From positions 1-39,362 of IMG/VR virus record IMGVR_UViG_3300003322_000743: a stretch of 39,362 nt of DNA; one strand, 5' to 3'. How positions within the stretch are numbered: position 1 is the first letter of the stretch; each line of letters begins with the position of its first letter. The stretch is from a virus. The notes below the pieces were generated by a model, which worked only from the letters and a program-made list of their open reading frames with translations, had not been told where the DNA came from and did not search any database. This document shows positions 1 through 39,362 of this stretch, in pieces. The translations under genes were made by a program, and so were the position numbers.

Positions 1-15
1 TTCGCCTGTTAGCCC
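1..15. repeat. Terminal direct repeat marking the circular join
   Basis: Bases 1-15 are identical to 39348-39362. The glycosyltransferase that starts at 38858 continues in frame from the end of the window into its start, which shows that the repeat is an overlap of one circular molecule (or of circularly permuted ends) and not a biological terminal repeat. The unique length is 39,347 bp. Confidence 0.9.
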
Positions 16-521
16 TTGCAATGCCCCAAAAACGCTTTATCGGCGTGATAGGTAGTTACGATAATCCCGAGCCTGAACCTAACGGAATCAGCCAGGGAAA
101 GATCGTAGAACTATTGCAGGAACTTCCCAATGTCACCGTACTGCCTAACGCCCCTGATATTCTGAGCGTTTACCGGCAAACCCGTATATTGATCATGCCA
201 TCGCTTTACGAATCTTGGGGACGCACAGCAACCGAAGCCATGTGCAGCGGCATCCCGGTAATATGTACACCTACGAATGGGTTGCTGGAGAACTGCGGTT
301 CTGCGGGAATTTTCATTGGAAATAAACTACCGTTGATACAGCCCGGGATGCCACAGGTGGACCGCGGCGCCATAGGAGAATGGGTGAAAGCTATCCAGTC
401 TCTTGACGATGAAGACGCCTATCGAAAATATTCGTTACTTTGCCAGCGGCGGGCCCGGGAACTTGACCCGCAAAAAGAACTGGAAGGATTGGAGTCTTTC
501 ATCATCAATGCCCGTTTTTAA
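1..521 (+). CDS. GT-B glycosyltransferase, C-terminal part (gene crosses the join)
   Basis: This is the 3' part of the gene that begins at 38858. Removing the 15-base overlap gives one frame of 1011 nt, 336 aa. The C-terminal half carries a GT4-like nucleotide-sugar site, with YESWGRTATEAMCSGIPV (an E-x7-E type motif) around residues 228-245. It probably transfers a sugar from an activated donor in the cytoplasm. The Asn-Lys-Gly-Gly loop usual in phage members after the inter-domain linker is not seen; the sequence runs TLISLGYWLRLLALAMP there. It is the last gene of the sugar cassette and is followed after 3 bases by the connector gene at 525. An internal ATG at 21 is not the start. The acceptor is unknown. 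Confidence 0.85.
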   Translation, partial: RLLALAMPQKRFIGVIGSYDNPEPEPNGISQGKIVELLQELPNVTVLPNAPDILSVYRQTRILIMPSLYESWGRTATEAMCSGIPVICTPTNGLLENCGSAGIFIGNKLPLIQPGMPQVDRGAIGEWVKAIQSLDDEDAYRKYSLLCQRRARELDPQKELEGLESFIINARF

Positions 522-524
522 TCC

Positions 525-1058
525 ATGAACCTCATTATTGACCTGGACAGGTTACATCTTACCACGACAATGCCTGTCTCGCGTGACGAGGCAAAAACCC
601 AACTGCGCATTACCTACACAGAAGATGACACAGAGATTGATAGCATGATCTCCCGCGCTGTCAAAGAAATTGAAAACTACTGCAACATTTCTATTGTCTA
701 CCAGCGAATCACCATGATCGCCGATTTAAAGCAGGAATGGAAATTGCCCTATGGTCCCGTTATCGGGCTGGAATCGGTAGAAACAAAATCCGCCCCGCAG
801 GGATCCGGCATCGGCATATTTTCCACCGCGTCCGCAAACTGGCAGATCGACGCCGATAATTTTGATCCGGGCAAGTATTGTTATCGCTGGCGGCTGGTTT
901 ACACGGCCGGCATGTCCGCTGTCCCTGATGATCTGAAGCAGGCAATACTACTGCAGATGGTTCACCTGTTTGAACACCGGGGAGATGAACAGCAGCAAGG
1001 ACTAAGCATGCAGGCAAAAGAAATGGTGGATCCTTATAAAGTACTATTATGGCTTTGA
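525..1058 (+). CDS. Head-tail connector protein (HK97 gp6-like)
   Basis: The 177-residue protein matches the gp6/phiE125 gp8 connector family: an N-terminal segment with paired helices (SRDEAKTQLRITYTEDD, then IDSMISRAVKEIENYC), a central beta region and a C-terminal helix (DDLKQAILLQMVHLFEHRGD). Connectors of this family form a ring under the portal after DNA packaging. It starts 3 bases after the glycosyltransferase stop and overlaps the next gene by 10 bases, as expected for a connector operon. The odd point is its place directly behind a glycosyltransferase and not behind the capsid gene. Confidence 0.85.
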   Translation: MNLIIDLDRLHLTTTMPVSRDEAKTQLRITYTEDDTEIDSMISRAVKEIENYCNISIVYQRITMIADLKQEWKLPYGPVIGLESVETKSAPQGSGIGIFSTASANWQIDADNFDPGKYCYRWRLVYTAGMSAVPDDLKQAILLQMVHLFEHRGDEQQQGLSMQAKEMVDPYKVLLWL

Positions 1059-1393
1059 CGATCGGAAAGATGGATAGAAGGGTAGTGATGCAGGGGAATA
1101 ACCCTACCGTTACGGCTACCGGCGGCCAGGTGGACGGTGATTTTTCCACGTATGCCAACACACGTGGTTATCTGCGCCGCAAAAGTGGCAATAAAGCAAT
1201 TGTTTTTGGCGATATTGCGCTCAATAACTCGTGGGAACTCTATGTACGATTCCAGATAAATATTCAGCAAAACCTCCGGGCCGATAATAAGATCATTATT
1301 GATATATCCCGCGTCTTTAAGGTAGAAGGCTTTGAATTGATTGAAGAAGATAGAATGTATTACCGGATCGATCTTACGGAGCAGACAAAATAA
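1049..1393 (+). CDS. Head closure protein (SPP1 gp16/HK97 gp7-like)
   Basis: This 114-residue protein has the small beta-barrel pattern of the head-closure (Phage_H_T_join) family: a short N-terminal strand (IGKMDRRVVMQ), a central set of strands including ELYVRFQ, and a C-terminal ending of the type FELIEEDRMYYRIDLTEQ. The family plugs the head and joins it to the tail. Order after the connector and before the gp10-like protein supports the call. The ATG overlaps the upstream stop by 10 bases. A hairpin begins 2 bases after its stop. Confidence 0.75.
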   Translation: MALTIGKMDRRVVMQGNNPTVTATGGQVDGDFSTYANTRGYLRRKSGNKAIVFGDIALNNSWELYVRFQINIQQNLRADNKIIIDISRVFKVEGFELIEEDRMYYRIDLTEQTK

Positions 1394-1416
1394 AAGGCCG
1401 TGTAGATACACAGCCT
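1392..1416 (-). terminator. Minus-oriented terminator-like hairpin A
   Basis: Bases 1395-1403 pair with 1108-type partners at 1408-1416 around a 4-base loop. On the plus strand the single mismatch is C1399 against A1412, which becomes a G-U pair in minus-strand RNA. Four A on the left become U after the stem on the minus strand. No plus-strand T-tract follows. It sits directly after the head-closure stop codon, and no minus-strand gene that it would end is visible. Confidence 0.55.
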
Positions 1417-1458
1417 CATTAAGAAATCCACCCTACGAAAGTTCATTAAAGGTAATAA

Positions 1459-1989
1459 ATGCCGACAACAATCATTCTTTCCGGTTTTAAAGAGTTCCAG
1501 GATAAGTTATCCCACATGCCGCAGCGGGTAAGTAAAGAAGTTGATGGTGTGATCGGTGTAGCGGCAGCAGACTGGGAGCGCCGCGCCAAACGGGATGCGC
1601 CGGTACACTATGGCCGGCTAAAAGGAAATATCACCCACAAAAAAAACGCGGAATTGAACTGGGAAGTAGTAAGTTCAATCCTCTACAGTCCTTTCCTGGA
1701 ATGGGGAACAAAAACAAAGATTTCAGTGCCTTCAGACCTTGCGGCCTATGCGGCGCAGTTTAAAGGATACAAGAGCGGCAGTTTGCAGGATTTCTATAAT
1801 AGCCTGTTTGAATGGGTAAGGTTGAAAGGCGTAGCGAGAGGTGGCGATGTAAAACAGGCAACATACATGATCATGCGGCATATCTTACGGTATGGCATCA
1901 GGCCGCAACCCTTTTTCTTTGTACAACGGCAGGCAGTAGAAAAGCAGTTGTTATCAGATATTAAACAAATACTTGAAACTGAACACTGA
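1459..1989 (+). CDS. HK97 gp10-like tail completion protein
   Basis: The 176-residue protein has the gp10-like signature: an N-terminal phrase LSGFKEFQDKLSHMPQ, then AKRDAPVHYGRLKGNI (DAPV-x-x-G-x-L) at about 51-66, then YSPFLEWGTKT and a C-terminal RPQPFFF motif. Members sit at the head-tail interface of siphoviruses. An insertion between the EWGT motif and the RPQPF motif (about residues 95-145) makes it longer than the roughly 110-150 residues usual for the family. Its stop overlaps the next ATG (TGATG). Confidence 0.85.
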   Translation: MPTTIILSGFKEFQDKLSHMPQRVSKEVDGVIGVAAADWERRAKRDAPVHYGRLKGNITHKKNAELNWEVVSSILYSPFLEWGTKTKISVPSDLAAYAAQFKGYKSGSLQDFYNSLFEWVRLKGVARGGDVKQATYMIMRHILRYGIRPQPFFFVQRQAVEKQLLSDIKQILETEH

Positions 1990-2435
1990 TGAAAGATACT
2001 ATGAAGCCGGCGCGGAAGGCATTTTATGACCTGCTGAATAATAACCTGAGCTATAATTCGGAGCTGGTGCCAGTGTATGATAAGAAGCGGAAGGTGCAGG
2101 ACCTGAATACCTTCTTTGTTCTTTTTGGTGTGCAGCAGGAAACGCCCGATCCTGTGGATGGTGCATGGATAACCGACTGCACGATTGACCTGGAAATAAT
2201 CTACCGGTCCCATCACGAGGTTTCACAGGATCCTGTAGATGATGTAAGCGACCAGATTTATGAACTGCTGGAGCCGTATGCCGGGGAGAATGGATTGCCG
2301 GCACAACCTTTTTTCCTGATCCAATTGGTAAGGCGGCAGGTGGCTGTATCGCGGGTATTTGAGATCAGTACTACAGAATCGGAGGTTAGCAAAATCATCA
2401 CGATCGCTTTTAAGATGATTCAGCAGGCGGCATAG
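1989..2435 (+). CDS. Tail terminator/completion protein (DUF3168-like)
   Basis: The 148-residue protein has the size and order of a gp17/DUF3168-type tail terminator: an N-terminal helix (ARKAFYDLLNNN), mixed strands, a central segment with VSDQIYELLE and a C-terminal strand pair. Such proteins cap the tail tube and fix tail length. It lies between the gp10-like gene and the tail tube gene, the standard position. Sequence recognition is weak and the call rests mainly on synteny. It is followed by a 393-base gap with strong secondary structure. Confidence 0.65.
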   Translation: MKDTMKPARKAFYDLLNNNLSYNSELVPVYDKKRKVQDLNTFFVLFGVQQETPDPVDGAWITDCTIDLEIIYRSHHEVSQDPVDDVSDQIYELLEPYAGENGLPAQPFFLIQLVRRQVAVSRVFEISTTESEVSKIITIAFKMIQQAA

Positions 2436-2441
2436 GCCACT

Positions 2442-2488
2442 CGATTTTCCTGGATCACTGCCAAAAGTAAATGAGGGCAGGAAAATCG
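2442..2488. other. 11-bp inverted repeat after the tail terminator gene
   Basis: CGATTTTCCTG (2442-2452) and CAGGAAAATCG (2478-2488) are perfect reverse complements around 25 bases. It starts 7 bases after the stop at 2435. No T-tract follows on either strand, so it may be an mRNA 3'-end stabiliser and not a terminator. Confidence 0.5.
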
Positions 2489-2552
2489 CAACTTTACCCT
2501 GACAAAAAAATATATGCTATGTTTCTTATAATTTTGCGTTATGTTACTTAGC

Positions 2553-2587
2553 AAAAAGCCCGTTGTATGTTTTAGTACACAACGGGC
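2553..2587 (-). terminator. Minus-oriented terminator B
   Basis: GCCCGTTGT (2558-2566) pairs perfectly with ACAACGGGC (2579-2587) around a 12-base loop. On the minus strand the stem is followed by TTTTT (2553-2557 read in reverse). The plus strand has no T-tract after it. It lies 10 bases beyond the 22-bp stem of the structured RNA and would form its 3' end. Confidence 0.7.
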
Positions 2588-2728
2588 GCTAAGGAATAAA
2601 CCCGGATGATTATTTGATGCTACCGCCTTTTGGACGGGCGGAAATTCAGAAAGTGGTTGCGGTATTGCCGTCTTGGGGACTAAGCACTGACAACCGGCTT
2701 TCTTCACATCAAATAATCATCCGGGTTT
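2553..2728 (-). ncRNA. Probable minus-strand structured RNA with its own terminator
   Basis: On the minus strand, a perfect 22-bp stem (2707-2728 with 2598-2619) encloses 87 bases that fold further. GAAAG/CTTTC (2649-2653 with 2698-2702) and GGTTG/CAACC (2655-2659 with 2691-2695) form one arm, and CCGCC/GGCGG (2623-2627 with 2637-2641) a second, giving a three-way junction. Ten bases after the long stem comes a perfect 9-bp hairpin followed by five U. The region has no convincing reading frame on either strand. It lies in the 393-base gap between the tail terminator and tail tube genes. No known RNA family is recognised. Confidence 0.6.
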
Positions 2729-2805
2729 TGTGTATGCAGGCTTTGCTATTTAATATAACGGCTATTATAAGAAACCTACTTTTCAGGGTAATTCGTCAGA
2801 ATCCT

Positions 2806-2830
2806 TAACTTTATCAAAATTAATCCGTAT
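2806..2830 (+). promoter_or_regulatory. Late leader motif before the tail tube gene
   Basis: TAACTTTA (2806-2813) resembles the Bacteroidetes -7 box TAnnTTTG. It is followed by TTAATCCGTAT at 2820-2830, which runs into the ATG at 2829. The same 11-mer, behind a TACC-type box, precedes the portal and protease genes. No TTTG box is seen at the usual upstream distance, so this may be a phage-specific late promoter or a translation leader. Confidence 0.45.
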
Positions 2831-3257
2831 GTCAACGCCTACCACTGTACAAGGAAACCTTGTACCTATCTCCCTGAGTACTGATAACAGCACCTACAAA
2901 TCTATTGTCTGTAATCGTGCATGGGACCTGGATTTAAACAGTTCCGTTACGCAGGAAGAAACCGATTGCGGATCATTCCCTGCACTCGGTGCAGTAACAT
3001 GGGCATTTAACATGGAAGGTGTATTGAATACGACACCTAACGGCGCCACGGAAATGAGCGCAAAAGCCGTGATGGATATCGCCAACAATCAAACCGTATG
3101 CTACATCAAAGTGCAGTATCCTAACCCGGGCGGCACTGATTTTTACATGCGGGGCCAGGGATACATTACTAACTTCAAGATCACCAAACAAACAGGTTCA
3201 CTAATTGCCTTCTCTGCTACATTCACCGGTAGCGGAATAATGGACACAACACCATAG
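2829..3257 (+). CDS. Major tail tube protein
   Basis: The 142-residue protein follows the tail terminator and precedes the G/GT chaperones, the universal place of the tube protein. It is a beta-rich sequence with the tube-like pattern: an early segment YKSIVCNRAWDLDLN, a set of alternating strands, then GQGYITNFKITKQTGSLIAFSATFTGSG, in which the last strand and GSG turn recall TP901-1/gpV-type tubes. Hexameric rings of such proteins stack around the tape measure. The start at 2829 lies directly on the conserved TTAATCCGTAT leader motif. Confidence 0.8.
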   Translation: MSTPTTVQGNLVPISLSTDNSTYKSIVCNRAWDLDLNSSVTQEETDCGSFPALGAVTWAFNMEGVLNTTPNGATEMSAKAVMDIANNQTVCYIKVQYPNPGGTDFYMRGQGYITNFKITKQTGSLIAFSATFTGSGIMDTTP

Positions 3258-3258
3258 T

Positions 3259-3699
3259 ATGAATACACTTACCCTTTTGCCTCGCAAGACTTTTATAATA
3301 ACTCTTGATGATGGCACTGAAATTAAAGGCCAATACAGTACATGGGCGCTAAAAAGATTCTGTGATCATCTTAATTGTACACTCAGCCAGTTATTTGAGA
3401 AACTGAAAGAGCCTACGCTTGACATAATGTTCATGTATATTCTATCAGCACTTGAATATTCGGCAAGGATTGAAAAGAAGCCTTTTAGTTATACAGATGT
3501 GAATATAAGCCAATGGATCGATGATATGGAAGGTAATGCAATCGATAACCTTGTTGTTATATTCAATCATTCCGCCGACCAGGATTTGAATGAAGAAAAA
3601 AAAAGCCTGACGGAGGGCAGCAACCAGAATGGGCAGACCTCCAGAGAATCTATTACAGTACAGGAAGATCTGCCGATGATTTCTGGCGATCAACAATAG
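3259..3699 (+). CDS. Tail assembly chaperone G
   Basis: The 146-residue protein starts one base after the tube stop. It has the gpG pattern: an N-terminal beta segment (KTFIITLDDGTEIKGQYSTWAL), a helical core (RFCDHLNCTLSQLFEKLK) and a poorly conserved tail. Chaperones of this type coat the tape measure during tail assembly. The frame contains a slippery A AAA AAA at 3597-3603; most ribosomes should read on to give G, and a fraction should shift to give the GT product. Confidence 0.8.
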   Translation: MNTLTLLPRKTFIITLDDGTEIKGQYSTWALKRFCDHLNCTLSQLFEKLKEPTLDIMFMYILSALEYSARIEKKPFSYTDVNISQWIDDMEGNAIDNLVVIFNHSADQDLNEEKKSLTEGSNQNGQTSRESITVQEDLPMISGDQQ

Positions 3700-3902
3700 A
3701 AGAGGTTGAATTATCTATACGGGGAAAGGTAGAAGATTGGCGTTATGCACGACGGAATGCATACCTGATCATGAGTGTTTGGGCAAAGCAAACGGCATCG
3801 GAAAAACAGCTAATGCCGCTTCCTTTTGACGATGAGTTCGATAGTCCTGAAATGGATGATATTGAAAAAATATATTGGGGATCTCAAGTACCTTACAATT
3901 AA
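3259..3902 (+). CDS. Tail assembly chaperone GT, by programmed -1 frameshift
   Basis: A -1 shift at A AAA AAA (3597-3603) joins residues 1-115 of G to a 99-residue T domain read in frame from 3603 to the stop at 3900-3902, 214 aa in all. The T frame has no ATG of its own near its start and is open throughout. It contains SADDFWRSTIEEVELSIRG and then DWRYARRNAYL, the FW-x-x-(T/S)-x-x-E and R-x-x-AYL pattern seen in T domains. It fills the gap before the tape measure exactly, ending 5 bases before its ATG. This is the lambda G/GT arrangement; only the efficiency is unknown. Confidence 0.85.
3597..3603 (+). promoter_or_regulatory. -1 ribosomal frameshift site A AAA AAA
   Basis: Nine A at 3596-3604 place A AAA AAA in phase with the G frame (codons 3598-3600 and 3601-3603). 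Slipping one base back leads into the T frame. The bases just downstream (GCCTGACGGAGGGC) could form a short stimulatory stem, which was not verified. Confidence 0.8.
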
Positions 3903-3907
3903 TTAAG

Positions 3908-6076
3908 ATGGCCGGAAATATACTATCAGCGAAGATCGTAGCCACGGCGCCCGGAGTAAAAGAGACATTTGAATCTATTTCTAAATCAGCCGAACAATCT
4001 TCACTTGCCTTAGAAAAAACCGCACCAGCCGCCAAAAAAACGGTAGAGGCTATAACACAAATTGTTCCGGCAGCAAAAAGTTTATCCACAGAGGTTACAA
4101 AAAGTACTGACATACTTGGTAACTTCCAAAAATCTATTTCGAGCCTTGATTTTTCAGATAAATTTGTCGCAGCGCAGCAAAGGATAGAGCAATCAATAGA
4201 TAAAATGGCAACTGCTGCAATTCAAGCAGAAGCGCCGATTGAAAACCTGGGACAAACTGCTTCAAAAATATCATCAGACTTTTCAACATTACAAAACTCT
4301 GTTGCGAAATTTGGCGGAGGAGTCAGAACATTTTCTTCCGATTTCAATAAAGTATATCCCGCCGCGAATAAAACGTCTGATTCATTAAAAAAACTTTCTC
4401 CGGCAACTAACAGAGCAACGGGTGATCTTATAAACCTTGGACGCGTTGTGCAGGATGCACCCTTTGGATTTATCGGCATTGCAAATAACCTTAACCCTTT
4501 AATTGAAGGATTTTCGCGGACAGCCAAAGAGGCCGGGGGTTTCCGTGGAACACTCAAAGCGCTAGGTGGTGCACTTGCCGGAGCTGGCGGTATTTCATTA
4601 GGTATATCTTTAGTTTCTTCTGCCCTTGTACTTTTCGGCGATCGTCTTTTTGGATCATCAAAAGCAGCTAAAGCATTAGATGAATCAACATCTGCCCTTG
4701 CAAAGAAATTTGCGGATCAGGCCGTAACGTTAACTACGCTTGTCGGAATTGTCCAAAATGTTAATAGTTCCTATGAGGATAAGAAAAAAGCACTGAAGGC
4801 ACTTAACCAGGAGTATGCCACTTATCTGGATGCGCTGGGAAAAGAAGAAATAAATGCAAACAATATTGCTGCGGCTTATGAAAGGATCGTCGATGCGTTG
4901 ATAAGGCAAGCGGTAGTAAAAGGCATACAAGAACAGATTTCACAGGCAGTAGAGCAAACAGCAAAGCAATTAATAAAACTGCAGGTTGCTCATGAGCAGG
5001 CAGCAATTGCCGCAAAACAGCGACAGAAAGCGGAACAAAATACTGATAGCGTAAAAACAGCACAGAATTTAAGAACGCTATCTGCTTCTATTGAACAGTA
5101 TCAACGAGGCGCTACGGATGGTATCCTTGCACAACAAGGATTTAACAGGGAGCAGATAAATGCGGCAGACAATGTTAAGTTTTATAATGACCGCGTCAAA
5201 CAATTAAAAGATACATTACTTAGCCAACTCGCTCCGCTGCTGAATCTGACTACCAATTTTGAAGACCTTAACATTAAACTGGATAAGGGAGCAAAGAAAG
5301 TAAAAGAGTTCCGGGAGGAAATGCAAGCCTTAAAAGATTTAGGCACTATCGATCCGGCAAAAGGATTTATTATAAAAGAATTAAATATCCGCGGCATTAA
5401 AATACCATCAGTGCCGGAACCGGAGATTAAAAAAATATCCGATCAATTACAAAAAGCAGTCGACGAGTTCACGAAAAATAATCCCATCCTGCTGCGGGCT
5501 AAACTGGAATCGGAAAAAGGGGATCAGCGCCGTAAATCCTTTTTCAGCGCATTAGGATTAGAAGATCCTGAAGCCGAAGACCCTTTATCGAATGCACAGA
5601 AAGGTGTGATCAATCTTGCCAATAGCGTACGCGGTGTGTTGACTCCCGCTTTCAATGATTTTTTTACCGCGATTCGTAAAGGCGTGAACCCAATAAAAGC
5701 CTTCTTTGAAGCCATTGGCCAAGCTATTTTGGATACCATTCAAAAATTTATACAGGCAGCAATTGTAGCTGCTATCTTCAATGCTATTCTTGGCGGCAAT
5801 TCCCCGGGATTTGGATCACTGTTTAAACAATTTGCCGGTTTCCGGGCGGCTGGAGGCCCTGTCAGCGCCGGTAAATCCTACGTGGTCGGCGAAAACGGTC
5901 CCGAGTTATTTACTCCCAATACAGGCGGCAGGATCATTCCCAATAATAAGACCGCAGGTACACCTACAGCGGCTTTCGGCGGCATGCAGCTTATTTCAGA
6001 GACAAGAGTAAGCGGTGATAGCCTGTTATACTTACATTACCTTACTCTTAGAAAGCAGGGACGGCTGAACGGATAG
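3908..6076 (+). CDS. Tape measure protein
   Basis: The 722-residue protein starts at 3908 (MAGNILSAKIV), 5 bases after the T stop; the upstream ATG at 3875 lies within the T frame. The N-terminal 150 residues are Ser/Ala/Thr/Lys-rich helices. At about 175-195 lies LGRVVQDAPFGFIGIANNL, a phrase I know from Bacteroidetes tape measures, followed by a hydrophobic stretch (GALAGAGGISLGISLVSSAL). A coiled-coil part follows. The C-terminus has a hydrophobic segment (FIQAAIVAAIFNAILG) and then AAGGPVSAGKSYVVGENGPELF, the usual tape-measure ending. By the common 1.5 angstrom per residue rule the tail would be near 110 nm (inference). Confidence 0.9.
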   Translation: MAGNILSAKIVATAPGVKETFESISKSAEQSSLALEKTAPAAKKTVEAITQIVPAAKSLSTEVTKSTDILGNFQKSISSLDFSDKFVAAQQRIEQSIDKMATAAIQAEAPIENLGQTASKISSDFSTLQNSVAKFGGGVRTFSSDFNKVYPAANKTSDSLKKLSPATNRATGDLINLGRVVQDAPFGFIGIANNLNPLIEGFSRTAKEAGGFRGTLKALGGALAGAGGISLGISLVSSALVLFGDRLFGSSKAAKALDESTSALAKKFADQAVTLTTLVGIVQNVNSSYEDKKKALKALNQEYATYLDALGKEEINANNIAAAYERIVDALIRQAVVKGIQEQISQAVEQTAKQLIKLQVAHEQAAIAAKQRQKAEQNTDSVKTAQNLRTLSASIEQYQRGATDGILAQQGFNREQINAADNVKFYNDRVKQLKDTLLSQLAPLLNLTTNFEDLNIKLDKGAKKVKEFREEMQALKDLGTIDPAKGFIIKELNIRGIKIPSVPEPEIKKISDQLQKAVDEFTKNNPILLRAKLESEKGDQRRKSFFSALGLEDPEAEDPLSNAQKGVINLANSVRGVLTPAFNDFFTAIRKGVNPIKAFFEAIGQAILDTIQKFIQAAIVAAIFNAILGGNSPGFGSLFKQFAGFRAAGGPVSAGKSYVVGENGPELFTPNTGGRIIPNNKTAGTPTAAFGGMQLISETRVSGDSLLYLHYLTLRKQGRLNG

Positions 6077-6079
6077 TCT

Positions 6080-6087
6080 TATATTTG
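6080..6087 (+). promoter_or_regulatory. TATATTTG box four bases before a start codon
   Basis: TATATTTG matches the Bacteroidetes -7 consensus TAnnTTTG exactly and is separated by ACAA from the ATG at 6092. No TTTG is found 19-21 bases upstream. If active it would give a leaderless transcript; it may be chance. Confidence 0.25.
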
Positions 6088-6091
6088 ACAA

Positions 6092-8449
6092 ATGCCGTAC
6101 GCTACTGAATACAGGATCGAGTGGGATACTGTGCCCATAGATGATGTCCCGGGTAACGAAATCCCTTCCAAAACAGTACGTGTTTCAATCTTTGATACAT
6201 CTTCCGAGGCCGATAATACGGCGGTAATTACGCTTCAAGCTGCCGGAGATCCGCTAAAGATCATCGTTATTGATAACGACGAAAACAAGTTTACCCCCCT
6301 TCGCGGAAAACAGGCCACCATCCAGTTTATCAGCCGGCAAAACCAGTTCCAGGACGCCAGCACCTTCGCCGATTCGTCAGATAACCGGTGGAAGGTAGAT
6401 ATAGCAATTGACCCGGACGGAGATAATGAGCCAATATTTACAGGCTTTCTTGTCCTTACTGATCTGCAGCAACCCTTTCAACCCGACCCGCAAATCGTTA
6501 CACTGCGGGCCAGTGATCACCTCGCCATCCTTTCCGATGTTCCGCTGACCGAAGATGATGAAAGCAACCCGGCCGGAAAATACAGGATTGCAGAACTGAT
6601 CGCCCTTTGTTTAAAGAAAACAGGGCTATCGTTAAACATAAATGTGATCAACAATTTGCGGCAGGGATCGGGAGACTTCACCCGGTTAGTATCGTTCCAG
6701 GAAACTATCGGAGATGCCGATAATGTCTTAGTAACTGCGATTACCACATACTTCTACCCGGGCCAAAGAATTACTATCTCCGGTACGGCAAGCAATAATG
6801 GCACCTTCACTGTCCTTAGCGTGACGCAGAACATAGTTACATTCGTTACTCTCCTGGAATCAGTGGTCGATGAAACAGACGTTACCGCAACTTTTTCAGA
6901 TAATAATTCCGGTCACTTTTATGATACCTGCTATTTGGATGCTCGTACATTCGAATCAAACATCAATGAATGCGAAGATTGTCATTCTGTATTATCGAAG
7001 ATATTAGGATTTGATTGCGTTCTTTTCCAGTATAAAAGCGAATGGTGGATCGTTCGTATTGATGAGTATGAAAGTAACCCATTTTACCGGTTTATTTTTG
7101 ATGCCGACGGCGAACTGCTTTCTAATGATACGGTAGATTTAACGCGCAGTATTGGCGCTGCCGATCCCATACGGCTGGCTCTCGCCGACGCACTACTGCG
7201 GCTTGACCGACCATACAGGCATGATAAATTAACTTTCAATTTTAATACGCCTGAAGAAATTATTTGCAATGGTGATTATTCACGCGGCGATCCAACGAGC
7301 GACCCCGACCTGCAGCAATCCGGGTACACCGCTTATGAGCTGGACGATTGGGAAGTAAAAAAGGACTGGGGTAGCAATGAAACGACACCCGATATTAAAT
7401 CATCGATTCAGCGATCGTTTAGTCAATTGGGTGATGAGGAGCAGCGGTTTATCATGCTCACATATCCATCGGACTTTCTACAGGGATCAAAGAATTATAT
7501 CCGCTCCTGCGCTATTCCTATGAGCGCACTCGACCGGTTCCAGTTTTCTTTCGATATATCTGCCATGACCAATCCATCGGGTGATGGCACGCTGACAGAT
7601 ATATGCATTATCATGTACTATGGCGCTAGTAGTGGCCAAATCTATGTTTTGGGGACAGTAGACGGCACAGATCCATGGATCAATACCGATCCGCCACCGC
7701 CAACAACATGGAAAGTTACCAATGCTGAATTAACACTTTTTCGCAACGGCCTTTCTTGGGCCATGTTCACGGGCGTTGATAAAAGAGATTGGCAGGGATG
7801 CCAAATCGTTGGCGCGCCGGTGCCGGAGGAAGGGGAATTGCGCATCCATTTATTTGGCGCTAACCATGAATCAGGCGACTTTGATACTTTTAACGTCAGG
7901 TATCAAAATCTTTCCTTTGAGTACAGTGCCTATATTGGCGGTACTTACAGGAAGTATACGGGCCAATATCATAAAGTAACGAGGACGAGCCCGGTAGGAT
8001 ATAATGCGAAGATCGAAGATGAGGTATTTATCAGCGATTCGCCAAAGCCGATTTATAAAGGCGGCATCTTTATTCCAACTTCAACCAGCTATCATTTGGC
8101 CGGGCAGTTTTGGGCCTCTGCTCCTTTTGCACTTGGAGGACCTCCCGGCGATAATTACTTTCATGCGTATGGATATATCCAGGCATTCAGCGTGTGGAAC
8201 CAATATAGACGCGGTAACCGCATATTTACCGGTACTGTCTATGGGATGGGTTTAAATTGGGTGGATCTGCTTCATAAGGTAGTATTATCGGATACCAACC
8301 CGAACACCAATAACAGGTTTTTCTTGCTAATTTCGATGGAACAAAATTGGCGATCGGGATTATGGACAGCCACATTTGTTGAATGTTTCAGGACGGGCGT
8401 ACCCAAAGTATACAGTGACGATCATTTATTTAAATACATAACCGAATAG
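6092..8449 (+). CDS. Large tail tip/hub protein
   Basis: The 785-residue protein directly follows the tape measure, where distal-tail and Tal-like proteins lie. The N-terminal 150 residues are beta-rich and resemble a distal-tail or hub domain (FTGFLVLTDLQQPFQPDPQIV). At about 195-265 a beta-sandwich-like insertion is visible (PGQRITISGTASNNGTF). At about 290-330 comes a Cys-containing stretch (NECEDCHSVLSKILGFDCV, then EWWIVRIDEYE), familiar from Bacteroidetes siphophage tail proteins. The C-terminal half looks like a carbohydrate-binding beta structure. No catalytic motif is visible. The exact role, hub or adhesin, is inference. Confidence 0.6.
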   Translation: MPYATEYRIEWDTVPIDDVPGNEIPSKTVRVSIFDTSSEADNTAVITLQAAGDPLKIIVIDNDENKFTPLRGKQATIQFISRQNQFQDASTFADSSDNRWKVDIAIDPDGDNEPIFTGFLVLTDLQQPFQPDPQIVTLRASDHLAILSDVPLTEDDESNPAGKYRIAELIALCLKKTGLSLNINVINNLRQGSGDFTRLVSFQETIGDADNVLVTAITTYFYPGQRITISGTASNNGTFTVLSVTQNIVTFVTLLESVVDETDVTATFSDNNSGHFYDTCYLDARTFESNINECEDCHSVLSKILGFDCVLFQYKSEWWIVRIDEYESNPFYRFIFDADGELLSNDTVDLTRSIGAADPIRLALADALLRLDRPYRHDKLTFNFNTPEEIICNGDYSRGDPTSDPDLQQSGYTAYELDDWEVKKDWGSNETTPDIKSSIQRSFSQLGDEEQRFIMLTYPSDFLQGSKNYIRSCAIPMSALDRFQFSFDISAMTNPSGDGTLTDICIIMYYGASSGQIYVLGTVDGTDPWINTDPPPPTTWKVTNAELTLFRNGLSWAMFTGVDKRDWQGCQIVGAPVPEEGELRIHLFGANHESGDFDTFNVRYQNLSFEYSAYIGGTYRKYTGQYHKVTRTSPVGYNAKIEDEVFISDSPKPIYKGGIFIPTSTSYHLAGQFWASAPFALGGPPGDNYFHAYGYIQAFSVWNQYRRGNRIFTGTVYGMGLNWVDLLHKVVLSDTNPNTNNRFFLLISMEQNWRSGLWTATFVECFRTGVPKVYSDDHLFKYITE

Positions 8450-9175
8450 ATGCCGGACATTAAAGTACTGAGTGAAAACTACATTTTCTCGCTCAAAGTA
8501 GATGGGACATATTACCCCATCTTTTGTGCGAAATCGGTCAACTTCCCTATTGACCAGGACGCGATTGAAATAACAAATGTCAATTCGGGACCTGTTCGTG
8601 AATATACACCCGGGCAAAATACCGCTACTATTTCAGCAAGCGGGATCACCGAGATCAATAATAGCGAAGGCCGGATATCGCCCTTCTACCTGAAACTGCT
8701 GGCTACCCGCAGGGCAATACAGGATTTACGGGTACTCGCAACTTCAAATAATGGCGTACAACTGGCTATTACTTTCCGGGCTTTCATCACGCATATTGAA
8801 ACCGGGAAAGATGTTGGATCCTTCTCAAATGCTTCAGTGACGTTCCAAATTACGGGTGGAATAACATTCAGCGATGTAATCCCGGGCCCCGGCGAACCGG
8901 TGTGCGAAGTGCAGGATCCTTTGTATGTAGTAGGTATCGAAAACGAATATATTGTGCAAAGCTCATTCCTAAGAAATGAAGATGGACTTTTAAAAACTAT
9001 CCTCGAAGTACAGCGGGAAGGCACCGGGCATGATGAGACAGAAAGTGATCCGGGTAACCGTCAATTCAGGTATACGGCCGATAGTGATTTTGGTTATATC
9101 GAATTCGATGATACCAACCCATTCAACCCGGGCGGAGAAACGATTTATATTCTTTACAAAATTCAAACTGAGTGA
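8450..9175 (+). CDS. Tail protein with tube-like domain
   Basis: This 241-residue protein starts on the base after the upstream stop. Residues about 15-145 resemble a TP901-1-type tail tube fold: strands around IEITNVNSGPVREYTPGQNT, a helix (SPFYLKLLATRRAIQDLRV) and the ending SFSNASVTFQITGGI. The C-terminal 90 residues form a separate beta domain. A true tube gene already exists at 2829, so this copy, placed after the tip protein, may be a tip ring or a fibre-attachment protein. The assignment is by pattern and position only. Confidence 0.5.
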   Translation: MPDIKVLSENYIFSLKVDGTYYPIFCAKSVNFPIDQDAIEITNVNSGPVREYTPGQNTATISASGITEINNSEGRISPFYLKLLATRRAIQDLRVLATSNNGVQLAITFRAFITHIETGKDVGSFSNASVTFQITGGITFSDVIPGPGEPVCEVQDPLYVVGIENEYIVQSSFLRNEDGLLKTILEVQREGTGHDETESDPGNRQFRYTADSDFGYIEFDDTNPFNPGGETIYILYKIQTE

Positions 9176-9462
9176 TACAAAGCAGGATATATATTGGTTC
9201 GCCCGGTCTCTACGCGATATCAGATGCCGAACTGATCAATGTAACTATTTTGGGAGTAAAACGGGAGGGCCGCGGCCAAAACGTGATTGCCGATGATCCG
9301 GACGCCGATGCTGTCTTGGTGCCGGGTTACCGCGGGTGTGCTTACTTACCCGGAAGTGGACGATTGAGATTTGCCGATCCTTTTAATTCGCCGGATGAAC
9401 CGGATTTTGTTGTTGATATCTTCCCGTTTCTGGAACGGGTTTGGGTACTTTTTAAAACGTGA
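9172..9462 (+). CDS. Small tail-region protein, GTG start
   Basis: A 96-residue protein with no recognised domain. The only usable start is GTG at 9172, overlapping the upstream stop (GTGA), which implies translational coupling. It has a beta-rich, Gly/Asp/Pro-containing sequence ending in DIFPFLERVWVLFKT. It lies between the tube-like tail protein and the SGNH hydrolase gene, so a role as an adaptor in the tail tip is possible but unproven. Confidence 0.6.
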   Translation: MIQSRIYIGSPGLYAISDAELINVTILGVKREGRGQNVIADDPDADAVLVPGYRGCAYLPGSGRLRFADPFNSPDEPDFVVDIFPFLERVWVLFKT

Positions 9463-9464
9463 CT

Positions 9465-12317
9465 ATGAAAAAATTATTGATCGCCTTTGTTATTCTGCTG
9501 TGTATTAAAGTAAATGCGCAAATCCCCGGCTATACGGGAATTAACTCAGGCTATGATTGGCTGCGCGGTAAATTTCGCGCTCTTCATGTTCCTGCAGGAG
9601 GAACGGTATCGCTTTCTGTCGGCCAGTATTCGGGATCTGGAGCAATTATGTATGACTCTACCGGGGCAGACAGCGGGTTTTATGTATGGCATTATCCTTA
9701 TTGGGTGAAGCTGGCACCTGCCAGCAGCGTGTACGGAACATTACAACAAATATTTGATGCGGAGTCCGCCAAAGCGGTAACCAATAAGGATGATACTATA
9801 TCGATCGGTTCAAACCGTTTCGTGATCAATGGTAATAGTTTCTTTTCAATGAGCCCGGCGGCGGTACAGATCAACCCTTATCTCGGCGTACTAAAGATCG
9901 ATTCGCTGAATGCCGGTGCCGGGACAAAGGCACTTCGCTGGGATCCTGCTACAGGAGCAGTAACCGTTGCCGATACCACAACCGGCGGCAGCGGCAGCGG
10001 AGCGGTTTCGGAAGGACTTATAAAGCGAAATGATACGACGGTAATTGCCAATAACCGAAATATTTATTACCTCAATCAACCGACTTCAGGCAGTTCATTA
10101 CCCGCTTACATGACGGCGGTAGGATCACCGGTATATACCGTGAGTAACGGCGTATTCCAGTTTGGTGGCAATGGCGATAATAATACGCAGTATATCCGCT
10201 TCAATGCCGGTGTGCTGTCGGAAGGATCTTACATCGAGGGCTATGTGATCATTGATTCGCTCAATACTTTTTCTCAAGGACCTGGATTTATATGGAAATC
10301 CTATAATTCATATTCAGGAACGACATATGCACATGACGTGATCGCCCGCATGATCACCGGATCAGCAGCCAGCAATACGGGCAAAGCGCTGATCTACGGA
10401 AAAACAGGTAACTCTTCGAATTATTCCGACAGCTCGCGGGCATCCTCCGCAGGAGATACAATATACTTTCGTTTCGATCGCGACGGCCTGGCCTACACGC
10501 TGCGGGTTAAAAACCTGACAAAAGGGTGGAAGCTATATAAGCAGGTGCAGACGACGCCAGCAGGAAGCCCTTTTGTAGCGCATAACAGCGCTTACGTTGG
10601 CTTCATCCCGGGCTCTGGCGGTTATAAGCTGTATGGATGGAAATATGTAGTAAAAGCGCCCCTGTACACGGAGAACTATATTGTCGGTAATTCAATTGCC
10701 TACCGGCAGGGTGCAACTACCGAAGGCGGTGGATGGGCATCTCTGGTAGGTACTCCATCGCTCAACATTGTTTCCGGTGGCGGGGCAGATGGAACAGCAT
10801 CCGTGCTTGCACGTTTGCACGAAATCAAGGCTATCAATCCCAAAAGGGTAATCCTGATGATTGGCGGTAATGACATTTTATTCGGCATATCTTCCGGTAC
10901 ATGGCAAGCCAATTATTTGGCGATCCGAGATTCCCTGGTAAGTTGGGGCATTGAAGTAGTACATTGTCTTCCGACACCACGAACAGCAACCGATGTATCA
11001 GCGCTGAAAAATTATATCGACACATCCAGTACTTTCCGCTCTGATATCAAAATAGATACATGGACACCGCTTTGGTCGGGATCGGGTACGTCGCTGGCAA
11101 CAAAGTATAATCTCGATGGCACCCATCCCAATGATGCCGGTCACTTGCAGATAGCATCGACCGTTAATACCGCTTTGCATTATAGTAATGGAGATGGGCA
11201 GTATGTTGCCGCCAATGGGTATGCGTATAACGGTTATTATATGGCCAGAACGCCGACCACTGGAGATGCTAACAAGAATGGGGCTTTTATTGCCCTGGCT
11301 TCCGGTACGTCGAAGACTTCTTACGTTACAATGGCCCGTGAATCCGGTTACGGTGTGATTGAGGCGAGGACAGAAGGATCTAGCTATGACCCGGTGGTTT
11401 TATCGCCTTACGGTGCAACATCGGTTGGCATTCGTGAAACATCACCATCAGCCACCCTGGATATAAAAAATAGTACGGCAGGAACAGCACTGGCTATGAT
11501 CGTTAACCATGCAGGGGCTTACTCTGCTAATGATCAAGAGCTGCAATTCGATTGGCAGAATGCGCATGCGACACGTGGCCGTATCGCCACGTATTTGCAT
11601 AATAGTTCACGGTTTGGGTTCAAGTTCTATACCTACACCGGTTCGGTGCTGAATACTACGCCGGCACTTACACTGACAGGCGATAATACTATAGGGGTAT
11701 TGACAACTGCGCCGACGGCAAGGCTACACCTGCCGGCCGGCACAACTGCCGCATCGACGGGACCATTAAAATTCACCAGCGGATCACTGATGACTTCTCC
11801 GGAAGCGGGTGCGGTAGAGTTCCTGACTGATAAATGGTATGCAACGATTACCACAGGAACGGCGAGGAAAGAGGTAACGTTAAATGATGCGGCACTTACT
11901 TCCGGCGTTACTCCGGTTGCCACGACTAACGGCCGGTTAACAGATGGCCTTACCCTGGCTTCCTCAACGTATACGCCGACTATCACTACTGTATCTAATG
12001 TTGATGTAGCTACGCCATCTGTATTCGGTTATGACCGGGTTGGTAATTCAGTAAGAGTATGGGGAGAAATCGATATAGATCCGACTGTTATCTCTACTGC
12101 CACTGAAATTGGAATAAGCCTGCCGGTAGCCAGTGCATTTACATTGAGATCACAACTGGGCGGTAGCGGAGTCGGTGATAATGTAACTCTATCGGGTGCG
12201 ACATTATCATCCAGCGTATATGCAGATGCGACAAATGACCGGGCTAGTTTCAGGTTTACATCGCTGGGTACTGGAGTGGTTACGGTTACCTTTCATTTCT
12301 CGTATACGATATTATAA
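9465..12317 (+). CDS. Signal-peptide-bearing SGNH/GDSL hydrolase with fibre-like ends
   Basis: From the ATG at 9465 the protein has 950 aa and begins with a clear Sec signal peptide (KKLLIAFVILLCIKVNA, cut before Gln). Residues about 400-575 form an SGNH hydrolase domain: block I YIVGNSIA with Ser near 409 (Asn replaces the usual Asp), block III IGGND near 466-469, and block V LDGTHPNDAG with Asp and His near 550-553. This suggests an esterase or deacetylase acting on acetylated glycans. The flanking parts are Gly/Ser/Thr-rich and beta-like; the C-terminus (RVWGEIDIDPT, then ISLPVASAF) is a fold I associate with Bacteroidetes phage tail proteins. A GTG at 9459 is an alternative start. A structural protein with a signal peptide is odd; secretion is the other option. 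Confidence 0.75.
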   Translation: MKKLLIAFVILLCIKVNAQIPGYTGINSGYDWLRGKFRALHVPAGGTVSLSVGQYSGSGAIMYDSTGADSGFYVWHYPYWVKLAPASSVYGTLQQIFDAESAKAVTNKDDTISIGSNRFVINGNSFFSMSPAAVQINPYLGVLKIDSLNAGAGTKALRWDPATGAVTVADTTTGGSGSGAVSEGLIKRNDTTVIANNRNIYYLNQPTSGSSLPAYMTAVGSPVYTVSNGVFQFGGNGDNNTQYIRFNAGVLSEGSYIEGYVIIDSLNTFSQGPGFIWKSYNSYSGTTYAHDVIARMITGSAASNTGKALIYGKTGNSSNYSDSSRASSAGDTIYFRFDRDGLAYTLRVKNLTKGWKLYKQVQTTPAGSPFVAHNSAYVGFIPGSGGYKLYGWKYVVKAPLYTENYIVGNSIAYRQGATTEGGGWASLVGTPSLNIVSGGGADGTASVLARLHEIKAINPKRVILMIGGNDILFGISSGTWQANYLAIRDSLVSWGIEVVHCLPTPRTATDVSALKNYIDTSSTFRSDIKIDTWTPLWSGSGTSLATKYNLDGTHPNDAGHLQIASTVNTALHYSNGDGQYVAANGYAYNGYYMARTPTTGDANKNGAFIALASGTSKTSYVTMARESGYGVIEARTEGSSYDPVVLSPYGATSVGIRETSPSATLDIKNSTAGTALAMIVNHAGAYSANDQELQFDWQNAHATRGRIATYLHNSSRFGFKFYTYTGSVLNTTPALTLTGDNTIGVLTTAPTARLHLPAGTTAASTGPLKFTSGSLMTSPEAGAVEFLTDKWYATITTGTARKEVTLNDAALTSGVTPVATTNGRLTDGLTLASSTYTPTITTVSNVDVATPSVFGYDRVGNSVRVWGEIDIDPTVISTATEIGISLPVASAFTLRSQLGGSGVGDNVTLSGATLSSSVYADATNDRASFRFTSLGTGVVTVTFHFSYTIL

Positions 12318-12342
12318 AAAAAGCCCGCTGGGAACAGCAGGC
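12316..12342 (-). terminator. Minus-oriented terminator C
   Basis: GCCCGCTG (12323-12330) pairs with CAGCAGGC (12335-12342) around GGAA. The one mismatch, C12326 with A12339, becomes G-U in minus-strand RNA, where seven U follow the stem (12316-12322). The plus strand has no T-tract. It overlaps the TAA of the SGNH gene. This looks like a canonical intrinsic terminator for leftward transcription, but no minus-strand gene lies immediately to its right. Confidence 0.65.
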
Positions 12343-12396
12343 CGGGAATATCCGAACTTTTTAAAATCACTAATCGAATATACAAAATCAATCTAT

Positions 12397-13617
12397 ATGC
12401 ACAAACAAGTAACTTTATCAATCCTGCTATTGCTTTCTGTTTTTTCTTTTGCGCAAAAAGATACAACGCGTTATCCTACCGGCATTGACGGCAAGGATAC
12501 ACTTTTGATTATTAAAGAGATAACTACCCGCACAGCCACCTACTCTTATACCATCCCGGATATTAAAATAACTTCCGTTATTAAAACTTATATCCCTCCC
12601 GGCGAAAATCCTTCGCCCCCTGGTCCTGTACCTTCAAAAATTGAAGGATATGGCGTGGCAGCTACCGGCGGCGGAAATTATTCCAGTAATGTATATCATG
12701 TGACCAATACTAATAATTCAGGAACCGGTTCTTTTGCTGCTGGATTGGGTAGTAACAAAACAATAGTGTTCGATATTTCAGGAACCTTTCGCGGTGGATT
12801 CAATATCACGCAGTCAAACCTTACCATAGATGGCGGGGATAAAGAAATTATATTCTCCGGTGGCAGTGATGGATTAAGCCTACAGGGGCAAAACATTATC
12901 CTGAAAAATATTTATGTAACTGGCTGCAGCAATGATGGTATCAATGTTGTCGGTGGCCGGACGATTGTAATTTCAAATGTCTGTTCATGGGGTAACATGG
13001 ACGGCAATATTGATTTGGCGTCAGGCACCAATGTTACCGTGCAATATAGTATCATTGGCAATGGAGGAAAAGAACCGGGAAATACTGATTGTTGGGCTGG
13101 CGGCATGTTAATTACGCTTCAGCCATCTAGTATACATCATAATCTTTTTTGTGTCCAGACGGAGGGATGTATCGGCGAAAGAGCTCCTTATGTTCACTCC
13201 AATTATTCCAGTGCCTTTGCAGACGTCCGTAATAATATCGTTTGGAAATGGGGTCGCGGTCAATCAGGTAATGGCATCGGATCCGGCATTGCTTCTCTAT
13301 ATGGAGCCAAAGTGAATGCCGTCAATAATTTTGTATATACCAATAATAGCGGTGCTGACTTTTCCAATGGCGTGACAAACACATACGGGGCGGCAGCAAA
13401 AGGAAATTTATTTGCGGCCGGTAATGTGAGCGGCAACGGTATTAATGCCAATGCAAAAAGTAATTCTGTTGAATTTTTCGTACCCGCGGCCAATCAAATT
13501 TCAATGCAACCAACCTGCGAAGCTGTTAAAACCGTTTTAGCAAACGTGGGGCCGGTGAACAGGAACAGTATTGCGATCGGGTTTATCAACCAAGTTAATT
13601 CAAGTCTGTGTAAATGA
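12397..13617 (+). CDS. Secreted pectate-lyase-like right-handed beta-helix protein
   Basis: The start is the ATG at 12397, giving 406 aa; the open frame upstream to 12196 overlaps the preceding gene. The first 20 residues are a Sec signal peptide (TLSILLLLSVFSFAQ). A linker with Pro-rich PPGENPSPPGPVPS leads at about 83 into a PL1-type start (GYGVAATGGG, YHVTNTNNSGTGSF, TIVFDISGTF) and then parallel beta-helix coils rich in Asn, Gly and Ile (LTIDGGDKEIIF, IILKNIYV) to about 400. Pectate lyases split polygalacturonate by beta-elimination; here the substrate could be a host capsule or plant pectin. Catalytic Asp/Arg residues were not assigned. It is either a secreted depolymerase or a tail spike. 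Confidence 0.75.
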   Translation: MHKQVTLSILLLLSVFSFAQKDTTRYPTGIDGKDTLLIIKEITTRTATYSYTIPDIKITSVIKTYIPPGENPSPPGPVPSKIEGYGVAATGGGNYSSNVYHVTNTNNSGTGSFAAGLGSNKTIVFDISGTFRGGFNITQSNLTIDGGDKEIIFSGGSDGLSLQGQNIILKNIYVTGCSNDGINVVGGRTIVISNVCSWGNMDGNIDLASGTNVTVQYSIIGNGGKEPGNTDCWAGGMLITLQPSSIHHNLFCVQTEGCIGERAPYVHSNYSSAFADVRNNIVWKWGRGQSGNGIGSGIASLYGAKVNAVNNFVYTNNSGADFSNGVTNTYGAAAKGNLFAAGNVSGNGINANAKSNSVEFFVPAANQISMQPTCEAVKTVLANVGPVNRNSIAIGFINQVNSSLCK

Positions 13618-13618
13618 A

Positions 13619-13879
13619 ATGGCGCTTGATAATGATAAGCAAAATGATATTCTATTAGCTATCCAGCGTTTACAGGATCAGTTCTCGAGATTTATGTCTG
13701 ACCGGGAAAGCGAAAAAGAAAATCTTAAAAGAACAAATGCTGATAGAGATGCAAGAATAAGAGCGTTAGAAGACTTTGAGAATAATTTAAAAGGAGAAAG
13801 AAGCGTATTAAAAGTTATTATCGGAATACTTTGCTCAGTCGTAGTAGGACTTATAATTTATAACATAACTAAAAGGTGA
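13619..13879 (+). CDS. Small coiled-coil protein with C-terminal membrane anchor (XhlA/holin-like)
   Basis: The ATG at 13619, two bases after the lyase stop, gives 86 aa; a longer frame from 13571 overlaps the lyase and was not chosen. Residues 5-60 are highly charged and helical (LLAIQRLQDQFSRFMSDRES). Residues 62-84 are one membrane segment (VLKVIIGILCSVVVGLIIYN) with a Lys-Arg end. This layout resembles XhlA-type helpers of lysis. It opens the block of small membrane genes at 13619-14983. Confidence 0.6.
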   Translation: MALDNDKQNDILLAIQRLQDQFSRFMSDRESEKENLKRTNADRDARIRALEDFENNLKGERSVLKVIIGILCSVVVGLIIYNITKR

Positions 13880-13885
13880 ACTATC

Positions 13886-14266
13886 ATGATATTAAACCAC
13901 ATTACTTTAATTCTTGCCGGCATTGCCGGCGTTTTATTTCACTGCCTGGTGAAATTAAATTCATTGCGCAATGATGCGATCGTAGGGAATATTCCTTTTG
14001 ATTGGAAAAAAGATTATCTGCGAAAAGATATTGTGGCAATCATGATATCCTTTTGCTCGGTAGGAATATGGTTTTTAATTTATCGGGAGGCCGCAGCAAA
14101 GTATACGGCGCTGGATGGGTGGAAAGTAACTTCTTTCGTGTGCGCAGGTGGATTAGGATCGTATATTCTCCAGCTTGCTTTTGGGCAAGCGAAAAAAAGG
14201 ATCCGCAAAATTGTCAACGAAAAGACGGATATTGCAGATGGCAAAATTTCAACACCTAAAACATAA
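13886..14266 (+). CDS. Putative holin with three membrane segments
   Basis: The 126-residue protein has hydrophobic segments at about 5-25, 48-67 and 78-100, followed by a charged tail (AKKRIRKIVNEKTD). Size, three membrane passes and a basic C-terminus fit a class I holin, which would make holes in the inner membrane at the end of infection. It follows the XhlA-like gene by 6 bases. The family is not recognised, and other small membrane proteins in this block could be the holin instead. Confidence 0.5.
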   Translation: MILNHITLILAGIAGVLFHCLVKLNSLRNDAIVGNIPFDWKKDYLRKDIVAIMISFCSVGIWFLIYREAAAKYTALDGWKVTSFVCAGGLGSYILQLAFGQAKKRIRKIVNEKTDIADGKISTPKT

Positions 14267-14271
14267 AGACA

Positions 14272-14451
14272 ATGGCAAAGCCTACTTACTCTGAATGCGT
14301 TGATGCATCCACAGCAACCCTGCAGGAGTGGATTGAATATGCGGATAATGAATGGGCGCAGGAAGCACAGCGCTGGCTTGATAACCGCACCGAAGCCAAA
14401 ACAAAAGACGGCGGCATTGACCGGCCAAAATACCCCCCGAAAAATCCATGA
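14272..14451 (+). CDS. Small acidic hypothetical protein (59 aa)
   Basis: The frame MAKPTYSECVDASTATLQEW... is open from 14272 to the TGA at 14449-14451 and overlaps the next ATG at 14448 (ATGA), which supports translation. It is Trp/Glu/Ala-rich, without a membrane segment or signal peptide, and ends in Pro-rich DRPKYPPKNP. It fills a gap between two membrane genes. The function is unknown. Confidence 0.6.
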   Translation: MAKPTYSECVDASTATLQEWIEYADNEWAQEAQRWLDNRTEAKTKDGGIDRPKYPPKNP

Positions 14452-14792
14452 GACTCGTACAGGTAACGGTTTGGTTCCTGCTTATCGGGTGGCTTTATTT
14501 CCTGCGAAAAGGAACAGAATCAGAGTTTACGGCTGCAATATATTACCTGTGGGACAAAGCAAAGGATGTGCTGCTTATAGCGTGCATCTATGGCATGATT
14601 GCTGTAAAATACAGGTGGATATTGCAGCCGGTTCTGATTTATTCAATTATTCGTTTTATATGGGAAATAATAAGCATTTTGACAGGATGGGACATAAACC
14701 ATCCTCCAACGGTCAAGCTCCTGTTAACTATCATACTCACTGGTCTGACAATATTATTGATAAAAGACCTTATTCAAAGAAAAAGACAATGA
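14448..14792 (+). CDS. Small multi-pass membrane protein
   Basis: A 114-residue protein with four likely membrane segments (about 5-21, 37-53, 57-77 and 88-107) and a basic end (DLIQRKRQ). Its start and stop overlap both neighbours by ATGA, so three genes at 14272-14983 are translationally coupled. It could be a holin or an antiholin. No family is recognised. A longer frame 14300-14983 in another phase runs through this gene and is considered a shadow. Confidence 0.6.
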   Translation: MRLVQVTVWFLLIGWLYFLRKGTESEFTAAIYYLWDKAKDVLLIACIYGMIAVKYRWILQPVLIYSIIRFIWEIISILTGWDINHPPTVKLLLTIILTGLTILLIKDLIQRKRQ

Positions 14793-14983
14793 TCATTATT
14801 GGCGACTTACTGGGTATTTCACTGGGATTTGGTTCACTGGTTGGAAAGATCGAGTCGGTTGCTGATGCGATTATATTCATTATCTGTGCTCTTTATTTGG
14901 CTGCCAGGTTGATATATCTTTCATTTACGTGGTATGAGAAGTGGAGGATACTGAGGATAAAGCGTCGGCAGATGGAGAAATAA
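14789..14983 (+). CDS. Small membrane protein (64 aa)
   Basis: The ATG at 14789 overlaps the upstream TGA (ATGA). The 64-residue product has a short hydrophobic N-terminus (MIIIGDLLGISLGFGSLVG), one strong membrane segment (AIIFIICALYLAARLIYLSF) and a basic tail (KWRILRIKRRQMEK). It is the last plus-strand gene before the minus-strand insertion. It is probably part of the lysis-like membrane cluster; no family is recognised. Confidence 0.6.
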   Translation: MIIIGDLLGISLGFGSLVGKIESVADAIIFIICALYLAARLIYLSFTWYEKWRILRIKRRQMEK

Positions 14984-15080
14984 AAAGTCCTCCGAGGAAA
15001 CGTAGGAATTCGATTCAAAGCAATTTGACCGCAAGACATTCCATCAAATAAGCTCAGAACATTCATATAGGTTGATTAAT

Positions 15081-15118
15081 AAAAAGCCTCACCGCTGTTT
15101 ACGGCTGACATGAGGCTT
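15081..15118 (-). terminator. Minus-oriented terminator D, end of the Cys-repeat gene
   Basis: AAGCCTCA (15084-15091) pairs perfectly with TGAGGCTT (15111-15118), with an inner CCG/CGG. On the minus strand the stem is followed by five T (15081-15085). It lies 15 bases beyond the stop of the minus-strand gene at 15133 and fits as its terminator. Confidence 0.75.
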
Positions 15119-15132
15119 AACGGCGGAACATT

Positions 15133-15981
15133 TCAGGAAACCGCCTGTGCCTTTTTTTCCTCCTCCGCACATCTCTTTATATCTTTCATTGCTTCTTCAT
15201 TATTCAAATAGTACTGATTCCATCTTACAGGGATATTTGAGGAGTTTTTGTAGATAATATGAGCAGCGAGAGGCATGCCAAATCTCTTTTCCAGATATGC
15301 GCCATCTGCGCCAGCTAAGAATGTAACCCATCCGCCACGGCAATGAGTAGTATCACAAGTATGCCAAGATCCCATTTCAAGCTGATTGCCGTTATATTGG
15401 ATTGCTTCTAATACTTTTTGATGGATATTATCAATTTTTATAGAAGCGGGATCAATGATTTTTTTATCAGATTCATTTTCTTGGCCACCTTTATTCCTGC
15501 AATTACTGCAATTCCTGCAATTCCTGCAATCACTGCAATAACTGCAATAACTGCAATAACTGCAATAACTGCAATCACTGCAATCACTGCAATTCCTGCA
15601 ATAACTGCAATTCCTGCAATCACTGCAATCACTGCAATAACTGCAATAACTGCAATTCCTGCAATTCCTGCAATCACTGCAATAACTGCAATAACTGCAA
15701 TAACTGCAATAACTGCAATCACTGCAATCACTGCAATTCCTGCAATAACTGCAATTCCTGCAATCACTGCAATCACTGCAATAACTGCAATAACTGCAAT
15801 TCCTGCAATTCCAACATCCTTCGTTTGTTTGATTATCTTCCTGCCAATTAGGAATTTGCATGGCGAACTCTTGAGATACCCCGTTTTCTGATTTATCCTC
15901 CCTCAGTAAAAAGGATTGATAATCTTTGAAGATTTTAGTCATGGCTGAAATGTTTTTAATATTAAAATAATAGGTTTGCAA
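15133..15981 (-). CDS. Cys-tripeptide repeat protein with a conserved phage C-terminal domain
   Basis: The 282-residue protein has three parts. An N-terminal 55 residues are unremarkable. About residues 56-163 are 36 tandem tripeptides of the form C-x-x, mostly CSY, CSD and CRN, encoded by 9-base units. The C-terminal 115 residues (NIHQKVLEAIQYNGNQLEMG, then WHTCDTTHCRGGWVTFLAG, then EEAMKDIKRCAEE) resemble a domain I know from uncharacterised phage proteins, often preceded by Cys-rich repeats. An inner ATG at 15942 (MTKIFKD) is an alternative start and is preceded by a weak promoter-like TTG-N20-TATCTTG. It is a leftward gene in a rightward genome with its own terminator, so it behaves as a moron. 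Metal binding by the cysteines is possible but unproven. Confidence 0.8.
   Translation of the reverse strand: MQTYYFNIKNISAMTKIFKDYQSFLLREDKSENGVSQEFAMQIPNWQEDNQTNEGCWNCRNCSYCSYCSDCSDCRNCSYCRNCSDCSDCSYCSYCSYCSYCSDCRNCRNCSYCSYCSDCSDCRNCSYCRNCSDCSDCSYCSYCSYCSYCSDCRNCRNCSNCRNKGGQENESDKKIIDPASIKIDNIHQKVLEAIQYNGNQLEMGSWHTCDTTHCRGGWVTFLAGADGAYLEKRFGMPLAAHIIYKNSSNIPVRWNQYYLNNEEAMKDIKRCAEEEKKAQAVS
15493..15816. repeat. 36 x 9-bp tandem repeat with a 144-bp exact duplication
   Basis: The array is built of 9-base units ending in TGCA on the plus strand (ATAACTGCA, ATCACTGCA, ATTCCTGCA), coding C-S-Y, C-S-D and C-R-N on the minus strand. Sixteen units at 15511-15654 are repeated exactly at 15655-15798, which shows a recent in-frame duplication. 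The edge units (ATTACTGCA at 15502 and ATTCCAACA at 15808) are degenerate. Confidence 0.95.
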
Positions 15982-16040
15982 GATAGGTCACTGGTGAATG
16001 GAAGACAAGAGTGAAAGTACTCAATCTCATAAAATGAGAC

Positions 16041-16065
16041 AAAAAGCCCGGTAAGACTACCGGGC
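16041..16065 (-). terminator. Minus-oriented terminator E
   Basis: GCCCGGTA (16046-16053) and TACCGGGC (16058-16065) form a perfect 8-bp stem with a 4-base loop, followed on the minus strand by five T. It lies 31 bases beyond the stop (16097-16099) of the minus-strand frame to its right. A small extra hairpin (TCTCAT/ATGAGA) lies at 16025-16039. Confidence 0.75.
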
Positions 16066-16096
16066 CGTAAATTATAATCCTGTTAGAATATAACAA

Positions 16097-16486
16097 TTAA
16101 TGATTGGTACAGTTCTGCACGCAATATTGATATTGGACATAACAACTAACAATTGGATCCTCAACGCTGGTTATCTGCCATGGTTTCCCGCATTCAACCA
16201 TATTAAGATAGCATTGATAAGCACATACCATTTGGGGCGGCCATGTTCCCGGAATCCTGAAGTTATATACTTCATTATTCCAATTCCACCGGGAATAGTG
16301 CGACTCTATGGCTTCGAATAATTCCGTTAATACGGTTAGTGAATCGGCATGATTAACCGCTTCGCTTAATGCCGTCTCCTTCGTTTCTGCAAGTGCTATA
16401 ATATTTTCAACGTCCTGCTTACGGGTTCCCGTACTTTGAGAAATAGAGTAAATATACTCGGGCTTCTTTCCGTATCTTCAATCCAT
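16097..16486 (-). pseudogene. Minus-strand gene remnant with TGA at codon 3
   Basis: On the minus strand 126 codons are open between an in-frame TGA (16478-16480) and TAA (16097-16099). Reading through the TGA gives ATG GAT TGA AGA TAC, so the only ATG at the 5' end is followed by a stop two codons later. No GTG or TTG lies in the open part; the next ATG (16229-16231) would leave 44 residues. The translation looks protein-like (QDVENIIALAETKE, then WNWNNEVYNFRIPG, then several Cys near the end) but is not recognised. A good terminator follows. I read it as a recently broken moron gene; a non-standard start cannot be excluded. Confidence 0.5.
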
Positions 16487-16970
16487 GAGACTTCTTTTTT
16501 TGCTCGCTGTTACTATTTCCCTGGCTTCGTGCCGCACAACAAAGTATATAGATCGCGTTGAAGTTCATACTGATTCAACAGCCATCCGTGAGCGGGATAG
16601 TCTTGCCATGGTCAAACGGCTTGACTCTGCAGCCTATTCCAACATGATTGAGATGCTTTCAAACAATACATTAGAATTCAGGGATACCGGAAGTACGCGG
16701 GTAGAATATTACCCTGATGGGTCAGTAAAATTCGTAGAAGGGCAAGTAAAAAGTTTGAGAAGTGGACTCAGCAAGTACGTGCACAGTAACTCATCTTATC
16801 ACGTTGGCTACGATTCAATAAGGTGGATCAGTTCGAAAGACTCTGCACAGGTGAGAACAGAATATAAAACAGTGACTGTCACCAAAAAAAAGTCCTTTCT
16901 ACCATGGTGGTGGCTTGTGGCTGCATTTATCATTGGCTTTGCATTGCGCTGGCTGATAAGAAAGAAATAA
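16485..16970 (+). CDS. One-protein spanin-like lipoprotein (u-spanin)
   Basis: The 161-residue protein begins with a lipoprotein signal (LLFLLAVTISLASC, lipid Cys at 16) and ends with a single membrane segment (about 139-157, WWWLVAAFIIGFALRWL) and a basic tail. An outer-membrane lipid anchor at one end and an inner-membrane anchor at the other is the layout of unimolecular spanins such as T1 gp11, which join or fuse the two membranes in the last step of lysis. The middle is predicted to be helical and beta-rich. It is the last gene before the plus-strand terminator at 17017. Function is inferred from topology. Confidence 0.7.
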   Translation: MRLLFLLAVTISLASCRTTKYIDRVEVHTDSTAIRERDSLAMVKRLDSAAYSNMIEMLSNNTLEFRDTGSTRVEYYPDGSVKFVEGQVKSLRSGLSKYVHSNSSYHVGYDSIRWISSKDSAQVRTEYKTVTVTKKKSFLPWWWLVAAFIIGFALRWLIRKK

Positions 16971-17016
16971 TTACATTTAACACCGGAATTTTGGGTAAGA
17001 GTTCCATGCTTGTTTG

Positions 17017-17042
17017 ACCGGTCTGAAAGGGCCGGTTTTTTA
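17017..17042 (+). terminator. Rho-independent terminator after the lysis region
   Basis: ACCGGTC (17017-17023) pairs with GGCCGGT (17030-17036) with one G-U, loop TGAAAG, followed by T6. It ends late transcription 46 bases after the spanin gene. Confidence 0.8.
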
Positions 17043-17043
17043 T

Positions 17044-17059
17044 TGTTCCACGTGAAACG
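17044..17059. promoter_or_regulatory. parS-like ParB-binding site
   Basis: TGTTCCACGTGAAACG matches the chromosomal parS consensus TGTTNCACGTGAAACA at every fixed position but the last. Host ParB proteins of many phyla bind this 16-mer. No parA or parB gene is visible in the phage. It lies in the 234-base gap between the late terminator and the early promoter. Confidence 0.75.
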
Positions 17060-17115
17060 AAAAATCCCTCTGCCGCTACTGCGAACCAAAGAGGGGGCGG
17101 AGCCGGTTCCATCGT

Positions 17116-17153
17116 AAAGGTACTCATGTTTTCAGGTGACAACCGAGTACTTT
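17116..17153. other. Inverted repeat near the early promoter
   Basis: AAAGGTACTC (17116-17125) and GAGTACTTT (17145-17153) are reverse complements apart from one extra G, around 19 bases. It lies 31 bases before the TTTG box of the early promoter and could be an operator or a transcript hairpin. A second short repeat, CCCTCT/AGAGGG, lies at 17066-17071 and 17090-17095. Confidence 0.4.
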
Positions 17154-17184
17154 CCCTCGATTTTGAAAAAAAAGAATAATAATT

Positions 17185-17215
17185 TTTGATTCGGCAAATA
17201 CGGTATGTATATTTA
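17185..17215 (+). promoter_or_regulatory. Early promoter of Bacteroidetes type
   Basis: TTTG (17185-17188), 19 bases, then TATATTTA (17208-17215) fits the Bacteroidetes consensus TTTG-N19-21-TAnnTTTG except for the last base. Transcription would begin about 17220, on or next to the ATG of the HTH gene. Confidence 0.55.
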
Positions 17216-17219
17216 CTAC

Positions 17220-17408
17220 ATGAAAGAGCGAAAAATAAAGATCATTCAGAAACTATCTTTTGGATGGACGGCTGAGACTATTGCAGCATACTTCTCATTA
17301 TCAAAGAGAACGATTGAAAAGGATATTGAAAATATTAAATCAGAATACGGAGCAAAAAATTCCGCGCACCTTGTTGCTATCGCATTGCGGGAAAAAATAA
17401 TTAGTTAA
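17220..17408 (+). CDS. LuxR-type HTH protein (62 aa)
   Basis: The product is almost only a LuxR/GerE DNA-binding domain: LSFGWTAETIAAYFSLSKRT with IEKDIENIKSEYGAKNSAHL, the order of helices and the S-x-R-T-(I/V) turn typical of the family, ending after LREKIIS. It lacks any receiver or sensor part. The ATG at 17220 lies just after the early promoter; an ATG at 17205 would start inside the promoter. As the first early gene it is a candidate regulator of the phage programme. Confidence 0.7.
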   Translation: MKERKIKIIQKLSFGWTAETIAAYFSLSKRTIEKDIENIKSEYGAKNSAHLVAIALREKIIS

Positions 17409-17432
17409 TCACTTTTAAAATAATCAATACTT

Positions 17433-17564
17433 ATGAAACTGAAACAAGAAATCGATCGATTGGAAAACCTTTTGGCCATGTATGCAGCCCTTGGGATTTG
17501 GAACTGGTGGCCGGAGTACAGGCAGACAAGGGAACAGATTTTAAAATTGAAAATGGAATTATGA
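17433..17564 (+). CDS. Small hypothetical protein (43 aa)
   Basis: A 43-codon frame (MKLKQEIDRLENLLAMYAAL...) with a helical N-terminus, an aromatic centre (GIWNWWPEYR) and a Lys-rich end. Its TGA overlaps the ATG of the next gene (ATGA at 17561), which favours real translation. The function is unknown. Confidence 0.5.
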   Translation: MKLKQEIDRLENLLAMYAALGIWNWWPEYRQTREQILKLKMEL

Positions 17565-17794
17565 ACCGAGCCGCATTAACATACTTCATTCTTGCTGCGC
17601 TATGTCTTTTACTTTGCTTTTTCGCATGCAGCCCGGTAAAGGATCAGCAATATGCCGTCAGGAAAGTAGAAAGACTGGAAAAGAACGCTTACCTCATTAC
17701 GACAGATTCTTTCCAAGTTGTGAAAGTTGTTCGTGGTATGGGAAAATACGATCCTGATTCAGTAACAAGAAAAGGATATTCCTATAAACCATGA
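17561..17794 (+). CDS. Small lipoprotein
   Basis: From the ATG at 17561, overlapping the upstream stop, the protein has 77 aa. It begins with a hydrophobic signal (TYFILAALCLLLCFFAC) with a lipobox FFAC and lipid Cys at 23. The mature part of about 55 residues is Lys/Val-rich (VERLEKNAYLITTDSFQVV). An early phage lipoprotein might act in the envelope, for example in superinfection exclusion, but nothing in the sequence proves that. The frame upstream to 17498 has no better start. Confidence 0.6.
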   Translation: MNRAALTYFILAALCLLLCFFACSPVKDQQYAVRKVERLEKNAYLITTDSFQVVKVVRGMGKYDPDSVTRKGYSYKP

Positions 17795-17855
17795 TCCTTG
17801 CCCTATGGAAATCATAAAATTTTATTAACCTCTTTTTCTTATAGGTTTGGTTTGC

Positions 17856-17884
17856 GCCGGGGTAAATCATCGCCCCGGCTTTTA
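17856..17884 (+). terminator. Terminator-like hairpin before the 17896 gene
   Basis: GCCGGGG (17856-17862) and CCCCGGC (17873-17879) form a perfect 7-bp stem with a 10-base loop, followed by TTTTT. It lies 12 bases before the next ATG. Confidence 0.7.
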
Positions 17885-17895
17885 AAATAATTTTT

Positions 17896-18036
17896 ATGAT
17901 TACAATTGACGATATAGAATTGAAACTAACCTGTGGTGCCTGCCCTGAGCAATACGAAGCTTTTTACAATGGGATTGAGGTAGGTTATTTGCGCTTAAGA
18001 CAGAATGGACCGAGCAGCATGCAGACAAACAACTGA
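17896..18036 (+). CDS. Short conserved phage protein, apparently truncated
   Basis: A 46-residue frame beginning MITIDDIELKLTCGACPEQY and continuing to GIEVGYLRLR, which matches the start of a small phage protein family I know only as hypothetical and which is usually longer. After the LRLR motif the sequence looks unrelated (QNGPSSMQTNN). In the -1 frame from about 17994 another readable stretch (KTEWTEQHADKQLKEQEY) runs to a TAA at 18050-18052. A frameshift mutation or a natural short form are both possible. Confidence 0.5.
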   Translation: MITIDDIELKLTCGACPEQYEAFYNGIEVGYLRLRQNGPSSMQTNN

Positions 18037-18064
18037 AGGAGCAGGAATACTAAATACACCCATC

Positions 18065-19057
18065 ATGAGCAACATTGTGAAATCGGACATGCAGATGATG
18101 CCTATTGAACAGGCACAGAACTGGTATAATGACTTTGTAGCCTTTTCAAAGAGTATCATGAAAAAAGACCTGGACTACGGTGAAATCCCGGGAACCGGCA
18201 AGCCTTCCCTTTACAAAGCAGGCGCTGAAAAGCTCCGCTTTGTTTACGGCCTTGGCACTGAAATGGAGTGCGTCGAAAAAACGGTTGATATCGATCGCCC
18301 ATTTATCCGCTATGTCTATCGCTGCACGGTAAGCACAAAGCAGGGGCAGGTACTTGCGCAGTGCGAGGGCTCCTGCAACTCACTGGAGGCGAAATACGGC
18401 TGGGTATGGAAAACGGAGGCTGAGCTACCGGCGGGCGCAGATACGTCGAATTTGGTCAGCAGGGTGGCCGGGAAAAAGGCTTTTGAATTTGACTTCGCCC
18501 TGCAAAAGCGGGAGACTGCCGGTCAGTATGGAAAACCATCGGCATATTGGGATCAGTGGGACAGGGACATAGAATCCGGCCGCGCAAAGCGGATCACAAA
18601 AGAAACAAAGGGCGGCAAAAAGTTGTCCGGCTACGAAGTAAATGAACAGGTGGTGCAATATCGTGTTCCCAATCCCGACGCTATCGGTATGGATAATACT
18701 ATCATGAAGATGGCGCAGAAGCGGGCTTTTGTCGGCGCTATCCTTCTTGCGACAGGTGCCAGCGAGTTCTATACGCAGGATATTGAGGATATGGAAATCA
18801 GCGGACAGGTATATTCAGATGCAAAGCCGGTAGTGGAAGATGCTGAAGTGGTCGAAGAAAAAAAGACCGAAATTCCCGGCCTGTGGTATGCCAGGCTGGA
18901 TAAATGTAAGACGCCATCAGATATTGACGAGCTTGGAAAAAAGCATGCGGCGACAATCAATGCCAATCCCGCGCTCAGGAAGTTGTTTGTCGAAAGGAAA
19001 GCGGCACTAAAGAAAGGAACCGGCTCACAGGAATACAACGAGACATTACCTTTTTAA
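18065..19057 (+). CDS. Conserved phage protein, possibly a DNA-annealing recombinase
   Basis: From the ATG at 18065 the protein has 330 aa; the frame upstream to 18005 overlaps the preceding gene. The N-terminus contains DLDYGEIPGTGKPSLYKAGA, followed by a beta-rich centre, then NTIMKMAQKRAFVGAILLAT with FYTQDIEDM at about 215-245. This last pattern recurs in phage and plasmid proteins near recombination genes and resembles the K-x-A-K-K-R-A-x-x-D-A helix of Rad52-like annealing proteins. The C-terminal 85 residues are an acidic linker and a small helical domain. The recombinase role is inference; the position before an HNH nuclease and the replication genes is compatible. Confidence 0.5.
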   Translation: MSNIVKSDMQMMPIEQAQNWYNDFVAFSKSIMKKDLDYGEIPGTGKPSLYKAGAEKLRFVYGLGTEMECVEKTVDIDRPFIRYVYRCTVSTKQGQVLAQCEGSCNSLEAKYGWVWKTEAELPAGADTSNLVSRVAGKKAFEFDFALQKRETAGQYGKPSAYWDQWDRDIESGRAKRITKETKGGKKLSGYEVNEQVVQYRVPNPDAIGMDNTIMKMAQKRAFVGAILLATGASEFYTQDIEDMEISGQVYSDAKPVVEDAEVVEEKKTEIPGLWYARLDKCKTPSDIDELGKKHAATINANPALRKLFVERKAALKKGTGSQEYNETLPF

Positions 19058-19092
19058 TTAAACTTGGTCTTTCATAGAAGTTGAATTTCTAC

Positions 19093-19123
19093 GGCGGTTT
19101 GTATCTACTTACCGCCCCTTTTT
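19093..19123 (+). terminator. Terminator-like hairpin before the 19154 gene
   Basis: GGCGGT (19093-19098) pairs with ACCGCC (19111-19116) around 12 bases, followed by CC and T5. It lies in the 96-base gap between two early genes. Confidence 0.6.
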
Positions 19124-19153
19124 ATCGCGATTATTCACTAAAAATCAATATAG

Positions 19154-19837
19154 ATGGCAAAAAGTAAAAAGGCTGCACCAAAAGCCGCCAAACCAATCGA
19201 AACAGAACCGCTAAGTAACTTTCAAACGCCGAAAACGGGGCGAGTTACCGAAGACCTGTTCCCATTAAACGGCCTTAAAATTTCATACATTAAAGTGCAG
19301 CCGGAAACAAACTTTTTGGAGATCGTTGCCGATGATACCAATCATCAGTTACCGAAAGATATTTCAGATACCCTGAAAGCACCGGTTCACAAAAATTTGA
19401 TCAATGCTATCCAGAAACTACGCCCGCATGCTGCAGCCCTGATTGATCACCTTGGCCATGAGGAAGATTTTAATGTGACTTCTGTTCATTTCAAAACGCA
19501 CAAAAAACGCGGCGACTCCATACAGATCAACGCTACGTTGACAACTGTCAGGGACAAAGCATTCAACTTTACTACGCCGATTGAATATATTTTTGAGGAA
19601 ACGGAAAATTCGTACGAGAATAACCGGGCGTTGATCAAAATCCGTGGCGAGATATTCAGCCGGATTAACAAGTACCTGTCCGGCGAGGAAAGGGGTGATC
19701 CGAATGATGTGGGTATGTTTAAAAAAGAGGCGGAAGAAAAATCGCGCAACAAAAAGAAGTCCGACGCCGAATTATTTACCGATGAAACCGGCGAAGAAAC
19801 AGACGTTACGAGCCGGTATGCCGATAAAGATAATTGA
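19154..19837 (+). CDS. Hypothetical early protein with basic start and acidic tail
   Basis: The 227-residue protein begins with a Lys/Ala-rich tract (MAKSKKAAPKAAKPIE), has a beta-alpha core at about 35-175 (NGLKISYIKVQPETNFLEIV; INATLTTVRDKAFNFTTPIEY) and ends in a charged tail (EEKSRNKKKSDAELFTDETG). The acidic tail and the place between a possible annealing protein and the replication genes would suit a single-strand DNA-binding or replication accessory protein, but no family is recognised. Confidence 0.6.
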   Translation: MAKSKKAAPKAAKPIETEPLSNFQTPKTGRVTEDLFPLNGLKISYIKVQPETNFLEIVADDTNHQLPKDISDTLKAPVHKNLINAIQKLRPHAAALIDHLGHEEDFNVTSVHFKTHKKRGDSIQINATLTTVRDKAFNFTTPIEYIFEETENSYENNRALIKIRGEIFSRINKYLSGEERGDPNDVGMFKKEAEEKSRNKKKSDAELFTDETGEETDVTSRYADKDN

Positions 19838-19840
19838 GAG

Positions 19841-19872
19841 CCCGGCCCCGGCTGGCAATTCCGCTGGCCGGG
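19841..19872. other. GC-rich hairpin between early genes
   Basis: CCCGGCC (19841-19847) and GGCCGGG (19866-19872) are perfect reverse complements around 18 bases. No T-tract follows, so it is not a clear terminator. It lies 24 bases before the HNH gene. Confidence 0.5.
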
Positions 19873-19896
19873 AATAAAACCGGGAAACCGAAAACT

Positions 19897-20280
19897 ATGA
19901 GCAAGTATTTACGGGAGCGGCAAAAATCGAAGCTGGGCATCGACTCGCCGGCTGAAAAGAAGAGTAAGAAGGCTGATGTTCTGTTAGTCGGCGGTATAAA
20001 AGCCGGAAAGGCGGTAAAATTGGATCGTCAGTTCTACGTTGAGGTTTGGGAAGCCTCACCGCATATATGCCAAAATTGCGGCTGTAAATTGCCGCAAGTG
20101 CCATCCACGTTTAACTTCCACCACCTGCTACCAAAATCGAAATACCCTCAGTTTCGCTACACACCAGAAAACATTATGATCCTGTGTGCCGATTGCCACA
20201 GCCAGGCGGAGACAAACGAATCCCGTTTACCGAAAGTAGTAACCAGGAGAAAAGAGGTAGAGAAACTACTTTTAAAATAG
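19897..20280 (+). CDS. HNH endonuclease-like protein
   Basis: The ATG at 19897 gives 127 aa; the frame upstream to 19834 overlaps the preceding gene and lacks a conserved sequence. After a basic N-terminal 45 residues come CQNCGCKLP (57-65), NFHHLLPKSKYPQFRYTPEN with the His pair at 75-76, and CADCHSQAE near 96-104. The two CxxC pairs bind zinc and the HH and following Asn/His form the HNH (beta-beta-alpha metal) site. HNH proteins of this size can act in packaging, recombination or as homing enzymes; position in the early region makes a DNA-processing role likely. Confidence 0.8.
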   Translation: MSKYLRERQKSKLGIDSPAEKKSKKADVLLVGGIKAGKAVKLDRQFYVEVWEASPHICQNCGCKLPQVPSTFNFHHLLPKSKYPQFRYTPENIMILCADCHSQAETNESRLPKVVTRRKEVEKLLLK

Positions 20281-20310
20281 CTTCCAATGCAAGCATGTTG
20301 GTTAAACCGC

Positions 20311-20441
20311 GTCCGGGTGTCCTCTCGCCCGGACTCTTTAAAGACATTGAAGGCAAATGCCTTAAAGAAGCTGGCGATATTGCCAGTAGTTTAATTTTTC
20401 GAAGGATAAGCCGGGGGCTTTACTCTTATCGCCCCCCTTTT
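20311..20441 (+). other. Row of four stem-loops in a 173-base gap
   Basis: Four perfect small stems lie in a row: GTCCGGG/CCCGGAC (20311-20317 with 20328-20334), AAGGC/GCCTT (20350-20354 with 20359-20363), CTGGC/GCCAG (20371-20375 with 20382-20386), and GGGGGC/GCCCCC (20413-20418 with 20431-20436) followed by C and T5. The last is a terminator-like hairpin 12 bases before the gene at 20454. The stretch has small open frames that look unlike proteins. Confidence 0.6.
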
Positions 20442-20453
20442 TAAACAAGCAAC

Positions 20454-20687
20454 ATGACAGTCCACTTACACACTGCGCACTTTATTGAATCGGGCCTTTC
20501 CATCCTGCAGTATTACCTTGTTATGCTTTATGAACAGCGGAGCGACTATTCGCTAAAAGAGCTTGAAAGTCTTATGAATATGACAGGAAGGAGTGTGATC
20601 ACGCTGCGGAATCAACTTTGTGATTTGGGTATTTTGGAAAGGGCGGGTAGAAGTAATTACGTGGTTACTGAAAAAATATATCCGTAA
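20454..20687 (+). CDS. Winged-helix DNA-binding protein (77 aa)
   Basis: The product is one small winged helix-turn-helix: QYYLVMLYEQRSDYSLKELE (helices 1-2), LMNMTGRSVITLRNQLCDLG (recognition helix) and the wing ILERAGRSNYVVTEKIYP. It resembles MarR/IclR-type HTH domains of phage regulators. It lies directly upstream of a promoter and the replication initiator and may control them. The operator is not identified. Confidence 0.65.
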   Translation: MTVHLHTAHFIESGLSILQYYLVMLYEQRSDYSLKELESLMNMTGRSVITLRNQLCDLGILERAGRSNYVVTEKIYP

Positions 20688-20691
20688 AATT

Positions 20692-20722
20692 TTTGTTCTT
20701 TGAAATGCATAATGTAGCATTG
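20692..20722 (+). promoter_or_regulatory. Promoter for the replication genes
   Basis: TTTG (20692-20695), 19 bases, TAGCATTG (20715-20722) differs from TTTG-N19-TAnnTTTG by one base. It has the same spacing as the early promoter at 17185. It lies just after the stop of the winged-helix gene and about 115 bases before the ATG at 20839. Confidence 0.5.
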
Positions 20723-20745
20723 TGATGTTGATCCGGTTACGTTGA

Positions 20746-20819
20746 GTAGCTCCGACGAATCCGGGTTAGATTGACGAAAGTCTTTTTAACGCCCGCAGTG
20801 AGCTACCTGCGGGTTTTTT
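20746..20819 (+). terminator. Leader terminator/possible attenuator before the replication gene
   Basis: CCCGCAG (20792-20798) and CTGCGGG (20807-20813) form a perfect stem with loop TGAGCTAC, followed by six T. GTAGCTC at 20746-20752 in the leader is fully complementary to GAGCTAC of the loop. Transcripts from 20722 would meet this terminator about 90 bases after starting and before the coding region, so an attenuator or a small RNA is plausible. Confidence 0.6.
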
Positions 20820-20838
20820 ATTTTCCACATCAGTACTT

Positions 20839-21567
20839 ATGAGCCATAATTGGTACGCTGTTATTACTGCCCCTATACTACTTGCCCGTGATATTTCAAG
20901 TACCCAAAAAATTTTGATCGCCTTAATCAGCAATCTGTCGAATGATAGAGGGTATTGCTTTGCGTCCAACGCTTATTTGGCCGAATGTATAGGCATCAGC
21001 GCCGGTAAGGTAAGCGAGGCAATTTCGGATCTTGAAAAGAAGGGATATTTGGGTCGAATAGTTCAGTTAAGACCGGACTCAAAAGAGGTAGAAGTAAGAA
21101 GTCTGGTTATCCTTGAACGGAGGGAGGGGTATCCCAAAACGGAGGGGGGTATCCCCGAAAAGGTGAAGACCCCTCCCTCCGAAAAGGTGAAAGATAATAA
21201 CAAAGTATTAAAAACAAAGAATAATAGAGAGATACCCCCCCTCACGAAAACGGAATCTGATTTTTGGCAGAAAGAAGAATTGAAATCCTATCCAATAGAA
21301 CACTGCCTGTTTATCGCTACCAACGATGACCGGTTTATGAGACATGCGACCAAAGAAGAATTGGAGCAATTCAATCTGCACCTTGAAAAAGCAGGAGTCT
21401 ATGAGAAAAACCCGGCAGATTACAAACGGCACTTTTCAAACATGAAAGCCAAGTGGCCTGAAAAGGTCAAACCGCAGGCGAAGGTTTTGGACATGGATGA
21501 ACTGAGCGAGAGGTCAAAGCAGCTTGACAACGATCCTGAATTTCAAAAATATTTAAACTCGTTATGA
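20839..21567 (+). CDS. Replication initiator (lambda O-like layout)
   Basis: The 242-residue protein has an N-terminal winged-helix domain (about 1-90; SSTQKILIALISNLSND, FASNAYLAECIGISAGKVSE, AISDLEKKGYLGRIV) of the type found in phage replication initiators. Residues 93-137 are a low-complexity Lys/Pro/Glu linker coded by repeats that look like an origin. The C-terminal about 100 residues are helical, with YEKNPADYKRHFSNMKAKWP. This two-domain plan with a repeat-bearing linker is that of lambda O, in which the N-terminus binds iterons and the C-terminus recruits the helicase loader. Start chosen at the first ATG after the leader terminator. Confidence 0.75.
   Translation: MSHNWYAVITAPILLARDISSTQKILIALISNLSNDRGYCFASNAYLAECIGISAGKVSEAISDLEKKGYLGRIVQLRPDSKEVEVRSLVILERREGYPKTEGGIPEKVKTPPSEKVKDNNKVLKTKNNREIPPLTKTESDFWQKEELKSYPIEHCLFIATNDDRFMRHATKEELEQFNLHLEKAGVYEKNPADYKRHFSNMKAKWPEKVKPQAKVLDMDELSERSKQLDNDPEFQKYLNSL
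21117..21246. other. Candidate replication origin inside the initiator gene
   Basis: Four copies of a G-rich element occur: ACGGAGGGAGGGGTATCCC (21117-21135), ACGGAGGGGGGTATCCCC (21139-21156), an inverse ACCCCTCCCTCCG (21169-21181) and an inverse GATACCCCCCCTCACG (21231-21246). CCGAAAAGGTGAA is repeated at 21155-21167 and 21179-21191. Between the third and fourth copies lies an A-rich stretch at about 21190-21230. Iterons plus an AT-rich segment within the linker part of an initiator gene is the lambda ori plan. Confidence 0.65.
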
Positions 21568-22109
21568 TCAACATACCCGCATTTGAACTACTGAGAAAGT
21601 TTAAGGAAGTCCTGCCAGAAACCGAAAGGCTGGTCCTGAAGAAAGTCAGGAACGTAGTTACTACGGATGAACTTGCTAAAATCTTCGAGAAGGGCATTGC
21701 AGGCGAATACGGGAAGTTTATTGCTGCCGACCCGCAGACCTTGCTTTCATGGGTAAGTAAGCATAATGCGGCTAAGAATAGCTCACAGAACTACCTGAGC
21801 GCCGGACTGCTGCCGGTTAACGCCAAAATGAGTCATCCGGATTATCCGCTGACCCCTCTGGACTGGCAGAAGGAGGTGAACAAGTGTTATCGAGCATTCT
21901 GCAATGGGGTTTTCTATGATAATTTTCATCCGTTGGTTTATACACAAATGCAAATGGACGATTACATAAGGCTGAATGAATATCTTGAGTATACGCAATC
22001 GGGAAATTTAGATCAGATCCATTTGGCGCAACAGAAAGCAGTAGGAAAAAAGTTTTCTCAGTTCAAAGAGCAGGGCAAGCAATACGTTTATTACATCAGC
22101 AACAATTGA
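21564..22109 (+). CDS. Hypothetical replication-region protein
   Basis: The 181-residue protein overlaps the initiator stop by four bases (ATGA), so it is coupled to it. The N-terminal half is helical (LLRKFKEVLPETERLVLKKV; TTDELAKIFEKGIAGEYGKF), followed by ADPQTLLSWVSKH and a Tyr/Gln-rich C-terminal half (DYIRLNEYLEYTQSG). The position directly behind an O-like initiator is that of a helicase loader (lambda P), but no ATPase or loader motif is visible. The role is inference. Confidence 0.6.
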   Translation: MINIPAFELLRKFKEVLPETERLVLKKVRNVVTTDELAKIFEKGIAGEYGKFIAADPQTLLSWVSKHNAAKNSSQNYLSAGLLPVNAKMSHPDYPLTPLDWQKEVNKCYRAFCNGVFYDNFHPLVYTQMQMDDYIRLNEYLEYTQSGNLDQIHLAQQKAVGKKFSQFKEQGKQYVYYISNN

Positions 22110-22130
22110 AGTACGTCAAAAACTAGCGAA

Positions 22131-22622
22131 ATGAAAGTACCGGAACAATTCAGGGTGAGAACAGGATCATTGGCCTCCGACTCATCATACGGCAATAGCG
22201 GTGCGTTTATCATCCCTCATTACAAAATATCCGGTTACTTTATCAACGTTATATCTGCAGAAGGCGAAGGATGGCAGCATGTTTCCGTTAGCCTGGTAAA
22301 GACTGTTCAGAAAGTCGGTAAGGCATATAAAAACATCTACGGAACAGTTGGTAATAAGGGCGGCGTAACGCAGTCGCGAAGGATTGATGAAGTAATTGAA
22401 ATGGTTGAGCGGTGCCCGACATGGGAAGAAATGTGTTTTGTGAAATCATTATTCTGGAACGATGAGGAAGCGGTGATGCAACTCCACCCGCCAAAAAGCC
22501 AATGGGTAAACAATCATCCTTATTGCCTGCATTTATGGAAGCCAATGAATGCCGAAATCCCACTCCCTGATTCACTAATGGTTGGTTACAGGGAGGCAAA
22601 TACGACAGAAAATGAAACATGA
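22131..22622 (+). CDS. Conserved phage protein (DUF7694-like)
   Basis: The 163-residue protein starts MKVPEQFRVRTGSLASDSSY and continues GNSGAFIIPH, then GEGWQHVSVSL, CPTWEEMCFVKSLFW and AVMQLHPPKSQWVN ending in HPYCLHLWKP. These phrases (GWxHVSVS, PTWxEMxxxKxxFW, QxHPP) are typical of a widespread phage family without a known function, which I remember as DUF7694. It probably folds as one small alpha-beta domain. It lies in a run of small early genes and overlaps the next start by 11 bases. Confidence 0.7.
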   Translation: MKVPEQFRVRTGSLASDSSYGNSGAFIIPHYKISGYFINVISAEGEGWQHVSVSLVKTVQKVGKAYKNIYGTVGNKGGVTQSRRIDEVIEMVERCPTWEEMCFVKSLFWNDEEAVMQLHPPKSQWVNNHPYCLHLWKPMNAEIPLPDSLMVGYREANTTENET

Positions 22623-22881
22623 TCTTTATACTGATGGCTTGCTTGAAATAGCATCCCTTTACCGGGAGAATAAGCCACTGATCCGGGATATGATTGCGCG
22701 TTTTGATAGCCCCGTAAGTGTGTTGGAAGAAATTTATCGCATATTGGTAAAGGAAAAGGAGATCGATCCGATCGAAAATCTACCGGAAGTAAAAAAGCGA
22801 GAGCTATGGAACGAGGCAGTGGTAAACCAGAAACGAAGACTATCAGTTGTAAAAGCCCTTTATGTACTTGAAATAATTTAA
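22612..22881 (+). CDS. Small helical early protein
   Basis: The ATG at 22612 (MKHDLYTDGLLEIAS) gives 89 aa and overlaps the upstream gene by 11 bases; the frame to 22582 has a weaker start inside that gene. The product is all-helical and charged (ENKPLIRDMIARFDSPVSVL; EVKKRELWNEAVVNQKRRLS). The first half loosely resembles an HTH but no clear motif is present. The function is unknown. Confidence 0.6.
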   Translation: MKHDLYTDGLLEIASLYRENKPLIRDMIARFDSPVSVLEEIYRILVKEKEIDPIENLPEVKKRELWNEAVVNQKRRLSVVKALYVLEII

Positions 22882-22884
22882 ACC

Positions 22885-23184
22885 ATGATTATCTACAAAC
22901 AAGTTTTGGATTTCAGATCGGAAAACATGCAGACAATAGAGCTGCCTCCTGTTTCGGAGATAATTTCCTGTGATTTTCAAGGAGAAAATCTTTGCTTATG
23001 GTATTCGTTTTCACCCGTCGAAGGGGAGATAATGGAAAAAAGAAATATTCTCATGTTGCGGACGGGAGAAAGTTTTACCAGCCATGAAGGATATATAAAA
23101 TTCATTGGTACGGCCCATGATCGGGGTCAATTACCGTTCGTTATTCATCTGTATGAATTTTTTTATTATAATGGAAAACCATGA
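22885..23184 (+). CDS. Small beta-rich conserved phage protein (DUF7352-like)
   Basis: The 99-residue protein reads YKQVLDFRSENMQTIELPPV, then ISCDFQGENLCLWYSFSPVE, RTGESF and YIKFIGTAHDRGQLPFVIHLYE. The pattern of Q-T-I-E-L-P, then a C-L-W-Y strand and a final F-x-x-H-x-Y-E strand is that of a common phage family without a known function, which I remember as DUF7352. Its TGA overlaps the next ATG (ATGA). Confidence 0.65.
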   Translation: MIIYKQVLDFRSENMQTIELPPVSEIISCDFQGENLCLWYSFSPVEGEIMEKRNILMLRTGESFTSHEGYIKFIGTAHDRGQLPFVIHLYEFFYYNGKP

Positions 23185-23516
23185 CCGAAGATTTTAAATC
23201 GACACACGATTTACCTTTCCTTTCCTGCCACTGGAATAACTCTTTCAATACCGAAGGTTGGCAGTTGTTCAAAATAGGCACCTGTAATGGTCAGTGGATA
23301 GCAACTGCTGATTCGTACGACATCCTTTCTGTTATCAATGAGCAGCCCGGGAACGGGCACTTTGAAGACGTGCTGCAATGGTTTGAGAATTCATGTAAAC
23401 GTGATGGCAAGGCATTCAGGATACTAGAAGTTTGGAATAAACGATTAGCTATTCACCTTGTAGAGAAAAGAGGGTTTACATATCAATCTGACGACGATTT
23501 AATAAAACGATTTTAA
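23181..23516 (+). CDS. Hypothetical early protein (111 aa)
   Basis: The protein is coupled to its upstream neighbour by ATGA. It contains aromatic strands in the first half (FLSCHWNNSFNTEGWQLFK) and ends with RILEVWNKRLAIHLVEKRGF, a phrase that recalls the last helix of GNAT acetyltransferase-like proteins, but no acetyl-CoA loop is visible. The function is unknown. Confidence 0.6.
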   Translation: MTEDFKSTHDLPFLSCHWNNSFNTEGWQLFKIGTCNGQWIATADSYDILSVINEQPGNGHFEDVLQWFENSCKRDGKAFRILEVWNKRLAIHLVEKRGFTYQSDDDLIKRF

Positions 23517-23518
23517 CC

Positions 23519-23830
23519 ATGCGCAAACTATTCAAATCAGTAATCGCAGAGAAGGCAATGGATGATTGGCCGATAGGATTTTACGGTAATAGCGGTATAG
23601 ATGGCAAGGATTATGCGGTAAGCACTCATTACCTGAGGGGAGACGAAGTGCCGGAGTCAATGATGGACGCAAAAACATCGTCTGAGCTTATTGCCGGCCT
23701 TTTAAATGCCTATTACCGGAACATGGATGTATCTGGCATGCCGGAGGCGGAAGTTCGAAATTTGGGCATCTATGACCCTTCTGAAGATGCCCCTGAATAT
23801 AACCCGAATCAAAGTGAATTCCCTTTTTAA
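23519..23830 (+). CDS. Hypothetical early protein (103 aa)
   Basis: A 103-residue acidic protein that starts two bases after the upstream stop. It contains DDWPIGFYGNSGIDGKDYAV, a helical segment (SSELIAGLLNAYYRN) and a Pro/Glu/Asp-rich end (IYDPSEDAPEYNPNQSEFPF). The F-P-F end is reminiscent of acidic C-terminal tails of single-strand-binding proteins, but the rest gives no support for that. Confidence 0.55.
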   Translation: MRKLFKSVIAEKAMDDWPIGFYGNSGIDGKDYAVSTHYLRGDEVPESMMDAKTSSELIAGLLNAYYRNMDVSGMPEAEVRNLGIYDPSEDAPEYNPNQSEFPF

Positions 23831-23841
23831 AAAACAGGACA

Positions 23842-24525
23842 ATGATTGAACTGCTGAAGATCGACTGCATGGAATATATGGCGACGTTACCAGACAAGGC
23901 GTTTGATCTTGCAATCGTTGATCCCGGATATGGAATAGGAGTATCGAAAAGAGAGTATATGGGAGGCGGAAAAGGCGGTACTTCAATGGTTATTCAAAAG
24001 AATGGATCTCGCTTGCAAGTCAAGAGAAATAAATATCTGCAAAAGGACTGGGACAATAAAAGAGCAGGCGATAAATATTTTAATGAACTTTTTCGGGTAA
24101 GTAAAAATCAAATAATATGGGGAGGAAATTATTTTTCGGATATGTTGCCGCCATCAAAAGGATGGATCGTTTGGAATAAAGAGCAATCAGGGAATTACGG
24201 TGATTGTGAATTAGCATGGACTTCTTTTGAAAGAGCAATTACGATGTATACTGTTCGGTGGAATGGTATGATTCAATATGATATGAAGAATAAAGAGGAT
24301 CGAATTCACCCTACACAGAAGCCTATTCTTTTATACAAACACATAATCACAGATTATGCGAATCGATCGGAAAGAATAATTGATACGCACGGTGGCAGTA
24401 TGTCGATAGCCTTAGCCTGTCATGATTTAGGATTCGATCTTGTCTGCTGCGAGAAGGATATGGATTATTTCGATGCGGCAGTAAAACGGTACAAAAATCA
24501 CATTAAGCAATTAAAAGCATTTTAA
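23842..24525 (+). CDS. DNA methyltransferase (N6-adenine/N4-cytosine type)
   Basis: The 227-residue protein has a DNA amino-methyltransferase fold with the catalytic motif first: AIVDPGYGIG (about 24-33), in which Gly replaces the second Pro of D-P-P-Y. A central part (NQIIWGGNYFSDMLPPSKGW) contains the W-G-G-N-Y phrase common in phage enzymes. The S-adenosylmethionine site comes last: HPTQKPILLYKHII, then IIDTHGGSMSIALACHDLGF (about 178-197) and CCEKDMDYFDAAVKRY. It modifies DNA, probably to escape host restriction. No cognate nuclease is adjacent, so it is likely an orphan enzyme. The changed motif may or may not affect activity. Confidence 0.85.
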   Translation: MIELLKIDCMEYMATLPDKAFDLAIVDPGYGIGVSKREYMGGGKGGTSMVIQKNGSRLQVKRNKYLQKDWDNKRAGDKYFNELFRVSKNQIIWGGNYFSDMLPPSKGWIVWNKEQSGNYGDCELAWTSFERAITMYTVRWNGMIQYDMKNKEDRIHPTQKPILLYKHIITDYANRSERIIDTHGGSMSIALACHDLGFDLVCCEKDMDYFDAAVKRYKNHIKQLKAF

Positions 24526-24842
24526 TGAGCCTGACCGCCTCCAAAATAACTGCAGATGCTCTTTTGATGCTGAAGGCGAAAGGTTGCCGCGTACGCCGTG
24601 TAAACAACGTAGGGGCATATAAGAAACGATCAAATCAAGTGATAAAAGGTCTTCCTGATATAATCGGATATTCACATAATGGCGTTGCTGTTTGGTGCGA
24701 AGTCAAGACACAAGGGGATAAATTAAGTAAAGAGCAAAAAGAAGAATTGCAGGATTGCCATGATAGAGGGGGCATTTCATTGATTGCTCATGAAATAAAC
24801 GGACAAACGACACTCACAAAATATGTAGACTATATTAAATGA
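24525..24842 (+). CDS. VRR-NUC domain nuclease
   Basis: The 105-residue protein consists of one VRR-NUC domain: VRRVNNVGAYKKRSNQVIKG, GLPDIIGYSHNGVAVWCEVK (the P-D and E-x-K residues of a PD-(D/E)XK site at about 44-67), then QGDKLSKEQKEELQDCHDRG. Free-standing phage VRR-NUC proteins are thought to cut branched DNA. It begins on the last base of the methyltransferase stop (TAATG). A helicase partner is not seen. Confidence 0.85.
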   Translation: MSLTASKITADALLMLKAKGCRVRRVNNVGAYKKRSNQVIKGLPDIIGYSHNGVAVWCEVKTQGDKLSKEQKEELQDCHDRGGISLIAHEINGQTTLTKYVDYIK

Positions 24843-24868
24843 GATTTGGAAAGATATTCCAGAACCTT

Positions 24869-24964
24869 ATTGGCGGTGGATGGGGAATAGTGTAAACTGT
24901 AACACATGGGGCTAATCCCCCTAAAGTCCGGCTTAACGCACCGGTTCCTCTGGTAGCCGCCAAT
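24869..24964. ncRNA. Candidate structured RNA 1
   Basis: ATTGGCGG (24869-24876) and CCGCCAAT (24957-24964) close a 96-base region. Inside lie GTGT/ACAC, GGGG/CCCC around CTAAT, and CCGG/CCGG stems. No protein-like frame covers it except an 18-codon frame (24839-24895) that overlaps the VRR-NUC stop. It lies in the 145-base gap before the zinc-ribbon gene. The strand and function are unknown. Confidence 0.4.
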
Positions 24965-24987
24965 TATTTAGTAACAGAATAAATGGT

Positions 24988-25194
24988 ATGAGTATGTACG
25001 AATGCGATAGTTGTGGACACAGGTTTCAAGAACCAAAACGAGCATATAGCTTTGAAGATGGCATGCACGCATCTGTGGTTGTAACAAGTGATGACCATAA
25101 CTTTTCAGAAATGGAATATCTGCATCGTGATTCATGGGAATACTGCCCAAAATGCGGAAGTGATATGATTGTTGATTTAAATGATATTGAATAG
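24988..25194 (+). CDS. Zinc-ribbon protein (68 aa)
   Basis: The product has two Cys pairs, CDSCGHRF (6-13) and CPKCGSDM near 54-61, enough for one zinc ribbon, separated by an acidic segment (SDDHNFSEMEYLHRDSWEY). Such ribbons often bind nucleic acid or partner proteins. It is flanked on both sides by non-coding stretches with strong pairing, an unusual setting in this dense genome, which raises the possibility that the protein binds one of those RNAs (speculation). Confidence 0.7.
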   Translation: MSMYECDSCGHRFQEPKRAYSFEDGMHASVVVTSDDHNFSEMEYLHRDSWEYCPKCGSDMIVDLNDIE

Positions 25195-25214
25195 TTCTTA
25201 AAAATTATTCGCTG

Positions 25215-25404
25215 GTAGGTGGTCGGGTGGCGCAGCCGTCAATAAGACACGTATGAGGTCAACGGGAGATAGAGCGCAGTGCTGCGGTTATGCCGTGCCG
25301 GGGTACAGGCCGAATCAATAAAAGAAGTGGCTGCCTTCCCACGGAAAGCTGTCATAAAAAGTAAGTAGGGGTGACGACCGATAAGCCGCTTGCCCGATAC
25401 CTAC
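25215..25404 (+). ncRNA. Candidate structured RNA 2 (about 190 bases)
   Basis: In a 242-base gap the two ends pair: GTAGGT (25215-25220) with ACCTAC (25399-25404), then TCGGG (25223-25227) with CCCGA (25393-25397). Further in, GCAGCC (25232-25237) pairs with GGCTGC (25330-25335). Local hairpins include CGCA/TGCG (25275-25286), TTCC/GGAA (25337-25347) and GTCA/TGAC (25352-25376). The stretch is G+C-rich compared with its neighbours and full of stop codons on the plus strand. A 37-codon frame on the minus strand looks unlike a protein. It matches no RNA class that I recognise; the strand is assumed from the surrounding genes. Confidence 0.5.
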
Positions 25405-25436
25405 AGCGATATTAAAAAGTAAAAAAAATAATCAAC

Positions 25437-25868
25437 ATGCCGATATTGAATTACACTACAAAGATTGATCCATGGAAAACCGTTAACGAGATTCAACAGA
25501 TACTTTTAAAACACAAGGTTTCTCACTTTTCAATTAAAAACGAAGGTAGTCGTCCGATTGCCCTTGCGTTCACAATTGAATATAACGGGATGCCACTGAA
25601 TTACCTTTTGCCATGTAATCATTCGGGCGTTTGGTCTTTAATGAAGTCGGATAAATCAATGGAGTCAAGGTTCAGAAACGAAGAACAGGCTTTTAGAACT
25701 AGTTGGCGTATTGTGAAAGATTGGGTAGATGCACAGTTAGCAATTGTACAGGCACAAATATCGCCGATTGAGGAGGTATTTATGCCATACCTTGTTATTA
25801 ACTCATCTGGCGAGACGCTCTCAAAAAAAATACTGGAAGGTGGCGGACTTAAACTTTTAACAAATTAA
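25437..25868 (+). CDS. Conserved phage protein of unknown function
   Basis: The 143-residue protein belongs to a widespread phage family: ILNYTTKIDPWKTVNEIQQI, then VSHFSIKNEGSRPIALAFTI, RFRNEEQAFRTSWRIVKDWV, AQLAIVQAQISPIEEVFMPY and a C-terminal LEGGGLKLL. The strictly ordered motifs show that the gene is intact. The family has no known function. It follows the structured RNA candidate after 32 bases rich in A. Confidence 0.75.
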   Translation: MPILNYTTKIDPWKTVNEIQQILLKHKVSHFSIKNEGSRPIALAFTIEYNGMPLNYLLPCNHSGVWSLMKSDKSMESRFRNEEQAFRTSWRIVKDWVDAQLAIVQAQISPIEEVFMPYLVINSSGETLSKKILEGGGLKLLTN

Positions 25869-25880
25869 ACCCCATCAACC

Positions 25881-26213
25881 ATGAATAAGACAACAGTATA
25901 TGTGCCTGTTCCGGTAACAGAGAGGCTTCCCGATTATGACAACTATGTTTTCTGGATAACAGAGAGCGGAGCTGGATTCTTTGAGGCATTAGATAAAGAT
26001 GGAAATCCTTGGCTTTATGATATGCTAGTAATCCACTGGCTTGAACCCCGCGAAGGCTATTTCCTCACTCCTGAAGAAATGAAAGAACGGGATAAAGAAA
26101 TAGATCAATTAAAAACATTGATTGAGATAGCCTATCACGAAGGAGCTACAAACGGCAAGAAAAGAAAAAATGCCAACAATTGGAATGATTTTAAACGGAC
26201 GCATAATCTATAA
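25881..26213 (+). CDS. Hypothetical protein with DUF551-like start
   Basis: The 110-residue protein begins YVPVPVTERLPDYDNYVFWI and continues to VIHWLEPREGYFLTPEEMKE. The order V-x-E-x-L-P, then an I-H-W-L-E-P strand, recalls DUF551-type phage proteins (which end in T-H-W-x-P). The C-terminal 45 residues are a charged helix. The function is unknown. Confidence 0.55.
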   Translation: MNKTTVYVPVPVTERLPDYDNYVFWITESGAGFFEALDKDGNPWLYDMLVIHWLEPREGYFLTPEEMKERDKEIDQLKTLIEIAYHEGATNGKKRKNANNWNDFKRTHNL

Positions 26214-26223
26214 TAATTGAGCC

Positions 26224-26517
26224 ATGACAGAACATGAAAAGCAATTGCAAGAACTAGCAGAACGCGAATACCCGGACGGAATAAATCATGTTCACCTACT
26301 AAGGAAGGGTTTCATTCGTGGTCTGACAATGAGGCTATTTAATTCCGCTGAGGAAACAATAAAGGGTAGAGCAGGTAAGTATGCAGAATCATGGAAAGTA
26401 GACATGGGGCCGTTTTGGGGATATACGGCAGTTCATTATACCAATGGATTTAAAGAAGCTCTTTCCTCCATAGAAGTAAAAGAAGATGACAGAAATGAGG
26501 CGATTATGACAGAATAG
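26224..26517 (+). CDS. Hypothetical early protein (97 aa)
   Basis: A small alpha-helical protein starting MTEHEKQLQELAEREYPDGI, with GFIRGLTMRLFNSAEETIKG and an aromatic segment (FWGYTAVHYTNGFKEAL). The pattern A-x-x-x-Y-P, followed by a helix with F-x-x-G, is seen in many small phage proteins of unknown function. It is the last gene of the early block. Confidence 0.55.
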   Translation: MTEHEKQLQELAEREYPDGINHVHLLRKGFIRGLTMRLFNSAEETIKGRAGKYAESWKVDMGPFWGYTAVHYTNGFKEALSSIEVKEDDRNEAIMTE

Positions 26518-26609
26518 TCTATGAAATGAATAACATTAAACGCTGAAAAGGAGAGCTTTGCCGTCCATTGGGATACTTTGCTTTCTTTTCTTGATTCCTC
26601 TACAGTCTT

Positions 26610-26640
26610 CCCCCTGGTTGTTCTCATCCGGGGGCTTTTT
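26610..26640 (+). terminator. Terminator between early and packaging genes
   Basis: CCCCCTGG (26610-26617) pairs with CCGGGGG (26628-26634) with one bulged T, followed by C and T5. It separates the early genes from the terminase small subunit. Confidence 0.75.
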
Positions 26641-26657
26641 CAATTCTTTAAATACCA

Positions 26658-26665
26658 TACCTTTG
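26658..26665 (+). promoter_or_regulatory. TACCTTTG box four bases before the terminase start
   Basis: TACCTTTG fits the -7 consensus TAnnTTTG exactly and is separated by AACA from the ATG at 26670. The T-tract of the preceding terminator lies where the upstream box would be. If it is a promoter the mRNA would be leaderless. Confidence 0.35.
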
Positions 26666-26669
26666 AACA

Positions 26670-27050
26670 ATGGCAGGCAGATACCCTTTTTTTGAAAGCC
26701 CCGAATTACTTCAACAGGCAATCGATCTTTATTTTAAAACGTGTGAGGCTGAAAAAAAGCAACCTACCATCACACGACTTGCATATGACCTTGGTTTTGA
26801 ATCACGTCAGAGCTTTTACGACTACGAAGAAAAGCCACAATTTTCTTACATAATAAAACGTGCACGCCTATTTGTTGAATCAGGATATGAAGCTAACCTG
26901 CAGAATGCTGCCTGCACCGGCGCTATCTTCGCCCTTAAAAACATGGGGTGGAAAGACAAACAGGAAATAGATACCCGATATCCCGAAGGCGTGAATATCA
27001 ACTTTGTAAAGAAAGGCGCAGATTACAACCCGGATGAAAAAAACGGTTGA
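26670..27050 (+). CDS. terS: Terminase small subunit
   Basis: The 126-residue protein has the helix-turn-helix of small terminase subunits: FESPELLQQAIDLYFKTCEA, PTITRLAYDLGFESRQSFYD (HTH) and YIIKRARLFVESGYEANLQN, then a segment that ends in FALKNMGWKDKQE. The ending G-A-I-F-A-L-K-N-x-x-W-x-D is a strong family mark. It recognises phage DNA and feeds it to the large subunit. It overlaps the large-subunit gene by 17 bases. Confidence 0.9.
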   Translation: MAGRYPFFESPELLQQAIDLYFKTCEAEKKQPTITRLAYDLGFESRQSFYDYEEKPQFSYIIKRARLFVESGYEANLQNAACTGAIFALKNMGWKDKQEIDTRYPEGVNINFVKKGADYNPDEKNG

Positions 27051-28245
27051 TATCGAATATTCCAATGTATTTGAGCGCAACCTCGACGCCTACGAATCAG
27101 GAAAGTACAGGGTGATCGCCAACCAGGGCAGTACGCGGTCAACAAAGACTTATTCGGTCTGCCAGCTTCTTTCCCTTTACATTCCATACAAATACCGAAA
27201 GTCGATCAGCATCGTAAGCCCCTCCTTGCCCCATCTCAAGCGGGGTGCTCGCCGCGACTTCCTGGAGATACTAGACAATGCCGGCATGTACGACGATAAT
27301 AATTTCAACAAGACTGACAATATCTATTACTACCCAAATGGGTCTTATGCCGAGTTCTTTGGTGTAGATGAGCCAGGCAAAGTACGTGGCCCCGGCAGAA
27401 ACATCCTCTTTGTAAACGAAGCCAATCTGATCACTCAATCGATCTATAAGCAATTAGCTATGAGAACTACCGATCTGATTTTTATAGATTTCAACCCGGT
27501 GGACGAATTAAATTATGTTTACGAGGTAGCGGATTACGCAGGCGGAAAAGATGAAAAGGGTAACATTATTAAACCATCAGTACTTATCCACTCTACATAC
27601 AAGGATAATCCGTTTCTTCCAATAGAGCAGGTGCATGAAATAGAAATGCTCAGAGATGCAGATGATGAAATGTGGAAGATATTTGGCCTTGGACTAAGGG
27701 GAAAGGCCACCGATATAATCTATACTCACTGGAAAATTGTGGACGAGCTTCCCATGAAAGGAGAGTTATTTGCCGGCCAGGACTTCGGATATAATGTTCC
27801 TTCGGCTTACGTTCTTTGTGAATATTACGAGGGTGCTATTTATGCGGACGAATGGATATATCAGCCCCGGCTGACTACAAATGATTTGTGCGAAAAGTAC
27901 AGCGATTTGGGCGTGAGCCGGACGATTGAAATATTCTGCGATAATGCCGAGCCAAAGACAATAGAAGAAATATGCCGGGCAGGTTATAATGCAATCCCGG
28001 CAGATAAGGATATAACGGAGGGAATACGCAAAGTAAAGTCAATGCCCCTGTATGTTACCAAACGGTCAACTAACCTGATCAAAGAACTGAAGGGCTATAA
28101 ATGGAAGACAGACAAAGCTGGCAAAGTAATCAAAGATAAAGACCGGGATGAGCCGGTAAAGTTCAATGACCACGCATGTGATGCGCTGCGCTATGCTGTC
28201 TTCACCAAACTGGGTAGTGACCGGTATTCATGGGTGGCATTTTAA
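27034..28245 (+). CDS. terL: Terminase large subunit
   Basis: The 403-residue protein has the ATPase part first: NQGSTRSTKT (Walker A variant, about 30-39) and NILFVNEAN (Walker B with catalytic Glu, about 122-130). The nuclease part follows: GQDFGY (about 247-252), IFCDNAEP (near 300) and FNDHACDALRYA (about 376-387), which supply metal-binding acidic residues. The family is Terminase_3-like, as in SPP1/HK97-type phages. It packages DNA into the prohead. The start is the ATG at 27034, inside the small-subunit gene. Confidence 0.95.
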   Translation: MKKTVDIEYSNVFERNLDAYESGKYRVIANQGSTRSTKTYSVCQLLSLYIPYKYRKSISIVSPSLPHLKRGARRDFLEILDNAGMYDDNNFNKTDNIYYYPNGSYAEFFGVDEPGKVRGPGRNILFVNEANLITQSIYKQLAMRTTDLIFIDFNPVDELNYVYEVADYAGGKDEKGNIIKPSVLIHSTYKDNPFLPIEQVHEIEMLRDADDEMWKIFGLGLRGKATDIIYTHWKIVDELPMKGELFAGQDFGYNVPSAYVLCEYYEGAIYADEWIYQPRLTTNDLCEKYSDLGVSRTIEIFCDNAEPKTIEEICRAGYNAIPADKDITEGIRKVKSMPLYVTKRSTNLIKELKGYKWKTDKAGKVIKDKDRDEPVKFNDHACDALRYAVFTKLGSDRYSWVAF

Positions 28246-28251
28246 TTTTTT

Positions 28252-28277
28252 GCTACCTTTAATTCATTAATCCGTAT
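28252..28277 (+). promoter_or_regulatory. Late leader motif before the portal gene
   Basis: GCTACCTTTA (28252-28261) contains a TAnnTTTG-like box, and TTAATCCGTAT (28267-28277) ends one base before the ATG at 28279. The same pair precedes the protease gene, and the second element precedes the tail tube gene. Confidence 0.45.
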
Positions 28278-28278
28278 A

Positions 28279-29733
28279 ATGCCTACAGCGATCCAAAACA
28301 TCGGCAATCAACTCGTAAAACTGGGTAACCGGTTGCTTGGAAAAAAAATAATGGCCATTGGCCGCAATGTCTTCAATCTTTCTGCTCCTGAAACCTACGC
28401 ACCAATCGGCGTAGAAAATGCCATCGAAGATGGGTTCAATAAAAATATCATTGTCTATAGCGTAACGATGAAGGACGCCGAGAAATTCGGATCCATTCCC
28501 CGCTATCTCTATGCAGCGGACAAGAAGGAAGAAAAGGCAAAGCGCACCCTGGCTGCAGAGGTAAAAGCCCTTCGCCGGGATAAATATACCAACCGCGGAC
28601 TCGAAGACCTACTTAACCGTCCAAATAAAACGCAGTCACAGGACGCATTCTTTACCCTTTTACGGGCTTATTATAAAGTATGTGGCGAAGGCTTCATTTG
28701 GCTGAATCGTGGCGACTTGGAGGGCTACAGGAACGAGGATGGCAGTTTCATGGATGAGGTGATTGATAAACTGCCGGTGCTTGAAATGTATGTCCTGCCA
28801 TCCAATCTTATGGGCATTATTCCTGATCCTGATGATATCTGGTCTGTGCTGGGATATATATTACAGGCTGGGCAGGAGGTGGTGATCCGCAAAGGTGATG
28901 TTATTCACTGGAAATCCACAACGCTCAAGTTCGATGTTGCCAGCCGGGAGCACCTGCGAGGATTTACTGCACTTACACCGGGAGCATTGACGCTAGAGGA
29001 AAGCAATTCGGTCACCCGGGCCTCGATGCGATCGGCGCAGAATGACGGGGCAAAAGCAGTCATGTTTGATAAAAGCATGAAAGCCATGACACCCACACAG
29101 CAGTCAGAGTTAAAGAAGGTCATCGATATAAAGATCAACAATAAAGACGTATCCAATGCCGTGGCAACGGTGCAGGGCGATTGGGGTTTGCTTGACCTTT
29201 CACAGACGGCTAAAGACCAAATGCACATCGAAAAAAAACTGATGCTTTGGAAAGAAATGTGCTTCCTGCTTAAAGTGCCCGTAGAACTATTCGACCCGCA
29301 GACAACCTTTGCTAACAAAGAAATGGCAATGGTTGCCTGGGTAACGAATGATATTATTCCGGCCTGTAAGCAATTGGATGGCGAACTAAACCGAATGCTA
29401 CTAAAAGCTTTCGGGCTCGAAAAAGCTGCCTTTATTGGAACAGACTACAGCGAACTCCAGGAGATACAAAAAGCCATGGCCGATACGGCAAAGACTATGA
29501 AAGAGGTTGGCTGGTTTACGCCGAACGAGATCCGCGAAGTGATGGCCTATGAAAAGCGGCCTGAAAAAGAAATGAATGAGCCATGGCCATCGTCCGGCAA
29601 TTCCCCGCTCAGCCAATCATTGATCGAGGAAGATGCCATGAACTTTGAAGCACAACGGTTAGAAAATGGATATAACGGCACTGGTAATGGCAAGGTTCCC
29701 CAAAACGGAGCAGGAGCGCAAATGCAGGATTGA
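28279..29733 (+). CDS. Portal protein
   Basis: The 484-residue protein is an HK97-type portal: an N-terminal arm, YSVTMKDAEKFGSIPRYLYA, a wing with LLNRPNKTQSQDAFFTLLRA, a stem region (SREHLRGFTALTPGALTLEE) and ELFDPQTTFANKEMAMVAWV with a helical C-terminus. Position between the large terminase and the Mu F-like gene is standard. It forms the dodecameric DNA gate of the capsid. The C-terminal 40 residues are Asn/Gly-rich and overlap the next small gene. Confidence 0.9.
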   Translation: MPTAIQNIGNQLVKLGNRLLGKKIMAIGRNVFNLSAPETYAPIGVENAIEDGFNKNIIVYSVTMKDAEKFGSIPRYLYAADKKEEKAKRTLAAEVKALRRDKYTNRGLEDLLNRPNKTQSQDAFFTLLRAYYKVCGEGFIWLNRGDLEGYRNEDGSFMDEVIDKLPVLEMYVLPSNLMGIIPDPDDIWSVLGYILQAGQEVVIRKGDVIHWKSTTLKFDVASREHLRGFTALTPGALTLEESNSVTRASMRSAQNDGAKAVMFDKSMKAMTPTQQSELKKVIDIKINNKDVSNAVATVQGDWGLLDLSQTAKDQMHIEKKLMLWKEMCFLLKVPVELFDPQTTFANKEMAMVAWVTNDIIPACKQLDGELNRMLLKAFGLEKAAFIGTDYSELQEIQKAMADTAKTMKEVGWFTPNEIREVMAYEKRPEKEMNEPWPSSGNSPLSQSLIEEDAMNFEAQRLENGYNGTGNGKVPQNGAGAQMQD

Positions 29734-29893
29734 TCGCAAGTGGCGACAGGAGGCAAGAGATGCATACCGGCGTAAACTGGAAATCATGCAGCGGGATAGT
29801 CCTGCCGAATTTGAGCAATTAATTATCGAGTATGAACAAAAAGCAGCGACAACTGTACAGCCAGCGGGATCAACGGCGCAAGAAACTTTTTGA
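29687..29893 (+). CDS. Small charged helical protein between portal and Mu F-like genes
   Basis: A 68-residue frame from the ATG at 29687 (MARFPKTEQERKCRIDRKWR) fills the 98-base gap between portal and Mu F-like genes and overlaps both. It is a highly charged helix (QEARDAYRRKLEIMQRDSPA) followed by a Thr/Gln-rich end. An ATG at 29666 would add 7 residues. The gap has no other use, which favours a real gene. The function is unknown; a head accessory role is possible. Confidence 0.55.
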   Translation: MARFPKTEQERKCRIDRKWRQEARDAYRRKLEIMQRDSPAEFEQLIIEYEQKAATTVQPAGSTAQETF

Positions 29894-30704
29894 GAAAAAG
29901 TATGTCAAACAGGTGAATGCAGCCCTGAAGCAGCAATTAACGGAGGCCGCTACTATCCTGAGGGCTTCCGGCGTCGATGGACTGAAGCTAAAATTGGCTA
30001 ACCTCATCTTTATCCAGGATCTCGCCACGGTGATTCTCGACTTATGGCAGGAAGTGGGAGTATATTACGGCAATAAGACGCTGAGGGATATCAATACATC
30101 AATACGAGAAGAAAAGGCAGGCTTTGGGTTGAACGATAAATGGATACGCGATATCCTGGAATACTTTGCCCGGTTTCTTTTGGCTAAGGCAGTACTGCCG
30201 ATCAGCGAAACGACAAAGCAGCAGATTTTGAGCATTATTACCAAGGGTGAGCAGGAAGGCTGGGGGATTGACCAGATGGTCTATGAACTGGAGAACAGCG
30301 ATATTACCCTTGGCCGTGCCCGGTTGATTGTACGCACAGAACTAGTGATGGCGCAGAACTATGGACAGCAGCTTGCCAAGAAAGAATCGATTTATGAATT
30401 GCAGGAGGAGTGGATTTCTGCCGATGATCTTCGTACAAGGAAATCACACCAAGAAGTCGACGGTATGGTGATCAATGAAGGTGGCCGCTTTCGTGTTCCA
30501 AGATATAAAGGGCGTAAGTTGGTAGGGTATGACATGATGAATGGCCCCGGTGATCCGACTGCGCATGCAGAAAATATTTGTAACTGCAGGTGCACAAAAT
30601 CAATTACTGCAAAACGTGACAAGAAAGGTAATTTGATTCGTAAAAGAACACAAGTATTTATGTTACCCGGGGGTCCATTTGCACCGACATTAGTAAGGTT
30701 TTGA
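29832..30704 (+). CDS. Mu F-like minor head protein
   Basis: The 290-residue protein has a basic, helical N-terminus and the Mu F domain in the C-terminal half: LGRARLIVRTELVMAQNYGQ, EEWISADDLRTRKSHQEVDG, then YDMMNGPGDPTAHAENICNC and the final C-R-C. These residues (R-T-E, D-x-R-T-R-x-x-H, P-G-D-P, C-R-C) define the family. It is part of the head, probably ejected or attached near the portal. The start overlaps the small upstream gene in another frame. Confidence 0.9.
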   Translation: MNKKQRQLYSQRDQRRKKLFEKKYVKQVNAALKQQLTEAATILRASGVDGLKLKLANLIFIQDLATVILDLWQEVGVYYGNKTLRDINTSIREEKAGFGLNDKWIRDILEYFARFLLAKAVLPISETTKQQILSIITKGEQEGWGIDQMVYELENSDITLGRARLIVRTELVMAQNYGQQLAKKESIYELQEEWISADDLRTRKSHQEVDGMVINEGGRFRVPRYKGRKLVGYDMMNGPGDPTAHAENICNCRCTKSITAKRDKKGNLIRKRTQVFMLPGGPFAPTLVRF

Positions 30705-30752
30705 TTCATAAATAAAAATATCTGTAATTTTACCGGGACAGCCGAAATCGTC

Positions 30753-30781
30753 GCTACCTGTGATAACTATTTAATCCGTAT
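30753..30781 (+). promoter_or_regulatory. Late leader motif before the protease gene
   Basis: GCTACCTGTG (30753-30762) is followed by TTAATCCGTAT (30771-30781), 5 bases before the ATG at 30787. Same elements as before the portal gene, here with 11 bases between them instead of 5. It lies in the 82-base gap after the Mu F-like gene. Confidence 0.45.
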
Positions 30782-30786
30782 GTACC

Positions 30787-31716
30787 ATGCCGCAAATCGA
30801 ATATAAGTCCATGCCGCTTGAATTATCGGACATGGACACCGCCAAAAGAACGGCCGTTATCCGGCATTCTGTATATGACAATATCGATCGCGCCGGCGAT
30901 ATATCTTGCAAAGGCATGTTCAATAAATCATGGCGGGAAAGAAAAGCCGAAGATATTATATTCGATATCGATCATGACCGCACTCAGCAACCCGGGCTTG
31001 TAAAAAAGACATGGGAAGATAAGTCAGGAGCATTCAGCGGTGTATGGTTCGGCAATCACACTCTCGGAAACGATACTATGCTGATGATGGACGAGGGTAT
31101 TATGCGCGGTGCTTCTTTTGAATTCATTACCGAAAAAAAGTCTTTTGTTGAAGTCAAAGGCAAACGGGTTCGCAAGCTACAGGAAGTGCAGCACCTTGCC
31201 ACTACGGCTACTCTTTCTCTTCCCCCGATCAATCCACTTGCCAGCGTGATATCCGTTACTAAAGCAGGCGAAATTATCCCCGATATTGAAGTGAAGGCAC
31301 TTACACAATCAGAGGTCGATATGCTGAAACGACTTGCGACGATAGACATGCAGACCCTTCAAAACATGATAGAGCTGGCTGGCAGCGTGGATAAAACATC
31401 GGACTTATATACCTGGATACTGTGGCAGGTTTCACGCCGGGCTGATATGATGGGGGAGATACGCAGCCAGCTAAAATACAATTCGGGAGAGCTCAAAGCC
31501 CTGAAAGATCACGTTTTACTGATGGAAAAGTTCTGCCGCAATACCACTGCGTCAGATGATTGTATACAAAGCGTTGAAGCGGAAATAAAAGCCGCTAACG
31601 AAATACTTGAACAATACGATACCGCACACACTCGCCTGATCAGTGAGCCGGGTGCCAGCGTTAGCAAGGAGTTTTCAAACGCACTCTATTTACTAACGTT
31701 AAAAGAATTTTCATGA
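30787..31716 (+). CDS. Prohead protease (HK97 family, U35)
   Basis: The N-terminal about 165 residues are the protease: DRAGDISCKGMFNKSW, IIFDIDHDRTQQPGLV with the catalytic His near 63, and MRGASFEFITEK with the catalytic Ser near 110, then LATTATLSLPPINPLA. It cleaves the capsid scaffold domain during maturation. The C-terminal about 145 residues are helical and may act as an extra scaffold or a self-cleaved part. The stop overlaps the capsid ATG (ATGA). Confidence 0.9.
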   Translation: MPQIEYKSMPLELSDMDTAKRTAVIRHSVYDNIDRAGDISCKGMFNKSWRERKAEDIIFDIDHDRTQQPGLVKKTWEDKSGAFSGVWFGNHTLGNDTMLMMDEGIMRGASFEFITEKKSFVEVKGKRVRKLQEVQHLATTATLSLPPINPLASVISVTKAGEIIPDIEVKALTQSEVDMLKRLATIDMQTLQNMIELAGSVDKTSDLYTWILWQVSRRADMMGEIRSQLKYNSGELKALKDHVLLMEKFCRNTTASDDCIQSVEAEIKAANEILEQYDTAHTRLISEPGASVSKEFSNALYLLTLKEFS

Positions 31717-33014
31717 AACAAAAATTATTTGCCCTTGCATTGCTTGCTTCAGCAGCAAGGATGCCGGATCGTCGTACTCGTTTTGGCTCAGCCTGCTATA
31801 AAACAGATGCAGAAACAATCGCTGAAGCCATGGATACACTTCAGGATAAGATGAAAGAGTATAAAAGCGAGTTGGAAACCAAATTCCAAAAAGAGGTAAA
31901 AGCCGTCAAAGAAGAAGCGGAAAAAGAAAAAAAAGCCCTCAAAGACAAAGTTGACGAGCTCAATAAAGAGGTAGCCGAAAAAGGAGGTACGATTGAGGAC
32001 ATTCAAAATGAAGTGAAGGAACTGAAAGCCAAAGGTGGCCGCTTCAAAGGCGGCAGCCTCAAATATGAAGGTCTGCGCGCTTCACTTGCTAATGATATTG
32101 CTGCGGCAATCGCCGAAAGAAAAGCTGATATCATGGCCTCGGCATCGGGGAAAGAAATGCTGCCTTTTGAGATCAAAGCGGCTGGTAATATCTCATCTTC
32201 CAACCTGGCTACGGACAATTACATTTCATACCTCGACTGGAGGCCGGGTATGGAACCTACCGGGCAATTCCATTTCCGCAACCTCGTTCGCACAATACTT
32301 TCCGAAACCGATTTCATTCAATATCCACGCGCTAACATGCCTATCGGTGAAGGTTCTTTTGCAAGGGTATCAGAAGGGGCTACAAAACCGCAGGTAGACC
32401 GTGATTACACCATGCAGACACTAACCCTGCTTCCTATGGCGGCTTATGCCGTTGTTTCCAGGCAGTCACTTCGCAATATCGTATTCCTGCAGTCATGGCT
32501 TCCTGAGTCACTGATGAACCAGATGGAGGAGAGCGAGGATGATAACTTTGCCAATACCCTGGTAGCGGCTGCCAGCGGTTCTACAGCGACAACAGGTTTT
32601 ACTGGCACGGCAAATGTGGCCGATAAAATGGTTATTTATATGAAAAACCTGATCAAGGCTAAATATAATCCCAATGGCCTTGCCATGGATCCGAATGTTT
32701 GGGCAAACCTTATCCTTTTACGGCCCGGTACTGCAGGTGAATCTTATTCAGGCCCTGTGCCCGTGGTAGTTGATACTAATGGCGTGGTGCGGATACTCGG
32801 CAAGCCTGTATATCCTGTGAACTGGCTGACTGGTAACCGGGTGCTGATCGGTGATTGGACGAAAGCGGCTATTGTGCAGAGCGAGGGATTGAGACTGCGT
32901 CAAAGCGATAGCCATGCATCTATTTTTACTAGTAATGAAATTGCATTTTTGCTGGAAAGAACTGAGGGTTTGGCAATATTCAGGCCGGATGCTTTTATCA
33001 CGACAACAGTATAA
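31713..33014 (+). CDS. Major capsid protein (HK97 fold) with scaffold domain
   Basis: The 433-residue protein has a long N-terminal coiled coil (about 28-110; MKEYKSELETKFQKEVKAVK), the delta/scaffold domain that the upstream protease would remove. The HK97-fold shell part starts about residue 165: FRNLVRTILSETDFIQYPRA, EGATKPQVDRDYTMQTLTLL, VSRQSLRNIVFLQSWLPESL, GNRVLIGDWTKAAIVQSEGL and FRPDAFITTTV. The first 16 residues (KQKLFALALLASAA) resemble a signal peptide, which is unusual for a capsid protein but would be lost with the scaffold. A strong terminator follows at 33054. Confidence 0.92.
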   Translation: MKQKLFALALLASAARMPDRRTRFGSACYKTDAETIAEAMDTLQDKMKEYKSELETKFQKEVKAVKEEAEKEKKALKDKVDELNKEVAEKGGTIEDIQNEVKELKAKGGRFKGGSLKYEGLRASLANDIAAAIAERKADIMASASGKEMLPFEIKAAGNISSSNLATDNYISYLDWRPGMEPTGQFHFRNLVRTILSETDFIQYPRANMPIGEGSFARVSEGATKPQVDRDYTMQTLTLLPMAAYAVVSRQSLRNIVFLQSWLPESLMNQMEESEDDNFANTLVAAASGSTATTGFTGTANVADKMVIYMKNLIKAKYNPNGLAMDPNVWANLILLRPGTAGESYSGPVPVVVDTNGVVRILGKPVYPVNWLTGNRVLIGDWTKAAIVQSEGLRLRQSDSHASIFTSNEIAFLLERTEGLAIFRPDAFITTTV

Positions 33015-33053
33015 CCTGCCCGTTTTTGATCCTGTACTATTTGCTCATGTTGA

Positions 33054-33081
33054 CCCCGGTGTAAAAGCCGGGGTTTTTTTT
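33054..33081 (+). terminator. Strong terminator after the capsid gene
   Basis: CCCCGG (33054-33059) and CCGGGG (33068-33073) form a stem, extended by an A-T pair, around TGTAAAAG, followed by eight T. It would make the capsid transcript end here, so that downstream genes are expressed less or need another promoter. Confidence 0.85.
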
Positions 33082-33112
33082 ATTTGGCGCGAAGGTTGTA
33101 GTTTAGCTATTC

Positions 33113-33496
33113 ATGACTATCAATGTCCATAATCATGTAGATACAGCGGAAATCCTTTCCCTGCTAAATATTTTAAAACTTCAAAACGCAACAATCATGT
33201 CTAAAATTGATGAGCTCAATGATCAGGTAGCGGCCCTTAAAACGCAGGTTGCCGACCTCCAGGCCGCAGTCGATGCTGAACAGCAGCAGATCGAACAACT
33301 CCTGAACCAGAACGCCGCCGTTGTAACCGACCTGAATAACCAGATTACGATACTCAATGAGCAGCTTGCACAGGGGGCTACGCCGGAGCAACTGAGTGCG
33401 CTGTCTTCCTCTCTGAACGATATCAAAGAAAGTATTGCTACAACGAAGGCAGATATTGAGGGCACGGTTCCTGATGACTCGGAAGCCGAAGGTTGA
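33113..33496 (+). CDS. Coiled-coil protein after the capsid gene
   Basis: The 127-residue protein has a short N-terminal strand (MTINVHNHVDTAEILSLLNI) and a long heptad-like helix (about 30-95; IDELNDQVAALKTQVADLQA) with an acidic end. Similar coiled-coil proteins of phages often lie next to the capsid gene and may trimerise as head fibres, but no C-terminal fold to prove this is visible. An internal ATG at 33197 is an alternative start; the N-terminal strand looks conserved, so the first ATG is preferred. Confidence 0.7.
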   Translation: MTINVHNHVDTAEILSLLNILKLQNATIMSKIDELNDQVAALKTQVADLQAAVDAEQQQIEQLLNQNAAVVTDLNNQITILNEQLAQGATPEQLSALSSSLNDIKESIATTKADIEGTVPDDSEAEG

Positions 33497-33567
33497 TTTG
33501 GATATTAAGAAATAATTAATACTTTAGAGGCAGGAAATTACGCTATGGATGAGATAGCGATTAAATA

Positions 33568-33632
33568 ATGCCGCTTTTTGCCGCAGCCGCTCATCCCGGT
33601 TGCATTAAGGTGAGAGGCGGCATAATTTTTTT
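33568..33632 (+). terminator. Long nested hairpin with T7
   Basis: ATGCCGC (33568-33574) pairs with GCGGCAT (33617-33623) and encloses CTCATC/GGTGAG; AA and seven T follow. This nested stem looks like a rho-independent terminator between the head genes and the sugar cassette. Confidence 0.6.
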
Positions 33633-33657
33633 CGTTGTGTTTATTGTTATTGGGAAA

Positions 33658-33819
33658 ATGGGCGATATTATCTATTACTATCAAAGTGTAGACGGAAGAT
33701 ATCAATGGAATGGATTACGCGACAATGCAAAAAAGTTTCAAAGCTTGCATGATGCCCAAAAGAAGGCCGAAGAACTTAAGCACACTACTCATTTAATGGT
33801 TCAAGCGATAAAAGCATGA
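33658..33819 (+). CDS. Small hypothetical protein (53 aa)
   Basis: The ATG at 33658 (MGDIIYYYQSVDGRYQWNGL) lies after the terminator; an upstream ATG at 33568 would start inside the hairpin and is not preferred. The product looks like a small stranded domain (QWNGLRDNAKKFQSLHDAQK) followed by a helix. Its stop overlaps the glycosyltransferase start at 33816 (ATGA), so it opens the sugar-cassette operon. The function is unknown. Confidence 0.55.
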   Translation: MGDIIYYYQSVDGRYQWNGLRDNAKKFQSLHDAQKKAEELKHTTHLMVQAIKA

Positions 33820-34499
33820 AAGTATTCTGCATAAATATCGATAACGATACTGAGTCCTGGCGGCTGTCACAGGAACAGTTTAACAGCGTGGGATTACCTG
33901 TGCAACGGATTTCCGCAATCGTTGAAGATAACCGTGTCCTTGCCTTCAACAAAAGCGTATATAAAGCCATGTTGGCCACAGCGCAACAGATCACGCATCC
34001 GAATAACCCGGAGTTATCAAAGACAATTTACGACTCTCTGCTGCTATTTGAAGATGATGTAATGTTTGATGGCTATATCCAAAATGACCGGTCACGGTTC
34101 ATTGATGCCTACAGGGAATTGCCGGGCAATTGGATGACGCTGCATTTGGGTGCTAATATCATCGGCACTGATTTGACGCAGTGGCAAATGCCGGAAAGCT
34201 ATAGCCGTAACCTTGCCAAACTGCATAATTGTTTCCAGTCGCATGCCACTCTCTATTCTGAGGAGTGCGTTAAATTCATCATCGATAACTTCAAGTATGT
34301 AACCGATGAGTACAAAACAGAAGGCTGCATGATCTTCGATGAATGGGTGAGGTTGAATGTTCTTTCACAGGGGCGCAGTTATGTCATTAAGCCGATGATT
34401 GCATACCAGCGCCCGCGGAGATCGGAGATATGGAACTGTGACGCGGATTATACCGGCGCACACAAACAGGGGAACGAGTACTTAAAAACACTTCAGTAA
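33816..34499 (+). CDS. GT25-like glycosyltransferase
   Basis: The 227-residue protein has the GT25/LPS type start (MKVFCINIDNDTESWRLSQE, QRISAIVEDN) and the metal-binding DxD-like motif LLLFEDDVMF (about 75-84). SHATLYSEECVKFIIDN and GCMIFDEWVRLN follow, as in the family, where the last Asp/Glu is near the acceptor. It transfers a hexose to a glycan or to a protein side chain. It is the first enzyme of the sugar cassette, coupled to both neighbours. Confidence 0.75.
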   Translation: MKVFCINIDNDTESWRLSQEQFNSVGLPVQRISAIVEDNRVLAFNKSVYKAMLATAQQITHPNNPELSKTIYDSLLLFEDDVMFDGYIQNDRSRFIDAYRELPGNWMTLHLGANIIGTDLTQWQMPESYSRNLAKLHNCFQSHATLYSEECVKFIIDNFKYVTDEYKTEGCMIFDEWVRLNVLSQGRSYVIKPMIAYQRPRRSEIWNCDADYTGAHKQGNEYLKTLQ

Positions 34500-34732
34500 T
34501 GATAGCTAAAAAAATTGAATTGAAAATAAGTGAGTGGCTGCGGCATGGATTACCTTACCCGGATAGTATCTTGATTAATTATGAAGATTGGCGTTTATTA
34601 ATTGAAGAAAGTGAATTAGGTACTAACATTGAAATACAAATACAAAGGGATGGAAAGTTTCAAGGCTTGGAATTAATTAAATCTTATGACATAAAGAAGG
34701 GTGAGATTAGGGTAGCAAAAACTAAAATATGA
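34499..34732 (+). CDS. Small hypothetical protein (77 aa)
   Basis: A 77-residue protein with a TAATG overlap to the enzyme upstream and an ATGA overlap downstream. It has mixed strands and helices (IELKISEWLRHGLPYPDSIL; GTNIEIQIQRDGKFQGLELI) and no known motif. It lies within the sugar cassette, but no link to sugars is visible. Confidence 0.55.
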   Translation: MIAKKIELKISEWLRHGLPYPDSILINYEDWRLLIEESELGTNIEIQIQRDGKFQGLELIKSYDIKKGEIRVAKTKI

Positions 34733-35019
34733 AATCAGTAACATTTCCGCAAGCCAATTGCGAGCTTGCCAAAGATCAACCTGAGTATGAAACGCTTCAC
34801 TGTTTTGTGGAAAAGAAGGAAATAATAGAGGAAGTCGAAACTAATTGCGTTATTCATACAATCAAAAAAGTAGTACCCTATTCTTTTACCTGTTGTCTTG
34901 AATTATCCGATGAAGAGATAGAAGAAATCATAAGGACAAAACGAATATGGCATACCCAAATGACATTCGGGGATAAATTCCACCCAATTTTAATGACTAC
35001 TAAAAACCCATTTGAATGA
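34729..35019 (+). CDS. Small hypothetical protein (96 aa)
   Basis: A 96-residue protein coupled to both neighbours by ATGA. The N-terminal half is beta-like and acidic (YETLHCFVEKKEIIEEVETN); the C-terminal half ELSDEEIEEIIRTKRIWHTQ with PILMTTKNPFE resembles the end of a common small phage protein of unknown function. Four Cys are present but not paired as a zinc site. Confidence 0.55.
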   Translation: MKSVTFPQANCELAKDQPEYETLHCFVEKKEIIEEVETNCVIHTIKKVVPYSFTCCLELSDEEIEEIIRTKRIWHTQMTFGDKFHPILMTTKNPFE

Positions 35020-35756
35020 TATTGCTCGTTAATTATGCCGACCACCGGATGACCCGCTCGCAATTAATCTGCAGCCAATCAGCCATACAGTTTGGCGTAG
35101 AAACGGTTATTCCTATGAACCCGCAAATGATCTCCGCCGCCTTCCGGCAATTCAACCGCGAAATCCTGAGAACCGAACGCGGAGCAGGTCTGTGGCTATG
35201 GAAGCCATACTGCATATTTCGTACAATGCTTAACTGCAATAACGGCGATATATTGATTTATGCAGATGCCGGCGTTGAGTTCATAAACTCTGTTCAGCAT
35301 ATCATCGGCAGAATGGAGGAAGATATTTTCCTTTTTACCAATACCCATCCAAACCATCATTGGACAAAAAGGCATGTACTGGATACCATGATGCCGGGAT
35401 GGGAATCAAAGTATCAAAAAGATACTCCATGGCCGCAGGTACAGGCATCTGTTATTTTCTTCCGCGTTAATGACAAGGCAAAAGCTTTTGTGAAGGAGTG
35501 GCTGAATTACTGCCAGATGCCCGGGATGATCGATGATTCGCTGGGACATGAATACCCATTTTTCCAGGACCATCGCCATGATCAAAGCATCCTGACTATT
35601 CTTGCTTACAAGGCTGGTTATTCATTACACTGGTGGCCTACACAATATTCAAATCACCTGCCGAGATCAGAGCGTGATAGCTATCCGATAATTTTCAACC
35701 ATACGAGGAAGCGCAATAAGGGGATAGGTAAAGGTGAGCCAGAGTGGGATGAATAA
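35016..35756 (+). CDS. Glycosyltransferase, capsule/LPS type
   Basis: The 246-residue protein contains ERGAGLWLWKPYCIFRTMLN (about 51-70) and GDILIYADAGVEF (about 76-88), the W-x-W-K-P and D-x-G phrases of GT-A-like enzymes of capsule clusters. It ends with HRHDQSILTILAYKAGYSLH and YPIIFNHTRKRN, also usual in that group. It probably adds a hexose to a glycan. A bidirectional-looking hairpin begins at its stop codon, before the HNH insertion. Confidence 0.75.
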   Translation: MILLVNYADHRMTRSQLICSQSAIQFGVETVIPMNPQMISAAFRQFNREILRTERGAGLWLWKPYCIFRTMLNCNNGDILIYADAGVEFINSVQHIIGRMEEDIFLFTNTHPNHHWTKRHVLDTMMPGWESKYQKDTPWPQVQASVIFFRVNDKAKAFVKEWLNYCQMPGMIDDSLGHEYPFFQDHRHDQSILTILAYKAGYSLHWWPTQYSNHLPRSERDSYPIIFNHTRKRNKGIGKGEPEWDE

Positions 35757-35789
35757 AAAGCCCCTCATGCGTTATAACGAGAGGCTTTT
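35756..35789 (-). terminator. Hairpin F, better paired on the minus strand
   Basis: AAAAGCCCCTC (35756-35766) pairs with GAGAGGCTTTT (35779-35789). The one mismatch, C35763 with A35782, becomes G-U on the minus strand. T-tracts exist on both sides, so it could end transcription in both directions. It separates the cassette's third gene pair from the HNH gene. Confidence 0.6.
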
Positions 35790-35820
35790 GTTATCTTTAT
35801 AACGACTAAATCATAAAGAT

Positions 35821-36348
35821 GTGGCAAAAGTAGTAAAAGAAATCTGGAAGCCGATTCCATCTTACGAAGGCTTATATGAAATAAGTAATACCGGAAAAAT
35901 AAAATCTCTCCCAAAATCAGGAAGTGGTAATTCTCTGTCTGAAAAAATAATGAACGATTTTGACAATGGTAAAGGGTATAGATATATTACCCTGACCAAT
36001 AAAACAAAAAGACGGAATTTTTATGTTCATAGATTGTTGGCAGAATCCTTTATTTCAAATCCGGGTAAAAAGCCATTTGTCAATCACTTAGATGGAAATA
36101 AAGCAAACAATAAATTGTCCAATCTTGAATGGTCTACAGAATCTGAAAATATGGAACACGCTTCTGTGTTAGGTCTTTTGCCCTCCGGGGAGAAAAATCA
36201 TTTATCCAAGCTTAAAGAAATTGACATAAAGCAAATAAGATTGCTTTGGCAAAGTGGAACGCATAGGGATATAATAAAGGCAAAGTACAGCATTTCCTAC
36301 GCTCAAATACATAGAATAGTTAACAATCAATGTTGGAAGTATGTCTGA
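35821..36348 (+). CDS. HNH homing endonuclease (NUMOD4-HNH)
   Basis: From the GTG at 35821 the protein has 175 aa. It has a NUMOD4 start (EIWKPIPSYEGLYEISNTGK), an HNH_3 core (FYVHRLLAESFISNPGKKPF, then VNHLDGNKANNKLSNLEWST) and a C-terminal HTH (KEIDIKQIRLLWQSGTHRDI, then SISYAQIHRIVNNQCW). This is the usual plan of free-standing phage homing enzymes, which cut related phages to spread. No ATG in frame is near, hence GTG. It splits the sugar cassette and overlaps the next gene by 8 bases. Its A/T-rich codons differ from those of its neighbours, a sign of transfer. Confidence 0.9.
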   Translation: MAKVVKEIWKPIPSYEGLYEISNTGKIKSLPKSGSGNSLSEKIMNDFDNGKGYRYITLTNKTKRRNFYVHRLLAESFISNPGKKPFVNHLDGNKANNKLSNLEWSTESENMEHASVLGLLPSGEKNHLSKLKEIDIKQIRLLWQSGTHRDIIKAKYSISYAQIHRIVNNQCWKYV

Positions 36349-36883
36349 CGCCGTAACACTTGACCCGGTATCCTTGAAATTTTGGCAGGATAATAATCTT
36401 GAATGGAAGAGGTTTGAGTATGATCTGAAGCCAAAAGACTATGTGATTGATATAGGCAGCTATCTGAAAGAATGGGCTCGTGTTATTGAAGAAAGATACC
36501 ATTGCAAAGTCGATTGTTTTGATGCCTTGGATAACCGGGCCGCATGGATAAAAGACGGACATATCTTTTTGGGCGGCGCATATTACTATACATCCGCTTT
36601 TCTTCCGGATCAGCAAGCATACAGGTGTGAGGATGTTTGCAAATATATTAACCGGCATGTACGATTGATGAAGATAAACATTGAAGGCGGCGAGTATACG
36701 CTGATCGATTACATTATTAAAATGGGATGTATCAACAATATCCAGGAATTGCAGGTACAGTTTCATCTGATTGAAGGTGAGGATAACCGTAAAAATTATG
36801 AGGAACTGGCAAAGCGATTATCTTTAACGCATAAAATTACCTGGCAGTATCCTTTCTGCTGGGAAAATTGGATCAGAAAATGA
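36341..36883 (+). CDS. FkbM-like methyltransferase
   Basis: The 180-residue protein has YVIDIGSYLKEWARVIEERY (about 33-52), the first S-adenosylmethionine loop, and MKINIEGGEYTLIDYIIKMG (about 109-128), close to the K-x-D-x-E-G-x-E signature of FkbM enzymes, here with Asn for Asp. FQxH (about 148) follows in the FHLIEGEDNRKNYEELAKRL segment. Such enzymes O-methylate sugars. Its start overlaps the HNH stop, and its stop overlaps the next ATG. Confidence 0.75.
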   Translation: MSDAVTLDPVSLKFWQDNNLEWKRFEYDLKPKDYVIDIGSYLKEWARVIEERYHCKVDCFDALDNRAAWIKDGHIFLGGAYYYTSAFLPDQQAYRCEDVCKYINRHVRLMKINIEGGEYTLIDYIIKMGCINNIQELQVQFHLIEGEDNRKNYEELAKRLSLTHKITWQYPFCWENWIRK

Positions 36884-37341
36884 ATAAGCGGCTTCCAAAT
36901 ATTATCACTCCCTCGGAATATACCGATAAAGATGCGCACGAATTTTACAACTACCATGAATGGCGATCCAAACAACGGCTTATTGTTGATATCGATCTGA
37001 GTAAAATTGGTATTCCAAATGATATAATACAGGAACTTTACTGCGGAATAGTCTTATGCATGAAATACAAACTGCCTTTTGCGCTATTCTCCTATGATCA
37101 GCAAAGCCATGTTTCCTATATTCCTGAATTATTAAAGGGAGTGCAGGTGAACGTGGTTTTTAACTTCAAAGATGAAAGCGATATGATCAGCAGCATTAAA
37201 CTCGCATGTCTTGCTCATCAAATTATCGTCATCGATGCCACAGCAAAACAATTGAAACAAATAAAAAAACAAGATGCTGACGTTTTTCAATACTTACAAG
37301 GGCGGGGAATACTGCCAGCAGGGCGAAGCGGGAATAATTAA
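36880..37341 (+). CDS. Hypothetical sugar-cassette protein (153 aa)
   Basis: The ATG at 36880 overlaps the upstream stop (ATGA) and is preferred to a TTG at 36868. The protein has an alternating beta-alpha pattern (QRLIVDIDLSKIGIPNDIIQ; VQVNVVFNFKDESDMISSIK; HQIIVIDATAKQLKQIK) like a Rossmann-type domain, but with no Gly-rich loop. No family is recognised. It overlaps the next gene by 68 bases. Confidence 0.6.
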   Translation: MNKRLPNIITPSEYTDKDAHEFYNYHEWRSKQRLIVDIDLSKIGIPNDIIQELYCGIVLCMKYKLPFALFSYDQQSHVSYIPELLKGVQVNVVFNFKDESDMISSIKLACLAHQIIVIDATAKQLKQIKKQDADVFQYLQGRGILPAGRSGNN

Positions 37342-37846
37342 TGAGTGCCTGAAAAGAATGGATATATGGCATGGATTAGCAATCGAATTCGGCGCACCTA
37401 CAAAGGAATATTGCTCTAATATCTTCCACCTGCCTGAGCCAGCCTGGTATAAGATGTGGTTTGATACTGATCCACAGATGCCGGGGATCATGAAAGCGGA
37501 GATCACAACGGAGAATATAAACAGCCTTGTGCCGAATTGCCAAGTGGTAAGTTTCGATACCGATGGCCCCGATTACGAATTATTTGAAGCATGGAAAAAC
37601 CGGGCGGACATTGTGATCATCGAAATAAACAGTTCATTTGCGCCAACGGTGGATCATTACAGCAGGGAGAAAGGAGCGAGTTACCGGACAATGTGCCAAC
37701 TGCTGATCAGGAAAGGATACTTTGTTATTTGTCATAGCGGTAACTTAATTGCTGTTGATATTAAACACTATATGTTATTTCCCGAGATACCGACCGATCC
37801 CGTTGAGAACTATTCACTATTTTTTCAAACAAAGTGGCTCCAATGA
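37274..37846 (+). CDS. FkbM-related protein of polysaccharide clusters
   Basis: The 190-residue protein has EYCQQGEAGIINECLKRM, then WHGLAIEFGAPTKEYCSNIF (about 31-50), VSFDTDGPDYELFEAWKNRA and IVIIEINSSFAPTVDHYSRE. These phrases, Q-x-G-E, E-F-G-A and D-x-D-G-x-D-Y, mark a group of SAM-fold proteins in capsule and LPS clusters. The start at 37274 keeps the Q-x-G-E motif; its 68-base overlap with the gene upstream is long but needed. It is probably a methyltransferase. Confidence 0.7.
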   Translation: MLTFFNTYKGGEYCQQGEAGIINECLKRMDIWHGLAIEFGAPTKEYCSNIFHLPEPAWYKMWFDTDPQMPGIMKAEITTENINSLVPNCQVVSFDTDGPDYELFEAWKNRADIVIIEINSSFAPTVDHYSREKGASYRTMCQLLIRKGYFVICHSGNLIAVDIKHYMLFPEIPTDPVENYSLFFQTKWLQ

Positions 37847-38619
37847 TAACCTGCAAGGCAATAACAACGGGAGGTCTTGGCCGCTTTGGTAATACCATGT
37901 GGTCGATAGCAGGAACGATCGGTATTGCCTGCAAGAATGGTCAACCTTTCGGTTTTGGCGATTGGATCATTAAAGATAATGAGCTATTTGGCGAAAAGGC
38001 CGATCGAATGGCTGATTACTTTTTGAACCCGCTGCCTTCACTGCCGGCAAATATCTCCTTCAACGATATTGCATACCATTGGGAGTATAAAGAGTATAAG
38101 ATACCAACAGGGAATTGGAATATTTGCAGTCATCTGCAAGACCCTCGTTACTTCAAAGATTACCTGCCGCTTGTCCGGCATTACTTCAGGATGAAAGATG
38201 AACCTGAGCAAAACGATTTTGTAGCTATTCACTACCGGGCAGGTGATTACATTGATGATCCGGATGCTTACCACCCGCGCTGCAGTAAAGAATATTATGA
38301 AAAAGCAATGCGCTTATTTCCAGATGGTGCAAACTTTTTAGTATTCAGTGATGATTTAAAAGAAGCCCATAAATTATTATTCAATCCCACAGACGGAAGA
38401 TATTTAATTGACTTCTATACGAGCAAGCATTTCACTGAAGATTTCCGGATAATGAAGCGCTGCAAATCGTTCATTACCGCCAATAGTTCTTTCTCTGCCA
38501 TGGCTGCTATTTTGGGAGAACACCCGGAAAAGAAGATAATCATGCCGGAAAGGTGGTTTGGCAAACAGGCGAACGGATTAAAATCTTACATTTACCCGGA
38601 AGGGGCTATAATCCTGTAA
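37843..38619 (+). CDS. Alpha-1,2-fucosyltransferase-like enzyme (GT11)
   Basis: From the ATG at 37843 (ATGA overlap; a GTG at 37834 is the alternative) the protein has 258 aa. GGLGRFGNTMWSIAGTIGIA (about 9-28) is the G-x-G-N-x-x-x-x-x-A start of GT11. FVAIHYRAGDYI (about 126-137) is the H-x-R-x-G-D-Y GDP-fucose motif, followed by FLVFSDD and FITANSSFSAMAAILGE (the S-x-F-S-W-W/A-A motif). It would add L-fucose from GDP-fucose to a glycan. The phage has no GDP-fucose genes, so the donor must come from the host. Confidence 0.85.
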   Translation: MITCKAITTGGLGRFGNTMWSIAGTIGIACKNGQPFGFGDWIIKDNELFGEKADRMADYFLNPLPSLPANISFNDIAYHWEYKEYKIPTGNWNICSHLQDPRYFKDYLPLVRHYFRMKDEPEQNDFVAIHYRAGDYIDDPDAYHPRCSKEYYEKAMRLFPDGANFLVFSDDLKEAHKLLFNPTDGRYLIDFYTSKHFTEDFRIMKRCKSFITANSSFSAMAAILGEHPEKKIIMPERWFGKQANGLKSYIYPEGAIIL

Positions 38620-38621
38620 AC

Positions 38622-38861
38622 ATGGAAGAGTATAATCTTAAAGACTTTGAAATAATAGAATCATCCCTTTTAAAAGGGCATGAGATTGCAATTAAATCAG
38701 GAAAGAGGTTATATGTCTGGCCAGATTTTAACTTTCCCGATGTATTTAAAGTCTTTGATGCTGGAGACATGGAAAGCGAATTAATTAAGCCGGTAAAAAT
38801 TGACCCTCCCGATCGGCCACTATTTTTCAGCAACTACTATAAAAGTTTAATTGGAATATGA
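38622..38861 (+). CDS. Small hypothetical protein (79 aa)
   Basis: The ATG at 38622, two bases after the fucosyltransferase stop, gives 79 aa; the upstream ATG at 38553 lies in that gene. The protein is acidic, with FEIIESSLLKGHEIAIKSGK and RLYVWPDFNFPDVFKVFDAG. Its stop overlaps the GT-B start at 38858 (ATGA). The function is unknown. Confidence 0.55.
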   Translation: MEEYNLKDFEIIESSLLKGHEIAIKSGKRLYVWPDFNFPDVFKVFDAGDMESELIKPVKIDPPDRPLFFSNYYKSLIGI

Positions 38862-39362
38862 GGATACTTTTTTGTCTTCACCTTTACTGTCCAGTTCACA
38901 TGTGCGGATCTGAAATGGTTGCTCACCGTGTTCTCAAGTTCCTTCAATCAAAAGGCCATGAGGTTCGCGTGCTTTTGCACCGCGATAATGGACTACAAAC
39001 GCCTTACACCTATGACGGCATTGAAGTATTTAAAGCCCGTGACCGCTTCGATCAATATCAATGGGCGGACCGGCTGCTCTGTCACCTCGATTTTACGCAA
39101 CATATGTGCATTGCAGCGCATGAATGCCGGCTACCGCTGATCCACTTCATCCATAACGACATTAAATATGCCTGCATCGCAAACGGCATCCGTGGGCATC
39201 ATATCGTATATAATTCAGAATGGACGAAGAAAGCTATCGGCTACGATTGGCCGTCGTATGTCTTGCATCCGCCCTGCGATATTGATCACTACCGGGTAGA
39301 TAATACCGGCGCTGATGCAATTACGCTTATTAGTCTTGGTTATTGGCTTCGCCTGTTAGCCC
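38858..39362 (+). CDS. GT-B glycosyltransferase, N-terminal part (continues at base 1)
   Basis: The gene begins at the ATG at 38858, coupled to its neighbour by ATGA, and runs in frame into base 1 of the window (336 aa in all). The N-terminal domain is a GT-B Rossmann fold: MRILFCLHLY, CGSEMVAHRVLKFLQSKGHE (the G-x-E-x-x-x-x-x-L motif), VYNSEWTKKAIGYDWPSYVL and HPPCDIDHYRV. This order is typical of phage GT4 enzymes that recognise a nucleotide sugar with the C-terminal half. See the entry at 1-521. Confidence 0.85.
   Translation, partial: MRILFCLHLYCPVHMCGSEMVAHRVLKFLQSKGHEVRVLLHRDNGLQTPYTYDGIEVFKARDRFDQYQWADRLLCHLDFTQHMCIAAHECRLPLIHFIHNDIKYACIANGIRGHHIVYNSEWTKKAIGYDWPSYVLHPPCDIDHYRVDNTGADAITLISLGYWLRLLA
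39348..39362. repeat. Terminal direct repeat (second copy)
   Basis: Identical to bases 1-15. It represents the overlap of the circular sequence and lies within the GT-B glycosyltransferase gene. Confidence 0.9.

Follow-up and report, generated by a model that had tools for sequence, protein, structure and literature searches.

The structured patch between two tail genes of this virus is most likely the central part of a DNA docking site that folds, and not primarily an RNA gene. On the basis of its sequence and by analogy with known systems we regard positions 2494-2791 of the window (the whole stretch of 39,362 nucleotides analyzed here), with moderate confidence, as a phage attachment cassette for the Xer system of the host, which the phage would use as attP. 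The cassette consists of two inverted sites that resemble dif, the chromosome-resolution site of bacteria. The spacer of A1 has an odd length of 7 bp and that of A2 measures 6 bp. Their XerD sides face a 198-nt insert, and their XerC sides are turned to the phage backbone, where short inverted repeats close the cassette (Table 1).

The cassette lies in a 393-nt gap (2436-2828), with the genes for a tail terminator (1989-2435, phrog_176) and for a major tail protein (2829-3257, phrog_1407) on either side. As the original prediction stated, this gap holds no convincing gene: it contains a minus-strand ORF that crosses the hairpin and a plus-strand ORF that crosses A2, neither of which matches Pfam, and a protein-coding insert was consequently dropped as a candidate. 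The perfect 22-bp stem, the inner arms that it encloses and the perfect hairpin ten bases from it (2558-2566/2579-2587, with five T on the minus strand at 2557-2553) are all present as first described. The structure that had been placed at 2553-2728 is thus real, but it covers no more than the interior of a nested palindrome in which the 22-bp stem is surrounded, from the outside in, by the inverted repeats 2494-2502/2783-2791, 2518-2532/2764-2778 and 2537-2555/2742-2760. This whole fold is not a product of chance. None of 100 shuffled sequences was as stable, whether folded as RNA (z of -9.9 for the minus strand and -9.8 for the plus strand) or as DNA (z of -9.6 and -9.4 on the two strands), and the longest stem complement in shuffles was 9 nt compared with 22 nt here. 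The exact sequence of the 22-bp stem was absent from the viral contigs searched, and no DNA similar to the structured region was found in the phage collection.

Table 1 Features of the proposed attachment cassette and its surroundings. L004 is a unit in a related phage contig and L019 a unit at a chromosomal dif.
Feature	Position	Strand	Remarks
Left flanking hairpin, XerC side	arms 2442-2452/2478-2488		left of the cassette; hairpins in the same place in L004 and L019
Left outer inverted repeat TTACCCTGA	2494-2502	+	counterparts TTACAGTGGCA in L004 and TTACAGGGGCA in L019
A1, dif-like Xer site GTTTCTTATAA-TTTTGCG-TTATGTTACTT	2521-2549	+	XerC arm 2521-2531, 7-bp spacer 2532-2538, XerD arm 2539-2549
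Insert (D module in pdif terms)	2550-2747		198 nt between the XerD arms, no convincing ORF
Hairpin with five U on the minus strand	2553-2587	-	possible terminator of a leftward insert transcript
22-bp stem, left arm	2598-2619		perfect complement
22-bp stem, right arm	2707-2728		perfect complement
A2, inverted dif-like Xer site GTTTCTTATAA-TAGCCG-TTATATTAAAT	2775-2748	-	XerD arm 2748-2758, 6-bp spacer 2759-2764, XerC arm 2765-2775
Right outer inverted repeat TCAGGGTAA	2783-2791	+	

A1 and A2 are the only sites with at most three mismatches to dif in the 39 kb searched, and they stand 198 nt apart in inverse orientation with their XerD sides inward. Sixty simulated genomes, matched to the window in first-order composition, yielded four single dif-like sites and no inverted pair, so that the presence of two strong inverted sites argues for an attachment site. 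The shared arm motif, CTTATAAT-N-CGTTATRTTAMWTA, was located in Bacteroidota genomes, where clean copies read TGTCTTATAA-TTAACA-TTATGTTAAAT with the 11-6-11 layout of dif; several of the 14 genome matches of this motif lie outside Bacteroidota and were left out of the comparison. The dif site of E. coli also ends in TTATGTTAAAT. The same is true of the presumptive dif of PM2 (PMC9966536). The A1 spacer starts with TT, a beginning shared by the dif spacers TTAACA, TTAATA and TTTACA in the sequences compared, and the predicted DNA fold pairs the arms of A1 and A2 on either strand. Departures from dif in the XerD arm of A2 and in the last bases of A1 count against the attachment site. G002-G005, the closest terminase relatives, contain no dif-like site with three mismatches or fewer, indicating that the phage lineage can do without it.

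The arm motif might instead be a phage or host promoter present in two inward-facing copies, given that its TTATAAT resembles a -10 box and that the single copy in phage record L016 lies upstream of a gene. We hold this to be very unlikely, as a promoter would not account for the 11-6-11 arrangement of dif, for chromosomal copies that neighbor a conserved gene or for inverted pairs with covarying flanks. Two other candidates were rejected. An IS630-type MITE with a TA duplication, considered because of the ends TTACCCTGA, was discarded because the arms are dif-like and the ends differ among elements. An integron attC site came into question since GTTAAAT/ATTTAAC fits its core consensus, but it agrees less well than dif with the 11-6-11 layout and with the chromosomal copies.

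Other phages also carry dif-like sites. The major tail protein has relatives at only one locus in the viral contigs, and through such a relative we reached L004 (phage contig G001). The tail gap of L004 is only 51 nt long and its two middle arms sit in a different gap, whose neighbors are a head-tail adaptor-type gene (1137-1754) and the structural gene after it, and there they enclose an 85-aa minus-strand ORF. A second tailed phage, L082 (G410), recognized as a contractile-tail phage from its sheath, hub and tape-measure genes, carries an inverted dif-like pair at 6784-6842, four bases apart with the XerC sides inward, beside a baseplate gene, and this pair also supports the attachment-site reading. 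L016 is a 38.9-kb record that in our reading of its portal-type protein is Mu-like. It contains a single dif-like site (6173-6199, 6-bp spacer) between gene blocks, which by analogy could be a one-site attachment site of the VGJphi kind.

Homologous units are also present at chromosomal dif in Chitinophagaceae (L019, L066, L063 and L031), where an A1 with a 7-12-bp spacer is followed by a small insert, an inverted A2, a near-palindrome of 46-125 nt and a clean dif. That this third site is the chromosomal dif is supported by the neighbor gene on its side, which is kept between L019 and L066 with 64% identity. The A1 region of the window matches G041 (L066) over 38 nt (89%, E = 3.7e-7), and a hairpin right after A1 is common to the two. 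This direct similarity to A1, together with the presence of the unit in L004, the homology and identical order of the Chitinophagaceae units and their conserved dif-side gene, points to an attachment site. So do the XerC-side stems, which in five elements pair without a mismatch over 18-25 nt (22 nt in the case of phage L004) yet differ in sequence, indicating that it is the pairing and not the sequence that is kept. In the window the stems measure 9 nt on the XerC side and 22 nt on the XerD side. The chromosomal elements have their short hairpin on the XerC side, whereas in the window it is on the XerD side, which argues against the attachment-site reading. At L063 (692-2332) the mini-element, 807 bp long, occurs twice in tandem before a clean dif, as expected from tandem integrations. 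Weak element matches in further Chitinophagaceae (L091-L105) have no dif-like site inside and were taken as chance.

These comparisons also bear on the original prediction, in which the fold itself was the selected feature, namely a minus-strand regulatory, antisense or decoy RNA. The order of stem, arms and five-U hairpin on the minus strand and the leftward genes that occupy the same slot in relatives speak for such an RNA. We nevertheless consider it improbable because no Rfam family reached its gathering score in the window, the terminator-like hairpin by itself is at chance level (1 found versus 1.0 expected) and the conserved dif arms fall outside the proposed RNA. Moreover both strands fold about equally well, so that the fold alone does not pick a strand. 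No tRNA was detected either. The suggested action on tail-tube expression or as a decoy against host defence found no support, since there is no conserved RNA sequence, a related phage has an ORF as insert and its unit lies in another gap. Leftward transcription fared better, as small minus-strand ORFs lie in the inserts of L004, L019 and L066 and a hairpin stands beside A1 in L066 as well, even if the fold favors neither strand. The inserts of the relatives vary. Their minus-strand ORFs measure 71, 81, 81 and 85 aa, a DUF1737-like one among them scoring below the cut-off of that family, and PADLOC identified no defence-related cargo in the relatives. A minus-strand RNA may therefore exist as the transcript of a passenger; nothing that we found makes it the purpose of the feature.

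An attachment site for host recombinases agrees with the gene content of these phages. No tyrosine (PF00589) or serine (PF00239) recombinase domain was found in six phage records (G000, G001, G002, G004, G013 and G410, of which G001 and others may be fragments), with positive controls that worked, and there is no integrase among the PHROG matches of the window. Integrated copies of this phage or of a close relative at dif were searched for and none was seen, which counts against the attachment-site reading. The window record is probably a circular map, since its first and last 15 bases (1-15 and 39348-39362) are identical and a glycosyltransferase-like gene seemingly runs across the ends (compare L004 21-983).

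If the cassette acts as attP, one strand would become single during replication, recombination or cruciform extrusion, and the 22-bp stem and the outer repeats would draw A1 and A2 together as a single bulged duplex that resembles dif and is comparable to the folded attP(+) of CTXphi. Host XerC, binding this folded site, would join it to chromosomal dif through one strand exchange, and the integrase-less tailed phage would thereby lysogenise. The insert would be a variable passenger, here a structured stretch that is probably transcribed leftward, with the hairpin at 2558-2587 as its probable terminator. Tailed phages have, to our knowledge, no obvious single-stranded stage, which counts against the folded-strand route. 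In CTXphi, attP1 (12-bp spacer) and attP2 (5-7 bp) are likewise inverted, lie 90 bp apart and pair on a single strand (PMC4246890); XerC makes the sole exchange during integration and the bases adjoining the XerC arm set the specificity (PMC4246890, PMC5357621). The window resembles this IMEX class in having two inverse dif-like sites close together, in the predicted single-strand pairing and in the lack of a phage integrase. Unequal spacers may be a further parallel, with 7 and 6 bp in the window and 11 and 6 bp in L004. In contrast, the filamentous phage CTXphi contains ssDNA and its sites are 90 bp apart, whereas the window phage is tailed, has a 39-kb genome and separates its sites by 198 nt. 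The window also has the 22-bp stem between the XerD sides and an A1 spacer of 7 instead of 12 bp, and integration of its phage is a prediction.

The phages described as integrating through Xer are filamentous, microvirus-like or tailless (PMC4246890, PMC3091885, PMC9966536). In the literature on tailed phages and Bacteroidota, of which our coverage is incomplete, we found no tailed phage that integrates by host Xer. The Bacteroidetes microvirus proviruses at dif (BMV) and the ssDNA phage PhiCjT23 share with the window phage the host phylum, a dif-type att and the absence of an integrase, and BMV4-6 bear a further dif-like site that recalls CTXphi (PMC3091885), but these phages are small, contain ssDNA and are not tailed. 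NO16 and the PM2-like phages, according to the accessible text of their report, have dsDNA and dif-like sites, and use of XerCD has been proposed for them; they are tailless, unlike the window phage, and that text reports no inverted hairpin-forming pair (PMC9966536).

In pdif terms the phage backbone corresponds to a C module and 2550-2747 to a D module. This opens a rival explanation in which the unit is a passenger mobile cassette (a dif module or mini-element): the phage would not lysogenise by it but could carry it to new hosts, where it would enter dif. Sub-kilobase versions without phage genes do sit at chromosomal dif, and the unit occupies different gaps in two phages and is missing from other relatives. 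In Acinetobacter plasmids, D modules are bounded by inverted sites, one of them without any ORF, and as in the window inverse Xer sites surround a small insert, with an XerC-bounded backbone and one D module (PMC13141974). The insert of the window is bounded in this way, with the XerD sides inward at 2550-2747. The plasmid modules, however, have 28-bp sites with 6-bp spacers, whereas the unit in the window has a 7-bp A1 spacer (A2, 6 bp), is carried by a tailed phage and has flanks that form hairpins. Furthermore, the junction with phage DNA lies beyond the XerC-side repeats and not at an Xer site, so that entry by Xer is not visible, and a phage without integrase would profit from an attachment site. 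We judge a passenger cassette to be rather unlikely. Weak plasmid matches of the region were mostly to Acinetobacter plasmids, and in one of these (L061) the BLAST match covers a pdif-type site, TTTCGTATAA-CGTGTA-TTATGTTAATT, whose inverted partner is degenerate.

Returning to the attachment cassette, we tentatively extend it to a wider proposal, possible though short of probable, that tailed dsDNA phages of Bacteroidota which lack an integrase become lysogenic through a CTX-type Xer reaction on a folded strand, and that the same cassette without a phage forms a family of sub-kilobase elements moving between phages and chromosomal dif with tiny genes or RNAs as cargo. If this is true, the lack of an integrase would not mean that such phages are lytic, dif would be the place to seek their prophages, and the minute elements at chromosomal dif would be linked to phages able to carry them.

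Several additional observations were made. Positions 2529-2536 (plus strand) and 2822-2815 (minus strand) both read TAATTTTG, the sequence of the Bacteroidota -7 promoter box; a convincing -33 partner was not seen. The window encodes, besides the major tail protein, a second protein matching the phrog_1407 family (8450-9172, E = 1.7e-10). In a Flavobacteriales genome (L049, G008:C4), 9.5 kb between two direct dif-like sites (383-9890) encode a secreted-looking protein of 1956 aa and two others, with no phage gene recognized by eye. Finally, read on the strand of A2, a GGAA-type motif (often AAGGAAGT) lies just beyond the XerC arm of A2 in L004, L019, L031, L059, L064 and L066, and is degenerate in the window.
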